From the NCBI GenBank assembly GCA_945875915.1, contig CAMCMT010000019.1, positions 1-47,317 of the forward strand: DNA of 47,317 bases. The letters are read 5' to 3'. The stretch comes from Synechococcus sp. UW140 (lineage in GTDB: Bacteria > Cyanobacteriota > Cyanobacteriia > PCC-6307 > Cyanobiaceae). This document shows, piece after piece, positions 1 through 47,317 of this stretch (the stretch's first letter is position 1; each line of letters opens with the position of its first letter). Under the pieces are notes generated by a model that was not told the origin of the DNA, searched no databases, and was given only the letters and a program-made list of their open reading frames with translations. The translations under genes and the position numbers were made by a program.

Positions 1-185
1 CCGTGGGTGTACCAGGAGGTGACGAAGGTGGTGCCGGTGAGCCAACCCCCTAGGGCCAGGTAGGCCGTGGGGAACAGGAGCAGGCCGGACCAACCGACAA
101 AAACGAAGCGGTCGCGCTTGAGCCAGTCGTCGAGGATGTCGAACCATCCCCGGGCTGAAGGCGCGCGCCCTACAGCGATCGTCAT
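1..185 (-). CDS. psbD: Photosystem II D2 protein, 5' part (cut by window edge)
   Basis: D2 is one of the two core reaction-centre subunits of photosystem II in the thylakoid membrane. Only the first 61 codons are here; the gene runs off the left edge. The translation starts [20 protein letters not shown] and continues through [14 protein letters not shown] and the start of the first membrane helix ([13 protein letters not shown]), ending near TSWYTH, which is the strongly conserved D2 N-terminus. The start is the ATG at 185-183 and matches the usual D2 start. psbD is divergent from ycf4, so the interval 186-433 should hold promoters for both. Identification is secure despite the truncation. 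Confidence 0.96.
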
Positions 186-433
186 GGTTTGGAAATGGGC
201 AGTGCGGGGCGGATTCCCGCGGGCTGAGGGTGACCGGGCGATCGTAACAACGTTCCCCGGCATCGCGAGGGCCGTCGCAACGGGCTGACATGCCAGCGTC
301 CAATTGGTTTTTTCGCCCTCCTGGCCCCTGGTCCCGGCGCCAGGGCTTCGGCACCCTGACCAGGCCCGGCCTTGGAGCCAGTTCTGGTGGGTCCGTTAAT
401 GGGGCCGCCGCGTCCGCCAGGGGGGGAGCCAAG

Positions 434-1039
434 ATGGCAGACCCCCCTGGTTCTGCCCCACCCATGGCTTCGCGTCAAACCCCAGCCCCCGCCAAGACGG
501 GTGCCTCCCAAGAGCTGCTTGAGCAGTCCGTGTTGGGCTCTCGGCGCCTCTCCAATGTGCTGGTGGCAGGGGCCGTGACCATTGGCGGCGTGGGCTTCCT
601 GCTGGCCAGTGCCTCTAGTTACACCGGCCTGGATCTGCTGCCCCTGGGCCAGCCTTCCAGCCTGATCTGGGTGCCCCAGGGTTTGGTGATGGGCCTTTAC
701 GGCCTGGCCGCCGCCCTGCTAGCAACCTATCTATGGACCGTGATTGGCATCGACGTGGGTGCCGGCACCAACCGCTTTGACCGGGCCAGTGGCGAACTGC
801 TCGTGACCCGCCAGGGCTTTCGCCAGCTGATCAAGGTGGAAGTGCCGATCAAGGACATCCAGGCCGTGAAGGTGGAGGTGCGTGATGGCCTCAGCCCCCG
901 CCGTCGCCTGGCCCTGCGTTTGCAGGGTCGCCGCGACCTGCCCCTGACCCGGGTCGGCGAACCCATGCCCCTGGACCAACTGGAGCAGGGTGGCGCCGAA
1001 TTGGCCCGCTTTCTAGGCGTCCCCCTGGAGGGCGTCTGA
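434..1039 (+). CDS. ycf4: Photosystem I assembly protein Ycf4
   Basis: Ycf4 is a thylakoid membrane protein that helps assemble photosystem I. The product has two predicted membrane helices near the N-terminus (about residues 42-62 and 78-102 from this start) and a soluble C-terminal half with the family-like stretches [20 protein letters not shown] and [18 protein letters not shown]. The frame is open from 290, but that would give a 249-residue protein with a low-complexity head; Ycf4 is usually about 185 residues. ATG 434 has a G-rich stretch just upstream and gives 201 residues; ATG 464 (191 residues) is an equally good choice. It is divergent from psbD and followed after 3 bp by a cyclophilin gene. 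Confidence 0.9.
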
Positions 1040-1042
1040 GCC

Positions 1043-1774
1043 ATGGCCAAGTCTCCCTTTCCCGTAACCACCGCCTTGAGTCGCCTCTTGTTAATGGCGG
1101 TGTTGCTGCTTAGCCCCTTTGCTTTGGCGGCCTGCGCCGGGGCCAAGCCCCCGGCGGCCCTGGGCTGTGCCGCCGGAACCCTGCCCTGTTTGAAGGGCAA
1201 GGCGGTGATCCTCTTGACTACGAACAAAGGAGAGGTGCAGCTCAACCTCGATGGCGACAGCGCACCGCTGACCGCCGGCAATTTTGTCGATCTGGTGGGC
1301 CGGGGCATCTATAACGGCACCCTCTTTCACCGGGTCGTGAAGGAGCCGGTGCCGTTTGTCGTTCAGGGCGGTGACCCCCTCAGCGCCAATCCGAAGGTGA
1401 ATCCCGAACTACTGGGTTCTGGGGGCTTCATGGATCCGGCTACGGGCCAGCAACGCCAGATCCCCCTGGAAATTCCCCTGGCCGGTGAGGCCGAACCCCG
1501 CTACGGCGCTCCCCTCTCGGGTCCGGGCCAGCAGGGCCGCATCAAGCTTGTGCATGCCAGAGGTTCCCTGGCCATGGCCCGTAGCAACGATCCCAATTCA
1601 GCCAGTTCCCAATTTTATATGGCCCTGCGCGCCCTGCCCGAGCTTGACGGCCGCTACGCGGTCTTTGGGCAGGTGACCAAGGGCATGGAGGTCGTTGACC
1701 GACTCGTAAAAGGGGACAAGTTGATCAAGGCTGTCGTTGTGGAAGGCGGCACCCTCGTCAAGGGAAACCCCTGA
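1043..1774 (+). CDS. Cyclophilin-type peptidyl-prolyl isomerase, probable lipoprotein
   Basis: Likely catalyses cis-trans isomerisation of prolyl bonds outside the cytoplasm. Residues 1-30 form a signal peptide ending in a lipobox (LAAC, Cys31), so the protein is probably lipid-anchored. The cyclophilin domain follows: GNFVDLVGRGIYNGTLFHRV, then FVVQGGDP and later LAMARSNDPNSASSQFYMAL, which carry the conserved Phe-His-Arg and Gln-Gly-Gly-Asp residues. The ATG lies 3 bp after the ycf4 stop, so the two genes are probably co-transcribed. It ends 11 bp from the convergent ilvH gene. The periplasmic or lumenal substrate cannot be told from sequence. Confidence 0.92.
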   Translation: MAKSPFPVTTALSRLLLMAVLLLSPFALAACAGAKPPAALGCAAGTLPCLKGKAVILLTTNKGEVQLNLDGDSAPLTAGNFVDLVGRGIYNGTLFHRVVKEPVPFVVQGGDPLSANPKVNPELLGSGGFMDPATGQQRQIPLEIPLAGEAEPRYGAPLSGPGQQGRIKLVHARGSLAMARSNDPNSASSQFYMALRALPELDGRYAVFGQVTKGMEVVDRLVKGDKLIKAVVVEGGTLVKGNP

Positions 1775-1785
1775 GCCCATTGTGT

Positions 1786-2316
1786 CTAGGCTGGTACACG
1801 CTTTTCGAGCACACTGGCCTTTAGAAGTTCTGTGTTGACTCCCGAGGCGCGCTCTAGGGCCACCTTGCCGGTGCGGGCAATTTCGAGGATGCCGTAGGCC
1901 TCGAGCAATTGCTCTAAGGCCACGAGTTTGCCGGGGTCTCCCACCACCTCCAGGGTCATGGCGTCGTCGGCCACGTCGACGACTTTGGCCCGGAACGCTT
2001 GGACGAGATCAAAAATGGCGCCGCGGGTTTCGGCGTTGGCTGAAACTTTTAGCAGCATCAGCTCCCGCTCCACTGCCGGGATGGTTGAGAGATCAATCAC
2101 GCTGAGCACATTGACCAGCTTGTTGAGCTGCTTGGTCATCTGCTCAAGGGTGCGGTCGTCACCTTCCACCACCATGGTGAGCCTGGAGGAGCCTGGCTTT
2201 TCGGCCGGTCCCACCGCCAAACTTTCGATGTTGAACCCGCGTCGGGCAAACAGGCCGGAGATGCGGCTCAGGGCGCCGGATTCGTCTTCAACTAGCACCG
2301 AAAGGGTGTGCTTCAT
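1786..2316 (-). CDS. ilvH: Acetolactate synthase small (regulatory) subunit
   Basis: Regulatory subunit of acetohydroxyacid synthase, the first common enzyme of branched-chain amino-acid synthesis; in the family it binds valine and activates the catalytic subunit. The 176-residue product begins [20 protein letters not shown], an ACT domain containing the characteristic [17 protein letters not shown] segment, and continues with a second domain ([15 protein letters not shown]). Length fits the family. The catalytic subunit is not in the window. The gene is followed by a convergent cyclophilin gene and preceded by a hydrolase gene on the same strand, only 36 bp away, so they may be co-transcribed. 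Confidence 0.95.
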
Positions 2317-2352
2317 GCCCAGGGCGCTCTCTTTGCCAATCCGGCCCCCAAA

Positions 2353-3300
2353 TTACGCATCGGTGCGCAGGGTTGGGTCTGGGAGCTGCCCTAACCAGTC
2401 CAGCAGGCTGCGGTTGAACCGCTCGGGATCTTCATCGTGGGGGCAGTGGCCCGCCCCTTCGAGCAGTACCAGGTCCAGGTCTGGCCTGTGCCGTTGCAGC
2501 TGGTGTCGGACCGACGGCGGCACCAGGCTGTCGCGGCTGCCCCAGATCACGAGCAGGGGGAGGTCGAGTTGGTCCAGCAACTGCGGTGCCGTCGCCCGCC
2601 GGGGCCGCAGGGCCATGGCGATGCTCATGGCCCGCAGGGCCTGGGCCGCCTGGGGCCGCAGGGCGGGCCGGGCCACCAGGCGGCGCAGCTCTGGATCGGG
2701 GCCCTGGCCGCTGGGGTAGGCGGCCGCCAGGGCGCCATCGAGCAGGGGGGTGCGGGCGATCAGGGGAATCAGCAGCTCCAGGGGCAGCAGCCGGCAGGCC
2801 CAGGTGACCAGCCAGCGCTGCAGGCGCCGGCGCCAGGGGGGGCGCCGCTTCGGCACGGGCATCAGCAGGGTGGGATCGGCCAGGGGAGCCAGCACAACGG
2901 CCCGCACCCAACCAGGTGCCCAGACGCCACAGCTCAGGGCGACCAGGCCGCCCAGGGAGTTTCCTATTAACACCCCTGGGGCTTGCACCACCTGTTCCAA
3001 GAAGGCGGCTACCTGACGGGCCCAGAGGCGGTTGTCGAGGCGCAGCTTGGGCTGGCTGGAGGCGCCGAAGCCAACCAGGTCGAGGGCATAAACGCACCAG
3101 CCGGCTTCTGCGAGCGCGCCGGCGTTATGGCGCCAGTGGCCACTAGCGGCGCCAAAGCCATGGAGCAGCACCAGGGCCGGATCGTTCCGATTCCCCAGGC
3201 GGCGCCAATGGACGGCCAGGCCCCGCCAGCGCCAGGTCGCCGCCTCGCCCCAGGCCGCGCCTGCCGGGGCGACTGGGCAAGGGACGGGGCTAGCCAGCAT
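2353..3300 (-). CDS. Alpha/beta-fold hydrolase
   Basis: A serine hydrolase of the alpha/beta fold with unknown substrate. Visible motifs are the oxyanion segment LVLLHGFGAASGHW, the nucleophile elbow GNSLGG (Ser), a candidate acidic residue in WGSRDSLVPP and the catalytic His in GAGHCPHDEDPERF. The frame stays open to 3540, but the region above 3300 is low-complexity and would run into the divergent tRNA methyltransferase gene, so ATG 3300 (315 residues) is preferred. Cyanobacterial relatives in similar settings have been suggested to act on pigment or lipid esters, but nothing here specifies this. Confidence 0.85.
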   Translation of the reverse strand: MLASPVPCPVAPAGAAWGEAATWRWRGLAVHWRRLGNRNDPALVLLHGFGAASGHWRHNAGALAEAGWCVYALDLVGFGASSQPKLRLDNRLWARQVAAFLEQVVQAPGVLIGNSLGGLVALSCGVWAPGWVRAVVLAPLADPTLLMPVPKRRPPWRRRLQRWLVTWACRLLPLELLIPLIARTPLLDGALAAAYPSGQGPDPELRRLVARPALRPQAAQALRAMSIAMALRPRRATAPQLLDQLDLPLLVIWGSRDSLVPPSVRHQLQRHRPDLDLVLLEGAGHCPHDEDPERFNRSLLDWLGQLPDPTLRTDA

Positions 3301-3329
3301 GGGGGCTGAAGGGGCCAGGGGAATCCAGC

Positions 3330-4610
3330 TTGGCCGGTCGTTGGCCGGGCTGGGGTTTTCAGGGCTCCCAGGGCAGGGCCCCAGGCCCGGTTCCACCGGC
3401 TGCCAGCCTTGCCCTAGGCGCGGCACGGCGGTTGAACGTTCTTGGGGGCGAGGGGGCGCATGCCACAGGCACCATCGAGGAAGGCTCCGTCCGCCTCCTG
3501 GTAGGTAGCGGCTTTTTTCGACCTGAATCACGGCCTTCACGGGATTTGGGCGTGCTTCTGGCCCAGCAGCTGGCGGCCCAGCGGCGCAGCGACAGGCCCG
3601 AAGTCCCGGGCCTGCGCGTGCTGGATCTGATGGCCGGTTGTGGCATTCGCAGCCTGCGCTACGGCGTGGAAGCCGGGGCGGCCGAGGTTTGGGCCAATGA
3701 CGCGGACCCTGATCGCCTGGCCCTGCTCGAGGCCAACCTGGCCGGTTTAGGCGGTGGGCGCTGCACGACGCACAAGGCCCAAAAGCTCCTGGCTAGCTGC
3801 CTCTTGCGCGAGCAGCGCTTTGACCTGATCGACCTCGATGCCTTTGGCTGTCCCAGCGCCTTGGTGCCCCTGGCCCTAGAGGCCCTGGCCTTTGACGGCG
3901 TGTTGTATCTGGCCAGCACCGATGGCCGCTCGCCCACCGGCCACGACCGCCCGGCGGCGATCCGCTCCCTGGGGGCGGCGGCCCGGGCCCATCCCGCCAG
4001 CTGGGAGCTGGCCCTGCGGCTGCAATTGGGGGTGCAGGCCCGGGCCGCCTGGGTGCTGGGCCGGGGGATTGAGCCGGTGTTCAGTTTCAGCGAGGGCCGC
4101 ACCTTCCGTACGGCGGTGCGGTTGCGGCGCAAGAGCGGGCCCCTGGCGGAACGCCAGCTGGGCCTGCTGGCCCATTGCCACGGCTGCGGTGACCAGCAGG
4201 TCCAGAGCCTGGTCCAGCTGCGCCAGTGGCGACCTTGCCTCTGCCCGGACCAGGCCAACGCCAGCCTGTCGATTTCCGGGCCCCTCTGGATCGGTCCCCT
4301 GCAGGATTTGGCCAGCCTGGAGGCCATGGCCTCGATTTCAGGGAGCAGCTCAGCCAGCCTCAGCCCGGCGGGGGCGCGGTTGCTGGCCCAGTTGCGGCGC
4401 GACGACGGCCTGCCCGCCCGCTGCTGGCCCCTGGCTGAGCTGGCCAAGCGCCTGGGCGGCGGACCGCCGCCCTTGGAGCCCCTGGTTCAGGCCCTGCGGC
4501 AGCAGGGCTGGAGCGCCCAGGTCAGCGGGGTGATGCCGGCCCAACTGCGCTGTGATGCTCCCTGGGAGCGGCTGCTCCATGTAGCAGCCCATGTCGCCCG
4601 GCCTGGTTAG
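3330..4610 (+). CDS. tRNA (guanine26-N2)-dimethyltransferase, Trm1 family
   Basis: Trm1 enzymes use S-adenosylmethionine to methylate N2 of G26 (and G27 in some bacteria) in tRNA. The Rossmann methyltransferase core is clear: VLDLMAGCGIRSLRYGVEAG binds the cofactor, VWANDADPDRLALLEAN follows, and the Trm1-type motif DLDAFGCPSALVPLA with YLASTDGRSPTGHD marks the family. A Cys pair near the middle (CHGCG) and a later CLC may be the remains of the zinc site found in some family members. The true start is uncertain: ATG 3330 gives 426 residues with an odd head, while TTG 3432 would begin just before the conserved GSVRLLVGSGFFRP segment. Divergent from the hydrolase. Confidence 0.85.
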   Translation: MAGRWPGWGFQGSQGRAPGPVPPAASLALGAARRLNVLGGEGAHATGTIEEGSVRLLVGSGFFRPESRPSRDLGVLLAQQLAAQRRSDRPEVPGLRVLDLMAGCGIRSLRYGVEAGAAEVWANDADPDRLALLEANLAGLGGGRCTTHKAQKLLASCLLREQRFDLIDLDAFGCPSALVPLALEALAFDGVLYLASTDGRSPTGHDRPAAIRSLGAAARAHPASWELALRLQLGVQARAAWVLGRGIEPVFSFSEGRTFRTAVRLRRKSGPLAERQLGLLAHCHGCGDQQVQSLVQLRQWRPCLCPDQANASLSISGPLWIGPLQDLASLEAMASISGSSSASLSPAGARLLAQLRRDDGLPARCWPLAELAKRLGGGPPPLEPLVQALRQQGWSAQVSGVMPAQLRCDAPWERLLHVAAHVARPG

Positions 4611-4665
4611 GTCCCCGGGGCCCTGGGCGCCGCGCTAAACAGGTAGGCGATCACGGGTTTGGGCC

Positions 4666-4764
4666 ATGGCCTCGGAAATTTTTAGCATCGCTGCGATCTT
4701 CTGGGTGCTGATCCCGGTCGGCCTTGTTGGTGGCGTATTGCTGCTCAAATTAGAAAAGGAATAA
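4666..4764 (+). CDS. petM: Cytochrome b6-f complex subunit 7 (PetM)
   Basis: PetM is a small single-helix subunit of the cytochrome b6f complex in thylakoid membranes. The 32-residue ORF begins [20 protein letters not shown], followed by a glycine-rich helix end and KLEKE, which is the usual PetM size and sequence. It sits 55 bp after the tRNA methyltransferase gene and 71 bp before ycf39, and is too short for standard ORF cut-offs. No clear Shine-Dalgarno sequence is seen before ATG 4666. Identification rests on length, hydrophobic pattern and near-identity to the family pattern. Confidence 0.93.
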
Positions 4765-4835
4765 GCCCAGTCCCCGGACGGCGATCGCGCTGGGTCCAGC
4801 TCAGCCCTAAAGTCGACCCTCCCTGGCGCCCCTCC

Positions 4836-5798
4836 ATGCAGGTCCTGGTCATCGGTGGTACGGGCGCCCTCGGTCGTCAGATCGCCAGGCATGGCCTCGA
4901 TGCCGGCCATCAAGTGCGCTGCATGGTGCGTTCACCCCGTAAGGCTGCTTTTCTGCAGGAGTGGGGCTGTGAACTGACCCGAGGCGACCTGCTCGAACCC
5001 GCCAGCCTTGACTACGCCCTAGAGGGCCAAGAGGTGGTGATCGATGCAGCCACCACGCGCCCTACGGATGAGGCCAGCATCTACCAGATCGACTGGCAAG
5101 GCAAGCTCAACCTGCTGAATGCCTGTGAGCAGAACGGGGTTAAGCGATTTATTTTTGTGTCGTTGCTGGATGCCGAGAAGCACCGCAATGTGCCCTTGAT
5201 GGACATCAAATACTGCACCGAGCAGCTGCTACTGGCCTCTGATTTCGACTACACGATTTTGCGTTGCGTTGCCTTTATGCAAGGCGTAATCGGCCAATTC
5301 GCCATCCCCGTGCTGGAAAGCCAAACGGTATGGGTGAGTGGCACGCCCACGCCGATTGCCTATATGAATACCCAGGATGTGGCCCGCTTTGCTGTGGCTT
5401 CCCTGGAACGCCCTGAAACCAGTCGCCAGGCGCTGCCGGTGGTCGGCCCCCGGGCCTGGACCACCAGTGAGGTGACCCAGCTGTGCGAAAAGTTCAGCGG
5501 CAGAACGGCCCGTATCTTCCGGGTGCAGCCCGTGCTGATCGGCTTGATGCGGGGGGTGGCCAACTTCTTTGAAGCCAGCCTGAATGTGGCCGATCGCCTG
5601 GCCTTTGACGCCGTGACGGGCGGGGGCGTGACCCTTTCGGCGCCGATGGAGGACAGCTATAACTCTTTTGGTCTCGATCCCGGCGAGACCACGGGCCTGG
5701 AGGCCTACTTGCAGGAGTACTACTCCACGATCCTGCGCCGCCTGCGGGAGTTGGATGCTGACCTCGACAAGGACGCCAAGAAAAAGCTTCCCTTCTAA
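4836..5798 (+). CDS. ycf39: NAD(P)-binding photosystem II assembly factor Ycf39
   Basis: Ycf39 (HCF244 in plants) belongs to the atypical short-chain dehydrogenases and helps early photosystem II assembly, linked to chlorophyll delivery to D1. The 320-residue product starts MQVLVIGGTGALGRQIARHG, a Rossmann nucleotide-binding loop (GGTGALG), followed by VRCMVRSPRKAAFL and the conserved RGDLLEPASL segment. The family-typical stretches FIFVSLLDAEKHRNVPLMDI and YTILRCVAFMQGVIGQ are present. Length is normal. Having psbD, ycf4, petM and ycf39 within 6 kb makes this a thylakoid assembly neighbourhood, though on different strands. Confidence 0.93.
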   Translation: MQVLVIGGTGALGRQIARHGLDAGHQVRCMVRSPRKAAFLQEWGCELTRGDLLEPASLDYALEGQEVVIDAATTRPTDEASIYQIDWQGKLNLLNACEQNGVKRFIFVSLLDAEKHRNVPLMDIKYCTEQLLLASDFDYTILRCVAFMQGVIGQFAIPVLESQTVWVSGTPTPIAYMNTQDVARFAVASLERPETSRQALPVVGPRAWTTSEVTQLCEKFSGRTARIFRVQPVLIGLMRGVANFFEASLNVADRLAFDAVTGGGVTLSAPMEDSYNSFGLDPGETTGLEAYLQEYYSTILRRLRELDADLDKDAKKKLPF

Positions 5799-5846
5799 CC
5801 AGGGCAAGGTCCCCGGGGAATTTGAGCCAGGGATTTAGTCTTTTTG

Positions 5847-5864
5847 TACTACTTTGCTGTAGTA
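5847..5864. promoter_or_regulatory. Inverted repeat upstream of a 70-residue gene, possible operator
   Basis: TACTAC, six bases (TTTGCT), then GTAGTA: a perfect 6-bp inverted repeat in an AT-rich stretch 25 bp before the ATG at 5890, preceded by TTTTT at 5841-5845. The right arm includes TAGTAT, which could serve as a -10 element. It could be an operator, a promoter with accidental symmetry, or part of a transcription end for ycf39. It does not match the known cyanobacterial LexA box closely. Confidence 0.35.
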
Positions 5865-5889
5865 TGGCCGGCTTGCGCCACTTTTAGCC

Positions 5890-6102
5890 ATGTCTGTTGC
5901 CCAGATCAAAAATTTGCAGCGCCGCTTCGCCAATCTGGAGCAGGAGGCGGTGGATGAGATCAACCGGGCCTGCGGCCACGAGCTCTGGCAGAGCCTGGGC
6001 TTTGATGCCCTCGATAGCCTGGAAGATGGCGATCGCCGCGCCCGGGCCAACTACTACTACGGCCAGTTGCAGGCCGTGCGGGAATTGAAAAGCTGCCTTT
6101 AA
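5890..6102 (+). CDS. Conserved-looking small protein, 70 residues
   Basis: Not assigned to a named family. The product starts MSVAQIKNLQRRFANLEQEA and is rich in charged and Leu/Ala residues typical of an all-helical soluble protein, ending with YYYGQLQAVRELKSCL. There is no signal peptide or membrane segment. It has its own AT-rich upstream region with an inverted repeat and is followed by the convergent ridA gene. Codon usage looks like that of the neighbours, supporting a real gene. Function is unknown. Confidence 0.7.
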   Translation: MSVAQIKNLQRRFANLEQEAVDEINRACGHELWQSLGFDALDSLEDGDRRARANYYYGQLQAVRELKSCL

Positions 6103-6144
6103 CCCCCCCAGGCCTGGAGCCCTAGGGGTTTTGGGTCAGGGCTT

Positions 6145-6546
6145 TCAGCTCAGCACCGCTATGCAATCGATCTCCACCCGGCCTCCTTTGGGCAGGGCGG
6201 CCACCTGCACGCAGGCCCGGGCTGGAGAGACGCCCGCGCCGAAGACCTCGGCGTAGAGGGCATTGACCTTGGCGAAATCGGCCAGATCGGCCAGAAACAC
6301 CGTGGTGCGGACGACCTGCCGGGGGCTGCAGCCGGCGGCGGCTAGCACCGCCTGCAGGTTTGTCAGTACCTGGCGGGTTTCCGCCTCCACATCGCCCGAG
6401 CCCACCATCTCGCCCGTGGCTGGATTAAGGGCGATCTGGCCGGAGCAAAACAACAGTCCAGCCGCCTTGACAGCCTGGTTGTAGGGGCCGACGGGGGCAG
6501 GTGCCGCCGCCGTGACGACGGCCTCAAGGCTGGGGGCTGGAGACAT
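6145..6546 (-). CDS. RidA family reactive enamine/imine deaminase
   Basis: RidA proteins (YjgF/YER057c/UK114) hydrolyse reactive 2-aminoacrylate and related enamines made by PLP enzymes. The 133-residue protein shows VGPYNQAVKAAGLLFCSGQI near the N-terminus, then RQVLTNLQAVLAAAG, VVRTTVFLADLADFAKVN and the signature ARACVQVAALPKGGRVEIDC with the conserved Arg. Length is that of the family. It lies downstream of gloB on the same strand with a 75-bp gap. A detoxification role fits both genes, but co-transcription is not proven. Confidence 0.93.
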   Translation of the reverse strand: MSPAPSLEAVVTAAAPAPVGPYNQAVKAAGLLFCSGQIALNPATGEMVGSGDVEAETRQVLTNLQAVLAAAGCSPRQVVRTTVFLADLADFAKVNALYAEVFGAGVSPARACVQVAALPKGGRVEIDCIAVLS

Positions 6547-6621
6547 CGGAGCGGGGCGTAACGGGGGGTGGAACGATGTTATTGGGAAGGTTGATCGCCA
6601 GGAGCGGCCTTGGGGCGCGGC

Positions 6622-7515
6622 TTAGCCCCGCCAGTGGTCCTTGCTGTGGCGGTAGTGGGCGAACTCCCCAGCGTCGCGGCTCCGCATAAAAAGGTTGCTG
6701 AGTAACTCCTCGCCAATCGTGGTAGGGATGGTGGGCCGTTCGGCCGCCCGCTCGCTGAGCACCTGCTGGAAGCGGTCCTTGATGGCTTGATCGTGCGGCT
6801 GGAGGTGGTGGGCCCAGCGCAGGTTGGCCTCGGTGTATTCGTGGCTGCACCACACCCGGGTGGGCGCCGGCAGGGCAGCAAGCCGCTGCAGTGACTGCCA
6901 GAGCTGCTCAGGACTGCCTTCTAGGAGCCGGCCGCAGCCCCCGGCAAATAGGGTGTCGCCGCAGAACAATTCGCCCTGGCTTTGCTGATCCAGGGGCCCA
7001 GCAAGGGGCGGCAGGTAGTAAGCGATATGGGCGCGGGTGTGGCCTGGCATGGCCCACACCAGGATCTCCCGCCCCAGCAGGTTGAGGCGATCACCATCGC
7101 CCACCCCCTGGGTTTGGAAGGGGATCCGCTGGCGATCCGCCGCCGCGGCAATCACCTTCAGCTGGGGCCAGCGCTGGAGCAGCTCCGGCGTGCCGCCGAT
7201 GTGGTCGTGGTGGTGGTGGGTGTGGAGCACGGCGATCGGCTCCAGCTGGTGCTTGTCCAGCCAGGCGATCACCGGTTCGGCCACGGCTGGATCCACCACC
7301 ACGGCCTGGCCTGCTGGTGCATCGCTTGCACCCGTGCCACCGTTGCCAACGCCATGGAGGACAAACACATAGTTGTCCTCGAGCACTGGGATCAGGCTCA
7401 CTTCAGTGGCGCTACTGGCGAAACCAGTTGGTAGGGGCCATGTGCCATCCCCCGCGGCCCGGGCGGGCGAGCTCGCCGTCTGGGGGTTGGCCGATCCCGC
7501 TGCGCTCGGATACAT
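6622..7515 (-). CDS. gloB: Hydroxyacylglutathione hydrolase (glyoxalase II)
   Basis: Metallo-beta-lactamase-fold enzyme that hydrolyses S-lactoylglutathione in methylglyoxal detoxification. The metal site motif [11 protein letters not shown] is present, with MPGHTRAH and [17 protein letters not shown] further on, and the C-terminal substrate region [15 protein letters not shown]. From ATG 7515 the protein has 297 residues with a low-complexity N-terminal extension of about 38 residues; GTG 7401, just before [15 protein letters not shown], would give the usual family length of about 259 and may be the true start. It is divergent from hisG with only 11-29 bp between starts if the upstream start is used. 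Confidence 0.92.
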
Positions 7516-7544
7516 CGTTAAAGTCCATGTCTAGGCCGATCCCC

Positions 7545-8243
7545 ATGATCACTGTCGCTCTGGCCAAAGGCGGCCTGCTTAAGGATTCTGTTCGCCGCTT
7601 TGCCGCCGCGGGTTTGGATTTTTCGTCCCTGCTGGATCCGGTAAATCGCCAGCTGCGCGTGGAGAGTGCCTGCGGCAGCGCCCGGGCCCTGCTGGTGCGC
7701 AATGCCGATGTGCCTGTTTACGTGGCCTACGGCCAGGCCCAGCTTGGGGTGGTCGGCTACGACGTGCTGCGCGAGCACGCCCTACCCGTGGCCCAACTGG
7801 TGGACCTGGGCTTTGGTGGTTGCCGCATGAGTGTGGCGGTGAAGGCCAGCAGCGGCTACCGCCAGGCCGTGGACCTGCCCGCCCATTGCCGCGTTGCCAG
7901 CAAGTTCACCCGCTGCGCCCAGGAGTATTTCGCCGCCCTCGACCTGCCGGTGGAGCTGATCCATTTGGCAGGTTCGGTGGAACTGGGTCCGATCACCGGC
8001 ATGTCCGAAGCGATTGTTGATCTGGTGGCCACCGGCCGCACCCTGGAGGAAAACGGCCTGATCGCCATCGAAGACCTGTTCCACAGCACGGCCCGCCTGG
8101 TGGGTCACCCCCTGTCGATGCGGCTCGACCACGGTCCCCTGCAGGCCCTAGTGGACCGACTGGCGGCCCTGTCGGCCACACCAGCTGCGGCTGCAATCCC
8201 CACCGCTCCGACCCCAGTCCCCGCTGCAGCGGTAGCGACCTGA
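7545..8243 (+). CDS. hisG: ATP phosphoribosyltransferase, short form
   Basis: Catalyses the first step of histidine synthesis, joining ATP and PRPP. The product begins [20 protein letters not shown] and has the short-form length (232 residues), lacking the C-terminal regulatory ACT-like domain; short HisG normally needs the HisRS-like partner HisZ, which is not in the window. The PRPP-binding region is seen around [19 protein letters not shown]. An in-frame ATG at 7527 would add six residues. The Ala/Pro-rich tail is longer than usual. The stop TGA overlaps the ATG of the next gene (TGATG), suggesting translational coupling with the ABC transporter. Confidence 0.94.
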
Positions 8244-10042
8244 TGGCCAGTAGCGATCGGCAACGGCTATGGCGGCTGCTGCCCTATCTGGCCCAGGACC
8301 GGCGCCGCCTCACCCTCAGCCTGGTGCTGCTGATCCCCGTGGCCCTTGGGGCTGCGGTCCAACCCCTCCTAGTGGGCCAGGCCATCTCGGCCCTCCGCCA
8401 CGAGCCAACCATGCCCTGGTTGGCGGGCCAGAGCGTGCCCGAGGTGCTACGGACCCTGGTGGGCCTGTTGCTGGTGGCCGTGGTAGTGCGCCTTGGCTTG
8501 CAGGGGGTGCAGAGCTACAACGTGCAGGCCGTCGGCCAGCGGCTCACGGCCCGAATCCGTGACGACCTGTTTGCCCACGCCCTCGACCTCTCCCTGCGTT
8601 TCCACGACCGCACCCCGGTCGGCAAGCTGCTCACCCGCCTGACCAGCGACGTGGATGCCCTGGCCGAGGTCTTCGGCAGTGGCGCCGTGGGCGTGCTGGC
8701 TGATCTGGTCACCCTGCTGGTGATCGCGATCACGATGGTCTCGATTGAGCCGCGGCTCGGTGCCCTGCTCCTGGCCAGCCAGGTGCCCGTCACGTTGACG
8801 ATCCTCTGGTTGCAGGGGCGTTACCGCAAGGCCAATTACCGGGTGCGCGAGGAGCTGGGCCAGCTCAATGCCGATCTGCAGGAAAACCTGCAGGGCCTTG
8901 AAGTGGTGCAGATGTTTCGCCGCGAGTCTTACAACAGCGCCCGCTTTGCCAGCACCACCAATGCCTATCGCAAGGCCGTTGATGGCACGATCTTTTTCGA
9001 TAGCACCATTTCAGCCCTGATCGAATGGGTTGCCCTTACGGCGATCGCCGTGGTGTTGGCATTAGGGGGCTGGATGGTGTCGGCGGAGGTCATGGGCTTG
9101 GGCACCCTCACCACCTTCATCCTCTATTCCCAGCGCCTGTTTGATCCCCTGCGGCAACTGGCCGAACGCTTCACCCAGATCCAGGGCGGCCTCACCGCTA
9201 TTGAGCGGATTGGTGAACTGTTTGAAGAGTCGATTGACATCCAGGAGCTCCCCCACGATGAGCGCTCCAAAGCGGCCCAGCTCAGTGGCGTCCAGCGCAA
9301 TAGTGCCGGGGAAGTGATATTTGAGCGGGTGTCTTTCGCCTACCGCAGCGACAATCCAATCCTGGAAGATCTCTCCTTCAGCATCGCCCCCGGCGAGCAT
9401 GTGGCCCTGGTGGGTCCCACCGGATCGGGTAAGACCACGGTGATTCGCCTGCTCTGTCGCCTCTATGAACCCCAGCAGGGCCGGATCCTGCTCGATGGCA
9501 TTGACATCCGCGAGTTGCCGATCCAAACCTTGCGCCAGCGGCTGGGGGTGGTCCTCCAGGACACCTTCCTGTTCAGCGGCAACGTGGCCGAGAACCTGCG
9601 CCTCGATGCCGAGATCAGCGACCCCGAGCTGCAGCGTCTCTGCCATGAACTGGGCCTCGATCCCCTGCTGAGCCGCCTCCCCCAGGGTCTGGAAAGCCCC
9701 TTGCGCGAACGGGGCGGCAACCTCTCTTCGGGCGAACGCCAGTTGCTCTCGGTAGCCCGGGTGGGGATCCGCAACCCCTCGGTTCTGGTGATGGATGAGG
9801 CAACCGCCTTCCTCGATCCTTCGACTGAGGCGACCCTCCAGGCCGATCTGGAGCGGCTCTTGCAGGGCCGCACGGCGATTGTGATCGCCCACCGTCTGGC
9901 CACCGTCGAGGCGGCAGACCGGATTCTGGTGCTCAAACGCGGCAAATTGGTCGAGCAGGGCACCCATAGCGAATTGCGCGCCGCCGGCGGCCTCTACGCC
10001 CAGTTGGCCGACCTTCAGGAGCGGGGTCTGGCCCGGCTCTAG
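8243..10042 (+). CDS. ABC transporter with fused permease and ATPase (exporter type)
   Basis: A half-transporter of the MsbA/LmrA type: about 320 residues of membrane domain with six predicted helices, then an ATPase domain. In the ATPase the Walker A motif is GPTGSGKTT, the Q-loop LGVVLQDTFLFSGNVAENL, the signature LSSGERQLLSVAR, and Walker B VLVMDEAT, with the switch His in IVIAHRLATVEAADRI. The likely unit is a homodimer exporting lipids or hydrophobic compounds; the substrate cannot be read from sequence. Its ATG overlaps the hisG stop. The 599-residue length is normal. Confidence 0.93.
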   Translation: MASSDRQRLWRLLPYLAQDRRRLTLSLVLLIPVALGAAVQPLLVGQAISALRHEPTMPWLAGQSVPEVLRTLVGLLLVAVVVRLGLQGVQSYNVQAVGQRLTARIRDDLFAHALDLSLRFHDRTPVGKLLTRLTSDVDALAEVFGSGAVGVLADLVTLLVIAITMVSIEPRLGALLLASQVPVTLTILWLQGRYRKANYRVREELGQLNADLQENLQGLEVVQMFRRESYNSARFASTTNAYRKAVDGTIFFDSTISALIEWVALTAIAVVLALGGWMVSAEVMGLGTLTTFILYSQRLFDPLRQLAERFTQIQGGLTAIERIGELFEESIDIQELPHDERSKAAQLSGVQRNSAGEVIFERVSFAYRSDNPILEDLSFSIAPGEHVALVGPTGSGKTTVIRLLCRLYEPQQGRILLDGIDIRELPIQTLRQRLGVVLQDTFLFSGNVAENLRLDAEISDPELQRLCHELGLDPLLSRLPQGLESPLRERGGNLSSGERQLLSVARVGIRNPSVLVMDEATAFLDPSTEATLQADLERLLQGRTAIVIAHRLATVEAADRILVLKRGKLVEQGTHSELRAAGGLYAQLADLQERGLARL

Positions 10043-10049
10043 GAGGCCA

Positions 10050-10072
10050 TAGGCCGCGCCGCCGGCGGCCTA
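10050..10072. terminator. GC-rich hairpin between convergent genes
   Basis: TAGGCCGC and GCGGCCTA form a perfect 8-bp stem around a 7-base loop. It lies in the 27-bp gap between the ABC transporter and the convergent hydrolase gene, and its right arm contains the hydrolase TAG stop. There is no T tract on either side, so it may act as a bidirectional pause or mRNA end-protecting hairpin and not as a classical intrinsic terminator. Confidence 0.5.
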
Positions 10073-10801
10073 GCCGGGCAGGGTCTGGAGCCAGGTGCTG
10101 ATCCGTTCAGCCAGCAGGGCGGGGTCCTGACGCATGGGCAGGTGGCCCAGCCCCGGCAGCACCTCCAGCTCGTGCTGGGCGGCGTAGCCCGCCAGGTGGC
10201 TGACATAGCGCGGTTCCATCACCCGATCAGCGCTACCCACCAGCCAGAGGCTGGGCACCTGCAGGGCGGCCGTCAGGGCCGGCAGCTGGCGTACGGCACC
10301 CCGGTTGGTACTGCAGGCCAGGAGGCCCCGGGCTGCGCGCTCTTCGGCCACTAGGGGACCACGGATCGCCTCCAAAGCTGGGAGGTCGGCCATCCAGCGG
10401 GGCCGCAGGCTGATGAACGCCGCTCCGGCCTGGCGCACCCGGGCGAAGACCCGTGGTTGAAATACCCCGCCGCCGGCGGCAATCTGGACCAGCCCCACCA
10501 GTTGGTTTTCTAGACCCGCGGCGGCGTGGAGGGCGACGCTGCCACCGAGGGAATGGCCGACGAGCACCAGGGGCCGGCCAGCGGCCTGGTGCCGGGCCTG
10601 CTCCGCCAGCCAGCGGCCGAAGGAGGCCAGGGTGGGCTGGAGCTGCCTGGGCCTGGGCCGATCGCCAAAGCCCGGCAGGTCCGGGGCCCAGCAGTCCCAT
10701 TGGGGCTCCAGTTCCTTCACCAGGGGCTGCCACAGCCGCCCTGATAGCAACCAGCCATGCAAAAACACCAGCAGGGGGCGTGGGGACAAGGCCGCTGCCA
10801 T
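10070..10801 (-). CDS. Alpha/beta-fold hydrolase (BioH-like)
   Basis: Small serine hydrolase of the alpha/beta fold. Motifs: LLVFLHGWLLSGRLW (oxyanion region), LVGHSLGGSVALHA (nucleophile Ser in GHSLGG), LVGSADRVMEP (candidate acid) and LPGLGHLPMRQDP (catalytic His). The compact 243-residue size resembles BioH and similar esterases, but a biotin role cannot be claimed without context. The frame is open far upstream, but ATG 10801 is next to the domain and avoids overlap with the divergent GNAT gene; ATGs at 10837 or 10855 are possible, the last overlapping the GNAT start. Confidence 0.85.
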   Translation of the reverse strand: MAAALSPRPLLVFLHGWLLSGRLWQPLVKELEPQWDCWAPDLPGFGDRPRPRQLQPTLASFGRWLAEQARHQAAGRPLVLVGHSLGGSVALHAAAGLENQLVGLVQIAAGGGVFQPRVFARVRQAGAAFISLRPRWMADLPALEAIRGPLVAEERAARGLLACSTNRGAVRQLPALTAALQVPSLWLVGSADRVMEPRYVSHLAGYAAQHELEVLPGLGHLPMRQDPALLAERISTWLQTLPG

Positions 10802-10853
10802 AAAGAGACCCCAGCCTGCAACAGCCATCGCCCCCATCGGCCAGGATCCACCC

Positions 10854-11366
10854 ATGGTCAGCTCCTCCGACTCCAAAAGCTCCCAGGACGAAGCCCTGGC
10901 GGGGATGTACGGCGGCGAGCATCGCCTTTGCAGCACGGCCAACCCCAAGTTGGCCCTGGTGCTCAGCTGCGAGCGGGAGATCGACTTGTTTGAACTGGAG
11001 CAACTCTGCGATGCGGTCGGTTGGAGCCGTCGGCCCGTGCGCCGGGTGCGCAAGGCCCTTGAGCACAGCCTGCTCTGGGTGGGGCTCTGGCGCCATGAAC
11101 AGCGCCTACCCCGGCTGGTGGGCTTCGCCCGCTGCACCGGCGATGGCGTGATCGAGGCCACCGTCTGGGATGTGGCTATCCATCCCCTCTACCAGGGCTG
11201 CGGCCTGGGCAAGCAGCTGATGGACTACGTGCTCAACCAGCTGCGCGCCATGGAGGTGGAGCGGGTGAGCCTGTTCGCCGATCCCCAAGTGGTGGGCTTC
11301 TACGAGGCCCAGGGCTGGGAACTGGAACCCCTGCAGCGCCGCTGCGCCTTTTGGTATTCGCCCTGA
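10854..11366 (+). CDS. GNAT-family N-acetyltransferase
   Basis: Acetyltransferase using acetyl-CoA; the substrate is unknown. The 170-residue product has an N-terminal segment of about 60 residues, then the GNAT core: LVGFARCTGDGVIEATVWDV, the acetyl-CoA pyrophosphate-binding motif HPLYQGCGLGKQLMDYVL, and VSLFADPQVVGFYEAQGWEL. The chosen ATG begins VSSSDSKSSQDEALAGMYGG. Cyanobacterial homologues of this type resemble the chloroplast GNAT proteins that acetylate protein N-termini or lysines, but this is an inference. It is divergent from the hydrolase. Confidence 0.88.
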   Translation: MVSSSDSKSSQDEALAGMYGGEHRLCSTANPKLALVLSCEREIDLFELEQLCDAVGWSRRPVRRVRKALEHSLLWVGLWRHEQRLPRLVGFARCTGDGVIEATVWDVAIHPLYQGCGLGKQLMDYVLNQLRAMEVERVSLFADPQVVGFYEAQGWELEPLQRRCAFWYSP

Positions 11367-11767
11367 ACGTCGGCTTCGCTGGCTCAGCCCAGGCAGCAGC
11401 AGATGTTTGGCCTTGAGATCGAGATCGGCGCCGTACGTTCTTGGCGGTTAAGGCCCTTTGTTGCGCCCTATCCGTAGAAACTCCTATTGCAACTCCAGGC
11501 CGGTTGATCGATTGTGATTGGGACGGGATTCGGAGGCTCCATTGATGGAAGATACCCCCCCTCAGCATCACCTAGGAGTGAACTGACGCTGCGGCCCCTG
11601 CTCCAACAGTCTCACTGATTCAACGCGTCCAGGCCATTTGGTCACCCTTTGCATCGTGTCAGGTGCCCCAGGGGATGGACATTGACGCTTAAAGCCCAAG
11701 GCCCCAGGCGACGCCGTTTGTTGCTCCGAAGTGATTGACTTTCACCCATCAGCCATGAAAACATGGT
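11367..11767. other. Non-coding interval of about 400 bp
   Basis: No convincing gene is seen here. The only short ORF that looks at all natural is a 24-codon frame starting at the ATG near 11411 (MFGLEIEIGAVRSW...), followed by a TAG; it lacks support and is not called. Base composition becomes more AT-rich toward 11760, where a promoter-like element begins. Confidence 0.5.
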
Positions 11768-11773
11768 TATAAT
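11768..11773 (+). promoter_or_regulatory. Candidate -10 element (TATAAT) of a possible small RNA
   Basis: A perfect TATAAT preceded by GGT (TGGTTATAAT), in one of the most AT-rich stretches of the window. A TTGACT lies upstream but with 27 bases between, too far for a normal -35 spacing, so this would have to work as an extended or activator-dependent promoter. A hairpin with a short T run follows about 55 bases downstream. Confidence 0.4.
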
Positions 11774-11779
11774 TTACGA

Positions 11780-11853
11780 AGTCACTACTACTTATTGCTC
11801 TGTTTAATCAGGAGGAATCGTTTGCCTGCCCGGTGCCTAGTCGCCGGGCTTTT
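11780..11853 (+). ncRNA. Candidate small RNA of about 75 nt ending in an intrinsic terminator
   Basis: The interval begins about 7 bases after a perfect TATAAT and ends with the hairpin GCCCGG ... CCGGGC (11828-11833 with 11844-11849, extended by a G-C and a G-T pair, loop of six) followed by TTTT. The body carries an AT-rich single-stranded stretch and AGGAGGA at 11810-11816, a Shine-Dalgarno-like motif. It does not match the motifs I know for Yfr1 (ACUCCUCACAC) or the Yfr2 family. A short leader of a TTG-started ORF at 11822 is an alternative. This is an inference from promoter plus terminator only. Confidence 0.35.
11828..11853 (+). terminator. Rho-independent terminator-like hairpin
   Basis: GC-rich stem GCCCGG/CCGGGC with two further pairs, a six-base loop CCTAGT, then four T residues. 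The T run is short, so termination could be partial. It would end the candidate small RNA starting near 11780. Confidence 0.5.
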
Positions 11854-11933
11854 CAATGGGCTGCTCAAGCAGCTGTTTGCTAGCGAGGCCATCGCCTTGA
11901 TGGATCCAATCTTTGGATTAGCGCCTGTAGCGA

Positions 11934-12017
11934 TGGGGGCAGGGGGACTTGAACCCCCACAGCCTTGCGGCCTGCGGATTTTAAGTCCGCTGCGTCTACC
12001 AATTTCGCCATGCCCCC
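11934..12017 (-). tRNA. tRNA-Leu(UAA), intronless
   Basis: On the minus strand the 84-nt gene starts GGGGGCATGGCGAAATTGGT and ends TGCCCCC plus discriminator A. The seven-base acceptor arms (GGGGGCA with TGCCCCC) pair fully, the anticodon loop reads CTTAAAA with anticodon TAA, a long variable arm (GGCCGCAAGGC) marks a class II tRNA, and the T arm GGGGGTTCAAGTCCCCC is normal. CCA is not encoded. In many cyanobacteria this tRNA is interrupted by a group I intron after the anticodon U; here it is uninterrupted. It lies head-to-head with ndhL. Confidence 0.97.
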
Positions 12018-12087
12018 GACGCGATGCCCCCTGGGCGGCCACCTCCTAGCCATCCTAGATTCAGGTGGCCTCATCGATCGTGGCTCC

Positions 12088-12330
12088 GTGGTTTTGCCTG
12101 GCTTGCCAAGCACCGACATCCTTTTGGCGCTCGGCGCTGCCGTGGCCCTCGGCGGCGCCTACCTGGTGGTGGTGCCCCTGGCCCTCTATTGGTGGATGAA
12201 CCGGCGCTGGATGGTGATGGGCAAGCTAGAGCGCACGGGGATTTACGGCCTGGTGTTCCTGTTTTTCCCTGGCCTGATCCTGTTCTCCCCGTTTCTGAAT
12301 CTGCGCCTGGCAGGCCAGGGCAAGGCCTGA
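12088..12330 (+). CDS. ndhL: NAD(P)H-quinone oxidoreductase subunit L
   Basis: NdhL is a small membrane subunit specific to cyanobacterial and plastid NDH-1, used in cyclic electron flow, respiration and CO2 uptake. The product has a hydrophobic segment [20 protein letters not shown], then [20 protein letters not shown] and the tail [18 protein letters not shown], all typical of NdhL. GTG 12088 gives 80 residues, the family length; no ATG is available at a sensible place without running back into tRNA-Leu. The TGA stop overlaps the ATG of the next gene, implying coupling. Confidence 0.9.
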
Positions 12331-12725
12331 TGGCCCCTCCTCCCGCTTCGCCCGCCCCTACGCGCAATCCCATGACCCGCGGCAAGGCCCTGATCCTGGG
12401 TGTGGCCTTTTTTGGCCTCGGGGCCGGGGGCTACGGGCTGTTCCAGCTGGCCGGCTTCGGCGAGGCCTCAGCCGGGATTGCCGCTGAAGCTGTCTTGATT
12501 CTGATCGTTATCGGCTGGATCGGTTCCTACCTATTCCGGGTGGTCAACGGCAACATGACTTACATGCAGCAGCGGCGGGAGTACCGCAGTCGCTATGAAG
12601 CCGCCACTGAAGACGAGCTCCAGAAGCGTTTTGAGGCCTTGCCCGCGGCCGAGCAGGAGCGGTTGCTGCGGGACCTGGGTCAGTTGGACGATTCCGCCGA
12701 CCCCGGTGGACCGCTCGCCCCATAG
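12330..12725 (+). CDS. DUF3007 family membrane protein
   Basis: Cyanobacterial/plastid DUF3007 protein of unknown function. The 131-residue product has a Pro/Ala-rich head, two hydrophobic helices (ALILGVAFFGLGAGGYGLFQ and AEAVLILIVIGWIGSYLF) and a charged C-terminal helix (MTYMQQRREYRSRYEAATED, ELQKRFEALPAAEQERLL). The start ATG overlaps the ndhL stop (TGATG); an internal ATG at 12372 is the alternative. The order ndhL, DUF3007, trpA is recurrent in cyanobacteria, which suggests but does not prove a link with NDH-1 assembly. Confidence 0.85.
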   Translation: MAPPPASPAPTRNPMTRGKALILGVAFFGLGAGGYGLFQLAGFGEASAGIAAEAVLILIVIGWIGSYLFRVVNGNMTYMQQRREYRSRYEAATEDELQKRFEALPAAEQERLLRDLGQLDDSADPGGPLAP

Positions 12726-12755
12726 GCTCACGGTCATTGCCTGCCAATCGGCCCG

Positions 12756-13610
12756 ATGAGCGCTGACGCGATCTCCCCTGTTGCCGGAACCGCCACCTTG
12801 ATCAAGCGCTGTTTTGCGCGGCTCAAGCAAGAGGGGCGCTGTGCCCTGATGCCTTTCCTGGTGGCTGGCGATCCAGACCTGGCTACGACCAGGGCCAGCC
12901 TGCTGGCCCTCCAGGGGGCCGGCGCCGACCTGATTGAACTCGGCATTCCCTACAGCGACCCTCTTGCCGATGGGCCCGTGATTCAGGCCTCAGCCGGCCG
13001 GGCCCTGACCTCAGGCACCACCCCGGGCCGGGTGCTGGAGATGCTCGCGAGCTTGAAGGGGGAGCTACACACTCCTGTGGTGCTGTTCACCTACAGCAAT
13101 CCCCTGTTGAGCCGAGGCATGGAGCGCTTCTGCCAGGAGGCCGCCGCCGCCGGCGCCGCCGGTCTAGTGGTGCCAGACTTGCCCTTAGAGGAAACCGCCA
13201 AGCTTTCGCCCCTGGCTGCCGCCCAGGGCCTGGATCTGGTGCTGCTGGTGGCCCCCACCACCCCAGCAGAGCGGATGGTCCGTATCGCTGCCGCCAGCTG
13301 CGGCTTCACATACTTGGTGTCCGTGACCGGTGTGACCGGCACCCGCACCAGCCTGGAGGGCCGGGTTGAAGGGTTGGTGCAGCAACTCAAGGCCATGGGA
13401 CCCACGCCGGTGGCGGTGGGCTTTGGCATCGCCACCGCCGATCAGGCCCGCCAGGTCAGGGACTGGGGGGCCGATGGCGCCATCGTCGGTAGCGCCTTGG
13501 TGAAGGTGATGGCGGCGGCGGCGGCGGCCTCTCCCCAGGAGCCGGCCCCGGCAACAGCCACGGCCGCTGCAGCCTTCTGTGCCGAGCTCCGCGCGGCCCT
13601 AGACCACTGA
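12756..13610 (+). CDS. trpA: Tryptophan synthase alpha chain
   Basis: Cleaves indole-3-glycerol phosphate to indole and glyceraldehyde 3-phosphate in the last stage of tryptophan synthesis. The TIM-barrel protein shows [20 protein letters not shown], the catalytic-loop segment [20 protein letters not shown] with conserved Glu and Asp, and the phosphate-binding regions [13 protein letters not shown] and [17 protein letters not shown] and GAIVGSALV. Length is 284 residues, with an Ala/Pro-rich insertion near the C-terminus. trpB is not in the window, so the trp genes are scattered as usual for cyanobacteria. Confidence 0.96.
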
Positions 13611-13708
13611 ACTGGCCTGAGATCGCCCCTGCCTTTGGCCTGACGGGCCTCCAGGACGGGCTGGGCCCAGCCATCGCCCTGAATCAACCCCTGGCCCTGA
13701 ACCAACCC

Positions 13709-14719
13709 TTGGTGGCCGCTGCCTGCCGGTTGGCTCTGGGGCTTGCAGCCTTGCTGGTTCTGCGCTCCTTGGCCCAGCGCCGGCTGGCCTTAAGGCGGCT
13801 CCAGGGCCAGGGGGATCCCTTTCTGGCCGGGCCGACTTTGCGCACGGCCAGCCAGCTAGCCCTGGTGCTGGTGGCGGACTGGACCAGGGCGGCCCTGCCG
13901 ATGGCGGCCCAGGCCAACCAGCTCTACCAAGCCGCCTCGAGCCTGGTGGTCCTGCTGTTGGTGGTGCGGCTGATCAATCGGGGCCTGGAACGGCTGCTGG
14001 TTTCGGCTGCGAGCCGGCTGGGCGAAAATGCAGGGCTGGATCGGTTGTCGGCCCTGCTGCCGATGCTGCGGGGCGCCATTTGGCTGCTGGGCGGCCTGGT
14101 GTATTTGCAAAACCAGGGCCTGCAGCTCACGGCCGTGCTGGGTGCCCTGGCCGGGGCGGGCCTGGGCATTGGCTTTGCCCTCCAGGTGCCGGCCCGGGAC
14201 TTTTTTAGCTACCTCACGATCCTGCTGGAGCAGCCCTTCCAGCTCGGCCAGGTGTTGCGCTTTGACGATGTCACGGGCCGGGTGGTGAAGGTGGGATTGC
14301 GCTCCACCCACCTGCGCAGCCTTGATGGCGAATTGGTGGTGGTTAACAATGCCAACTTATTGGCTAAAACCTTTCGCAACTACGGCGACCAGCAGGAGCG
14401 GCGCGTCCTGCAACGGCTGGTGCTGCGCCTCGACAGCGGCGCCGAGGCGGCGTCCCGTTTTCCCCAGCTGGCCGAGGCCGCCATCAGCCCCTGGTCCCAA
14501 GCGCGCTTCGATCGCTGCCACTTGGTGGAGTTAACCCCCGCTGGGCTGCTGTTTGAGCTTGCCTACTTTCTCGATGCTTCGGACCCCAATCTGGCCTTTG
14601 ATCGCCAGCAGGCGATCAACCTCGAGCTTTTGGCATCCCTGGAGCGCTCTGGGCTTGCCCTGGCGGATTCAGCAGGGCTGCTTCCGGTTCCCAGGGCCAA
14701 CCCGGGCCCACAGCCCTAA
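13709..14719 (+). CDS. Mechanosensitive ion channel of the MscS family
   Basis: Predicted small-conductance mechanosensitive channel that releases solutes under hypo-osmotic stress. The N-terminal half contains three or more hydrophobic segments; the pore-lining helix and beta domain are recognisable in AVLGALAGAGLGIGFALQVP, FFSYLTILLEQPFQLGQVLR and VGLRSTHLRSLDGELVVVNN, followed by NLLAKTFRNY. The start is TTG 13709 or GTG 13712; no ATG is found near. About 100 bp separate it from trpA. Confidence 0.85.
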   Translation: MVAAACRLALGLAALLVLRSLAQRRLALRRLQGQGDPFLAGPTLRTASQLALVLVADWTRAALPMAAQANQLYQAASSLVVLLLVVRLINRGLERLLVSAASRLGENAGLDRLSALLPMLRGAIWLLGGLVYLQNQGLQLTAVLGALAGAGLGIGFALQVPARDFFSYLTILLEQPFQLGQVLRFDDVTGRVVKVGLRSTHLRSLDGELVVVNNANLLAKTFRNYGDQQERRVLQRLVLRLDSGAEAASRFPQLAEAAISPWSQARFDRCHLVELTPAGLLFELAYFLDASDPNLAFDRQQAINLELLASLERSGLALADSAGLLPVPRANPGPQP

Positions 14720-14843
14720 AGGGTCAGGGGCAGGTGTCAGCATGCCAGTGGCCGGGCGGGCGACTAGGCATGCCCCCATTCTCCTCAATTTGGGCTGGGT
14801 TGGCCGGGTTTTAAGGTTTGCACTTGTGCTGCAATCGGTTGCC

Positions 14844-15110
14844 ATGCGCTTTGTGCTTTGGGGTCGCTATTGCGACAACTCCCTAGAGAAGCGCACGCCC
14901 TTCCGGGAGCAGCATCTGGCCGGATTGCGCCAGCAACAGCGTGATGGCTTGCTGATTACCCTGGGCCCCACCGCCGATAGCCGCCTGGTCTTTGGCATCT
15001 ATGAGGCCGAAAGCCAAGACCAGGTAGAGGCCCTGCTCCACGGTGACATTTATTGGCGTGAAGGCATCTGGGTGGAGCTGTCGGTGTATCCCTGGATCCA
15101 GGCCCTTTAA
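14844..15110 (+). CDS. YciI-like protein
   Basis: An 88-residue protein with a YciI/dimeric ferredoxin-like fold: MRFVLWGRYCDNSLEKRTPF, then REQHLAGLRQQQRDGLLITL, GPTADSRLVFGIYEAESQDQ and DIYWREGIWVELSVYPW. YciI family members form dimers and carry a conserved His-Asp pair of unknown or hydrolytic function; REQHLAGL provides the His region. Other in-frame starts lie upstream, but ATG 14844 gives the family length. It converges on the cytochrome gene. Confidence 0.85.
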   Translation: MRFVLWGRYCDNSLEKRTPFREQHLAGLRQQQRDGLLITLGPTADSRLVFGIYEAESQDQVEALLHGDIYWREGIWVELSVYPWIQAL

Positions 15111-15138
15111 ATCGCAAGCCAACTGAAACCAGGAGCGG

Positions 15139-15642
15139 TTACCCCGGGTTGATCGGATTGGTTTGACTGGCTGGAACTCTGCTCTCGGGCTGGACAAATG
15201 GCGATGGCAGGGGCTCCCAACCGGCCAAGGCCTGCTGCCACACATAGAGGCCAACCTGCTCGGGCCCCCCGGTCCCTAGCACCTCGCCATAGCCCCCCAT
15301 CTGGCCGATTCCCTGGTTTGCAATCGTGGCAATCGCTGCCGGGCTGGTGATGCCCTGGTTCTCCAGGGCTTTCAGCTTCAAGGTGCGACCGCGGCGGATG
15401 ATGTTGCCCCCATGGATATGGCAACCGGCGCAGTGGACCTCAAAGAGGGCTGCTCCATCGGGACCTGTCGCGAAGGCCAGGCCGGGCCCAGCCAGCAGGC
15501 CAGAGGTCCATAAAAGGGCACTGAGGGACAGATTCAGGACCCAGCCCAGGCGGAGGATTTTGCCTGGGGATCCGGCAAGCGATTGGGCCCTATCGGTGAG
15601 CGTTCTGGCGATTTGATTAAACAGGTAAAGGGGCGCTAACAA
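15139..15642 (-). CDS. Cytochrome c6-like c-type cytochrome
   Basis: A secreted class I c-type cytochrome. A long N-terminus ends with a signal-like helix (LSLSALLWTSGLLAGPGLAFA), followed by the haem attachment motif CAGCH at about residue 71 and the c6-like sequence HGGNIIRRGRTLKLKALENQ. The axial Met is probably in GQMGGYGEVLG, and the C-terminal helix QVGLYVWQQALAGW fits the family. It lacks the classic petJ wording and looks closer to the c6B/c6C group or CytM. The extension after the GW (about 25 residues, Pro-rich) is unusual. The start is a TTG at 15642, so the N-terminus is uncertain. Confidence 0.82.
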   Translation of the reverse strand: MLAPLYLFNQIARTLTDRAQSLAGSPGKILRLGWVLNLSLSALLWTSGLLAGPGLAFATGPDGAALFEVHCAGCHIHGGNIIRRGRTLKLKALENQGITSPAAIATIANQGIGQMGGYGEVLGTGGPEQVGLYVWQQALAGWEPLPSPFVQPESRVPASQTNPINPG

Positions 15643-15729
15643 GCCAGTCAGGCATTTGGCACAAGCCTAGGTTGGGGCCCGTTTGGGCTGGCTTGATTTG
15701 GGGTGCGACTGGCGATTGGGAGCCGGGGC

Positions 15730-16092
15730 TCATTCCTCTTCGTCGTTGCCGCCGGCGGGGATCAGGCGGATCTGTTTGCGACCTAGCTTGATGTCGAATT
15801 CATCGCCGGGATTGAGTTCTAGCAGGGCGGTATAGGCCTTGCCAATCAGCAGGTTGCCGTTGCCCTGAACCGTGGCTACGTAGCTGAGCTTGCGGCCTCC
15901 CTTGCCGATCTTGCTGTTGGCTCCGAATTCAACCCCTTTGGCTTCCAGCAGGGCTTCGTAGAAGGCCGTGAAGTTCAAGCGATCGGCGCCATCCTTTTTG
16001 CTGGACACATAGCCGCAGGCGCGCACGACTTCGGATTTGCCGGCGTCGCCGAGGTCCTTGACTTTGGACAGCAATTCAGATCCGGTGAGCAT
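15730..16092 (-). CDS. Cyanobacterial AbrB-type transcription regulator
   Basis: cAbrB proteins are abundant cyanobacterial DNA-binding regulators linked to carbon and nitrogen balance. The 120-residue product begins MLTGSELLSKVKDLGDAGKS, followed by EVVRACGYVSSKKDGADRLN, an N-terminal conserved region specific to cyanobacteria, and ends with the AbrB-like beta domain (GNLLIGKAYTALLELNPGDE, FDIKLGRKQIRLIP). The length fits the family. It is divergent from the GNAT gene at 16292, with 200 bp between, in an AT-rich interval likely to hold promoters. Confidence 0.92.
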   Translation of the reverse strand: MLTGSELLSKVKDLGDAGKSEVVRACGYVSSKKDGADRLNFTAFYEALLEAKGVEFGANSKIGKGGRKLSYVATVQGNGNLLIGKAYTALLELNPGDEFDIKLGRKQIRLIPAGGNDEEE

Positions 16093-16291
16093 CGGGAGGT
16101 GGAAATTAATGGCTCTTGTAAATTACAGCATCGCCCGCTACGAAGACAATAGGCTTGGCCGTTAAGCTGCTTGTTACGTTTTCTGCAATCGGTTTATTGT
16201 CAGCGTTAGTGCTAGCCGTGGTTGTCGGCTCAATCGCTAGTGTTGTCCCCCCACCATTGCTGCCATCCTGGCAATCGACGATCCGTTTGCC

Positions 16292-16771
16292 ATGGCCCCC
16301 ATTCGTGCCTTGACGCCCGCTGATCACTCCGAGTTGCTGGCGATCTATGGCGACGCGGTGTCAAGCCAGGCTCCTGCGCTTTACAGCGACCGTCACGTCG
16401 CTGCCTGGCTGAGTCAGGTTGGTGCCCCTGGGTCTTTGGCGGCCGCCCTCCACCAAGGCAGCGGCTTGGTCAGTTGTAGGGAGTCGGGCGAGATCGAAGC
16501 CTTTGCCCTGATGGAGCCGGTCGATCGCCTGTCTTTGCTTTATTGCCGCGGCCGTTCCGCCCGCCAAGGCCATGCCACCCGCCTGTTGATCCGCTTGGAG
16601 GCCTTGGCAGCAAGCCAGAACCTGCGCCAGCTCCGCACCGAAGCCAGCCAGTTTTCCCGCCCCCTTTTGCTAAGGCGGGGCTGGAGAGTGGTGTGGATCG
16701 AAGCTCTGTTGATCAACGGCATCCAGTTTCGGCGTTACCGCATGACCAAAGCCCTCCCCACTGTGAGCTGA
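16292..16771 (+). CDS. GNAT-like N-acetyltransferase
   Basis: A 159-residue protein with a GNAT pattern: IRALTPADHSELLAIYGDAV at the N-terminus, LSLLYCRGRSARQGHATRLL as the acetyl-CoA-binding segment (with Arg-x-Gly-x-Gly/Ala replaced by SARQGHA), and ASQFSRPLLLRRGWRVVWIE as the C-terminal part. The substrate is unknown. Its TGA stop overlaps the ATG of the Nif11-like/cupin gene (TGATG), so the two products are probably made together. Confidence 0.82.
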   Translation: MAPIRALTPADHSELLAIYGDAVSSQAPALYSDRHVAAWLSQVGAPGSLAAALHQGSGLVSCRESGEIEAFALMEPVDRLSLLYCRGRSARQGHATRLLIRLEALAASQNLRQLRTEASQFSRPLLLRRGWRVVWIEALLINGIQFRRYRMTKALPTVS

Positions 16772-17376
16772 TGGCTGAAGCCCAATTGCAGCAGTTTCTT
16801 GAGAAGGTACGCCAGCTCAATGCTTTCGTGGCCCTCAGCGAAGCCGATCCTGGCTTCCGGCAGCGCTTGAGCGACTGCGCCAATCACCAGCAGGTGGTGG
16901 ATCTGGCCAGCAGCTGTGGTTTTGAGATCGCCAGGCGCTGGGGAGAGCCCCCTAGCCAGTCCAGTCAGGCGATGGTGTCGATCGGTGGTGACGGGGCAGA
17001 TCTCCAGGACGTGGGCCTGGAGCTGCTGGCTGCTGGGGACAACGGTTCAGGCCAGAACCTGCTTTCACGACCCTGTCCCCCTCCAGGTCTGGAGCGCAGC
17101 GACCGGTTGCTGGGCCAGGGCCAGCTGCGGCTGGAGCTGATCCATTCCTGCGAGTTCGCCAATCCCCCGGGCTTCTGGTACGACCAGATCGAAAGCGAAT
17201 GGGTGCTGCTGCTTCAGGGCGGCGCGCAGTTGCGCTTTGCCGATGAAGCCCAGACCCGCTGCCTCAAGGCGGGCGACAGCCTGTTGATCACACCTAGGCG
17301 ACGTCACCGGGTTGAGGCAACCGATCCTGCTCCGGGAACCCTCTGGCTGGCTCTGTTCTGGTCGGGGTGCGGCTGA
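16771..17376 (+). CDS. Nif11-like domain fused to a cupin domain
   Basis: A 201-residue protein with an unusual layout. Residues 1-60 resemble the Nif11 domain: AQLQQFLEKVRQLNAFVALS, then DPGFRQRLSDCANHQQVVDL and ASSCGFEI. After a Gly/Pro-rich linker, residues 110-200 form a single cupin: NPPGFWYDQIESEWVLLLQG, GAQLRFADEAQTRCLKAGDS and LLITPRRRHRVEATDP. The usual cupin metal-binding His cluster is mostly missing; Asp, Glu and His near these motifs might still bind a metal. Nif11 domains are best known as leaders of ribosomal peptides, but no Gly-Gly cleavage site or Cys/Ser/Thr-rich core follows. It is coupled to the upstream GNAT gene, and its 3' end overlaps the convergent PsiE-like gene by 83 bp. 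Confidence 0.78.
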   Translation: MAEAQLQQFLEKVRQLNAFVALSEADPGFRQRLSDCANHQQVVDLASSCGFEIARRWGEPPSQSSQAMVSIGGDGADLQDVGLELLAAGDNGSGQNLLSRPCPPPGLERSDRLLGQGQLRLELIHSCEFANPPGFWYDQIESEWVLLLQGGAQLRFADEAQTRCLKAGDSLLITPRRRHRVEATDPAPGTLWLALFWSGCG

Positions 17377-17884
17377 TGTGGGACTGGCGCACCAGCCAGT
17401 AGGCGCTGGAGAGGGCCAGCACGGCCACCCCGAGCCCCGCCAGTTCGCCGGGGGTTTTGAGCATCCCCTCCGGCATGACGATCACCTTGCGGGCCAGGGC
17501 CGTGAGGGCCGTGATCAACACCAGCTCGATCTGCACAACATGCTCGCGCAGGTAGGCTGTGAGATTTTGCAAGACTTCCAGTGCTATCAGCAGGCCGAGG
17601 ATCTGGTCGAGAAACCGGGTTAGGTGATCGCCGTGCCAGTGGTTCGCGCCACCGGTTAATAGGCCGATCAGGGTGTGCAGCAGCTCAAGAGTTGCTACGA
17701 CCAGCACCACAATTAAGGCAGCGGCTAGGACCTTTGCCACTTGCCGCTCGATGCGATGGACCTGGCGCAGGAAGGGCTGGTCACCAAGGCCCTTGGTTTG
17801 TAGGCGCTCGCCCAACCGGCCGAAGAAGCCGCACAGGCGTTGGGCCAGGGGTTGCGGATTTTGGCTGCTTAGGGGCGTTGCCAT
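17294..17884 (-). CDS. PsiE-like phosphate-starvation membrane protein
   Basis: Resembles the PsiE family (phosphate-starvation-inducible E), small membrane proteins of unknown mechanism. Of 196 residues, about 55-155 contain four hydrophobic segments: VLAAALIVVLVVATLELLHT, GLLIALEVLQNLTAYL, VQIELVLITALTALARKVIV and LAGLGVAVLALSSAYWLV. The spacing and the charged EVLQNLTAYLREH and ARKVIV parts fit the family. The C-terminal 83 bp overlap the end of the cupin gene in convergent orientation; the last 30 residues are Pro/Arg-rich and may be partly a read-through tail. Confidence 0.8.
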   Translation of the reverse strand: MATPLSSQNPQPLAQRLCGFFGRLGERLQTKGLGDQPFLRQVHRIERQVAKVLAAALIVVLVVATLELLHTLIGLLTGGANHWHGDHLTRFLDQILGLLIALEVLQNLTAYLREHVVQIELVLITALTALARKVIVMPEGMLKTPGELAGLGVAVLALSSAYWLVRQSHISRTPTRTEPARGFPEQDRLPQPGDVA

Positions 17885-18150
17885 TACTGGTTAAAGGGGG
17901 CGTAAATCGGTTTGGCCGGTGTATCGCCTTTGGGATTCACGATTTTGGTGTCACAGGTGATGCTGCCATCGGCGGCCGTGAAGCAGTTCTTCGGCTCAAT
18001 CTTGGTTTCCGGACCGATGTTGCTGCCAGGACCGAGCAGGAAGCGTTGGCTCTGGGCTAGGCCTGGGCCGGCCAGGGCTGCCGCCAGGCCCAGCCAGGCG
18101 ACCAGGGTTTGGATGAACTTGGCTGCTAGGGGCTGGGGACGGGGGACCAT
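17884..18150 (-). CDS. Small secreted protein of unknown function
   Basis: An 88-residue product with a signal peptide (LVAWLGLAAALAGPGLAQ) and a short mature part containing the conserved-looking NCFTAADGSITCDTKIVNPK with two Cys residues that could form a disulfide, ending PAKPIYAPFNQ. The start chosen is ATG 18150, 24 bp below the longest start at 18174. Its stop region touches the ATG of the PsiE-like gene (both at 17884), so the two genes are probably translated together. No family name is recognised. Confidence 0.7.
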   Translation of the reverse strand: MVPRPQPLAAKFIQTLVAWLGLAAALAGPGLAQSQRFLLGPGSNIGPETKIEPKNCFTAADGSITCDTKIVNPKGDTPAKPIYAPFNQ

Positions 18151-18225
18151 GGCGATTGCTACAACGGCCCCCACTCTGCCTGCCCTGGCGGCGGTTGGCC
18201 CATTGGGATTGGCTAGTCCCGCGGT

Positions 18226-18564
18226 TTAGCCGCCGGCTTGGCCGCCAGAGGCAGCCTCCTGACGAATCTCCTCTAGCAAGAGGTCCAGCTGGCCCAGGGA
18301 AGAGTCCAGGTCTGGGAGGAGGTCGTCTCCCCCGCTGCCTGGCTGCTCCTGCCAGAGCAGGTCGATGCCGCAGAGGCGCTCGGCCAGGCCGTTTAAGCCT
18401 TCGCGCCCATGGATCCGTTGCAGTTCCTCCAGCAGCACTGGCATGCGAATCGAGCTGACCCGCAGGGCCCGGCGCAGATCTGCCTGGGTGCGGCCGCTAT
18501 GGCGCAGCCAGTCCTTAAGAAAGCTCTGGAGATCCTCCAGATCTTCGAGACTGAGGCTGGCCAT
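18226..18564 (-). CDS. Conserved-looking protein with a possible helix-turn-helix N-terminus
   Basis: A 112-residue protein starting MASLSLEDLEDLQSFLKDWL, followed by HSGRTQADLRRALRVSSIRM and PVLLEELQRIHGREGL. The stretch GRTQADLRRALRVS resembles a short helix-turn-helix such as those in Xre-like proteins, but this is only a resemblance. The C-terminal half is acidic (DDLLPDLDSSLGQLDLLLEE) and ends Gly/Ala-rich. Its ATG overlaps the stop of the YkvA-like gene (TGATG on the minus strand), so translational coupling is expected. Confidence 0.7.
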   Translation of the reverse strand: MASLSLEDLEDLQSFLKDWLRHSGRTQADLRRALRVSSIRMPVLLEELQRIHGREGLNGLAERLCGIDLLWQEQPGSGGDDLLPDLDSSLGQLDLLLEEIRQEAASGGQAGG

Positions 18565-18962
18565 CAACGCACTAGGGGAAACCACTGGTCCAGTTTGCGC
18601 TGGGCCCGGGTGCGCACGGCATCATTCATGTGGCTGCGATAGAGGCCCAGCAGGGCCGTCATCGCCACCACATCATCGCCAAAGCCAGCCACGGGAATGA
18701 AATCCGGGATCAGATCCAGGGGAAATACCAGGTAGGTCAAGGCCGCCAGCATCGTGAGACGCACCTGGAAGGGCGTGTTGGCATCGAGCACCAGCTCGAG
18801 GCATTCGAGCGCCGGGCGGGCGACGCTGCGGCCCGCCCGGCGCAGTAGTTTCCAGAGCAGGCCCTCATCGATTTCGGCGCTGCCCAGCACCTCGGCCTCG
18901 ATGGTTTCCGGGGACTGGGTTGGCCCAGTTTGGGGCGGCGGGGACTGGGTTGATGGACCCAT
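18564..18962 (-). CDS. YkvA-like DUF1232 membrane protein
   Basis: Contains the DUF1232/YkvA motif: LTMLAALTYLVFPLDLIPDF, then IPVAGFGDDVVAMTALLGLY and RSHMNDAVRTRAQRKLDQWF. The PLDLIPDFIPVAGFGDD segment is diagnostic. Function is unknown; proteins of this type have one or two hydrophobic helices and often sit near membrane or stress genes. The long open frame to 19292 is not used because the region above 18962 is low-complexity and overlaps nothing conserved; ATG 18962 gives 132 residues. Confidence 0.85.
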   Translation of the reverse strand: MGPSTQSPPPQTGPTQSPETIEAEVLGSAEIDEGLLWKLLRRAGRSVARPALECLELVLDANTPFQVRLTMLAALTYLVFPLDLIPDFIPVAGFGDDVVAMTALLGLYRSHMNDAVRTRAQRKLDQWFPLVR

Positions 18963-19140
18963 GGCGTTGCCCGTTGGCAGAATTGTTACCACTTTGGCCG
19001 CACCGAGGCTGGACGGACGGCTTTGAGGCACATCGGCTTGGCGTGGCTGGCCCGCCCCATCACCCCGTTGGGCTTGGGCCCATCTGGATCCCTTGGTAAG
19101 CACCCGCTCCCAGGCGTCCTTCCCTGGCGTCAAACTGCCC

Positions 19141-20064
19141 TCAATCGATCTCGACGAGACCGCTCTGGATGCCGGTCTTGCGCAGCTTGCGCAGGGCCCG
19201 TTGCACCACCTGGCGGCAGTATTCGCGGCTGCAACCCAGTTGACGGGCCACCTCGGCCAGGGTTCGCCATTCGTTGCCGCCATCGAGACCAAAGCGCAGC
19301 ATCACCACCGTGCGTTCCTTCGGGGTGAGGTTGGACTGGTCCAGCAGGGTCCAGGCTGAGGCGCTGCGTTCGGCCAGTTCGGCCCGCTCCATCGGAGCCA
19401 TTTCATTGCTGGGCAGCACATCCACCAGCTCGGTGGGATCGGATTTCGACTTCAGCACCCCCTGCAGGCTGACGGTGACACTGCGCAGTTCACAGCCGAG
19501 GAGCTCTTCCACCTCCTCAAGGGGAATGGCCATGGCGGAGGCCAGCTCCCGGGGGCTTGGCAACAGGCCATTGCTTTGCAGCAAGCGGGCCTTGGCGGCC
19601 CGCAGGCGCGTCAGTTTTTCATTCACATTCACTGGAATGCGGATGGTGCGGCTTTGGGTGGAGAGGGCCCGGTTGAGACCCTGGCGAATCCACCAGTAGG
19701 CATAGGTACTGAATCGGTGGCCGCGGGTGGGGTCATATTTCTCGACCGCCCGGGTGAGGCCCAGGGTGCCTTCCTGGATCAGGTCGAGCAGGTCCAACCC
19801 CTTGCCCTGGTAACGCTTGGCCAGGTTGACTACCAGGCGCAGGTTGGACGTGATCATCTGGGTCTTGGCCCGCTCCCCCAGGCGCATGGTGCGCTTTTCG
19901 CCATCGTCGTAGCTGCAGGCTTCACCGACACCATCGGCACTGCTGCAGCGTTCCTGCAGCTCAACAAGGGCCTGTACCTTGCGGCCCAAGGTGAGCTCCT
20001 GTTCGGGTGTAAGCAATTGGTGACGCCCAATTTCGCCTAGATATGCATTCAGCGAACTTGTCAT
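19141..20064 (-). CDS. RNA polymerase sigma factor, sigma-70 family (group 2 type)
   Basis: A 307-residue sigma factor of the RpoD/SigA-like type without region 1.1, as in cyanobacterial group 2 (non-essential) sigma factors. Region 1.2 starts LNAYLGEIGRHQLLTPEQEL; region 2 has NLRLVVNLAKRYQGKGLDLL, DLIQEGTLGLTRAVEKYDPT and FSTYAYWWIRQGLNRAL; region 3 is LTRLRAAKARLLQ; region 4.2 is TLAEVARQLGCSREYCRQVV. ATG 20064 is preceded by GAGGAG at a good distance. The loop before region 2 (ERCSSADGVGEACSYDDG) has two Cys residues and looks like an insertion. Which sig gene it is cannot be told without a tree. Confidence 0.92.
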   Translation of the reverse strand: MTSSLNAYLGEIGRHQLLTPEQELTLGRKVQALVELQERCSSADGVGEACSYDDGEKRTMRLGERAKTQMITSNLRLVVNLAKRYQGKGLDLLDLIQEGTLGLTRAVEKYDPTRGHRFSTYAYWWIRQGLNRALSTQSRTIRIPVNVNEKLTRLRAAKARLLQSNGLLPSPRELASAMAIPLEEVEELLGCELRSVTVSLQGVLKSKSDPTELVDVLPSNEMAPMERAELAERSASAWTLLDQSNLTPKERTVVMLRFGLDGGNEWRTLAEVARQLGCSREYCRQVVQRALRKLRKTGIQSGLVEID

Positions 20065-20305
20065 CACTCCTCTGGACTTTGCGAAGAATCTAGGGCAGAT
20101 TTCTGTTAGTACTGGAAGTAACTGAAAGGCTTCCAACTTTCGCTATTTCTTCCCTTTTGGGCCCGTTAACTGGTTTTCGCTCCGCAAGTATTTTTACAGC
20201 TTTGCAATGAAGACGGGTTCAGTCAGCATCTCCGCGTCCGCGGCGCTGCCTGGCCCGGGCCCTGAAGGGCCCCGCTACTGTCAAGTTCCTAGCTCATAGC
20301 GCCCC

Positions 20306-20818
20306 ATGCTCGAGTTCGCCGCACCGATCCACACCCTCTTCAGCAACTTGCCCACTGACCTGCTGCCTCGGGCCGCTGGGGCCTACGTCCACTACCTCAG
20401 CTTTATGGTTTGCTTCGGGGCCCTAGTGCTGGAACGGCGCCTGATCAGGCCCAATCCGGACCGTAAGGACGCGATCACCATGGTGATCACCGATGTGGTT
20501 TACGGCCTTGCAGCGCTGGCATTGCTGGGTAGCGGCATCCTTCGGGTTCTCTATTTGGGCCAGGGCAGCGAGTTTTATACCCACAACCCCCTGTTCTGGT
20601 GGAAGGTGGGGGCCTACCTGTCGGTGGGGGCCCTGTCCCTTTATCCCACTATTACTTACATCCTCTGGGCGATTCCCTTGCGCAAGGGTGAGTTGCCCAA
20701 GGTGAGTGAGGCCCTGGCCACCCGCCTGGGCTGGATTTTAAATATTGAATTAGTTGGCTTTGCCCTGATTCCGATGATGGCAGTGTTGATGGCCCGGGGC
20801 GTGGGCCTGCCGGCCTGA
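20306..20818 (+). CDS. DUF2214 family membrane protein
   Basis: A 170-residue membrane protein with four predicted helices: AAGAYVHYLSFMVCFGALVL, VVYGLAALALLGSGILRVLY, GAYLSVGALSLYPTITYILW and ILNIELVGFALIPMMAVLMA. The family-like HYLSFM and WWKVGAYLSVGALSLYPT segments are present. The role is unknown; the arrangement with His and Tyr in the helices could bind cofactors, but this is speculation. A 241-bp non-coding gap separates it from the divergent sigma gene. Confidence 0.85.
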   Translation: MLEFAAPIHTLFSNLPTDLLPRAAGAYVHYLSFMVCFGALVLERRLIRPNPDRKDAITMVITDVVYGLAALALLGSGILRVLYLGQGSEFYTHNPLFWWKVGAYLSVGALSLYPTITYILWAIPLRKGELPKVSEALATRLGWILNIELVGFALIPMMAVLMARGVGLPA

Positions 20819-20850
20819 GGCCAGGCCTAGGACGCCGATCAGTCTGTGCC

Positions 20851-21636
20851 GTGCCGCCCGTGCCCTTTTTGCCAATCCCCACGCTTGAGCCACCGCCCCT
20901 GGTGCGCAACGGTGGGAACCCCGATGTTCAGCAAAACCCAAGGTTCGACTGTCCGATTCAGCAGCAAAGCCGGCCCTGGAGTGTCGCTGGAGAGGTTACC
21001 GGCGTGGGTATATCCCCTAAGCAAGTTGACAAGTCCCTCCGTGGTCTAGAAACCCCGGGGGCCGATCCTGCTGGAGCCGATTATCACCAGCGCCTAAAAT
21101 CTACCCCGGCTGGCTGGCCGATTCGTTCCCAGTGGTGCGTATGGGTGGAACCCTTAGCTGCGGGCACCCCTGCCGGCCCTTTTGGGGCCCATTGGCAGCG
21201 GGCTGTGGAGGCGGCGCTGGCGATTTGGCAAACCGAGCTGCCGATCCAGGCGGTTGCCACCCCCGACCAGGCCCAGGTGCGCCTCTGGCGCCGTAAGCCG
21301 CCCCTCGAGAGTGGCCCCGACGGGCCCCTGAGGGCCAGCCATGGACGCGCCCTGTTGCAGCTGCGCCAGGTGCAGCGGCTGGGCCAGTGGCAGCTGGAGC
21401 CCCAGGTGGAGGTGCTGATCAGCCCAGGCCAACGGCCCGAAGCAATCCAGGCCACCAGCCTGCATGAACTCGGCCACGCCTTCGGCCTCTGGGGCCACAG
21501 CGACCAGAGCGGCGACGTAATGGCCGTCAGCCCCACGGCTAAGCCCGTACTGGCCCTCAGTGCCCGGGACCGGGCCACCCTGCGCTGGCTGCTGCGCCAG
21601 CCGGGTCTTAGTCCCGTAGTGGAGCCGGCTTACTGA
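20851..21636 (+). CDS. Small zinc metalloprotease, matrixin-like
   Basis: A 261-residue protein with a metzincin-type zinc site: HELGHAFGLWGHS (HExxHxxGxxH; three His ligands and the catalytic Glu) followed by a Met-containing turn in SGDVMAVS. The catalytic region begins around residue 105 (WVEPLAAGTP...) and includes WQRAVEAALAIWQTELPIQA, as in predicted peptidases of this kind in cyanobacteria. No signal peptide is visible from GTG 20851, so the protein may be cytoplasmic, or the real start may differ. The tail overlaps nothing; hisIE follows on the other strand. Confidence 0.82.
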   Translation: MPPVPFLPIPTLEPPPLVRNGGNPDVQQNPRFDCPIQQQSRPWSVAGEVTGVGISPKQVDKSLRGLETPGADPAGADYHQRLKSTPAGWPIRSQWCVWVEPLAAGTPAGPFGAHWQRAVEAALAIWQTELPIQAVATPDQAQVRLWRRKPPLESGPDGPLRASHGRALLQLRQVQRLGQWQLEPQVEVLISPGQRPEAIQATSLHELGHAFGLWGHSDQSGDVMAVSPTAKPVLALSARDRATLRWLLRQPGLSPVVEPAY

Positions 21637-21638
21637 GG

Positions 21639-21706
21639 GTGCCTGGGGCGTTGTTTTACCCAGGGCGCCTGGGGGCGTTGTTTCACCCAGGGCGCCTGGG
21701 GGCGCC
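21639..21706. repeat. Tandem 27-bp repeat, about 2.5 copies, spanning the hisIE stop
   Basis: Unit GCGCCTGGGGGCGTTGTTTC plus ACCCAGG occurs at 21665-21691, a 26-bp variant (one base shorter, two changes) at 21639-21664, and a partial copy at 21692-21706. The middle copy contains the hisIE stop codon (TCA on the plus strand, TGA on the minus strand) at 21683-21685; the left copy has TTA, another stop, in the matching position. Confidence 0.8.
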
Positions 21707-22378
21707 ACGGCGTTCGGCCAGCACCTCCAGCACATGGCGCCAGGGGACGCCGTGGTGGGCCAGGGCGACCTGGAGGTGGAACACAATGTCGGCCGCTTCG
21801 CCAGCAATCTCGGCCGGGTTGTCGTCCTTGCAGGCCATCACGAATTCGGCGCATTCCTCGCCAATCTTTTTGAGGATGCGGTTGTCGCCGCCCTCCAGCA
21901 GCCGGTTGGTGTAGCTGCCGGGCTCCGGATTGGCGCGGCGGTCTTCGATCACCCGCGAGAGTTCGCTGCAGGCATCGGCCGGCGGTGGCAGGGCTTCGGG
22001 GCCCCCGGCCGCACCAGGATTTTCGCCAAAGAAGCAGCTGCGGGCCCCGGTGTGGCAGGCCACATCACCCACCTGCTCAATCGTGAGCAGCAGCACATCG
22101 GCGTCGCAGTCGTAGCGGAGGCCGTGCAGTTTTTGGAAATGGCCGCTGCTGGCGCCCTTGTGCCAGAGCTCGGCCCGGGAACGGCTCCAGTAATGCACTT
22201 CGCCGCTAGCCAGGCTGCGCTCGATGGCTTCGCGGTTCATCCAGGCGACCATCAACACGGCACCATCAAGCCAGTCCTGGGCGATGGCCGGGATCAGGCC
22301 GGCGGCGTTGAAGCGGAGCTGCCCGAGCAAGGCCGGATCTGGGGGCTGAAATGATGCCTGCAAGGGCTGTTGTTCCAT
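21683..22378 (-). CDS. hisIE: Bifunctional phosphoribosyl-AMP cyclohydrolase / phosphoribosyl-ATP pyrophosphatase
   Basis: Carries the second and third steps of histidine synthesis. The N-terminal HisI domain is seen in VLMVAWMNREAIERSLASGE and VHYWSRSRAELWHKGASSGH, with the metal-binding Cys/Asp residues in YDCDADVLLLTIEQ and CHTGARSCFF. The C-terminal HisE domain has SYTNRLLEGGDNRILKKIGE and ECAEFVMACKDDNPAEIAGE. ATG 22378 has GGGAGGA upstream and gives 231 residues. The last residues and the stop lie inside a tandem repeat. Confidence 0.94.
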   Translation of the reverse strand: MEQQPLQASFQPPDPALLGQLRFNAAGLIPAIAQDWLDGAVLMVAWMNREAIERSLASGEVHYWSRSRAELWHKGASSGHFQKLHGLRYDCDADVLLLTIEQVGDVACHTGARSCFFGENPGAAGGPEALPPPADACSELSRVIEDRRANPEPGSYTNRLLEGGDNRILKKIGEECAEFVMACKDDNPAEIAGEAADIVFHLQVALAHHGVPWRHVLEVLAERRGAPRRPG

Positions 22379-22415
22379 CTGCTCTGATCCTCCCGCAACA
22401 CCCCGTCCCAGCCTG

Positions 22416-22895
22416 ATGACTGCCCCCCGCCGCCCATCAGCGTTCCGTTGTAGCAAGAGCTTCAGCGGCTATCCCTGCTGCCATCGCCAGTGGCGCCATC
22501 CAGGCCACTGCCGCTTTGTGCATGGCTACAGCCGCAGTTTCACCTGCTGGTTTGAGGCTAGTGACCTCGATAGTTACGGCTTTGTCGTTGATTTCTCCAG
22601 CCTCAAGGGCCTCGAATCCCAGCTGGCGGCCCAGTTCGACCACACCTTTTTGGTGAACGCCGACGACCCCCTGCTCTCCCAGTGGCAGCTCCTCCATGAC
22701 CAGGGCGCCCTCGATCTGCGGGTCATGGCCAACGTGGGCATGGAAGCCAGCGCCGAATTGGTCTGGGGTTGGGCCAATGGCCTGCTCCAAGTCCGCGATG
22801 GCGGCCGGACCTGCTGCGTCAAGGTGGAAGCCCGCGAAAACGAGAAGAACGCCGCCTACTACGAGGCCGTGCCCGAGTGGTTTGGGACTCCCTAA
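22416..22895 (+). CDS. 6-pyruvoyl-tetrahydropterin synthase / QueD-like protein
   Basis: T-fold enzyme acting on dihydroneopterin triphosphate in pterin or 7-deazaguanine (queuosine) synthesis. The zinc-binding region is seen in CHRQWRHPGHCRFVHGYSRS, with the family-like DSYGFVVDFSSLKGLESQLA, FDHTFLVNADDP and NVGMEASAELVWGWANGLLQ. The 159-residue length is normal. Whether it makes tetrahydropterin or carboxy-tetrahydropterin cannot be decided. It is divergent from hisIE, with 37 bp between starts, and converges with znuB. Confidence 0.88.
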   Translation: MTAPRRPSAFRCSKSFSGYPCCHRQWRHPGHCRFVHGYSRSFTCWFEASDLDSYGFVVDFSSLKGLESQLAAQFDHTFLVNADDPLLSQWQLLHDQGALDLRVMANVGMEASAELVWGWANGLLQVRDGGRTCCVKVEARENEKNAAYYEAVPEWFGTP

Positions 22896-22934
22896 CCCGC
22901 CAGCTAGGCCTGTGTTGTTTTGCAAGCCCCAGTC

Positions 22935-23738
22935 TCAGGAGTCCTGGGCCCGGCGCAGGACCTGGGCCAGGGGCAACAGGGCCAGACAGAGCAGGGCGAT
23001 CACTGGTCCTGGCGGCAGGTTGATCGCCGGCTGGATGGCCAGGCCAAAGCCCAGGGCGCTCAGTCCCATGCCGACCAGGCCGGCCCGCAGCAGGGCCTCT
23101 TTCAATGAGCGGGCCCCCACCAGGGCCACCAGGGCCGGCGCCCCCATCAGGGCGATCACCAGCACCACCCCCACGGCGCCCATGGCGCTCACCACGGTGA
23201 AGGCGGTGGCCAGGGTCAAGAGCAGACGCAGGCGCCGAACTGGCAAGCCGGCACTGGCCGCCCCCACCGGATCGACGCCGAGGAAGACGAGCTGGTGGTA
23301 GCGCCCAACCAGCAGGGTCCCCACCGCGGCGAGGGCGGCCAGGGCGCCGGCTAGATCGCCGGGGCCGGCCGCCAGGAGGTCGCCAAACAGAATCGCTTCG
23401 AGATCAACCCGGATGTGCAGCAGGGGAATCAGCAGCACGCCCAGGCCGAGAAAGCCCGCCAGCACTGTGTTGAGTACGGCCTCATCGCGGCTGTCGCCCG
23501 GTTTGCTGCCCTGGCTCAGGCGCTCTGCAACCAGGGCGCCAGCCACACCGCTGACCATGCCGCCCACCCCGGGGGACAGGCCCAGGGCCACGGCCACAGC
23601 CAGCCCGGGCAGTACCGCATGGGAAATCAAATTGGCCAAAAACAGGCGCCGTTGCACCAACAGCAGGGTTCCGGCCAGGGGGCAAAGGGCGCCGATCAGC
23701 AGGGCCAGGAGCAAGGGCAGGGCCCACCAGCGATCCAT
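22935..23738 (-). CDS. znuB: Zinc/manganese ABC transporter permease (ZnuB-like)
   Basis: Membrane subunit of a metal importer of the ABC-3 family, working with ZnuC and a periplasmic binding protein (not in the window). The 267-residue protein has about eight hydrophobic segments, including LIGALCPLAGTLLLVQRRLF, FLANLISHAVLPGLAVAVAL and AMGAVGVVLVIALMGAPALV. The chosen ATG 23738 starts MDRWWALPLLLALLIG; the longer frame to 23933 overlaps znuC and is rejected. It lies downstream of znuC on the same strand, about 65 bp away. Zinc rather than manganese is supported by the COG0523 and Fur-family neighbours. Confidence 0.88.
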   Translation of the reverse strand: MDRWWALPLLLALLIGALCPLAGTLLLVQRRLFLANLISHAVLPGLAVAVALGLSPGVGGMVSGVAGALVAERLSQGSKPGDSRDEAVLNTVLAGFLGLGVLLIPLLHIRVDLEAILFGDLLAAGPGDLAGALAALAAVGTLLVGRYHQLVFLGVDPVGAASAGLPVRRLRLLLTLATAFTVVSAMGAVGVVLVIALMGAPALVALVGARSLKEALLRAGLVGMGLSALGFGLAIQPAINLPPGPVIALLCLALLPLAQVLRRAQDS

Positions 23739-23803
23739 AGGCTTGGGGGTGCGGCTTGGCCAGGGCCCTCCAGATTGCCTAATTGGACGCCCAAGTGGCC
23801 GGG

Positions 23804-24499
23804 CTAGCCGCAGCGGTGGTTGCCCACCCGCAGGTCCCCCAGGGCCCGGCGCACCTGCTGGGGGGTGCCATCGGCGAGCAGCCGGCGATCGAGCACCAGC
23901 ACCCGGTCGTAGGCATCCAGGTCGAGGCCCCAATCGTGGCTGGAGACCAGCAGGGTGAGGCCGGCATCGCGCAGCTGGCCCATCACCTGCAGCAGGGCCG
24001 TGCGGGCGGGCGGATCAATGGCGGCGCAGGGTTCATCGAGCAGTAATACCTGGGCCGGTTGCACCAGCGTGCGGGCCAGCAGGGCCCGTTGCTGTTGGCC
24101 GCCGGAGAGCTGGTCGAGCCGCCGTTTGGCCAGGGCGGCTAGGCCCACCCGTTGCAGGGCCGCCTCCACGTCGCAGCAGCCGGGGCGGGCCGCCACCAAG
24201 CGCCCCAGGCCAACGAGCTCCTGCACCGTGATCGGGAAGGCCCAGGCGATCTCGCCCCGCTGGGGCATCAGGGCCAGCTGGCGGCGGGCCAGGGGCAGTG
24301 TTAGGTGTCGGCCATCGAGCTGGATCGAGCCCGACTCCAGGGGCAATTGGCCGGCGATTGCCTGTAGCAGGGTGCTTTTGCCAGCCCCGTTGGGGCCCAC
24401 CAGGGCCGTGAGGCTGCCGCTCTGAAGCTCGAAGCTGACCGCTTCGATGGCCAGGTCGCTGCCGCGGCGCACCCCTAGCTGTTGGACCGCGAGGCTCAA
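23804..24499 (-). CDS. znuC: Zinc/manganese ABC transporter ATPase (ZnuC-like)
   Basis: ATP-binding subunit of the metal importer. Motifs: Walker A GPNGAGKSTL, signature LSGGQQQRALLAR, Walker B QVLLLDEPCAAIDPPARTAL and the switch His in LLVSSHDWGLDLDAYDR. The 231-residue protein is short and compact, as in ZnuC/MntA-type ATPases. It precedes znuB and is divergent from the COG0523 GTPase gene; the shared interval 24500-24677 holds a candidate operator. Confidence 0.9.
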   Translation of the reverse strand: MSLAVQQLGVRRGSDLAIEAVSFELQSGSLTALVGPNGAGKSTLLQAIAGQLPLESGSIQLDGRHLTLPLARRQLALMPQRGEIAWAFPITVQELVGLGRLVAARPGCCDVEAALQRVGLAALAKRRLDQLSGGQQQRALLARTLVQPAQVLLLDEPCAAIDPPARTALLQVMGQLRDAGLTLLVSSHDWGLDLDAYDRVLVLDRRLLADGTPQQVRRALGDLRVGNHRCG

Positions 24500-24509
24500 C
24501 GGCCCTACC

Positions 24510-24525
24510 TTGAAACAATCCTCAA
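24510..24525. promoter_or_regulatory. Possible zinc-regulator operator (imperfect inverted repeat)
   Basis: TTGAAACAATCCTCAA lies 11 bp before the znuC ATG, in the interval shared with the divergent COG0523 gene. TTGA and TCAA are inverted, with eight bases between. Fur-family boxes in cyanobacteria are AT-rich palindromes of roughly this shape, but this one is weak. It is suggested by position more than sequence. Confidence 0.3.
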
Positions 24526-24677
24526 CCTAACCAGCGTCTGACCAGCTCCATCAAAACTGTCGCCCTAGCCGGAACCTTTCCCTAACCCTGGCGATTCACC
24601 CCCTCTAGGTAGGGATGGCCGGCCGACCATTTCCCTTCGGCAGTGCCAAAGTGGCGAAATAGGTTTTTTAACTAGGC

Positions 24678-25934
24678 ATGACCAGCACGGCTTCGCGAGC
24701 ATCGACAGGGTCGGCTGCGGCAGCTGGATCCGGCACCAGGAGCGCCATGGCTGAAGAGGGCGCAACTAGCCTGCCCCTTCGTCAGAACGCCCTGCCGGTC
24801 ACGATCATCACCGGCTTCCTTGGTGCCGGCAAAACCACCCTGCTGAACCACATTCTCAGTAACCAACAGGGGCTCAAAACCGCCGTATTGGTGAATGAAT
24901 TCGGCGAAATCGGCATTGACAACGACCTGATCATCGCCACCGGCGAAGACATGGTGGAGCTGAGTAATGGCTGCATCTGCTGCTCGATCAATGGCGAGCT
25001 GCTCGAAGCGGTGTATCGGATCTTGGAGCGGCCCGAACCGGTGGACTACCTGGTGGTCGAAACCACGGGCTTGGCTGACCCCCTGCCGGTGGCGATGACC
25101 TTCCTGGGCAGCGACCTGCGCGATGCAACCCGGCTCGATTCGATCATCACCCTGATCGATGCCGAAAACTTCAGCGACACGATTGACCAGGGCGAGGTGG
25201 CCCGGGCCCAGGTGGTCTATGGCGACATCCTGCTGCTGAACAAGTGCGATCTGGTCAGCGAGGAGCGGCTCACGGCCCTCGAAACCCACCTCAAGGAGAT
25301 CAAAACCGACGCCCGCATCCTGCGCTCCAGCCACGGCGAGGTGGCCCTACCCCTGCTGCTGAGCGTGGGCCTGTTTGAGTCGGATCGGGTGGTGGCGGCC
25401 GGCGAAGCCCAGCCGGCCCATGACCACAGCCATGACCACGACCACAGCCATGGGCATGGCCATTCCCACGATCACGGCCACCAGCACGATCACGGCGCCG
25501 CCGCGCACCAGGCCGAGGCGGACCACAGCGCCTGTGACCATGACCACGGCCACTGCAGCCATGATCACGGCCCCAGCGAAGAAGCCCTAGCCGACGATCC
25601 CGTGCAGCGAGCCGCCGACCACCTGGCGATTGAGGGCTTTACGTCACTCTCCTTCAGCAGTGACGGACCCTTTGCCCTACGCAAGTTCCAGAACTTCCTT
25701 GACAACCAGCTGCCCAGTGGCGTGTTTCGGGCCAAGGGGATTCTCTGGTTTAACGAAAGTGAGCGGCGCCATGTCTTTCACCTGGCCGGCAAACGTTTCT
25801 CGATCGATGACACCGAATGGGAGGGGGAGTGCAAGAACCAGCTGGTGTTAATCGGCCGTGACCTCAACCACCGCAAGCTGCGCCAACAACTGCAAGCTTG
25901 TGTCGCTAAGGATGCTGGCAAGGGTTTTGGCTGA
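24678..25934 (+). CDS. COG0523 GTPase with His-rich region, probable zinc metallochaperone
   Basis: Member of the CobW/COG0523 G3E GTPases. The G-domain begins VTIITGFLGAGKTTLLNHIL (Walker A), with the metal-binding CxCC motif in LSNGCICCSINGEL, the Walker B region YLVVETTGLADPLPVAM and the base-recognition LLLNKCDLVSEERL. Between about residues 245 and 300 is a long His/Asp-rich stretch (about 20 His), typical of zinc-carrying members. The CobW C-terminal domain follows (FRAKGILWFNESERRHVFHL). Zinc chaperone rather than cobalamin function is supported by znuBC and the Fur-family gene nearby. ATG 24678 or ATG 24747 (starting MAEEGATS) may be the true start. Confidence 0.9.
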   Translation: MTSTASRASTGSAAAAGSGTRSAMAEEGATSLPLRQNALPVTIITGFLGAGKTTLLNHILSNQQGLKTAVLVNEFGEIGIDNDLIIATGEDMVELSNGCICCSINGELLEAVYRILERPEPVDYLVVETTGLADPLPVAMTFLGSDLRDATRLDSIITLIDAENFSDTIDQGEVARAQVVYGDILLLNKCDLVSEERLTALETHLKEIKTDARILRSSHGEVALPLLLSVGLFESDRVVAAGEAQPAHDHSHDHDHSHGHGHSHDHGHQHDHGAAAHQAEADHSACDHDHGHCSHDHGPSEEALADDPVQRAADHLAIEGFTSLSFSSDGPFALRKFQNFLDNQLPSGVFRAKGILWFNESERRHVFHLAGKRFSIDDTEWEGECKNQLVLIGRDLNHRKLRQQLQACVAKDAGKGFG

Positions 25935-26088
25935 AGCCAAGGGTTGCGTTTGAGGCAAAGGTCGGGCTCCCAATCCAATCCAGTCCAGTCGCTTAGCCTT
26001 AGGCGGGTACCCCACCCTGCATTTGGCAGCCGATGACACACCAAGTTGAGCCAACCTGGCTATGGTTAGGTGACTTCAAGGCGACTGC

Positions 26089-26241
26089 GTGACGGAGCTC
26101 GTGTTGTTCACAGTCGTCGTGGCGCTGTTGGGCCTGATGTGGTGGCTAGGGGAGGGCTCCGATGACGACAACGGCGGTGGCGGCCTGATGCAGCCCGTGC
26201 TGGTGCCAGTGCCCGTTCGCCGTTACCCCCAGGGCCGTTGA
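26089..26241 (+). CDS. Small membrane protein, 50 residues
   Basis: A short ORF with GTG start encoding a hydrophobic N-terminal helix (TELVLFTVVVALLGLMWWLG), an acidic/Gly-rich turn (EGSDDDNGGGG) and a Pro/Val-rich tail ending in basic residues. This is the shape of a one-helix membrane microprotein. It is in a gap between the COG0523 GTPase and the convergent Fur-family gene, too short for normal ORF lists. Coding potential is plausible but unproven; no family is recognised. Confidence 0.5.
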   Translation: MTELVLFTVVVALLGLMWWLGEGSDDDNGGGGLMQPVLVPVPVRRYPQGR

Positions 26242-26311
26242 GGCTCGAGCAGGTAGAAACGCCTTCCGGGCTGGTTGAAGACCTAGGTCTTATTCATTTT
26301 TGTGGGTTCGT

Positions 26312-26788
26312 TTAATCCCCTTCTGCCTGGGCGCAACTGGGGCAGACGGCCCGCACATTAAGAACGCATTCGAGCAGGCGAAAGCCATGCAATCCGGCGG
26401 CCCGTTCGCCGGCTCGGAGCACGTCGTGGCTTTCAAATTCTTCGGTTTGGCCGCAGCGCACGCAGACCAGGTGGTGGTGGTCCCGGTTGGTGTCCCCGGC
26501 CAGCTCGAAGCGGCGACCACCATCGGGGAGTTCCAGCTCCTGCAGGAGTTGCATCGAACTGAGCAGGCGCAGGGTGCGGTACACCGTGGCCAGGGAGACC
26601 TTCTCCTCGCCCTTGAGCAGCCGTTGATGCACCTCTTCGGCGCTGAGGTGGCTGCCTTCGCCGATGCGCTCGAACAGGCCCAGTACCCGCTGGCGTTGGG
26701 GCGTCAGCCGTTGGCCCCGGCCATTAAGGGAGGTGCGCAGGGCTTCCGCCTGGGGGTTGGCGGCAGTCACGGTGGGGAGGGCGGCCAA
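26312..26788 (-). CDS. Fur-family metal-responsive regulator, probably Zur
   Basis: DNA-binding repressor of the Fur family, 158 residues. The N-terminal winged helix is seen in RLTPQRQRVLGLFERIGEGS, HLSAEEVHQRLLKGEEKVSL and ATVYRTLRLLSSMQLLQELE. The metal-binding dimer domain has DHHHLVCVRCGQTEEF (CxxC and His) and a C-terminal CPSC pair, as in zinc-containing members. It is called Zur because it lies near znuBC and the His-rich COG0523 gene, not because Fur and Zur can be separated here. Confidence 0.88.
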   Translation of the reverse strand: MAALPTVTAANPQAEALRTSLNGRGQRLTPQRQRVLGLFERIGEGSHLSAEEVHQRLLKGEEKVSLATVYRTLRLLSSMQLLQELELPDGGRRFELAGDTNRDHHHLVCVRCGQTEEFESHDVLRAGERAAGLHGFRLLECVLNVRAVCPSCAQAEGD

Positions 26789-27245
26789 GGGGAGTTGGGC
26801 GGGTAGGGATTCAGGGGGATCGCGACGATTGGAGCCGCCGCAGAAGCCATGGGGCGCCGGGATACCCCACTGTTCTCAATAGTAGTTGCAATTGCGAATA
26901 TCTGTCGCCTTGGTAGGGCCGGCGGGCGCCTGGTCGCAGCCAGCCATGGATCCAGGAGCTTCGGCCTTGGCAATGCCATGGGACAAGCCCCCCAGAGCGC
27001 CCCTTCCCTACGGCTTTGTTGCGCGCCCCTTGGCCGCTTTCAGCGTGGGATTGGCAAATCCGCTTGGTCCTCACCAGGGACCTCGCGGTAGCCTTTCCAC
27101 CACCCCTGTGCCATGGCCCAAGCCCCCAGCTTCGATCCCCAGCAAACCGGTACGGCGTGTTCCGTCGCTTCCAGGTTGTTCCCCCTTGGCAGTGGCTGCA
27201 ACACACCCCCGCCCTGGTCACGGCCATGGCGGCGACTAGGGCCTG
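26789..27245. other. Non-coding interval with an AT-rich promoter-like island
   Basis: About 457 bp with no persuasive gene on either strand. An AT-rich island at 26873-26901 (GTTCTCAATAGTAGTTGCAA, then TTGCGAATA) stands out just upstream of the Fur-family gene; it includes TTGCAATTGCGAA, close to an inverted repeat, and may be its promoter or autoregulatory site. Fragments such as NRYGVFRRFQVVPPW in one frame around 27150 look protein-like but have no start or continuation. Confidence 0.45.
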
Positions 27246-27413
27246 ATGGGGTCCAGAGCCGTGCTGGTGAAGGGCCTACGCACGGTCAACGACACGATCA
27301 CGGAGACCGGCACCAGCACCGAGCGGATCAACAGCGGCTTCGCCGACTGGTCGGTGCTGCTCAGCCAGGGGTGCGAGAGCCAAAGCAGTCCTACGGAGCG
27401 CTGCAGCCCCTAG
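27246..27413 (+). CDS. Short orphan ORF, 55 residues
   Basis: ATG 27246 opens a 55-codon frame beginning MGSRAVLVKGLRTVNDTITE and continuing TGTSTERINSGFADWSVLLS, with an amphipathic, Thr/Ser-rich look, ending in a Cys/Ser/Pro-rich tail. No family is recognised. A longer ORF follows in another frame after a perfect palindrome, and the two could be parts of one broken gene. Given the gene-poor setting, it may be a remnant. Confidence 0.3.
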   Translation: MGSRAVLVKGLRTVNDTITETGTSTERINSGFADWSVLLSQGCESQSSPTERCSP

Positions 27414-27433
27414 TGCAACAAAACTAAGCCTTC

Positions 27434-27781
27434 TTGCTGGACCCTGGCCTCAAGGCCAGGGCAATTAAATGCGGTGGCTTGATCGCCGACAAGGAAGAGA
27501 TCCGTGATCCCCGCAGGGGCGAACTGCGCCAGACCCCCTTGATCAGCAGCGCCGATGTGCACAAGCTCAATCGCCTGGTGAGCAAAATTCCGGCCCTTAT
27601 CGGCCAGGGCGTGCCGCTGGTGATCAATGAGCCCGCCTACACCTACACAAAATTGGCGGAAAAACGGGTGGATCGGTTGGCAAAAGCGACTAAAGACGCC
27701 CGCAATCGTGGCCAGTCGATTGCATCCCAGATGGATAACTCGATCGATACGATCACCAATGCCGACACCGGCACCTTATAA
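27434..27781 (+). CDS. Orphan ORF, 115 residues, function unknown
   Basis: Open from TTG 27434; the frame encodes a charged, largely helical protein: LIADKEEIRDPRRGELRQTP, LISSADVHKLNRLVSKIPAL, IGQGVPLVINEPAYTYTKLA and EKRVDRLAKATKDARNRGQS. No signal peptide, membrane helix or known motif is seen. A perfect 20-bp palindrome lies just after the TTG, so the true start may be lower, for instance the TTG near 27479. The end motif DTITNADTGT loosely echoes NDTITETGTS in the ORF at 27246. Confidence 0.45.
   Translation: MLDPGLKARAIKCGGLIADKEEIRDPRRGELRQTPLISSADVHKLNRLVSKIPALIGQGVPLVINEPAYTYTKLAEKRVDRLAKATKDARNRGQSIASQMDNSIDTITNADTGTL
27442..27461. repeat. Perfect 20-bp palindrome able to form a hairpin
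   Basis: CCCTGGCCTCAAGGCCAGGG-type sequence: 8-bp stem CCCTGGCC/GGCCAGGG with the four-base loop TCAA. It is followed by an AT-rich CAATTAAAT and no T tract on the plus strand. It lies between two orphan ORFs and might be a terminator relic or a recombination scar. Confidence 0.6.
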
Positions 27782-27885
27782 TTTACTGCCCCCATGCGAC
27801 CGATGCTAGTCATGGCGGTTCCTAGGACACCTGCACAATTGATCAGGACATCACGGCCGTGAGGGCGGAGACTTTCCGGGTGAAC
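27770..27885 (-). pseudogene. Possible short-chain dehydrogenase remnant
   Basis: On the minus strand, bases 27858-27808 translate as GRDVLINCAGVLGTAMT, which is the NNAG-motif region of short-chain dehydrogenases (here N-C-A-G), followed by SIGRMGAVNYKVP, like the VN.KG region but nearer than usual. There is no start, no Gly-rich nucleotide-binding loop and no YxxxK catalytic pair in range, so this can only be a fragment. It may still be chance; the match rests on about 30 residues. Confidence 0.3.
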
Positions 27886-28093
27886 TAACTATGTTTCTTG
27901 GCTTAAAAGGCCCGCTCGGCTGGCGGCAAGCTGTAATTTTTACCGAAACAGCGGCAGGCAGGCGGAGACCACGCCAGCGCCAAAGAGGCCGCCTCTGCTG
28001 GCTTCCACGGCTGCCAGGCCAGGTTGTAGGCCTGGTGAGGCCCGATGGGGCCGATTGCTGGCCTGAATGTGGAGGTCGATCTGACCTTTTAGG
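27886..28093. other. Non-coding stretch between gene remnants
   Basis: The ORFs crossing it are Arg/Trp/Pro-rich and look like random GC-rich translation. No promoter, terminator or repeat is evident. Confidence 0.4.
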
Positions 28094-28447
28094 GTGGGGT
28101 CCCAGTCATGGCTTGCTGGTGCCAGGCCAATCAAACGTTTCTGGTCTGTTGAGTGCCACCGTGGTGTCTACTTCTATCCTTTGGGGGGCAGCCCAAGAGT
28201 TGCTGCTGGTTGGGTCAGCCAGAAAGGCGAATTGCTGTGGGAACGCTATGCTCGACTAGCCAACCGGGGCTACAGCGATCGCGCTGAACGGGTGGACTTG
28301 TTCGCGGCGAATGGCCAGGCGGTGGGCGGCGAAGGCCAGGCCCTGCGCCTGGCCGCAATAAAGTTATGTGTTACCCATCTATGCAGAGGCTCAGCCATTG
28401 ATTGGGCTGGCTGGTTTAGCCTTATTGGTGCTACGTTAAAGACTTAG
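28094..28447 (+). pseudogene. Protein-like ORF in a gene-poor patch, perhaps a gene fragment
   Basis: The central part of this frame looks like real protein: VYFYPLGGSPRVAAGWVSQK, GELLWERYARLANRGYSDRA and ERVDLFAANGQAVGGEGQAL, with bacterial amino-acid composition and no stop. The head and tail do not look natural (the head is Arg/Trp-rich and the tail ends CVTHLCRGSA...). No start with a ribosome binding site is near the good part. This suggests a truncated or decayed gene; function unknown. Confidence 0.35.
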
Positions 28448-28456
28448 TTAATCCTT

Positions 28457-28825
28457 ATGCCCCTTTCCGCGCAAGGGGTCCCTGTTGTGCCCAAATTCCA
28501 ACAAACTGCCCTGCAACTGACGGTCAACGAGGCGGTAGATCGGCTTCTGCGCTGGGCCGTCAATCCATGGCGCCGCCTGTCGTTGTTGGCGATTGTGCTT
28601 TTTGGGGCCTACTTCGTGGGCACGACTCTCTCGACGCTAACCTCTACCTCCGGCTTTTCGGAGCCCTTGGCGGCCCTGTTGCCCGTGGGCTTGATTGAGT
28701 TGGCCGTGCGCTGGCGCCGTTCCCTGATCCGCCAGACGGGCGACAAGCTTGGCCTGAGACTGCTCGATATGGCCCGCATCGGCCTTCTCTATGGCTTGCT
28801 AATGGAAGGGTTTAAGGTCTTATAG
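28457..28825 (+). CDS. Ycf20-like DUF565 membrane protein
   Basis: A 122-residue protein with the DUF565/Ycf20 layout: RLLRWAVNPWRRLSLLAIVL at the start of the first helix, a second helix EPLAALLPVGLIELAVRWRR, and the C-terminal LLDMARIGLLYGLLMEGFKV. The NPWRRLSL motif is typical. Ycf20 in plants and algae has been linked to non-photochemical quenching; in cyanobacteria the role is not settled. The gene ends 124 bp before the convergent aldolase gene. Confidence 0.85.
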   Translation: MPLSAQGVPVVPKFQQTALQLTVNEAVDRLLRWAVNPWRRLSLLAIVLFGAYFVGTTLSTLTSTSGFSEPLAALLPVGLIELAVRWRRSLIRQTGDKLGLRLLDMARIGLLYGLLMEGFKVL

Positions 28826-28866
28826 CCCTTACCCCTGGCCCCCAGGGCTGCCCCTTAGGGGCCATC

Positions 28867-28895
28867 AAAAAAGGGGAGGCTGAGGCCCCCCTTTC
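28867..28895 (-). terminator. Rho-independent terminator of the aldolase gene
   Basis: On the minus strand, AAAGGGGGGCCTCAGCCTCC is followed by CCTTTTTT: a hairpin AAAGGGG/CCCCTTT with further pairs and a run of six T. It begins about 55 bp after the aldolase stop and is the clearest intrinsic terminator in the window. Confidence 0.85.
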
Positions 28896-28949
28896 CGGCA
28901 CTGGGCAGACCCGCTGATCGCTCAGTCCGGTCTGCCTCAATCAACAGGA

Positions 28950-30023
28950 TCAGGCTGCAACAGCCGTTTTGGCATCGAGCACGCCCTTGGCGTAGAGGCC
29001 GGCGTAGTAGTTGATGTCGCGCTGCTTGATCTTGGAGGCGTTGCCGGCACACCAGAACTGCTGGTAGCGATCCAGGCACACCTGCTTCATGTAGGCCCGG
29101 GCGGGCTTGTTGAAGTGGCGGGGATCGAAGTTGGCGGGATCCTTGGCGGCGGCTTCGCGCACGGCGGCGGTGAAGGCCAGGCGGTTGTCGGTGTCGATGT
29201 TCACCTTGCGCACGCCGTTGCGGATGCCTTCTTGAATTTCTTCCACGGGCACGCCGTAGGTCTCAGGGATGGCGCCGCCATACTTGTTGATCATGTCCAG
29301 CCATTCCTGGGGAACGGAGCTGGAACCATGCATCACTAGGTGGGTGTTGGGCAGGGCCTTGTGGATTTCGGCGATGCGGCTGATCGCCAGCACTTCGCCC
29401 GTGGGCTTGCGGGTGAACTTGTAGGCGCCGTGGCTGGTGCCGATGGCGATCGCCAGGGCATCCACGTTGGTTTTGGCGACGAAATCAGCCGCTTCGGCCG
29501 GGTCGGTGAGCAGCTGGGAGTGGTCGAGCTTGCCATCAAAACCGTGGCCGTCTTCGGCCTCGCCCATGCCGGTTTCAAGGGAGCCGAGGCAACCCAGTTC
29601 ACCTTCGACGCTCACCCCGATGGCGTGGGCCACATCCACCACTTCCTTGGTGACGCGCACGTTGTAGTCGTAGCTGGCTGGGGTTTTGGCGTCGGCCTCG
29701 AGGGAGCCATCCATCATCACCGAGGTGAAGCCGTTGGCGGCGGCACCGAAGCAGGTGGCGGGGCTGTTGCCGTGGTCCTGGTGCATCACCACCGGGATGT
29801 CCGGATAGGTTTCAACCGCCGCAAGGATCAGGTGGCGCAGGAAATTTTCACCGGCATATTGGCGAGCACCGCGGGATGCCTGCAGGATCACCGGGCTGTC
29901 GGTCTCGGAGGCGGCCTCCATGATCGACTGGACCTGCTCCAGGTTGTTGACGTTGAAAGCAGGGATGCCATAGCCGTTTTCAGCGGCGTGGTCAAGCAGC
30001 AGCCGAAGCGGAACGAGCGCCAT
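28950..30023 (-). CDS. fba: Class II fructose-bisphosphate aldolase
   Basis: Zinc-dependent aldolase of glycolysis, gluconeogenesis and the Calvin cycle, also able to act on sedoheptulose bisphosphate. Motifs: [16 protein letters not shown] (metal-binding His, catalytic Asp), [27 protein letters not shown] and [20 protein letters not shown] (phosphate and substrate binding), [20 protein letters not shown]. Length 357 residues is that of the class IIB group common in cyanobacteria. A strong terminator follows; an upstream 284-bp gap likely has its promoter. Confidence 0.96.
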
Positions 30024-30307
30024 GGGAAAACCTCGCGGAGATGGAAGACGGGTGGGGGGCCTTGGGGCCTGCCAGGCGTCAGGGCATCGAACCGATGGCC
30101 CTGGCTAGGACTGGCCGAGACTCTACCCGCTCACCCAGGCGCTTTTGGGCCCCGGGGCCGGCCAGTTTTGGGCTAGAACCGGGCCCTTCTGGGGGGGGCC
30201 TTTCAGCTGATCCCACCATTCGGATCAGCCGAGGCAAGGCGCTGGGGTGGCCCAGCCAAGGCGACAATCCCCGCCGAAGGTCGGCTCCAGGGGCGATTCG
30301 GCCCGAT

Positions 30308-31477
30308 TCAGGGGCGCAGCCGCTGGCCATCCTTGGCAGAGCGCAGGGCTAGATCGCAGCAGGCCTGGCTCAGGACTGCTTCTGAGAGGCCCGGCACCAG
30401 GGGCGCTCCGGCGCGCACGGCCGTGGCCCAACCGTGCAAGATCCGCTGCACCGGTGCCACGCGGCCATCAACCCAGGTGCGCTCAAAGGCCAGCTGGGGA
30501 TCGGGCTCCACCAGTTGCAGGCCTTCGCCGGCGCGGGCCTGCCAGAGCTGGAAGCCGTGCACGTAGTCGCTTTGGTTGGAGGAGCCCAGCACCAGGCTGC
30601 CTTCACTGCCATAGATCTCGATCCAGTAGCCCCGCCCCGGCCGCGCCACCGAGGCCAAACTCACCTGGGCTGGCACGCTCTGGCCGCTGGCGGATTCCAA
30701 CTCCAGTTGCACCAAAGCAATGTCTTCGGCATCGACCGGGGCCATGGCGAGCCCTGCTCCCGTGCCAGGGTCCTTGGCGCTTCCTAGGGGTCGCTCGGCA
30801 ATGGCCGTGCTGCAGGTGGCGCTGAGGGCGCGGCTGGGGCCGACCAGCCAGTGGAGGGTGTCGAAGGCGTGGGTGCCGAGGGCGCCGAGCACGCCGCCGC
30901 CTTCGCTGCGCTGGGAGTACCAGCTCCAGGGCCGCCGGGCATCGGCGCGGCTGCCCATCAGCCAGTCGAGTTTCACTAGCCAGGGGGTGCCGATGGCTCC
31001 TTGGTGCAACAACCCTGCGAGCTGCTGAAACAGGGGCACGGCCCGGTATTCAAAATCCACCCCCACGCACACCCCCGCCCCGAGGGCCAGCCGCTGCAGC
31101 TCCTGCACCTGCTCGGCGTTCAGGGCCACCGGTTTCTCCAGCAGCAGGTGTTTGCCGGCGGCAATCGCTGTCTTGGCCAGGTCAAAACGGGGCCCGGGTG
31201 GGGTGGCGATCACCAGGGCATCGATGCTCGGCTCGGCCAGCAGGGCGCCGAAATCGTTGAAGCCCGGCAGGCCGCTGGCGGCGCAGGCCTGCTCCAGGCG
31301 CTCGGAGCGGGGATGCCAAAGGGCCACCGGTTCGGTAAGCGCACAGGCGGCCAGGGCCGGCAGGTGCACCTGTTCGCCGAAGCCCAGGCCCGCCACCGCC
31401 ACCCGCAGGGGGGGTGCCGCGCCCGGGACTGCCCTGGGGTCGGGCTGGCTGTCCATGGCCGATGGGCTCGAAGTCAC
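30308..31477 (-). CDS. Gfo/Idh/MocA family oxidoreductase
   Basis: NAD(P)-dependent sugar-type dehydrogenase. The Rossmann domain starts LRVAVAGLGFGEQVHLPALA, then IDALVIATPPGPRFDLAKTA and HLLLEKPVALNAEQVQELQR, with the EKP motif of the family (Lys). The C-terminal domain holds EGGGVLGALGTHAFDTLHWL with the typical GxHxxD. The substrate is unknown. The start is GTG 31477, overlapping the stop of the upstream gene by GTGA; ATG 31456 is the alternative. The gene is the third in an overlapping series starting with accD. Confidence 0.9.
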   Translation of the reverse strand: MTSSPSAMDSQPDPRAVPGAAPPLRVAVAGLGFGEQVHLPALAACALTEPVALWHPRSERLEQACAASGLPGFNDFGALLAEPSIDALVIATPPGPRFDLAKTAIAAGKHLLLEKPVALNAEQVQELQRLALGAGVCVGVDFEYRAVPLFQQLAGLLHQGAIGTPWLVKLDWLMGSRADARRPWSWYSQRSEGGGVLGALGTHAFDTLHWLVGPSRALSATCSTAIAERPLGSAKDPGTGAGLAMAPVDAEDIALVQLELESASGQSVPAQVSLASVARPGRGYWIEIYGSEGSLVLGSSNQSDYVHGFQLWQARAGEGLQLVEPDPQLAFERTWVDGRVAPVQRILHGWATAVRAGAPLVPGLSEAVLSQACCDLALRSAKDGQRLRP

Positions 31478-31983
31478 CGGGAGGCGAGTAGTTGGCCTCC
31501 AGCCTCACAGACCGCCTGGACCACCTCTTCCATCAGGCCATCCCCGGCAACGGGCTGCCAGCTGGCCCGCCACTGGGGAATGCCGTTGATCGAGGTGTCG
31601 CGCATCAGTTCCTGGTCGCAGTCGATCTCGGAGACGTAGAGCTCGCTGCTGGGTTGGCGGGGGCGCCGTTCTTGGGTGGCAGCAGCGTCTTGGTTTAGGG
31701 CTTGGGGGGCTGGGATTGCAGCGGGCTCAATGGAGTCAGACTCGACGGCGGGCTGGAAGCGGCTTAAGACTGTGAGGGTGCCCTGCTTGCTCAGGCGCAG
31801 GCTGCCCAGATCCCACCATTGGCGGCCCGCTGCGGTGGAGGGCACCTCCTGCCACGCCACCGGGCCGGCCCAGGCTGGTTGGGGCTGGAGCCCGGCCAAG
31901 GGCAGCATCACCGCCAGCGCTAGAACCAGGGCCAGCGCCTGGCGCAAGCCATGGCCCCACCAGCACCCCCTGGCCCGGTTCAA
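31474..31983 (-). CDS. Secreted conserved-looking protein, 169 residues
   Basis: A signal peptide ([20 protein letters not shown], cut after about PAWA) is followed by a mature part with [35 protein letters not shown], a Pro/Ala/Gln-rich linker, and [20 protein letters not shown]. Two Cys residues (one near the centre, one near the end) could form a disulfide. No named family is recognised, although the layout resembles uncharacterised cyanobacterial periplasmic proteins. The start is TTG 31983, overlapping the accD stop (TTGA). Confidence 0.7.
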
Positions 31984-32879
31984 GCGGCCACCGTTGAGAC
32001 GGCTCCAGCGGCCACCCGGGGACGAACGCCATGGAGCCGCAGCAGGCCAGCCAGGGTCGCCTTCAATTTTGGCCGGGCAATGATGAAATCGACGAAGCCG
32101 TGGTCCTGCAAGTATTCGGCCGTTTGGAAGCCGTCGGGCAGTTTTTCGCGCAGGGTCTGTTCAATCACCCTGCGGCCGGCAAAGCCGATCAGGGCCTTGG
32201 GTTCGGCCAAGATAAGGTCGCCGAGCATGGCAAAGCTGGCCGTGACGCCGCCGGTGGTGGGGTGGGTGAGCAGGGGGATATAAAGCAGTTCGGCCTGGCG
32301 GTGGCGCTCTAGGGCGCCAGAGATCTTGGCCATCTGCATCAGGCTGAGCATCCCCTCTTGCATGCGCGCCCCGCCCGAAGCGCAAACAATCAGCACGGGC
32401 AGCCCCTGGGCCGTGGCCGTTTCGATCAGGCGGGTGAGTTTCTCGCCCACCACCGAGCCCATCGAGCCGCCCATGAAGCAGAAATCCATGGCCCCGATCG
32501 CCAGGGGTAGGCCCTCAATGCGGCAGATTCCAGTGCTCACCGCATCCTTGAGGCCGGTGGACTGCTGGGTGTCGCGGATGCGGTCGGCGTAACCGCGGCG
32601 ATCCTTGAAGCCGAGCGGATCGGTAGGGGAGAGCTCCAGGTCGAGGGGCTCAAAGCTGCCCGGATCAGCGATTAGGGCAATGCGAGTGGCGGCATCGATG
32701 CGGTGGTGGTGGCCGCAGTTGCCGCACACACTCGCATTGGCGAGGAGGTCCTTCCGATACACCACCAGGGCACATTCGGGGCATTTGCTCCAGAGGCCGT
32801 CGTCCTCACTGGCTTCCTGGCTGGAGCGCACCAGCGGGGCGTTCTTGCGGCGATCGGCAAACCAGTCGAACAGCGACAC
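31980..32879 (-). CDS. accD: Acetyl-CoA carboxylase carboxyltransferase beta subunit
   Basis: Carboxyltransferase subunit making malonyl-CoA for fatty-acid synthesis. The N-terminal zinc ribbon has [16 protein letters not shown] and [15 protein letters not shown] (four Cys). The crotonase-type core shows [40 protein letters not shown] and [23 protein letters not shown] 32879 begins [13 protein letters not shown]. Length 299 is normal. It leads an overlapping cluster with a secreted protein and an oxidoreductase, while accA is not in the window. Confidence 0.96.
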
Positions 32880-32951
32880 GGAGCTAGCAGGAAACGGCAG
32901 TGGGTTGATGGCCAGGCGCTCCCGGGCTCGGGTAGCGCCGTCGTCACCTCA

Positions 32952-33854
32952 TTAAAGGCGTCCGACCCCCAGGAGGCCGCCGCCGAAGGCAGCGCCCAGC
33001 AGCTGGCTCCACCAGGGGGCACCGCCGATCCAGACGGCCAGGCCCCCCGCCGCCAGGTAGGGGCCGAAGGGGAACGGTTGGCCCCGCTTCAGCCGGCCGA
33101 TCAGCAGCAAGGCGCTGCCGAGCAATGCGCCACTGAGGAAGGCGAGGAACACCGCAATGCCCATGGCATAAAGCCCCAGCCAGGCCCCGAGCAGGGCTGT
33201 CAACTTGGCATCGCCCAGGCCCAGGGCAGGTTTGCCCAGCAGGCGTTGGGCCAGGGCGCTCAGACCTTCCATCGCCAGCAGGCCGGCGGCGGCGGCGATC
33301 AGGTGATCCAGCAGTAGGCGACTGCCCACCCCACCCCCTTGGCGGTAGCCGGCGAGGGCAGTCACGGCCAGGCCCAGCAGCAGGCCCCAGCGGCAGAGGG
33401 GTTCGGGCAGCCAGAGGAGGTCGAGGTCGATCAGCACCATGGGCAGCAGCACGCTGGCCAGGAGCCAGCCCGCAGCCACCAGCCACCAGTCGATCGGGCC
33501 GCTCGCGAACCAGATGGTTCCCCCAGCCAGGGGCGGGGTGGCCAGGAAGATCGCCACCCAGAGGCCTGCGCCCAGCAGCTCCACGGCCGGGTAGCGGGGG
33601 CTAATCAGGGCGCCGCAGTGGCGGCAGCGGCCCCGCAGCACCAGCCAGCCCAGCACGGGGATGTTCTCGAACCAGGCCAGGCGTGTGCCGCAGTGGGGGC
33701 AGTGGCTGGGGGGCAACACCACCGATTCCTGGCGCGGCAATCGCCAGGCCACCACATTGAGAAAGCTGCCCACGCAGGCGCCCAGCAGGGCGACGCCGAT
33801 GCCTAGGAGGCCAAAACCCGGGCTCGAGGTTCCCATGCTGGCGGGATCTGGCAT
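32952..33854 (-). CDS. pilD: Prepilin peptidase (type IV leader peptidase)
   Basis: Bifunctional membrane aspartyl protease and N-methyltransferase that processes type IV pilins. The N-terminal methyltransferase region has CVGSFLNVVAWRLPRQESVV and the zinc site with CPHC and CRHC. The protease domain has the Asp in MVLIDLDLLWLPEPL and the GxGD motif in ALGLGDAKLTALLGA. About seven to eight membrane helices are visible. ATG 33854 (300 residues) is preferred to 33971 (339) because the extra head has no resemblance to the family; ATG 33836 is also possible. Confidence 0.92.
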   Translation of the reverse strand: MPDPASMGTSSPGFGLLGIGVALLGACVGSFLNVVAWRLPRQESVVLPPSHCPHCGTRLAWFENIPVLGWLVLRGRCRHCGALISPRYPAVELLGAGLWVAIFLATPPLAGGTIWFASGPIDWWLVAAGWLLASVLLPMVLIDLDLLWLPEPLCRWGLLLGLAVTALAGYRQGGGVGSRLLLDHLIAAAAGLLAMEGLSALAQRLLGKPALGLGDAKLTALLGAWLGLYAMGIAVFLAFLSGALLGSALLLIGRLKRGQPFPFGPYLAAGGLAVWIGGAPWWSQLLGAAFGGGLLGVGRL

Positions 33855-34075
33855 GGGGACCCCAATGGTGGCTAGGTGCGGCAGGGCGCTTGCCGCTGCG
33901 CCCAGATCCTCCCCAAGGCGATCCAGGCCCGTGAGCCCCAAGGCGGCAACTCCCCAAACCATCCCTGTCATGCGAATAAACGCCGGCCTGCCAGGGCCGG
34001 TGCGGTGCTTTGCATCCTGCTGCCGGAGCTGGCCCCTGGCGATCGCTTATCGATCCTGTTCACCGCCAGACACGT

Positions 34076-34387
34076 TCAGGTACCCTCACGCCCGGGTGAG
34101 CGGAAGGGAGCGCGGGGGCTGCGCGGCCGCGCCCTGCCGCCCCGGATCAGATCAAGGGGCACAAATTGCTCGTCGGGCAGGAGAACCGGTAGCTCAAACA
34201 CGGCCCGCCCCAGATCGCCCTGGCCAGCCAGCACGATGCCGATCGGTTCGCCACCGCAAGGGCATTGCTCCAGGTAGGTGAAATAGATGCGGCGGGCGCG
34301 GCCGATCAGGTCGCCACTGTTGATCCGATCCCAGCGCAAAGGGCTTTTCAAGGGTGAACCCTGAAAAGCCCCCGCGGCCTCAATCAC
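34076..34387 (-). CDS. Conserved-looking protein downstream of phosphoribulokinase
   Basis: A protein of up to 103 residues with the striking core RINSGDLIGRARRIYFTYLE, QCPCGGEPIGIVLAGQGDLG and RAVFELPVLLPDEQFVPLDL. The CPCG motif could bind a metal. The family is not known to me. The annotated GTG start at 34387 lies upstream of a strong hairpin (34341-34371); TTG codons at 34351 (within the hairpin) or 34339 would start within or after it. It is probably transcribed by read-through from prk or from a promoter near the hairpin. Confidence 0.65.
   Translation of the reverse strand: MIEAAGAFQGSPLKSPLRWDRINSGDLIGRARRIYFTYLEQCPCGGEPIGIVLAGQGDLGRAVFELPVLLPDEQFVPLDLIRGGRARPRSPRAPFRSPGREGT
34341..34371 (-). 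terminator. Long hairpin, probable terminator after phosphoribulokinase
   Basis: GGGCTTTTC / GAAAAGCCC plus AGGG / CCCT around a TGAA loop, with one bulged A: almost every base in 31 is paired. On the minus strand it is followed by TTTGCG, giving a weak T tract. It starts 93 bp after the prk stop. It overlaps the 5' end of the next ORF. Confidence 0.7.
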
Positions 34388-34463
34388 AAAGGATGGGACG
34401 GATCGTTTTGGTGGGAGAGCTGAAGCCGTGACTGGGTCCGGCGGATCGGCCCAGCGTAGGCGC

Positions 34464-35366
34464 TCAAGCCAGTCTCTTCTTCTCTTCGATCAGGCGATGG
34501 ATGATCGGCGTGAGAATCAGTTCCATGGCGAAGCCCATCTTGCCGCCGTTGACCACGATCGAGGTGGGACTGGACATGAAGGAATCGTGGATCATGCTTA
34601 GCAGGTTCTGGAAGTCGATCCCCCACTTCTCGCGGGCGCCCTTACGGAAGTGGATGATCACGAAGCTCTCATCCGGGCTGGGGATGTTCCGGATTGTGAA
34701 CGGGTTGGAGGTGTCCACGGTTGGCACCCGCTGGAAGTTGATGTCCGTGCGGCTGAACTGGGGGCAGATGTGGTTGATGTAATCCGGCATGCGGCGCAGG
34801 ATTGTGTCCACGGTCGCCTCGGCTGAGTAGCCCCGCTCGGCGTTGTCGCGGGCGATCTTCTGGATCCACTCCAGGTTGACGATTGGCACCACACCCACCA
34901 GCAGGTCAGCCAGGCCGGCCACGTCGTAGCCCTCACCGACAACGCCGCCGTGCAGGCCTTCATAGAAGAGCAGGTCGGTGCCGGCGGGAATCGGCTCCCA
35001 AGGGGTGAACTGGCCCGGGTTGAGGCTGGTGCCGAGGCGGTCGTTGTGCTCGGCGGCCTCGTCGAAGGAGTGCAGGTAGTAGCGCTTTTCGCCGCTGCTG
35101 CTGGCGCCGTAGCTCGCAAACAGTTCGCCCAGCTTGTCGAAGAGGTTGGCCTCGGGACCAAAATGGGAGAAGTTTTCGCCTTTGGCCAGGGCCTCGGCCA
35201 TGGCCACCTTCATCTCGGCCCGCTCGAAGCGGTGGTAGCTGTCGCCTTCCACCACGGCGGGGGTGATGTCTTCGCGCTTGAAAATCTGCTCAAAGGCGCG
35301 CTTGACGGTGCTGGTCCCTGCGCCAGAGGAACCGGTAACGGAAACAACCGGGTGACGCTTCGACAT
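34464..35366 (-). CDS. prk: Phosphoribulokinase, proteobacterial-like (class I type)
   Basis: Phosphorylates ribulose 5-phosphate to the RuBisCO substrate, so is central to the Calvin cycle. The P-loop is in VVSVTGSSGAGTSTVKRAFE, followed by VEGDSYHRFERAEMKVAMAE and the catalytic region FYEGLHGGVVGEGYDVAGLA. Length is 300 residues. The sequence looks like the proteobacterial (class I) enzyme, not the about 330-residue plant/beta-cyanobacterial enzyme: it has only one Cys (HICPQF), so the N-terminal Cys pair for thioredoxin/CP12 control is absent. This is expected for alpha-cyanobacteria. The 36-bp gap plus upstream leuB suggest a cluster. Confidence 0.95.
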   Translation of the reverse strand: MSKRHPVVSVTGSSGAGTSTVKRAFEQIFKREDITPAVVEGDSYHRFERAEMKVAMAEALAKGENFSHFGPEANLFDKLGELFASYGASSSGEKRYYLHSFDEAAEHNDRLGTSLNPGQFTPWEPIPAGTDLLFYEGLHGGVVGEGYDVAGLADLLVGVVPIVNLEWIQKIARDNAERGYSAEATVDTILRRMPDYINHICPQFSRTDINFQRVPTVDTSNPFTIRNIPSPDESFVIIHFRKGAREKWGIDFQNLLSMIHDSFMSSPTSIVVNGGKMGFAMELILTPIIHRLIEEKKRLA

Positions 35367-35446
35367 CGGCGCAGGGGGAGGAAAACCGGTGCTGAGTTTG
35401 GCAGGTCGCAGGGCCAGGCCCCGATCGGCTGCGGGCCGGCCAAGGA

Positions 35447-36529
35447 TTAGGCCGCCAAGGCCGCCAGCAGGTGCTCGCCCATGGCCTGGCAGCCCAGCTG
35501 CACGCAGCCCGGGGCCATGAGGTCGCCGGTGCGGTAGCCGGCGTCAAGCACCGTGTCCACCGCCGATTCCAGGGCCAGGGCCGCCGCCTCCTGCTTCAGC
35601 CCCACCCGCAGCAACATGGCGGCGCTTAGCACCATTGCCATTGGGTTGGCCTTGTCCAGGCCTGCGATGTCGGGGGCGGAGCCATGGATCGGCTCAAACA
35701 GGCCAGGACCCTCGCTGCCCAAGGAGGCCGAAGGCAGCATGCCAATTGAGCCGGTGAGCATGGCGGCCTCGTCGCTGAGGATGTCGCCGAACAGGTTGCT
35801 GGTCAGCAGCACGTCGAATTGGCGGGGCGCACGCACGAGCTGCATGGCGGCGTTGTCCACGTACATGTGGCTGAGCTCCACGCCCGGATAGCGCTGGCCC
35901 ATGGCCACGACCCGGTCGCGCCAGAGCTGGCTGACGTCCAGCACATTGGCCTTATCCACCGAGCAGAGCCGGCCACCCCTAGCCAGCGCTATGTCGAAGC
36001 CCACCTTGGCGATCCGGTCGATCTCGTAGTCGAAGTAGGCCATCGTGTTGAAGGCGCGCACCTGGCCATTGGCCTCGATGCGCCCCTTGGGGGTGCCGAA
36101 GTACACGCCGCCGGTGAGCTCGCGCACCACCATCAAATCCACTCCCTCGATCACCTCGCGCTTCAGGCTGCTGGCGTCCACCAGGGCCGGCAGGATCTTG
36201 ACCGGGCGCAGGTTGGCGAAGAGGCCCATGCCGGAGCGCAGGCCGAGCAGGCCGGTTTCGGGCCGCTGCTCCCGCGGCAGGCTGTCGTATTGGGGCGAGC
36301 CGATCGCTGCCAGCAACACCGCATCGGCGGCCTGGCAGGCCGCCAGGGTTCTGGCGGGTAGGGGTTCGCCGCAGGCATCAATGGCGGCGCCGCCGATCGG
36401 CTGCTCGTTGTAGCTGAGGCTGAAGCCATGGCGGTCGCTGACCGCATCGAGCAGCTGGCGGGCCACCGCCGTGATTTCCGGGCCGATGCCGTCGCCGCTC
36501 AGAAGCGTGATCCGGTAGCTCGTCATCAC
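35447..36529 (-). CDS. leuB: 3-Isopropylmalate dehydrogenase
   Basis: Oxidises and decarboxylates 3-isopropylmalate in leucine synthesis, NAD-dependent. The 360-residue protein starts [20 protein letters not shown], with [60 protein letters not shown] and the signature [41 protein letters not shown] and the catalytic Lys and Tyr regions are in place. It is upstream of prk on the same strand with about 80 bp between. Confidence 0.97.
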
Positions 36530-36590
36530 AGCAGGGCCGGCGGCGCCGGAACCAGGGGGCAGCCCGCGAGGTTACTGGCCGTCCTGGCGC

Positions 36591-37628
36591 TCACTCGCCT
36601 TGGTTTTTGAGCTGGCGCAGGCTGCGGGCCATGTCGGGCAGCTTGTTGAACACGGCTGAGCAGCGCAGCCAGAGGCGGTTAGGGATAGCGGGGTAGCCAC
36701 TCACCACCTCGCCGGCGGCCACATCGCCGTGGATGCCCGATTTGGACGAAGCAATCGCCCGATCGCCGATTGTGGCCCGGTTGGCCACCCCCACCTGGCC
36801 GGCCAGGATCACGCCGTTGCCCAACTTGGCGCCGCCGGCAATGCCCACCTGGGCCGCCAGGGCACAGCCCCGCCCGGTCACCACCCCATGGCCGATGTGG
36901 ACCAGGTTGTCGATCTTGGTGCCGGCGCCGATGCGGGTTTCGCCCACCGAGGGCCGGTCGATCGTGCTGCCGCAGCCCACCTCCACCCCCTCTTCCAGCA
37001 CCACCAGGCCGGTTTGGGGCATCTTGCGCCAGCCGCTGGCCGTGGGCACAAAGCCAAAGCCCTCCGAGCCCACCACGGCGTTGGAATGGACGACGCAGCC
37101 GCGGCCCAGTCGGCTGCCTGGATGGAGAACGGCACCGGCGTAGAGCTCACAGCCCTCGCCCACTTCGACGTCGCCGTAAACCACTACGCCGGGATGGAGG
37201 ATCGAGCCGGCGCCAAGGCTGCTGCCCGCCGCCACCACCCCATGGGCGCCGACATGGACGCCGGGGCCAATCGTCGCCCCGGGATCGACGACGGCGCTGG
37301 CATGGATGCCTGCGGGCGGACGCTGGCGGGGATAGAGGGCGTCGAGGGCCTCGGCAAAGGCCAGCCTCGGATTGCGGAGGGCCACCCAGGCCAGGCCTTG
37401 GCCCGTGGCCTGCTCCTGCAGCTCCGGGTCCTGGGGGATCAGCAGGGCGCTGGCGCCGCAGCCGGCCAGGGCCGCCGCCAGGGCATGGCCGGGTTCTAAA
37501 AAACTCAGCTGGCCCGCTGCCGCCTGGTCCAGGGCTGCGGCGCTTGTGAGTTCGGGGTCACCCGCCAGGTGCCTGGGGGTGTACTCCTGCAGCTCCCCCA
37601 GCTGGATGAGCAGGTCGCTGAAGCGCAT
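36591..37628 (-). CDS. lpxD: UDP-3-O-(3-hydroxymyristoyl)glucosamine N-acyltransferase
   Basis: Adds the N-acyl chain in lipid A synthesis, acting as a trimer. After an N-terminal uridine-binding domain ([20 protein letters not shown]), the protein is a left-handed beta-helix of hexapeptide repeats, for example [40 protein letters not shown] and [20 protein letters not shown], the last containing the catalytic-type His. ATG 37628 gives 345 residues, the family length; the longer frame to 37688 is not needed. It lies 61 bp upstream of leuB. Confidence 0.95.
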
Positions 37629-37690
37629 GGCCGGGCTCGACTGGGCTGGCGCGGATGCTAGGGCCGGGGAACCTCCCGTCCCTAGCACCC

Positions 37691-38824
37691 TTATTCGGGT
37701 TGTAGGAGTGGTGCCGTCTGGCTTGTGGTCAACACCAGCTGGTCGCGATGCACCACCGCATCCCCCACCGCTCCGAGCCGCTGCCGCACCGCCTCGCTGC
37801 TCTGGCCGAGCACCTGGGTCAGTTCCTCGCTGCCGAGGGCCGTTAGGCCCCGTCCCAGTTCGCGGCCATCGAGGCTGAGCAGGCGTACCGCATCCCGCCT
37901 GGAGAACGTGCCCTCGATGGCGCGGATGCCGACGGCCAGCAGGGAGGCGCCCCGCTCAAGTAAGGCCCGCTCGGCGCCGGCATCGATGGTGAGGCTGCCC
38001 TTGGGCAGCAGGGCATGGGCCAGCCAGCCCTTGCGATCGGCCAAGGGCTGGGGACTGGGATGAAAGAGGGTGCCCACTGGCTCGCCGGCGAGTAAGGCTT
38101 CCAGCACCGCCGGGTCGCGGCCATCGGCCAGGCGCACCCGGATGCCGCTGGCCGTGGCGATGCGGGCGGCAGCCAGTTTGGTGGTCATGCCGCCCGTGCC
38201 CCAGCGGCCGCCGCCGCTGGCGGCGCTACTGAGCTGCTCCAGCTCCACCAGGCTGGTCACCTCGGCGATCGGCCTGGCTTCGGCATCACTGCGGGGATCG
38301 CCTGAATAGAGGGCATCGACATCGGTGAGCAACACCAGTTCATCGGCGCCGATCGCCACGGCCACCAGGGCGGACAGGGTGTCGTTGTCGCCGAAACGCA
38401 GTTCATCGGTGGCCAGGGTGTCGTTTTCATTGACCACCGGCGTCACCCCCCAGCACAGGAGTTGGTCCAGGGTGCGGCAGGCGTTTTGATAACGGCGCCG
38501 CGAGGCCAGATCGCCCCGGGTGAGTAGCACCTGGGCGACGCTGCGGCCGTGGCTGGCAAAGCTTTGGTCGTAGAGGCCCATCAGCCGGCCCTGGCCCACG
38601 GCGGCGGCGGCCTGGAGGGCCTCCAGCTCCCTGGGGCGCTCCAGCAGGCCGAGGGCCTGGCAGCCGAGGCCAACGGCGCCGCTGGTGACCAGGGCCACCG
38701 GTTCGCCCCGTTGCCACAGGCCGCTCAAACTGGCGGCCAGGTCGGCAATGACGGCGGCGGTGCTGCGGCCTTCCAGGCCCCGCAACAGGCTGGTGCCCAC
38801 CTTGATGACCCGGCGCTGTCCCAT
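37691..38824 (-). CDS. proB: Glutamate 5-kinase
   Basis: First enzyme of proline synthesis. The amino-acid kinase domain starts [20 protein letters not shown], then [40 protein letters not shown] and [40 protein letters not shown] is the nucleotide and glutamate-binding loop. The C-terminal PUA domain lies at about residues 290-377 ([20 protein letters not shown]). Length 377 is normal. It lies 62 bp upstream of lpxD on the same strand. Confidence 0.96.
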
Positions 38825-38866
38825 GGAGTGAATGGCGGCTAAAGCTGTGAGGCTGGTGCTCTTTGG

Positions 38867-39379
38867 CTAATGCAGGTCCGCGCCCAACCAGCGGGCTAGG
38901 CGCACCTCAGCAGCTTGGAGTCGGTCCCGCTGGCAGGGCTGGCCGGCCTGATCCACGGGCTTGACAAGCACCGTGAACAGGCCCATGCGGTTGCCGGCGA
39001 GCACATCGGTGAACAGTCGGTCCCCCACTAGGGCGACCTGGCCATGGGGCAGCTGCAGGTCGGCCAGCACCCGCCGTAGGGCGCTACGTCGTGGTTTGCC
39101 GGCCGCTGTGGTGAAGCTCACGCCCAGTTGGTGGGCCACGGCGCCGATGCGATCGCGAGAGGGGTTGTTGCTGAAAAGATGCAGATGCAATTCAGCCTTG
39201 GCCTGCTGCAGCCAGAGCTCGACCGGCGCCGGTAGCTGGGCTTGGCGCCGGGGCAGCAGGGTGCGGTCCACATCGAGCACCAGGGCGCGGATCCCCTGGC
39301 GCCGGAAGGGCTCCAGAGGTAACTCGGCCAAGGTGCCACTGGCAAGCCAGTCCGGCTGCAGCAGGCGCGGCAAGCTCAC
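38867..39379 (-). CDS. YqeG-family HAD phosphatase
   Basis: HAD superfamily subfamily IIIA phosphatase of the YqeG type, 170 residues. The nucleophile motif is ALVLDVDRTLLPRRQAQLPA (DxD with T), motif II is in LHLHLFSNNPSRDRIGAVA, motif III includes GKPRRSALRRVL and motif IV VALVGDRLFTDVLAGNRMGL. Plant homologues include a plastid phosphatidylglycerophosphate phosphatase, so a role in phosphatidylglycerol synthesis is possible. The ATG overlaps the stop of the upstream DUF3727 gene by a few bases. Confidence 0.88.
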   Translation of the reverse strand: MSLPRLLQPDWLASGTLAELPLEPFRRQGIRALVLDVDRTLLPRRQAQLPAPVELWLQQAKAELHLHLFSNNPSRDRIGAVAHQLGVSFTTAAGKPRRSALRRVLADLQLPHGQVALVGDRLFTDVLAGNRMGLFTVLVKPVDQAGQPCQRDRLQAAEVRLARWLGADLH

Positions 39380-39945
39380 CCGTTGCCCTCCCGTTCGTCC
39401 AATTCGGCCTCGATCCGGGGCTGGATGCGCTCGAATTCCTCGTCTTCCACCAGCACGCCGACGCCGTCCTCTAAGCGGGCCACCACAAAGAAGGGATCAA
39501 GCGGAATGTAGAGACCGTATTCCTGGTCACCGGAACGGAACTGGATCAACATTTCGTAGAGGTCGCTGTCGTCCTCGTCGTCGTCCTCACCCTCGAGTTC
39601 GTCCTCGAGCTCGTCGAGATCGGGTTCATCGAGCTCGCCACTCACGGTCAGGGTGACGGCCGAGCGGACCAGGATGAGATCGTGTTCCTGTAAAACCACA
39701 TCGGCCACCGACAGGATCGCCTCGGCGCCGTCAAGTTCTTCGATCACCTCGTCTTCGCCATCCTCCTCGGCGGCAATGCGAACCAGGCAGACAGGGGTGT
39801 CAACGGGGGTGAGCAGGGCGTAATCGTGGCCGTCTAGGGGGATCAGCTGCTCAAGGAAACAAAGTAGTTGCAAGCCCTGGCTGTCTTTGACGAGCACCGT
39901 GGGCACATCACCGGATCCGGAGGAATTGGAGCCTTCGGCACTCAT
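39376..39945 (-). CDS. DUF3727 family acidic protein
   Basis: A 189-residue acidic protein with the DUF3727 pattern: VPTVLVKDSQGLQLLCFLEQ, LIPLDGHDYALLTPVDTPVC and VLQEHDLILVRSAVTLTVSG. A long run of Glu and Asp sits between about residues 104 and 130 (PDLDELEDELEGEDDDEDDS), then YEMLIQFRSGDQEYGLYIPL. Function is unknown; the plant relative is plastid-targeted. The stop overlaps the ATG of the YqeG gene, and 9 bp separate it from ruvX, so these are probably one operon. Confidence 0.85.
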   Translation of the reverse strand: MSAEGSNSSGSGDVPTVLVKDSQGLQLLCFLEQLIPLDGHDYALLTPVDTPVCLVRIAAEEDGEDEVIEELDGAEAILSVADVVLQEHDLILVRSAVTLTVSGELDEPDLDELEDELEGEDDDEDDSDLYEMLIQFRSGDQEYGLYIPLDPFFVVARLEDGVGVLVEDEEFERIQPRIEAELDEREGNG

Positions 39946-39954
39946 GGGGAATTT

Positions 39955-40575
39955 TCAGATCTCTTTAGAGTGTCTCAGAGAGCTCTCCTTGGCCACGGCT
40001 TCGTTCCCGATGGGCTCCCCTTCTGAGGCCCCATGGCTAGCCCCACTGGGGTCTCCCCCAGCAGCCCCGACCAGGGTGGCTTCGGGACCTTCCTGAAGCC
40101 ATTGCTGCAACAACAGGGCGGCGGCGGCGCTGTCCAGGGCGCCCGAGCGGTCGCCCTGGAGCCCGTGCAACTCGGCCGCGGCCCAACTACTGCCGTATTC
40201 GTTCACCCAGGCCAAAGGCAGCTCCAGGGCCCGGGCCAGGCGCTCGCCGTAACGCCGGCAATGGAGTGCCTGCTCGGTGGGCTGCTGCTGGGCGTCGAGG
40301 GGCAGGCCCACCACCAAGGCCCGCACCCGCCGCTCGCTCACCAGCCGTTGGAGCTGGGCCAGGTCGTCTGGGAAGCGGCCGCGGCGCAGGGCCGGTAGGG
40401 GACTGACGCAGATCCCTAGGCCATCACAGCCGGCCAGGCCAATGCGGCGCCGGCCCACATCGATGGCCAGCACCGAGCGGGGCTGGGGCGGCCGGCGAGA
40501 CTGGGGCGGCCGAAGGGAGGTTGGGGCTGTCAGCGGCCCAGGGGAGTGGGCAGGGGCCGGCGCCGTGGCTGCCAT
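39955..40575 (-). CDS. ruvX: Putative Holliday junction resolvase (YqgF/RuvX)
   Basis: RNase H-fold protein of the RuvX family, involved in ribosomal RNA end processing or recombination. The core begins SVLAIDVGRRRIGLAGCDGL (Asp in the first strand), followed by VSERRVRALVVGLPLDAQQQ, LPLAWVNEYGSSWAAAEL and DSAAAALLLQQWL. The N-terminal 33 residues and the C-terminal 40 are low-complexity additions. The start is ATG 40575, overlapping the end of the upstream gene by 46 bp; a later start cannot be excluded. Confidence 0.88.
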   Translation of the reverse strand: MAATAPAPAHSPGPLTAPTSLRPPQSRRPPQPRSVLAIDVGRRRIGLAGCDGLGICVSPLPALRRGRFPDDLAQLQRLVSERRVRALVVGLPLDAQQQPTEQALHCRRYGERLARALELPLAWVNEYGSSWAAAELHGLQGDRSGALDSAAAALLLQQWLQEGPEATLVGAAGGDPSGASHGASEGEPIGNEAVAKESSLRHSKEI

Positions 40576-41690
40576 TGGGCCACCACCGCCTCCAGCCTCC
40601 GGGCCATGGCGTCGGTGGCCTGGGGAATCTGGCGCCGCCAGACGCTGCGGCCGAGCAGCACCTCCTCGCCCAGGCGTTCGAGGCCGAGCTGGTGCAACCA
40701 GCCATTGAGCTCGCTAGCTAGCAGGTCGCTGCGGATCAGGCAGGCGCCACTGCCGGCCGTGGCGGCCAGCAGCAGCTGTTCGAGGGGTGGGCCAACCAGG
40801 TGCTTCCAGCCCGGATGCAGCGTTAATTCCACTTCGGGCAGCCCCGCGCTGCAGCGCCGTAGCCGGCGCACCGCAGCCACGGCCGCCTGGCGGTTGGTGT
40901 CTACCAGCAACAGGCTTGGGGTCTTGCTCTGGTCGAGCAGGTCTTCGCAGCGGCGATCCAGCAGCTGGCGCAGCTGGGCTGGACAGCTGGCCTGCTCAAG
41001 GTGCCAGAGCAGGGCCCCGGTGCGGCGGTTGAGCTGGCGTACTTGTAGGTCGCTGCCTAGGGCCCGGGGTGCCGGTTTGGCCTGGGGAGGCTGCCAACGC
41101 CAGAGAACTTCCTGGCGCAGGGGCTGGAAACCCAGCTGGCGCAGCAGGCCCTGCCGTTGCAGGTCGAGGCTGGAGCAACTGGTGATCCAGCTGGCGGCGC
41201 TGCGGGCCCGCGGGAACGCTTCGCGCACCAGGGCCAACCCCACGGCGGCCCCACCGAGCTCTGGGGCCGCCAGGCAGGCCTCGGCACTGCGCAGGTGCAG
41301 CAGTTCAAAACAGCTGCCGCTGCGGTTAAGGCGCTGGCTCACCACCAGGGCCAGGGGCTTCTGTGGATCCCGATAGGCAACAAGCACCTGGGGGGCTAGG
41401 GGCCTCCGGGCCGCTAGGACATGTAGCAGCTGCTCCGGCCCTTGCAGTAACAGGGCCCGTTGCAGTAGGGGCTGCAAATCGAGGAAGGCGGGGTCCTGCA
41501 TCAGGGGCATGTGCCAGCCCCTTAGCGGTTCAATCACCAGGGGATGGGCCGATGGCGACAGCAAGGGCCCATTGGCACCACTGAGGTCGCGGCGGACCGC
41601 ACCAGAGGGAGGCCCTTGGCTCGGCTCGTTAGGTAGGGGCATCGCCCAGATCAACAGGCCTACTGTAATGCTATCGACGGACTGCTCCAA
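40530..41690 (-). CDS. Unrecognised protein with two GNAT-like halves, 386 residues
   Basis: The two halves end in similar motifs: LLRQLGFQPLRQEVLWRWQP (around 208) and WLHQLGLERLGEEVLLGRSV (around 345), which resemble the end of a GNAT fold. The first half has LGGAAVGLALVREAFPRARS, the second SLLLVDTNRQAAVAAVRRLR. The protein is soluble and Leu/Arg-rich. I cannot name the family or substrate. It is upstream of ruvX and overlaps it by 46 bp. A tandem acetyltransferase-like fold is an inference. Confidence 0.75.
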   Translation of the reverse strand: MEQSVDSITVGLLIWAMPLPNEPSQGPPSGAVRRDLSGANGPLLSPSAHPLVIEPLRGWHMPLMQDPAFLDLQPLLQRALLLQGPEQLLHVLAARRPLAPQVLVAYRDPQKPLALVVSQRLNRSGSCFELLHLRSAEACLAAPELGGAAVGLALVREAFPRARSAASWITSCSSLDLQRQGLLRQLGFQPLRQEVLWRWQPPQAKPAPRALGSDLQVRQLNRRTGALLWHLEQASCPAQLRQLLDRRCEDLLDQSKTPSLLLVDTNRQAAVAAVRRLRRCSAGLPEVELTLHPGWKHLVGPPLEQLLLAATAGSGACLIRSDLLASELNGWLHQLGLERLGEEVLLGRSVWRRQIPQATDAMARRLEAVVAQWQPRRRPLPTPLGR

Positions 41691-41704
41691 TCGACGCCCC
41701 TAGG

Positions 41705-42889
41705 CTAGGGACGCACCAGCACTAAGGGGGTGCGTTCATTGGCATTGCCGGCCGGGTTGGGCCGCAGGGCCCGCTGCAGCAGGGCTTCATCGCAGCCAGG
41801 GCTGGAGGCCAGCACCTTCACCCGGCCCAGGTCGTTGACATCGACCACGGCCACGGCCACCCCCAGCTGGGCCGCCAGGTCGCGGCAGAGCTCGGCGGGG
41901 CGCTCGGGCCCCAGGACGATCGTCTGGTCGTAGGGGGGCGTGGTGCCGGTGATGTCATCGATTAGGCGGGCCTGGTCGCCAGCGAGGCGGTAAAACCAGC
42001 CCTTGCTGCCCACGAGCTTCAGGGCCATGCCGATTAGCCAGGCGCCGAGGACCCGGGCCGGGCCGACCAGGTCGATCAAGCTCTGCAGGCCGCAGGCCGT
42101 TGCCAGGCTGCTGGTGGGGTGGAAAACGCGACACAGCAGCCGGGCCAGGGCCGAGGGCTCCACCGTGCTCGGGTGGTGGTAGCGACCCTGCATCACCGCC
42201 AGGGGCGTTTCGCCGATCGTGAGCACGTCGCCCGGCAACAGCAGACCGCCGGCGTAGTGGCGCAGCACCTCGGCCGGATCGTCGAGCACGCCCAGCAGGT
42301 GGGTGCGAATCGGCAACACCTGGCTGGCATCGCCCTGGCGCCAGAGGGCGCTCGCCGGGGCAACGGGCTCGGGCCGGCGCAGGGGAATCAGCAGGCCATC
42401 GCGGCGCTGCAGGCGGCCGAAGGGGCCGTAGTTGATCCAGTCGATGTCGAGCCAGAGGGTGTCGAGCAGGGGGCCGATCGGGGTTTCGGCCGGGGCGCTG
42501 AGGCGCAGGCTGATCCGGGCCGTTGTGGTTTTGCGACCTTTGACGATGTAGGCGAACCAATAGCCATCGGGCCGGGCCGGTTCATCGGGGTGGTCGGGGT
42601 CGATCTGGATCTCGATGGCAACAGCGTTGACCCGTCCCTGGCCCAGCAGGGTGGGCCGCACGTTCAGCTCGGGCACCATCACCTCCATGCGGGGGTGGGG
42701 GTTGGAGATCTGGATTTCGCCCTCCACCAGCAGGCTGTTGGCTTCGCTGCGCACCTGCCAGGCGCCACTACGCAGCTTCAGGGGCGAGGCCGGCCGCAGC
42801 CGATGGCGCAACTCCAACACCACCAGGGTCAGGCCGAAGAGCAGGGCGCCGGCCAGGACCAGGCTGATCAGGGGATGGAGAGCGGGCAC
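41705..42889 (-). CDS. Membrane-anchored CofE-like (F420-0 gamma-glutamyl ligase-like) protein
   Basis: A 394-residue protein: an N-terminal hydrophobic helix (LISLVLAGALLFGLTLVVLE), a beta-rich region (SLLVEGEIQISNPHPRMEVM, VPELNVRPTLLGQGRVNAVA), and a CofE-like domain beginning VLPIRTHLLGVLDDPAEVLR, followed by LPGDVLTIGETPLAVMQGRY and GPARVLGAWLIGMALKLVGS. Family members join glutamate to coenzyme F420-0 in archaea and actinobacteria; in cyanobacteria the same fold is annotated but a ligase function is not shown. The ORF lies 15 bp upstream of the GNAT-like gene. Confidence 0.82.
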   Translation of the reverse strand: MPALHPLISLVLAGALLFGLTLVVLELRHRLRPASPLKLRSGAWQVRSEANSLLVEGEIQISNPHPRMEVMVPELNVRPTLLGQGRVNAVAIEIQIDPDHPDEPARPDGYWFAYIVKGRKTTTARISLRLSAPAETPIGPLLDTLWLDIDWINYGPFGRLQRRDGLLIPLRRPEPVAPASALWRQGDASQVLPIRTHLLGVLDDPAEVLRHYAGGLLLPGDVLTIGETPLAVMQGRYHHPSTVEPSALARLLCRVFHPTSSLATACGLQSLIDLVGPARVLGAWLIGMALKLVGSKGWFYRLAGDQARLIDDITGTTPPYDQTIVLGPERPAELCRDLAAQLGVAVAVVDVNDLGRVKVLASSPGCDEALLQRALRPNPAGNANERTPLVLVRP

Positions 42890-42948
42890 ATCCAGGGCTC
42901 GATGACTGCGGGAGCGTAGGCGTCCCCGGCCCAGGCGGCCGCTTGGGC

Positions 42949-44379
<1,431 letters not shown>

Positions 44380-44486
44380 CAGGATCTGGCTCTTGGGCCG
44401 AGAAGCGAAATGGTTCAGCGGACAGGACTCTGGGCGACTAGGCAGCGGCGCCAATCCATCGGGGAATCGCCTTCAGCGCGACTCGC

Positions 44487-45050
44487 TCATCGGGAATAGG
44501 TGATCTCGCTGTTGAGCTCGTTGAACTCGTTGTTGCTGCTGGTGCCTTCCCCCTGCGGCTTGAGGCCAGTGGCCAGGGTGAGGGCGGCATTGATGCCGTC
44601 GATATTGATCGCGCCGCTTTCATCAAAAATCACCTGGCCGGCCGCGTCGAACACCACCACCTGGGGGATGGAGCCCTTCCAGTAATGGGCGGGGTCGCTG
44701 GGGCCGCCATCGCCCCGGTTCTGGACCAGATCGCTTTCCACCAGGATCAGCTCGGCGCTGCGCAGCCAGAGGCGCTGCAGTTCGTTGAACACCGGCGCGA
44801 AGCGTTTGCTGTCGGCGCTGTCATCGAGATAAAAGCCCAGCACGGTGACCCGGTGCTCGGCCAGGGAGTCGGCCAGGCTGTTGCGGGGCGGCACCAGGGA
44901 GCCGTTGCCCGCATAAAGGGCGTAGATGTTGCCGTCGTAGCTGTTGGTGTCGCGGGCGGCCCAGGCGGCTGAGCCACCAGGCCCCGGCAGGATCCAGCTC
45001 AGGCAGAGCAGCAGACCCAAGAGCAAATGGCGGGCTGGGGAGCGGAGCAT
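44487..45050 (-). CDS. Photosystem I accumulation factor-like thioredoxin-fold protein
   Basis: A secreted/thylakoid protein of 187 residues with a signal peptide (HLLLGLLLCLSWILPGPGGS, cut near AAWA), then SYDGNIYALYAGNGSLVPPR, SLADSLAEHRVTVLGFYLDD and DPAHYWKGSIPQVVVFDAAG. This is the layout of the cyanobacterial protein named thylakoid membrane photosystem I accumulation factor, which has a thioredoxin-like fold. The usual thioredoxin CxxC is replaced: the FYLDDSADSKRFAP segment lacks Cys, so it is unlikely to be a redox enzyme. The Ser/Asn/Glu-rich tail is short. Confidence 0.85.
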   Translation of the reverse strand: MLRSPARHLLLGLLLCLSWILPGPGGSAAWAARDTNSYDGNIYALYAGNGSLVPPRNSLADSLAEHRVTVLGFYLDDSADSKRFAPVFNELQRLWLRSAELILVESDLVQNRGDGGPSDPAHYWKGSIPQVVVFDAAGQVIFDESGAINIDGINAALTLATGLKPQGEGTSSNNEFNELNSEITYSR

Positions 45051-45126
45051 GCAGGGAGCCGGATCAAGGGAGCCGGGACGATGGCGCCATTGTGACCCTC
45101 AGCGCTGAAGGGCCCTAATTGGATTC

Positions 45127-46839
45127 CTAGCTACGGCCAAGGCTGCGGCCCATGCCCTGGAGAATGCCACGGCCCACCAGGCCGATGGCCCGGCCGATCA
45201 CCTGGGTCAGGACCAGCCCCACCAGGTCGCCCGTACGCCGGATCAGGGCATGGAGCTGGGGGGCGATCGCATCGCGGCTTTCCAGGGCCAAGGTCACCAG
45301 TTGCTGCAGCCAGCCCAGCCGCCGCAATTCCTGGTCCCGGGGTTCCGTTAGCAGCAGGGGGGTGATCGCTCCGCCCTGGAGGCGATACAGCAGCCTGCGG
45401 CTCTCATAGAGCTGGATGGGCCGCTCGAACCAGCCACTCCAACGTTGCTGGGCATTGAGCTGGTTGCGCAGTCGCTCGAGGTTGCGGGTGGCGAGCAAGT
45501 CGTCGCTGAGGAGGTAGCGGCGTAGCTCGGGCCAGGTGCTGCAGCTGGCCAGTAATTCGGCGCTAATCAGTTCAGCCGTGCGGATCAGCCAGTTGCTGAT
45601 CAGGGCCTCCAGCTGCAACAGGGCCGGAGGTTCATCGGGGGCCAGCAGCTGGCCGTTGACCAGCAGGGGCTGGGCCTGGACCAGGGCCAGCAGCATGGGC
45701 AGGGGCGAGGGCAGTTCGGGATCGTCGAGTTCGAAATCCCCTTCCTTGGCCAGGGTGATCGCCACCGGCAAAAGGCTGCCCTCCTGGGGCAACTGCACGT
45801 AGGGGCCGGCCATGTCGCTGAGGGCCAGGCGCCGCAGTTCCGGTTGGAGGTGTTGCCAGCGCTCAGTGAGCTCATCACCCCGCGGTCGCTCGTGGCGCAG
45901 ACGGGTTAGTAGCAGATCCAGGTGGCTGAGTAGGGCCAGCAGCAGGTCGCGGCGATGTTTGGGGGCCAGGCCTTCGAAGGCAAGGAGGTGACCACTGTTG
46001 TTGCGGAGTCCCACTTCAGCGGCCTGGTCGAGCCGCTGGCGGATTGCGAGCCACACCCCCAAGGCGGTGCGGTCCCGCAGGGTGATGGCGGTTGAGTTAG
46101 GGCCTTCGGTGCCATGGTTGAAGCCGCTGCTGTTCCAGTCCGCTGGCCCTGGCAATGCCAGCCCAGCCGCTTCAGAGGGGCTTGAAGTGGCGCTGCCCCA
46201 GGCCATGCCGAGGGGACCCCAGAGCCAGAGCAGCAGGGCCCGGGCGGCGGCCAACTCGCGCAAGCGGCCCTGCAGTAGCAATTCGCTGAGGCTGCTGGCA
46301 TCGGCCAAGGCCAGCCATTGGCAGCAGCGGGCCTCCTCCACTTGGATTTGTTGCAGTCCTGTTTGTAGGAGCCATTGCCCCAGGCCCAGGGGTGGGCCAT
46401 CAGTGGCTTTGACCTGGTCGGGCTGCAGATCGATCACCCGACCGCCTGCCAGCAAGGTGGCCACGGCCTGGCGCACGGTCTCGGCGTTGGGTTGTTGCAG
46501 GAGGCCGGCGGCGGGTAGGCCCAGCAGAAAATCAGCGCCGTAGGGCCCCTCGGAGCCCAGCAGCACCATCAATGGCTGGGGATGCCAGCGCTCCATCAGG
46601 AGACTCAGTTCCCGGGCCAGGGTTGGGGCTGGCAGGGATTGGCCCGGGGCCCAGATCACCAGATCGGGGCGTCCCACCAGCTCAGACTGGCCGCAGGCCA
46701 GCCGGTAGGACCCGCTGCTTTCAGGAGCGTCTCGATCCTGGGCAGATCCCTCGCCCAGCAGCCGTAATAACCCTTCCCGCAGCAGCGGTTCAGCCAGTAA
46801 CAGCAGTTCTGGATGCGGCTTGGCCTGGCTCTGAATCAC
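45127..46839 (-). CDS. DUF3685 (Ycf55-related) protein
   Basis: A 570-residue protein from GTG 46839. The N-terminal third resembles a response-regulator receiver-like domain (LLLLAEPLLREGLLRLL, LMVLLGSEGPYGADFLLGLP), without a clear phosphoacceptor Asp. The C-terminal half is the DUF3685/Ycf55-like region, with AELISAELLASCSTWPELRR and LLYRLQGGAITPLLLTEPRD, and ends GRGILQGMGRSLGRS. Function is unknown. The frame is open to 47064, but that would overlap the Fur-family gene and the extra residues look random. It is on the minus strand 76 bp upstream of the photosystem I accumulation factor gene. Confidence 0.8.
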   Translation of the reverse strand: MIQSQAKPHPELLLLAEPLLREGLLRLLGEGSAQDRDAPESSGSYRLACGQSELVGRPDLVIWAPGQSLPAPTLARELSLLMERWHPQPLMVLLGSEGPYGADFLLGLPAAGLLQQPNAETVRQAVATLLAGGRVIDLQPDQVKATDGPPLGLGQWLLQTGLQQIQVEEARCCQWLALADASSLSELLLQGRLRELAAARALLLWLWGPLGMAWGSATSSPSEAAGLALPGPADWNSSGFNHGTEGPNSTAITLRDRTALGVWLAIRQRLDQAAEVGLRNNSGHLLAFEGLAPKHRRDLLLALLSHLDLLLTRLRHERPRGDELTERWQHLQPELRRLALSDMAGPYVQLPQEGSLLPVAITLAKEGDFELDDPELPSPLPMLLALVQAQPLLVNGQLLAPDEPPALLQLEALISNWLIRTAELISAELLASCSTWPELRRYLLSDDLLATRNLERLRNQLNAQQRWSGWFERPIQLYESRRLLYRLQGGAITPLLLTEPRDQELRRLGWLQQLVTLALESRDAIAPQLHALIRRTGDLVGLVLTQVIGRAIGLVGRGILQGMGRSLGRS

Positions 46840-46999
46840 AGGGGCGGCCCAACAGGCCCCCAACCTACCGAGCTTGGCTGCGCCATTCCAGCTGTAGTCA
46901 GCACGTTTCCTCAGGGTTTTCGCTTCCGTATGGCTAGAGACGCTGCGATATGTCTCTTGGTGAAGCCGGTTGAAAGGGGAATTCAGGCAGGGCTGGATG

Positions 47000-47317
47000 T
47001 CAGCGGCGACGCCCGGTGAGTTGAAGGGTATAGGACTCAATCTCAAAGCCCGTGAGCGCTTCAATGCGGGCGATCAGGTCGGCGGGCAGGTGGATGTCCA
47101 GGTCCAGAATTGCTCCTGAGTCACTGCAGGTGAGATGGCTGTGGGGATCGCTGCGGTAGCCGTAAAGGCGACCGCTGGCCCGATCAAGGCATTCGATCAC
47201 TCCAGCCGATTGCAGGGCTTCGAGGTTTTGATACACCGAGGTGTGGCCGATGGCCCGGCCTTCGGCATTGAGCTGCTCAAAGATGTCGCGGGCGCTGAGG
47301 TGGTCCTGGCTGTCCCA
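47000..47317 (-). CDS. Fur-family regulator, 3' part (cut by window edge)
   Basis: The last 105 codons of a Fur-family repressor. The translation enters at WDSQDHLSARDIFEQLNAEG, followed by RAIGHTSVYQNLEALQSAGV (recognition helix and wing) and IECLDRASGRLYGYRSDPHS, HLTCSDSGAILDLDIHLPAD. The paired CxxC zinc motifs of the Fur-family gene at 26312 are absent here: only single Cys residues are seen, one near the end of the first domain and one in HLTC. This looks like the PerR/Fur-like subgroup found in picocyanobacteria. The N-terminus lies beyond the right edge. Confidence 0.88.
   Translation of the reverse strand, partial: WDSQDHLSARDIFEQLNAEGRAIGHTSVYQNLEALQSAGVIECLDRASGRLYGYRSDPHSHLTCSDSGAILDLDIHLPADLIARIEALTGFEIESYTLQLTGRRR

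Follow-up and report, generated by a model that had tools for sequence, protein, structure and literature searches.

The main known role of the Nif11 domain is that of a RiPP leader. In Nif11-derived leaders (N11P, TIGR03798; prochlorosin-type), the helical module ends in a GG-type cleavage site, which is followed by a modifiable core (PMC2887384). A Nif11 domain is also found in Unk10 of marine Synechococcus, a non-precursor picocyanobacterial protein of 107-118 aa encoded in the phycobilisome/CA4 gene region and without assigned function (PMC3877281). In addition, the fusion of a Nif11 domain to a cupin is catalogued as TIGR03890 'nif11_cupin' (NCBIfam, hypothetical equivalog), again with no assigned function; because this NCBI family exists, the fusion itself is not new. 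A literature search for a paper on TIGR03890 found none. In a published BGC network, Nif11 domain/cupin appears with a putative epimerase in the set of putative RiPP clusters (PMC10783134), and a study of the iron response names a Nif11 domain-like gene without specifying it, which cannot be tied to the Nif11-cupin gene (PMC9723758). As for the cupin, related proteins of the 2opk / Reut_A1446 type stand alone, without a Nif11 domain, and the deposited title of 2opk, 'putative mannose-6-phosphate isomerase', is an annotation and not a test.

Here we describe a Nif11-cupin gene in a 47,317-nt stretch of DNA from Synechococcus sp. UW140 (the window). The encoded protein shares the helical Nif11 module with the RiPP leaders and is set beside Unk10 by description.

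Results

A Nif11 module joined to a cupin barrel

The Nif11-cupin gene lies at positions 16771-17376 of the window on the plus strand, as an intact ORF encoding 201 aa (coding 16771-17373). It is flanked by a GNAT gene and by a convergent PsiE-like gene:

16292..16771, plus strand: GNAT-family acetyltransferase gene (PF13673)
16771..16947, plus strand: Nif11 domain, residues 1-59 (PF07862, TIGR03890 positions 1-64, AlphaFold2 helices)
16948..17085, plus strand: linker, residues 60-105 (pLDDT, alignment gap pattern)
17086..17373, plus strand: cupin domain, residues 106-201 (2opk matches, AlphaFold2 model, conservation)
17294..17884, minus strand: PsiE-like membrane protein gene, convergent (PF06146, 91.6 bits)

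Over its whole length the protein scored 213.7 bits against TIGR03890 (cut-off 159.45; 213.2 bits in the genome search), and on this sequence evidence it is a member of that family, its two domains being arranged as in the model. Its linker is longer than in most members; otherwise it is an ordinary member. The original prediction had read the N-terminal ~60 residues as Nif11, which is confirmed by the match of residues 1-57 to PF07862 (E 5.3e-11, 43.1 bits against a cut-off of 23.8). The C-terminal half scored below the cut-off of Pfam Cupin_2 (21.8 vs 27.2 bits). Nevertheless, the predicted cupin joined by a linker was recovered by comparison with the solved cupin 2opk, in sequence (phmmer 1.9e-14) as well as in structure (Foldseek 9.5e-11; VIA-align Z 17.1 for 107 residues, 2.2 A, the next chain having Z 13.3), and by a barrel in the AlphaFold2 model.

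In this model (mean pLDDT 86, pTM 0.55, 59-sequence alignment), the Nif11 part has three predicted helices (residues 3-25, 27-34 and 39-48) and the cupin is an eight-strand barrel (residues about 105-197), modelled confidently with a block pLDDT of about 94-98. The linker is disordered over residues of about 60-95, pLDDT falling below 50 at residues 65-82 and 90-92, and it varies between relatives, with an insertion of ~20 residues that just 4 of the 95 sequences in the alignment possess. It had been claimed that the protein contains no Gly-Gly cleavage site; residues 72-73 are in fact GG, but because they lie inside this rare insertion they are no leader cleavage motif. Altogether, the protein is predicted to consist of a three-helix Nif11 module, a flexible linker and a single cupin barrel.

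In the cupin, the first two histidines of the classical motif HxH(x)3-4E ... H are replaced (Y137, Q139), while E143 and H179 are kept; among the fused forms, W136, Q139, E143, W144, H179, D185 and W192 show almost no variation. Cupins of the 2opk / Reut_A1446 type belong to the same subtype by sequence and fold and have the WYD....EWV and RHRV....W.A signatures in common with the fused cupins, although 2opk has a Ser at the position of Q139. Stand-alone cupins of this type (105-120 aa) also occur in other cyanobacteria, outside the picocyanobacterial family. We considered whether the fusion was born from a gene pair, and found no adjacent Nif11 at nine stand-alone cupin loci. HppE, which also has a helical domain and a cupin, was rejected as a two-domain likeness: Foldseek over both domains gave an rmsd of about 17-18 A and only the cupin part was comparable.

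The Nif11 half is under the stronger constraint

A comparison of 21 diverse Nif11 domains from fused and stand-alone proteins shows M1, F9, K12, L16, C36, H39, V42, G50, I53, R56, W57 and G58 to be invariant, and the domain closes with an invariant tail ending in RRWGE. C36, H39 and the RRWG tail are all missing from the five other Nif11 paralogues of the window's genome. These paralogues lie on separate contigs of the assembly (G000: C3, C18, C7, C45 and C1; loci L068, L069, L070, L072 and L073) and none has a GG-type core; one of them (L068) resembles the conserved '...GEYN' C-terminal group of the BGC network study (PMC10783134). Pairwise dN/dS, computed for three pairs, was 0.06-0.13 for Nif11 vs 0.20-0.42 for the cupin, the latter inflated because an 83-nt antisense overlap with the PsiE-like gene lowers dS; the dN of the cupin, however, exceeds that of Nif11 as well. 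A Foldseek search of the Nif11 model against the PDB returned no match at E up to 0.001, and by sequence the domain weakly matched 9zn4, a Nif11 domain protein (E 0.013).

Gene neighbourhood

The neighbour upstream of the Nif11-cupin gene matches the GNAT family PF13673 (31.4 bits vs a cut-off of 23.6), and the last base of its stop codon is also the first of the Nif11-cupin start codon (TGATG), the overlap itself having been noted originally. In freshwater/Cyanobium-type loci (short pieces aside), the GNAT gene immediately precedes the Nif11-cupin gene in the same orientation, and the two either overlap by 1 nt, as in the window and several of these loci, or are separated by a few tens of bases. 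The wider order is largely kept: trpA - mscS - YCII - cytochrome c - AbrB - GNAT - Nif11-cupin - PsiE - ... - sigma factor - DUF2214. Marine-type loci (L074-L102) have the Nif11-cupin gene in the same slot, between cytochrome c and PsiE, without GNAT, the GNAT-Nif11-cupin adjacency being lost in these lineages. In the marine-type genomes a GNAT homologue (38-54% identity) is located elsewhere; in G028, for example, it is far from the Nif11-cupin gene (2,370 kb vs 515 kb). It is likewise unlinked in genomes that carry the Nif11 domain alone (see below).

Downstream, the 3' end of the Nif11-cupin gene overlaps the convergent PsiE-like ORF by 83 nt (17294-17376). Match positions in several freshwater loci suggest a similar tail-to-tail overlap. 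Beyond PsiE, two small conserved minus-strand ORFs of 96 and 119 aa (window 17884-18585) have no Pfam match but occupy the same position in almost every syntenic locus.

The gene is restricted to one family and widespread in it

Among 399 genomes of the order, a TIGR03890 match was obtained in 344 and was above the cut-off in 175. The fusion was found in the picocyanobacterial family only: all 67 relatives in named genomes belong to the Synechococcus/Cyanobium/Vulcanococcus/Aphanothece group or to cyanobacterial MAGs (one record being labelled Microcystis elabens). The Nif11 match is significant and the fusion is conserved in close relatives, both of which the original prediction required. In a class-wide search, a 59-position profile of this Nif11 subgroup matched at full length (E <1e-26) in 36 of 36 same-family genomes, and gave nothing above noise in 255 other genomes, where three matches were weak and partial (E >1e-4). 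No copy of the gene was detectable in viral contigs and phages.

In a set chosen to include negatives of the 399-genome search, no match whatsoever was obtained in 17 genomes with a completeness of 90% or more, showing that the gene is widespread but not universal. It is absent altogether from the genera g22, g29 and g30 (G115, G191, G201 and others), from G141 and from several MAGs of g2; since some of these genomes are fairly complete, the gene is not strictly essential. In an rpoB tree, g22 and g30 are the deepest branches. The Nif11 subgroup gene may have arisen after g22 and g30 split off, or may have been lost there.

Small genomes keep Nif11 and lose the cupin

In small-genome genera (g2, g3, g4, g7, g13, g19, g21, g23 and g39), the TIGR03890 match is limited to model positions of about 1-60, and the corresponding ORFs encode only 59-63 aa, with a stop right after RRWGE or RRWGD. 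The TIGR03890 model does not describe these Nif11-only derivatives, which score 66-91 bits and fall below its cut-off. We call the small-genome lineages 'Prochlorococcus-like', a label of our own that goes by their genome size (1.3-2.0 Mb) and by a Pcb-antenna-like neighbour read by eye in some loci. A cupin query found no cupin homologue in 15 listed small genomes of g2, g3, g4 and g7, which indicates that the cupin of those 15 was lost and not separated by gene fission.

In G087 (L107, L123), the syntenic position of the fusion is taken by the Nif11-only gene, flanked by cytochrome c on one side and UPF18226/sigma genes on the other; cupin and PsiE are both gone, and the shared position speaks for orthology of the two forms. 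In G364 (L106/L125), the protein is full length, and the equivalents of Q139, E143 and H179 are lost in its cupin, making it an apparent decay intermediate. A cupin 'deletion' in a close relative (L061) proved to be a 100-N scaffold gap at 4274-4373, with no biology in it.

We assessed polarity with an rpoB-rpoC1-rpoC2 tree, in which the Nif11-only genomes are nested inside full-length lineages. All of them fall in one clade (99% support) together with the cupin-bearing G364, G033 and G028/G005, and G364 pairs with the Nif11-only G119 (99% support). Taken at face value, this topology implies more than one independent cupin loss, with several inner nodes weak (59-88%), and for this reason we claim no number of losses. 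The neighbours of the Nif11-only gene vary by clade (PAP/fibrillin-like, a desaturase-like ORF or Pcb-antenna-like, all named by eye), so guilt by association does not point to a partner of the Nif11 domain.

Discussion

The data show the architecture, the distribution and the loss of the cupin. The explanation that we favour overall, though tentatively, is that the TIGR03890 protein works through its Nif11 module, which would dock on a housekeeping partner, with the cupin as an accessory and dispensable part. The original prediction proposed that the Nif11-like part recruits a partner protein, and we retain this only as something we infer, here from conservation: a fixed CxxH loop and the RRWGE tail would form the docking surface for a putative partner present throughout picocyanobacteria. 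Because Nif11 is what persists in the most streamlined genomes, we place the essential function in this module; with its invariant C36, H39 and RWG, it is probably the working part and the cupin the accessory. The cupin may add dimerisation or small-ligand binding that modulates docking, and a dimerising or small-ligand module is its most likely nature. It decays in small genomes, and since it is still conserved in larger ones it has a role there. In streamlined lineages it would have been dispensable, and its decay and loss left the Nif11 protein of 59-63 aa.

The main rival reverses these roles: the cupin would be the functional part, catalytic or ligand-sensing, which Nif11 localises or regulates, and the stand-alone Nif11 proteins would be leftovers or have a different role. 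The cupin family is indeed old and occurs alone in other cyanobacteria, with no Nif11 adjacent at the loci read, and in Ralstonia (2opk), so this fold has a function independent of Nif11; moreover, Q139, E143 and H179 hardly vary among the fused proteins. However, many small genomes that have diverged from one another retain the Nif11-only gene with its invariant residues unchanged, as would not be the case for leftovers, and constraint is stronger on the Nif11 half than on the cupin. We consider a cupin-centred function somewhat less likely than the docking reading, and clearly more likely than a dedicated modification or sensing pair formed with the upstream GNAT, which the original prediction put forward. 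Such a pair is suggested by the close, same-strand arrangement in freshwater/Cyanobium-type loci. It becomes improbable given that marine-type and Nif11-only genomes carry their GNAT homologue at an unlinked site, which means that GNAT and Nif11-cupin are no conserved functional unit, and given that the trpA-to-DUF2214 neighbourhood is conserved as a whole, so that the adjacency mostly reflects vertical inheritance. As read from gene order, the upstream GNAT would be co-transcribed in some lineages and is not a required partner.

Less probable still is a RiPP precursor, or a remnant of one, in which a Nif11 leader precedes an unusual core. This reading draws on a partial likeness to the leader family TIGR03798 (26.4 bits) and on the placement of Nif11 domain/cupin among putative RiPP clusters. 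Yet the TIGR03798 score is under the leader cut-off of 32.3; the domain is followed by no conserved GG site and no core but by a variable linker and a folded cupin, in line with the substance of the original claim; a search for LanC-like proteins (LANC_like, PF05147) had no match in the genome; and in the stand-alone forms nothing follows the Nif11 domain. For these reasons the Nif11-cupin protein is not a precursor peptide, and our data argue against the RiPP reading of nif11_cupin in the BGC network (PMC10783134).

Returning to the docking reading that we prefer, its evolutionary form is one that we also advance with some reserve: a Nif11 module specific to picocyanobacteria (F9, K12, C36xxH39, IxRWG) would act as a housekeeping docking unit unrelated to RiPPs, born fused to a cupin and later stripped of it, perhaps repeatedly, in Prochlorococcus-type lineages; what remained would be a protein of 60 aa that even the smallest genomes known from free-living phototrophs have kept. 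The case points to a non-precursor role for a Nif11 domain that survives alone in streamlined genomes, and it therefore offers a clean 60-residue system in which to study the cellular role of the Nif11 domain.
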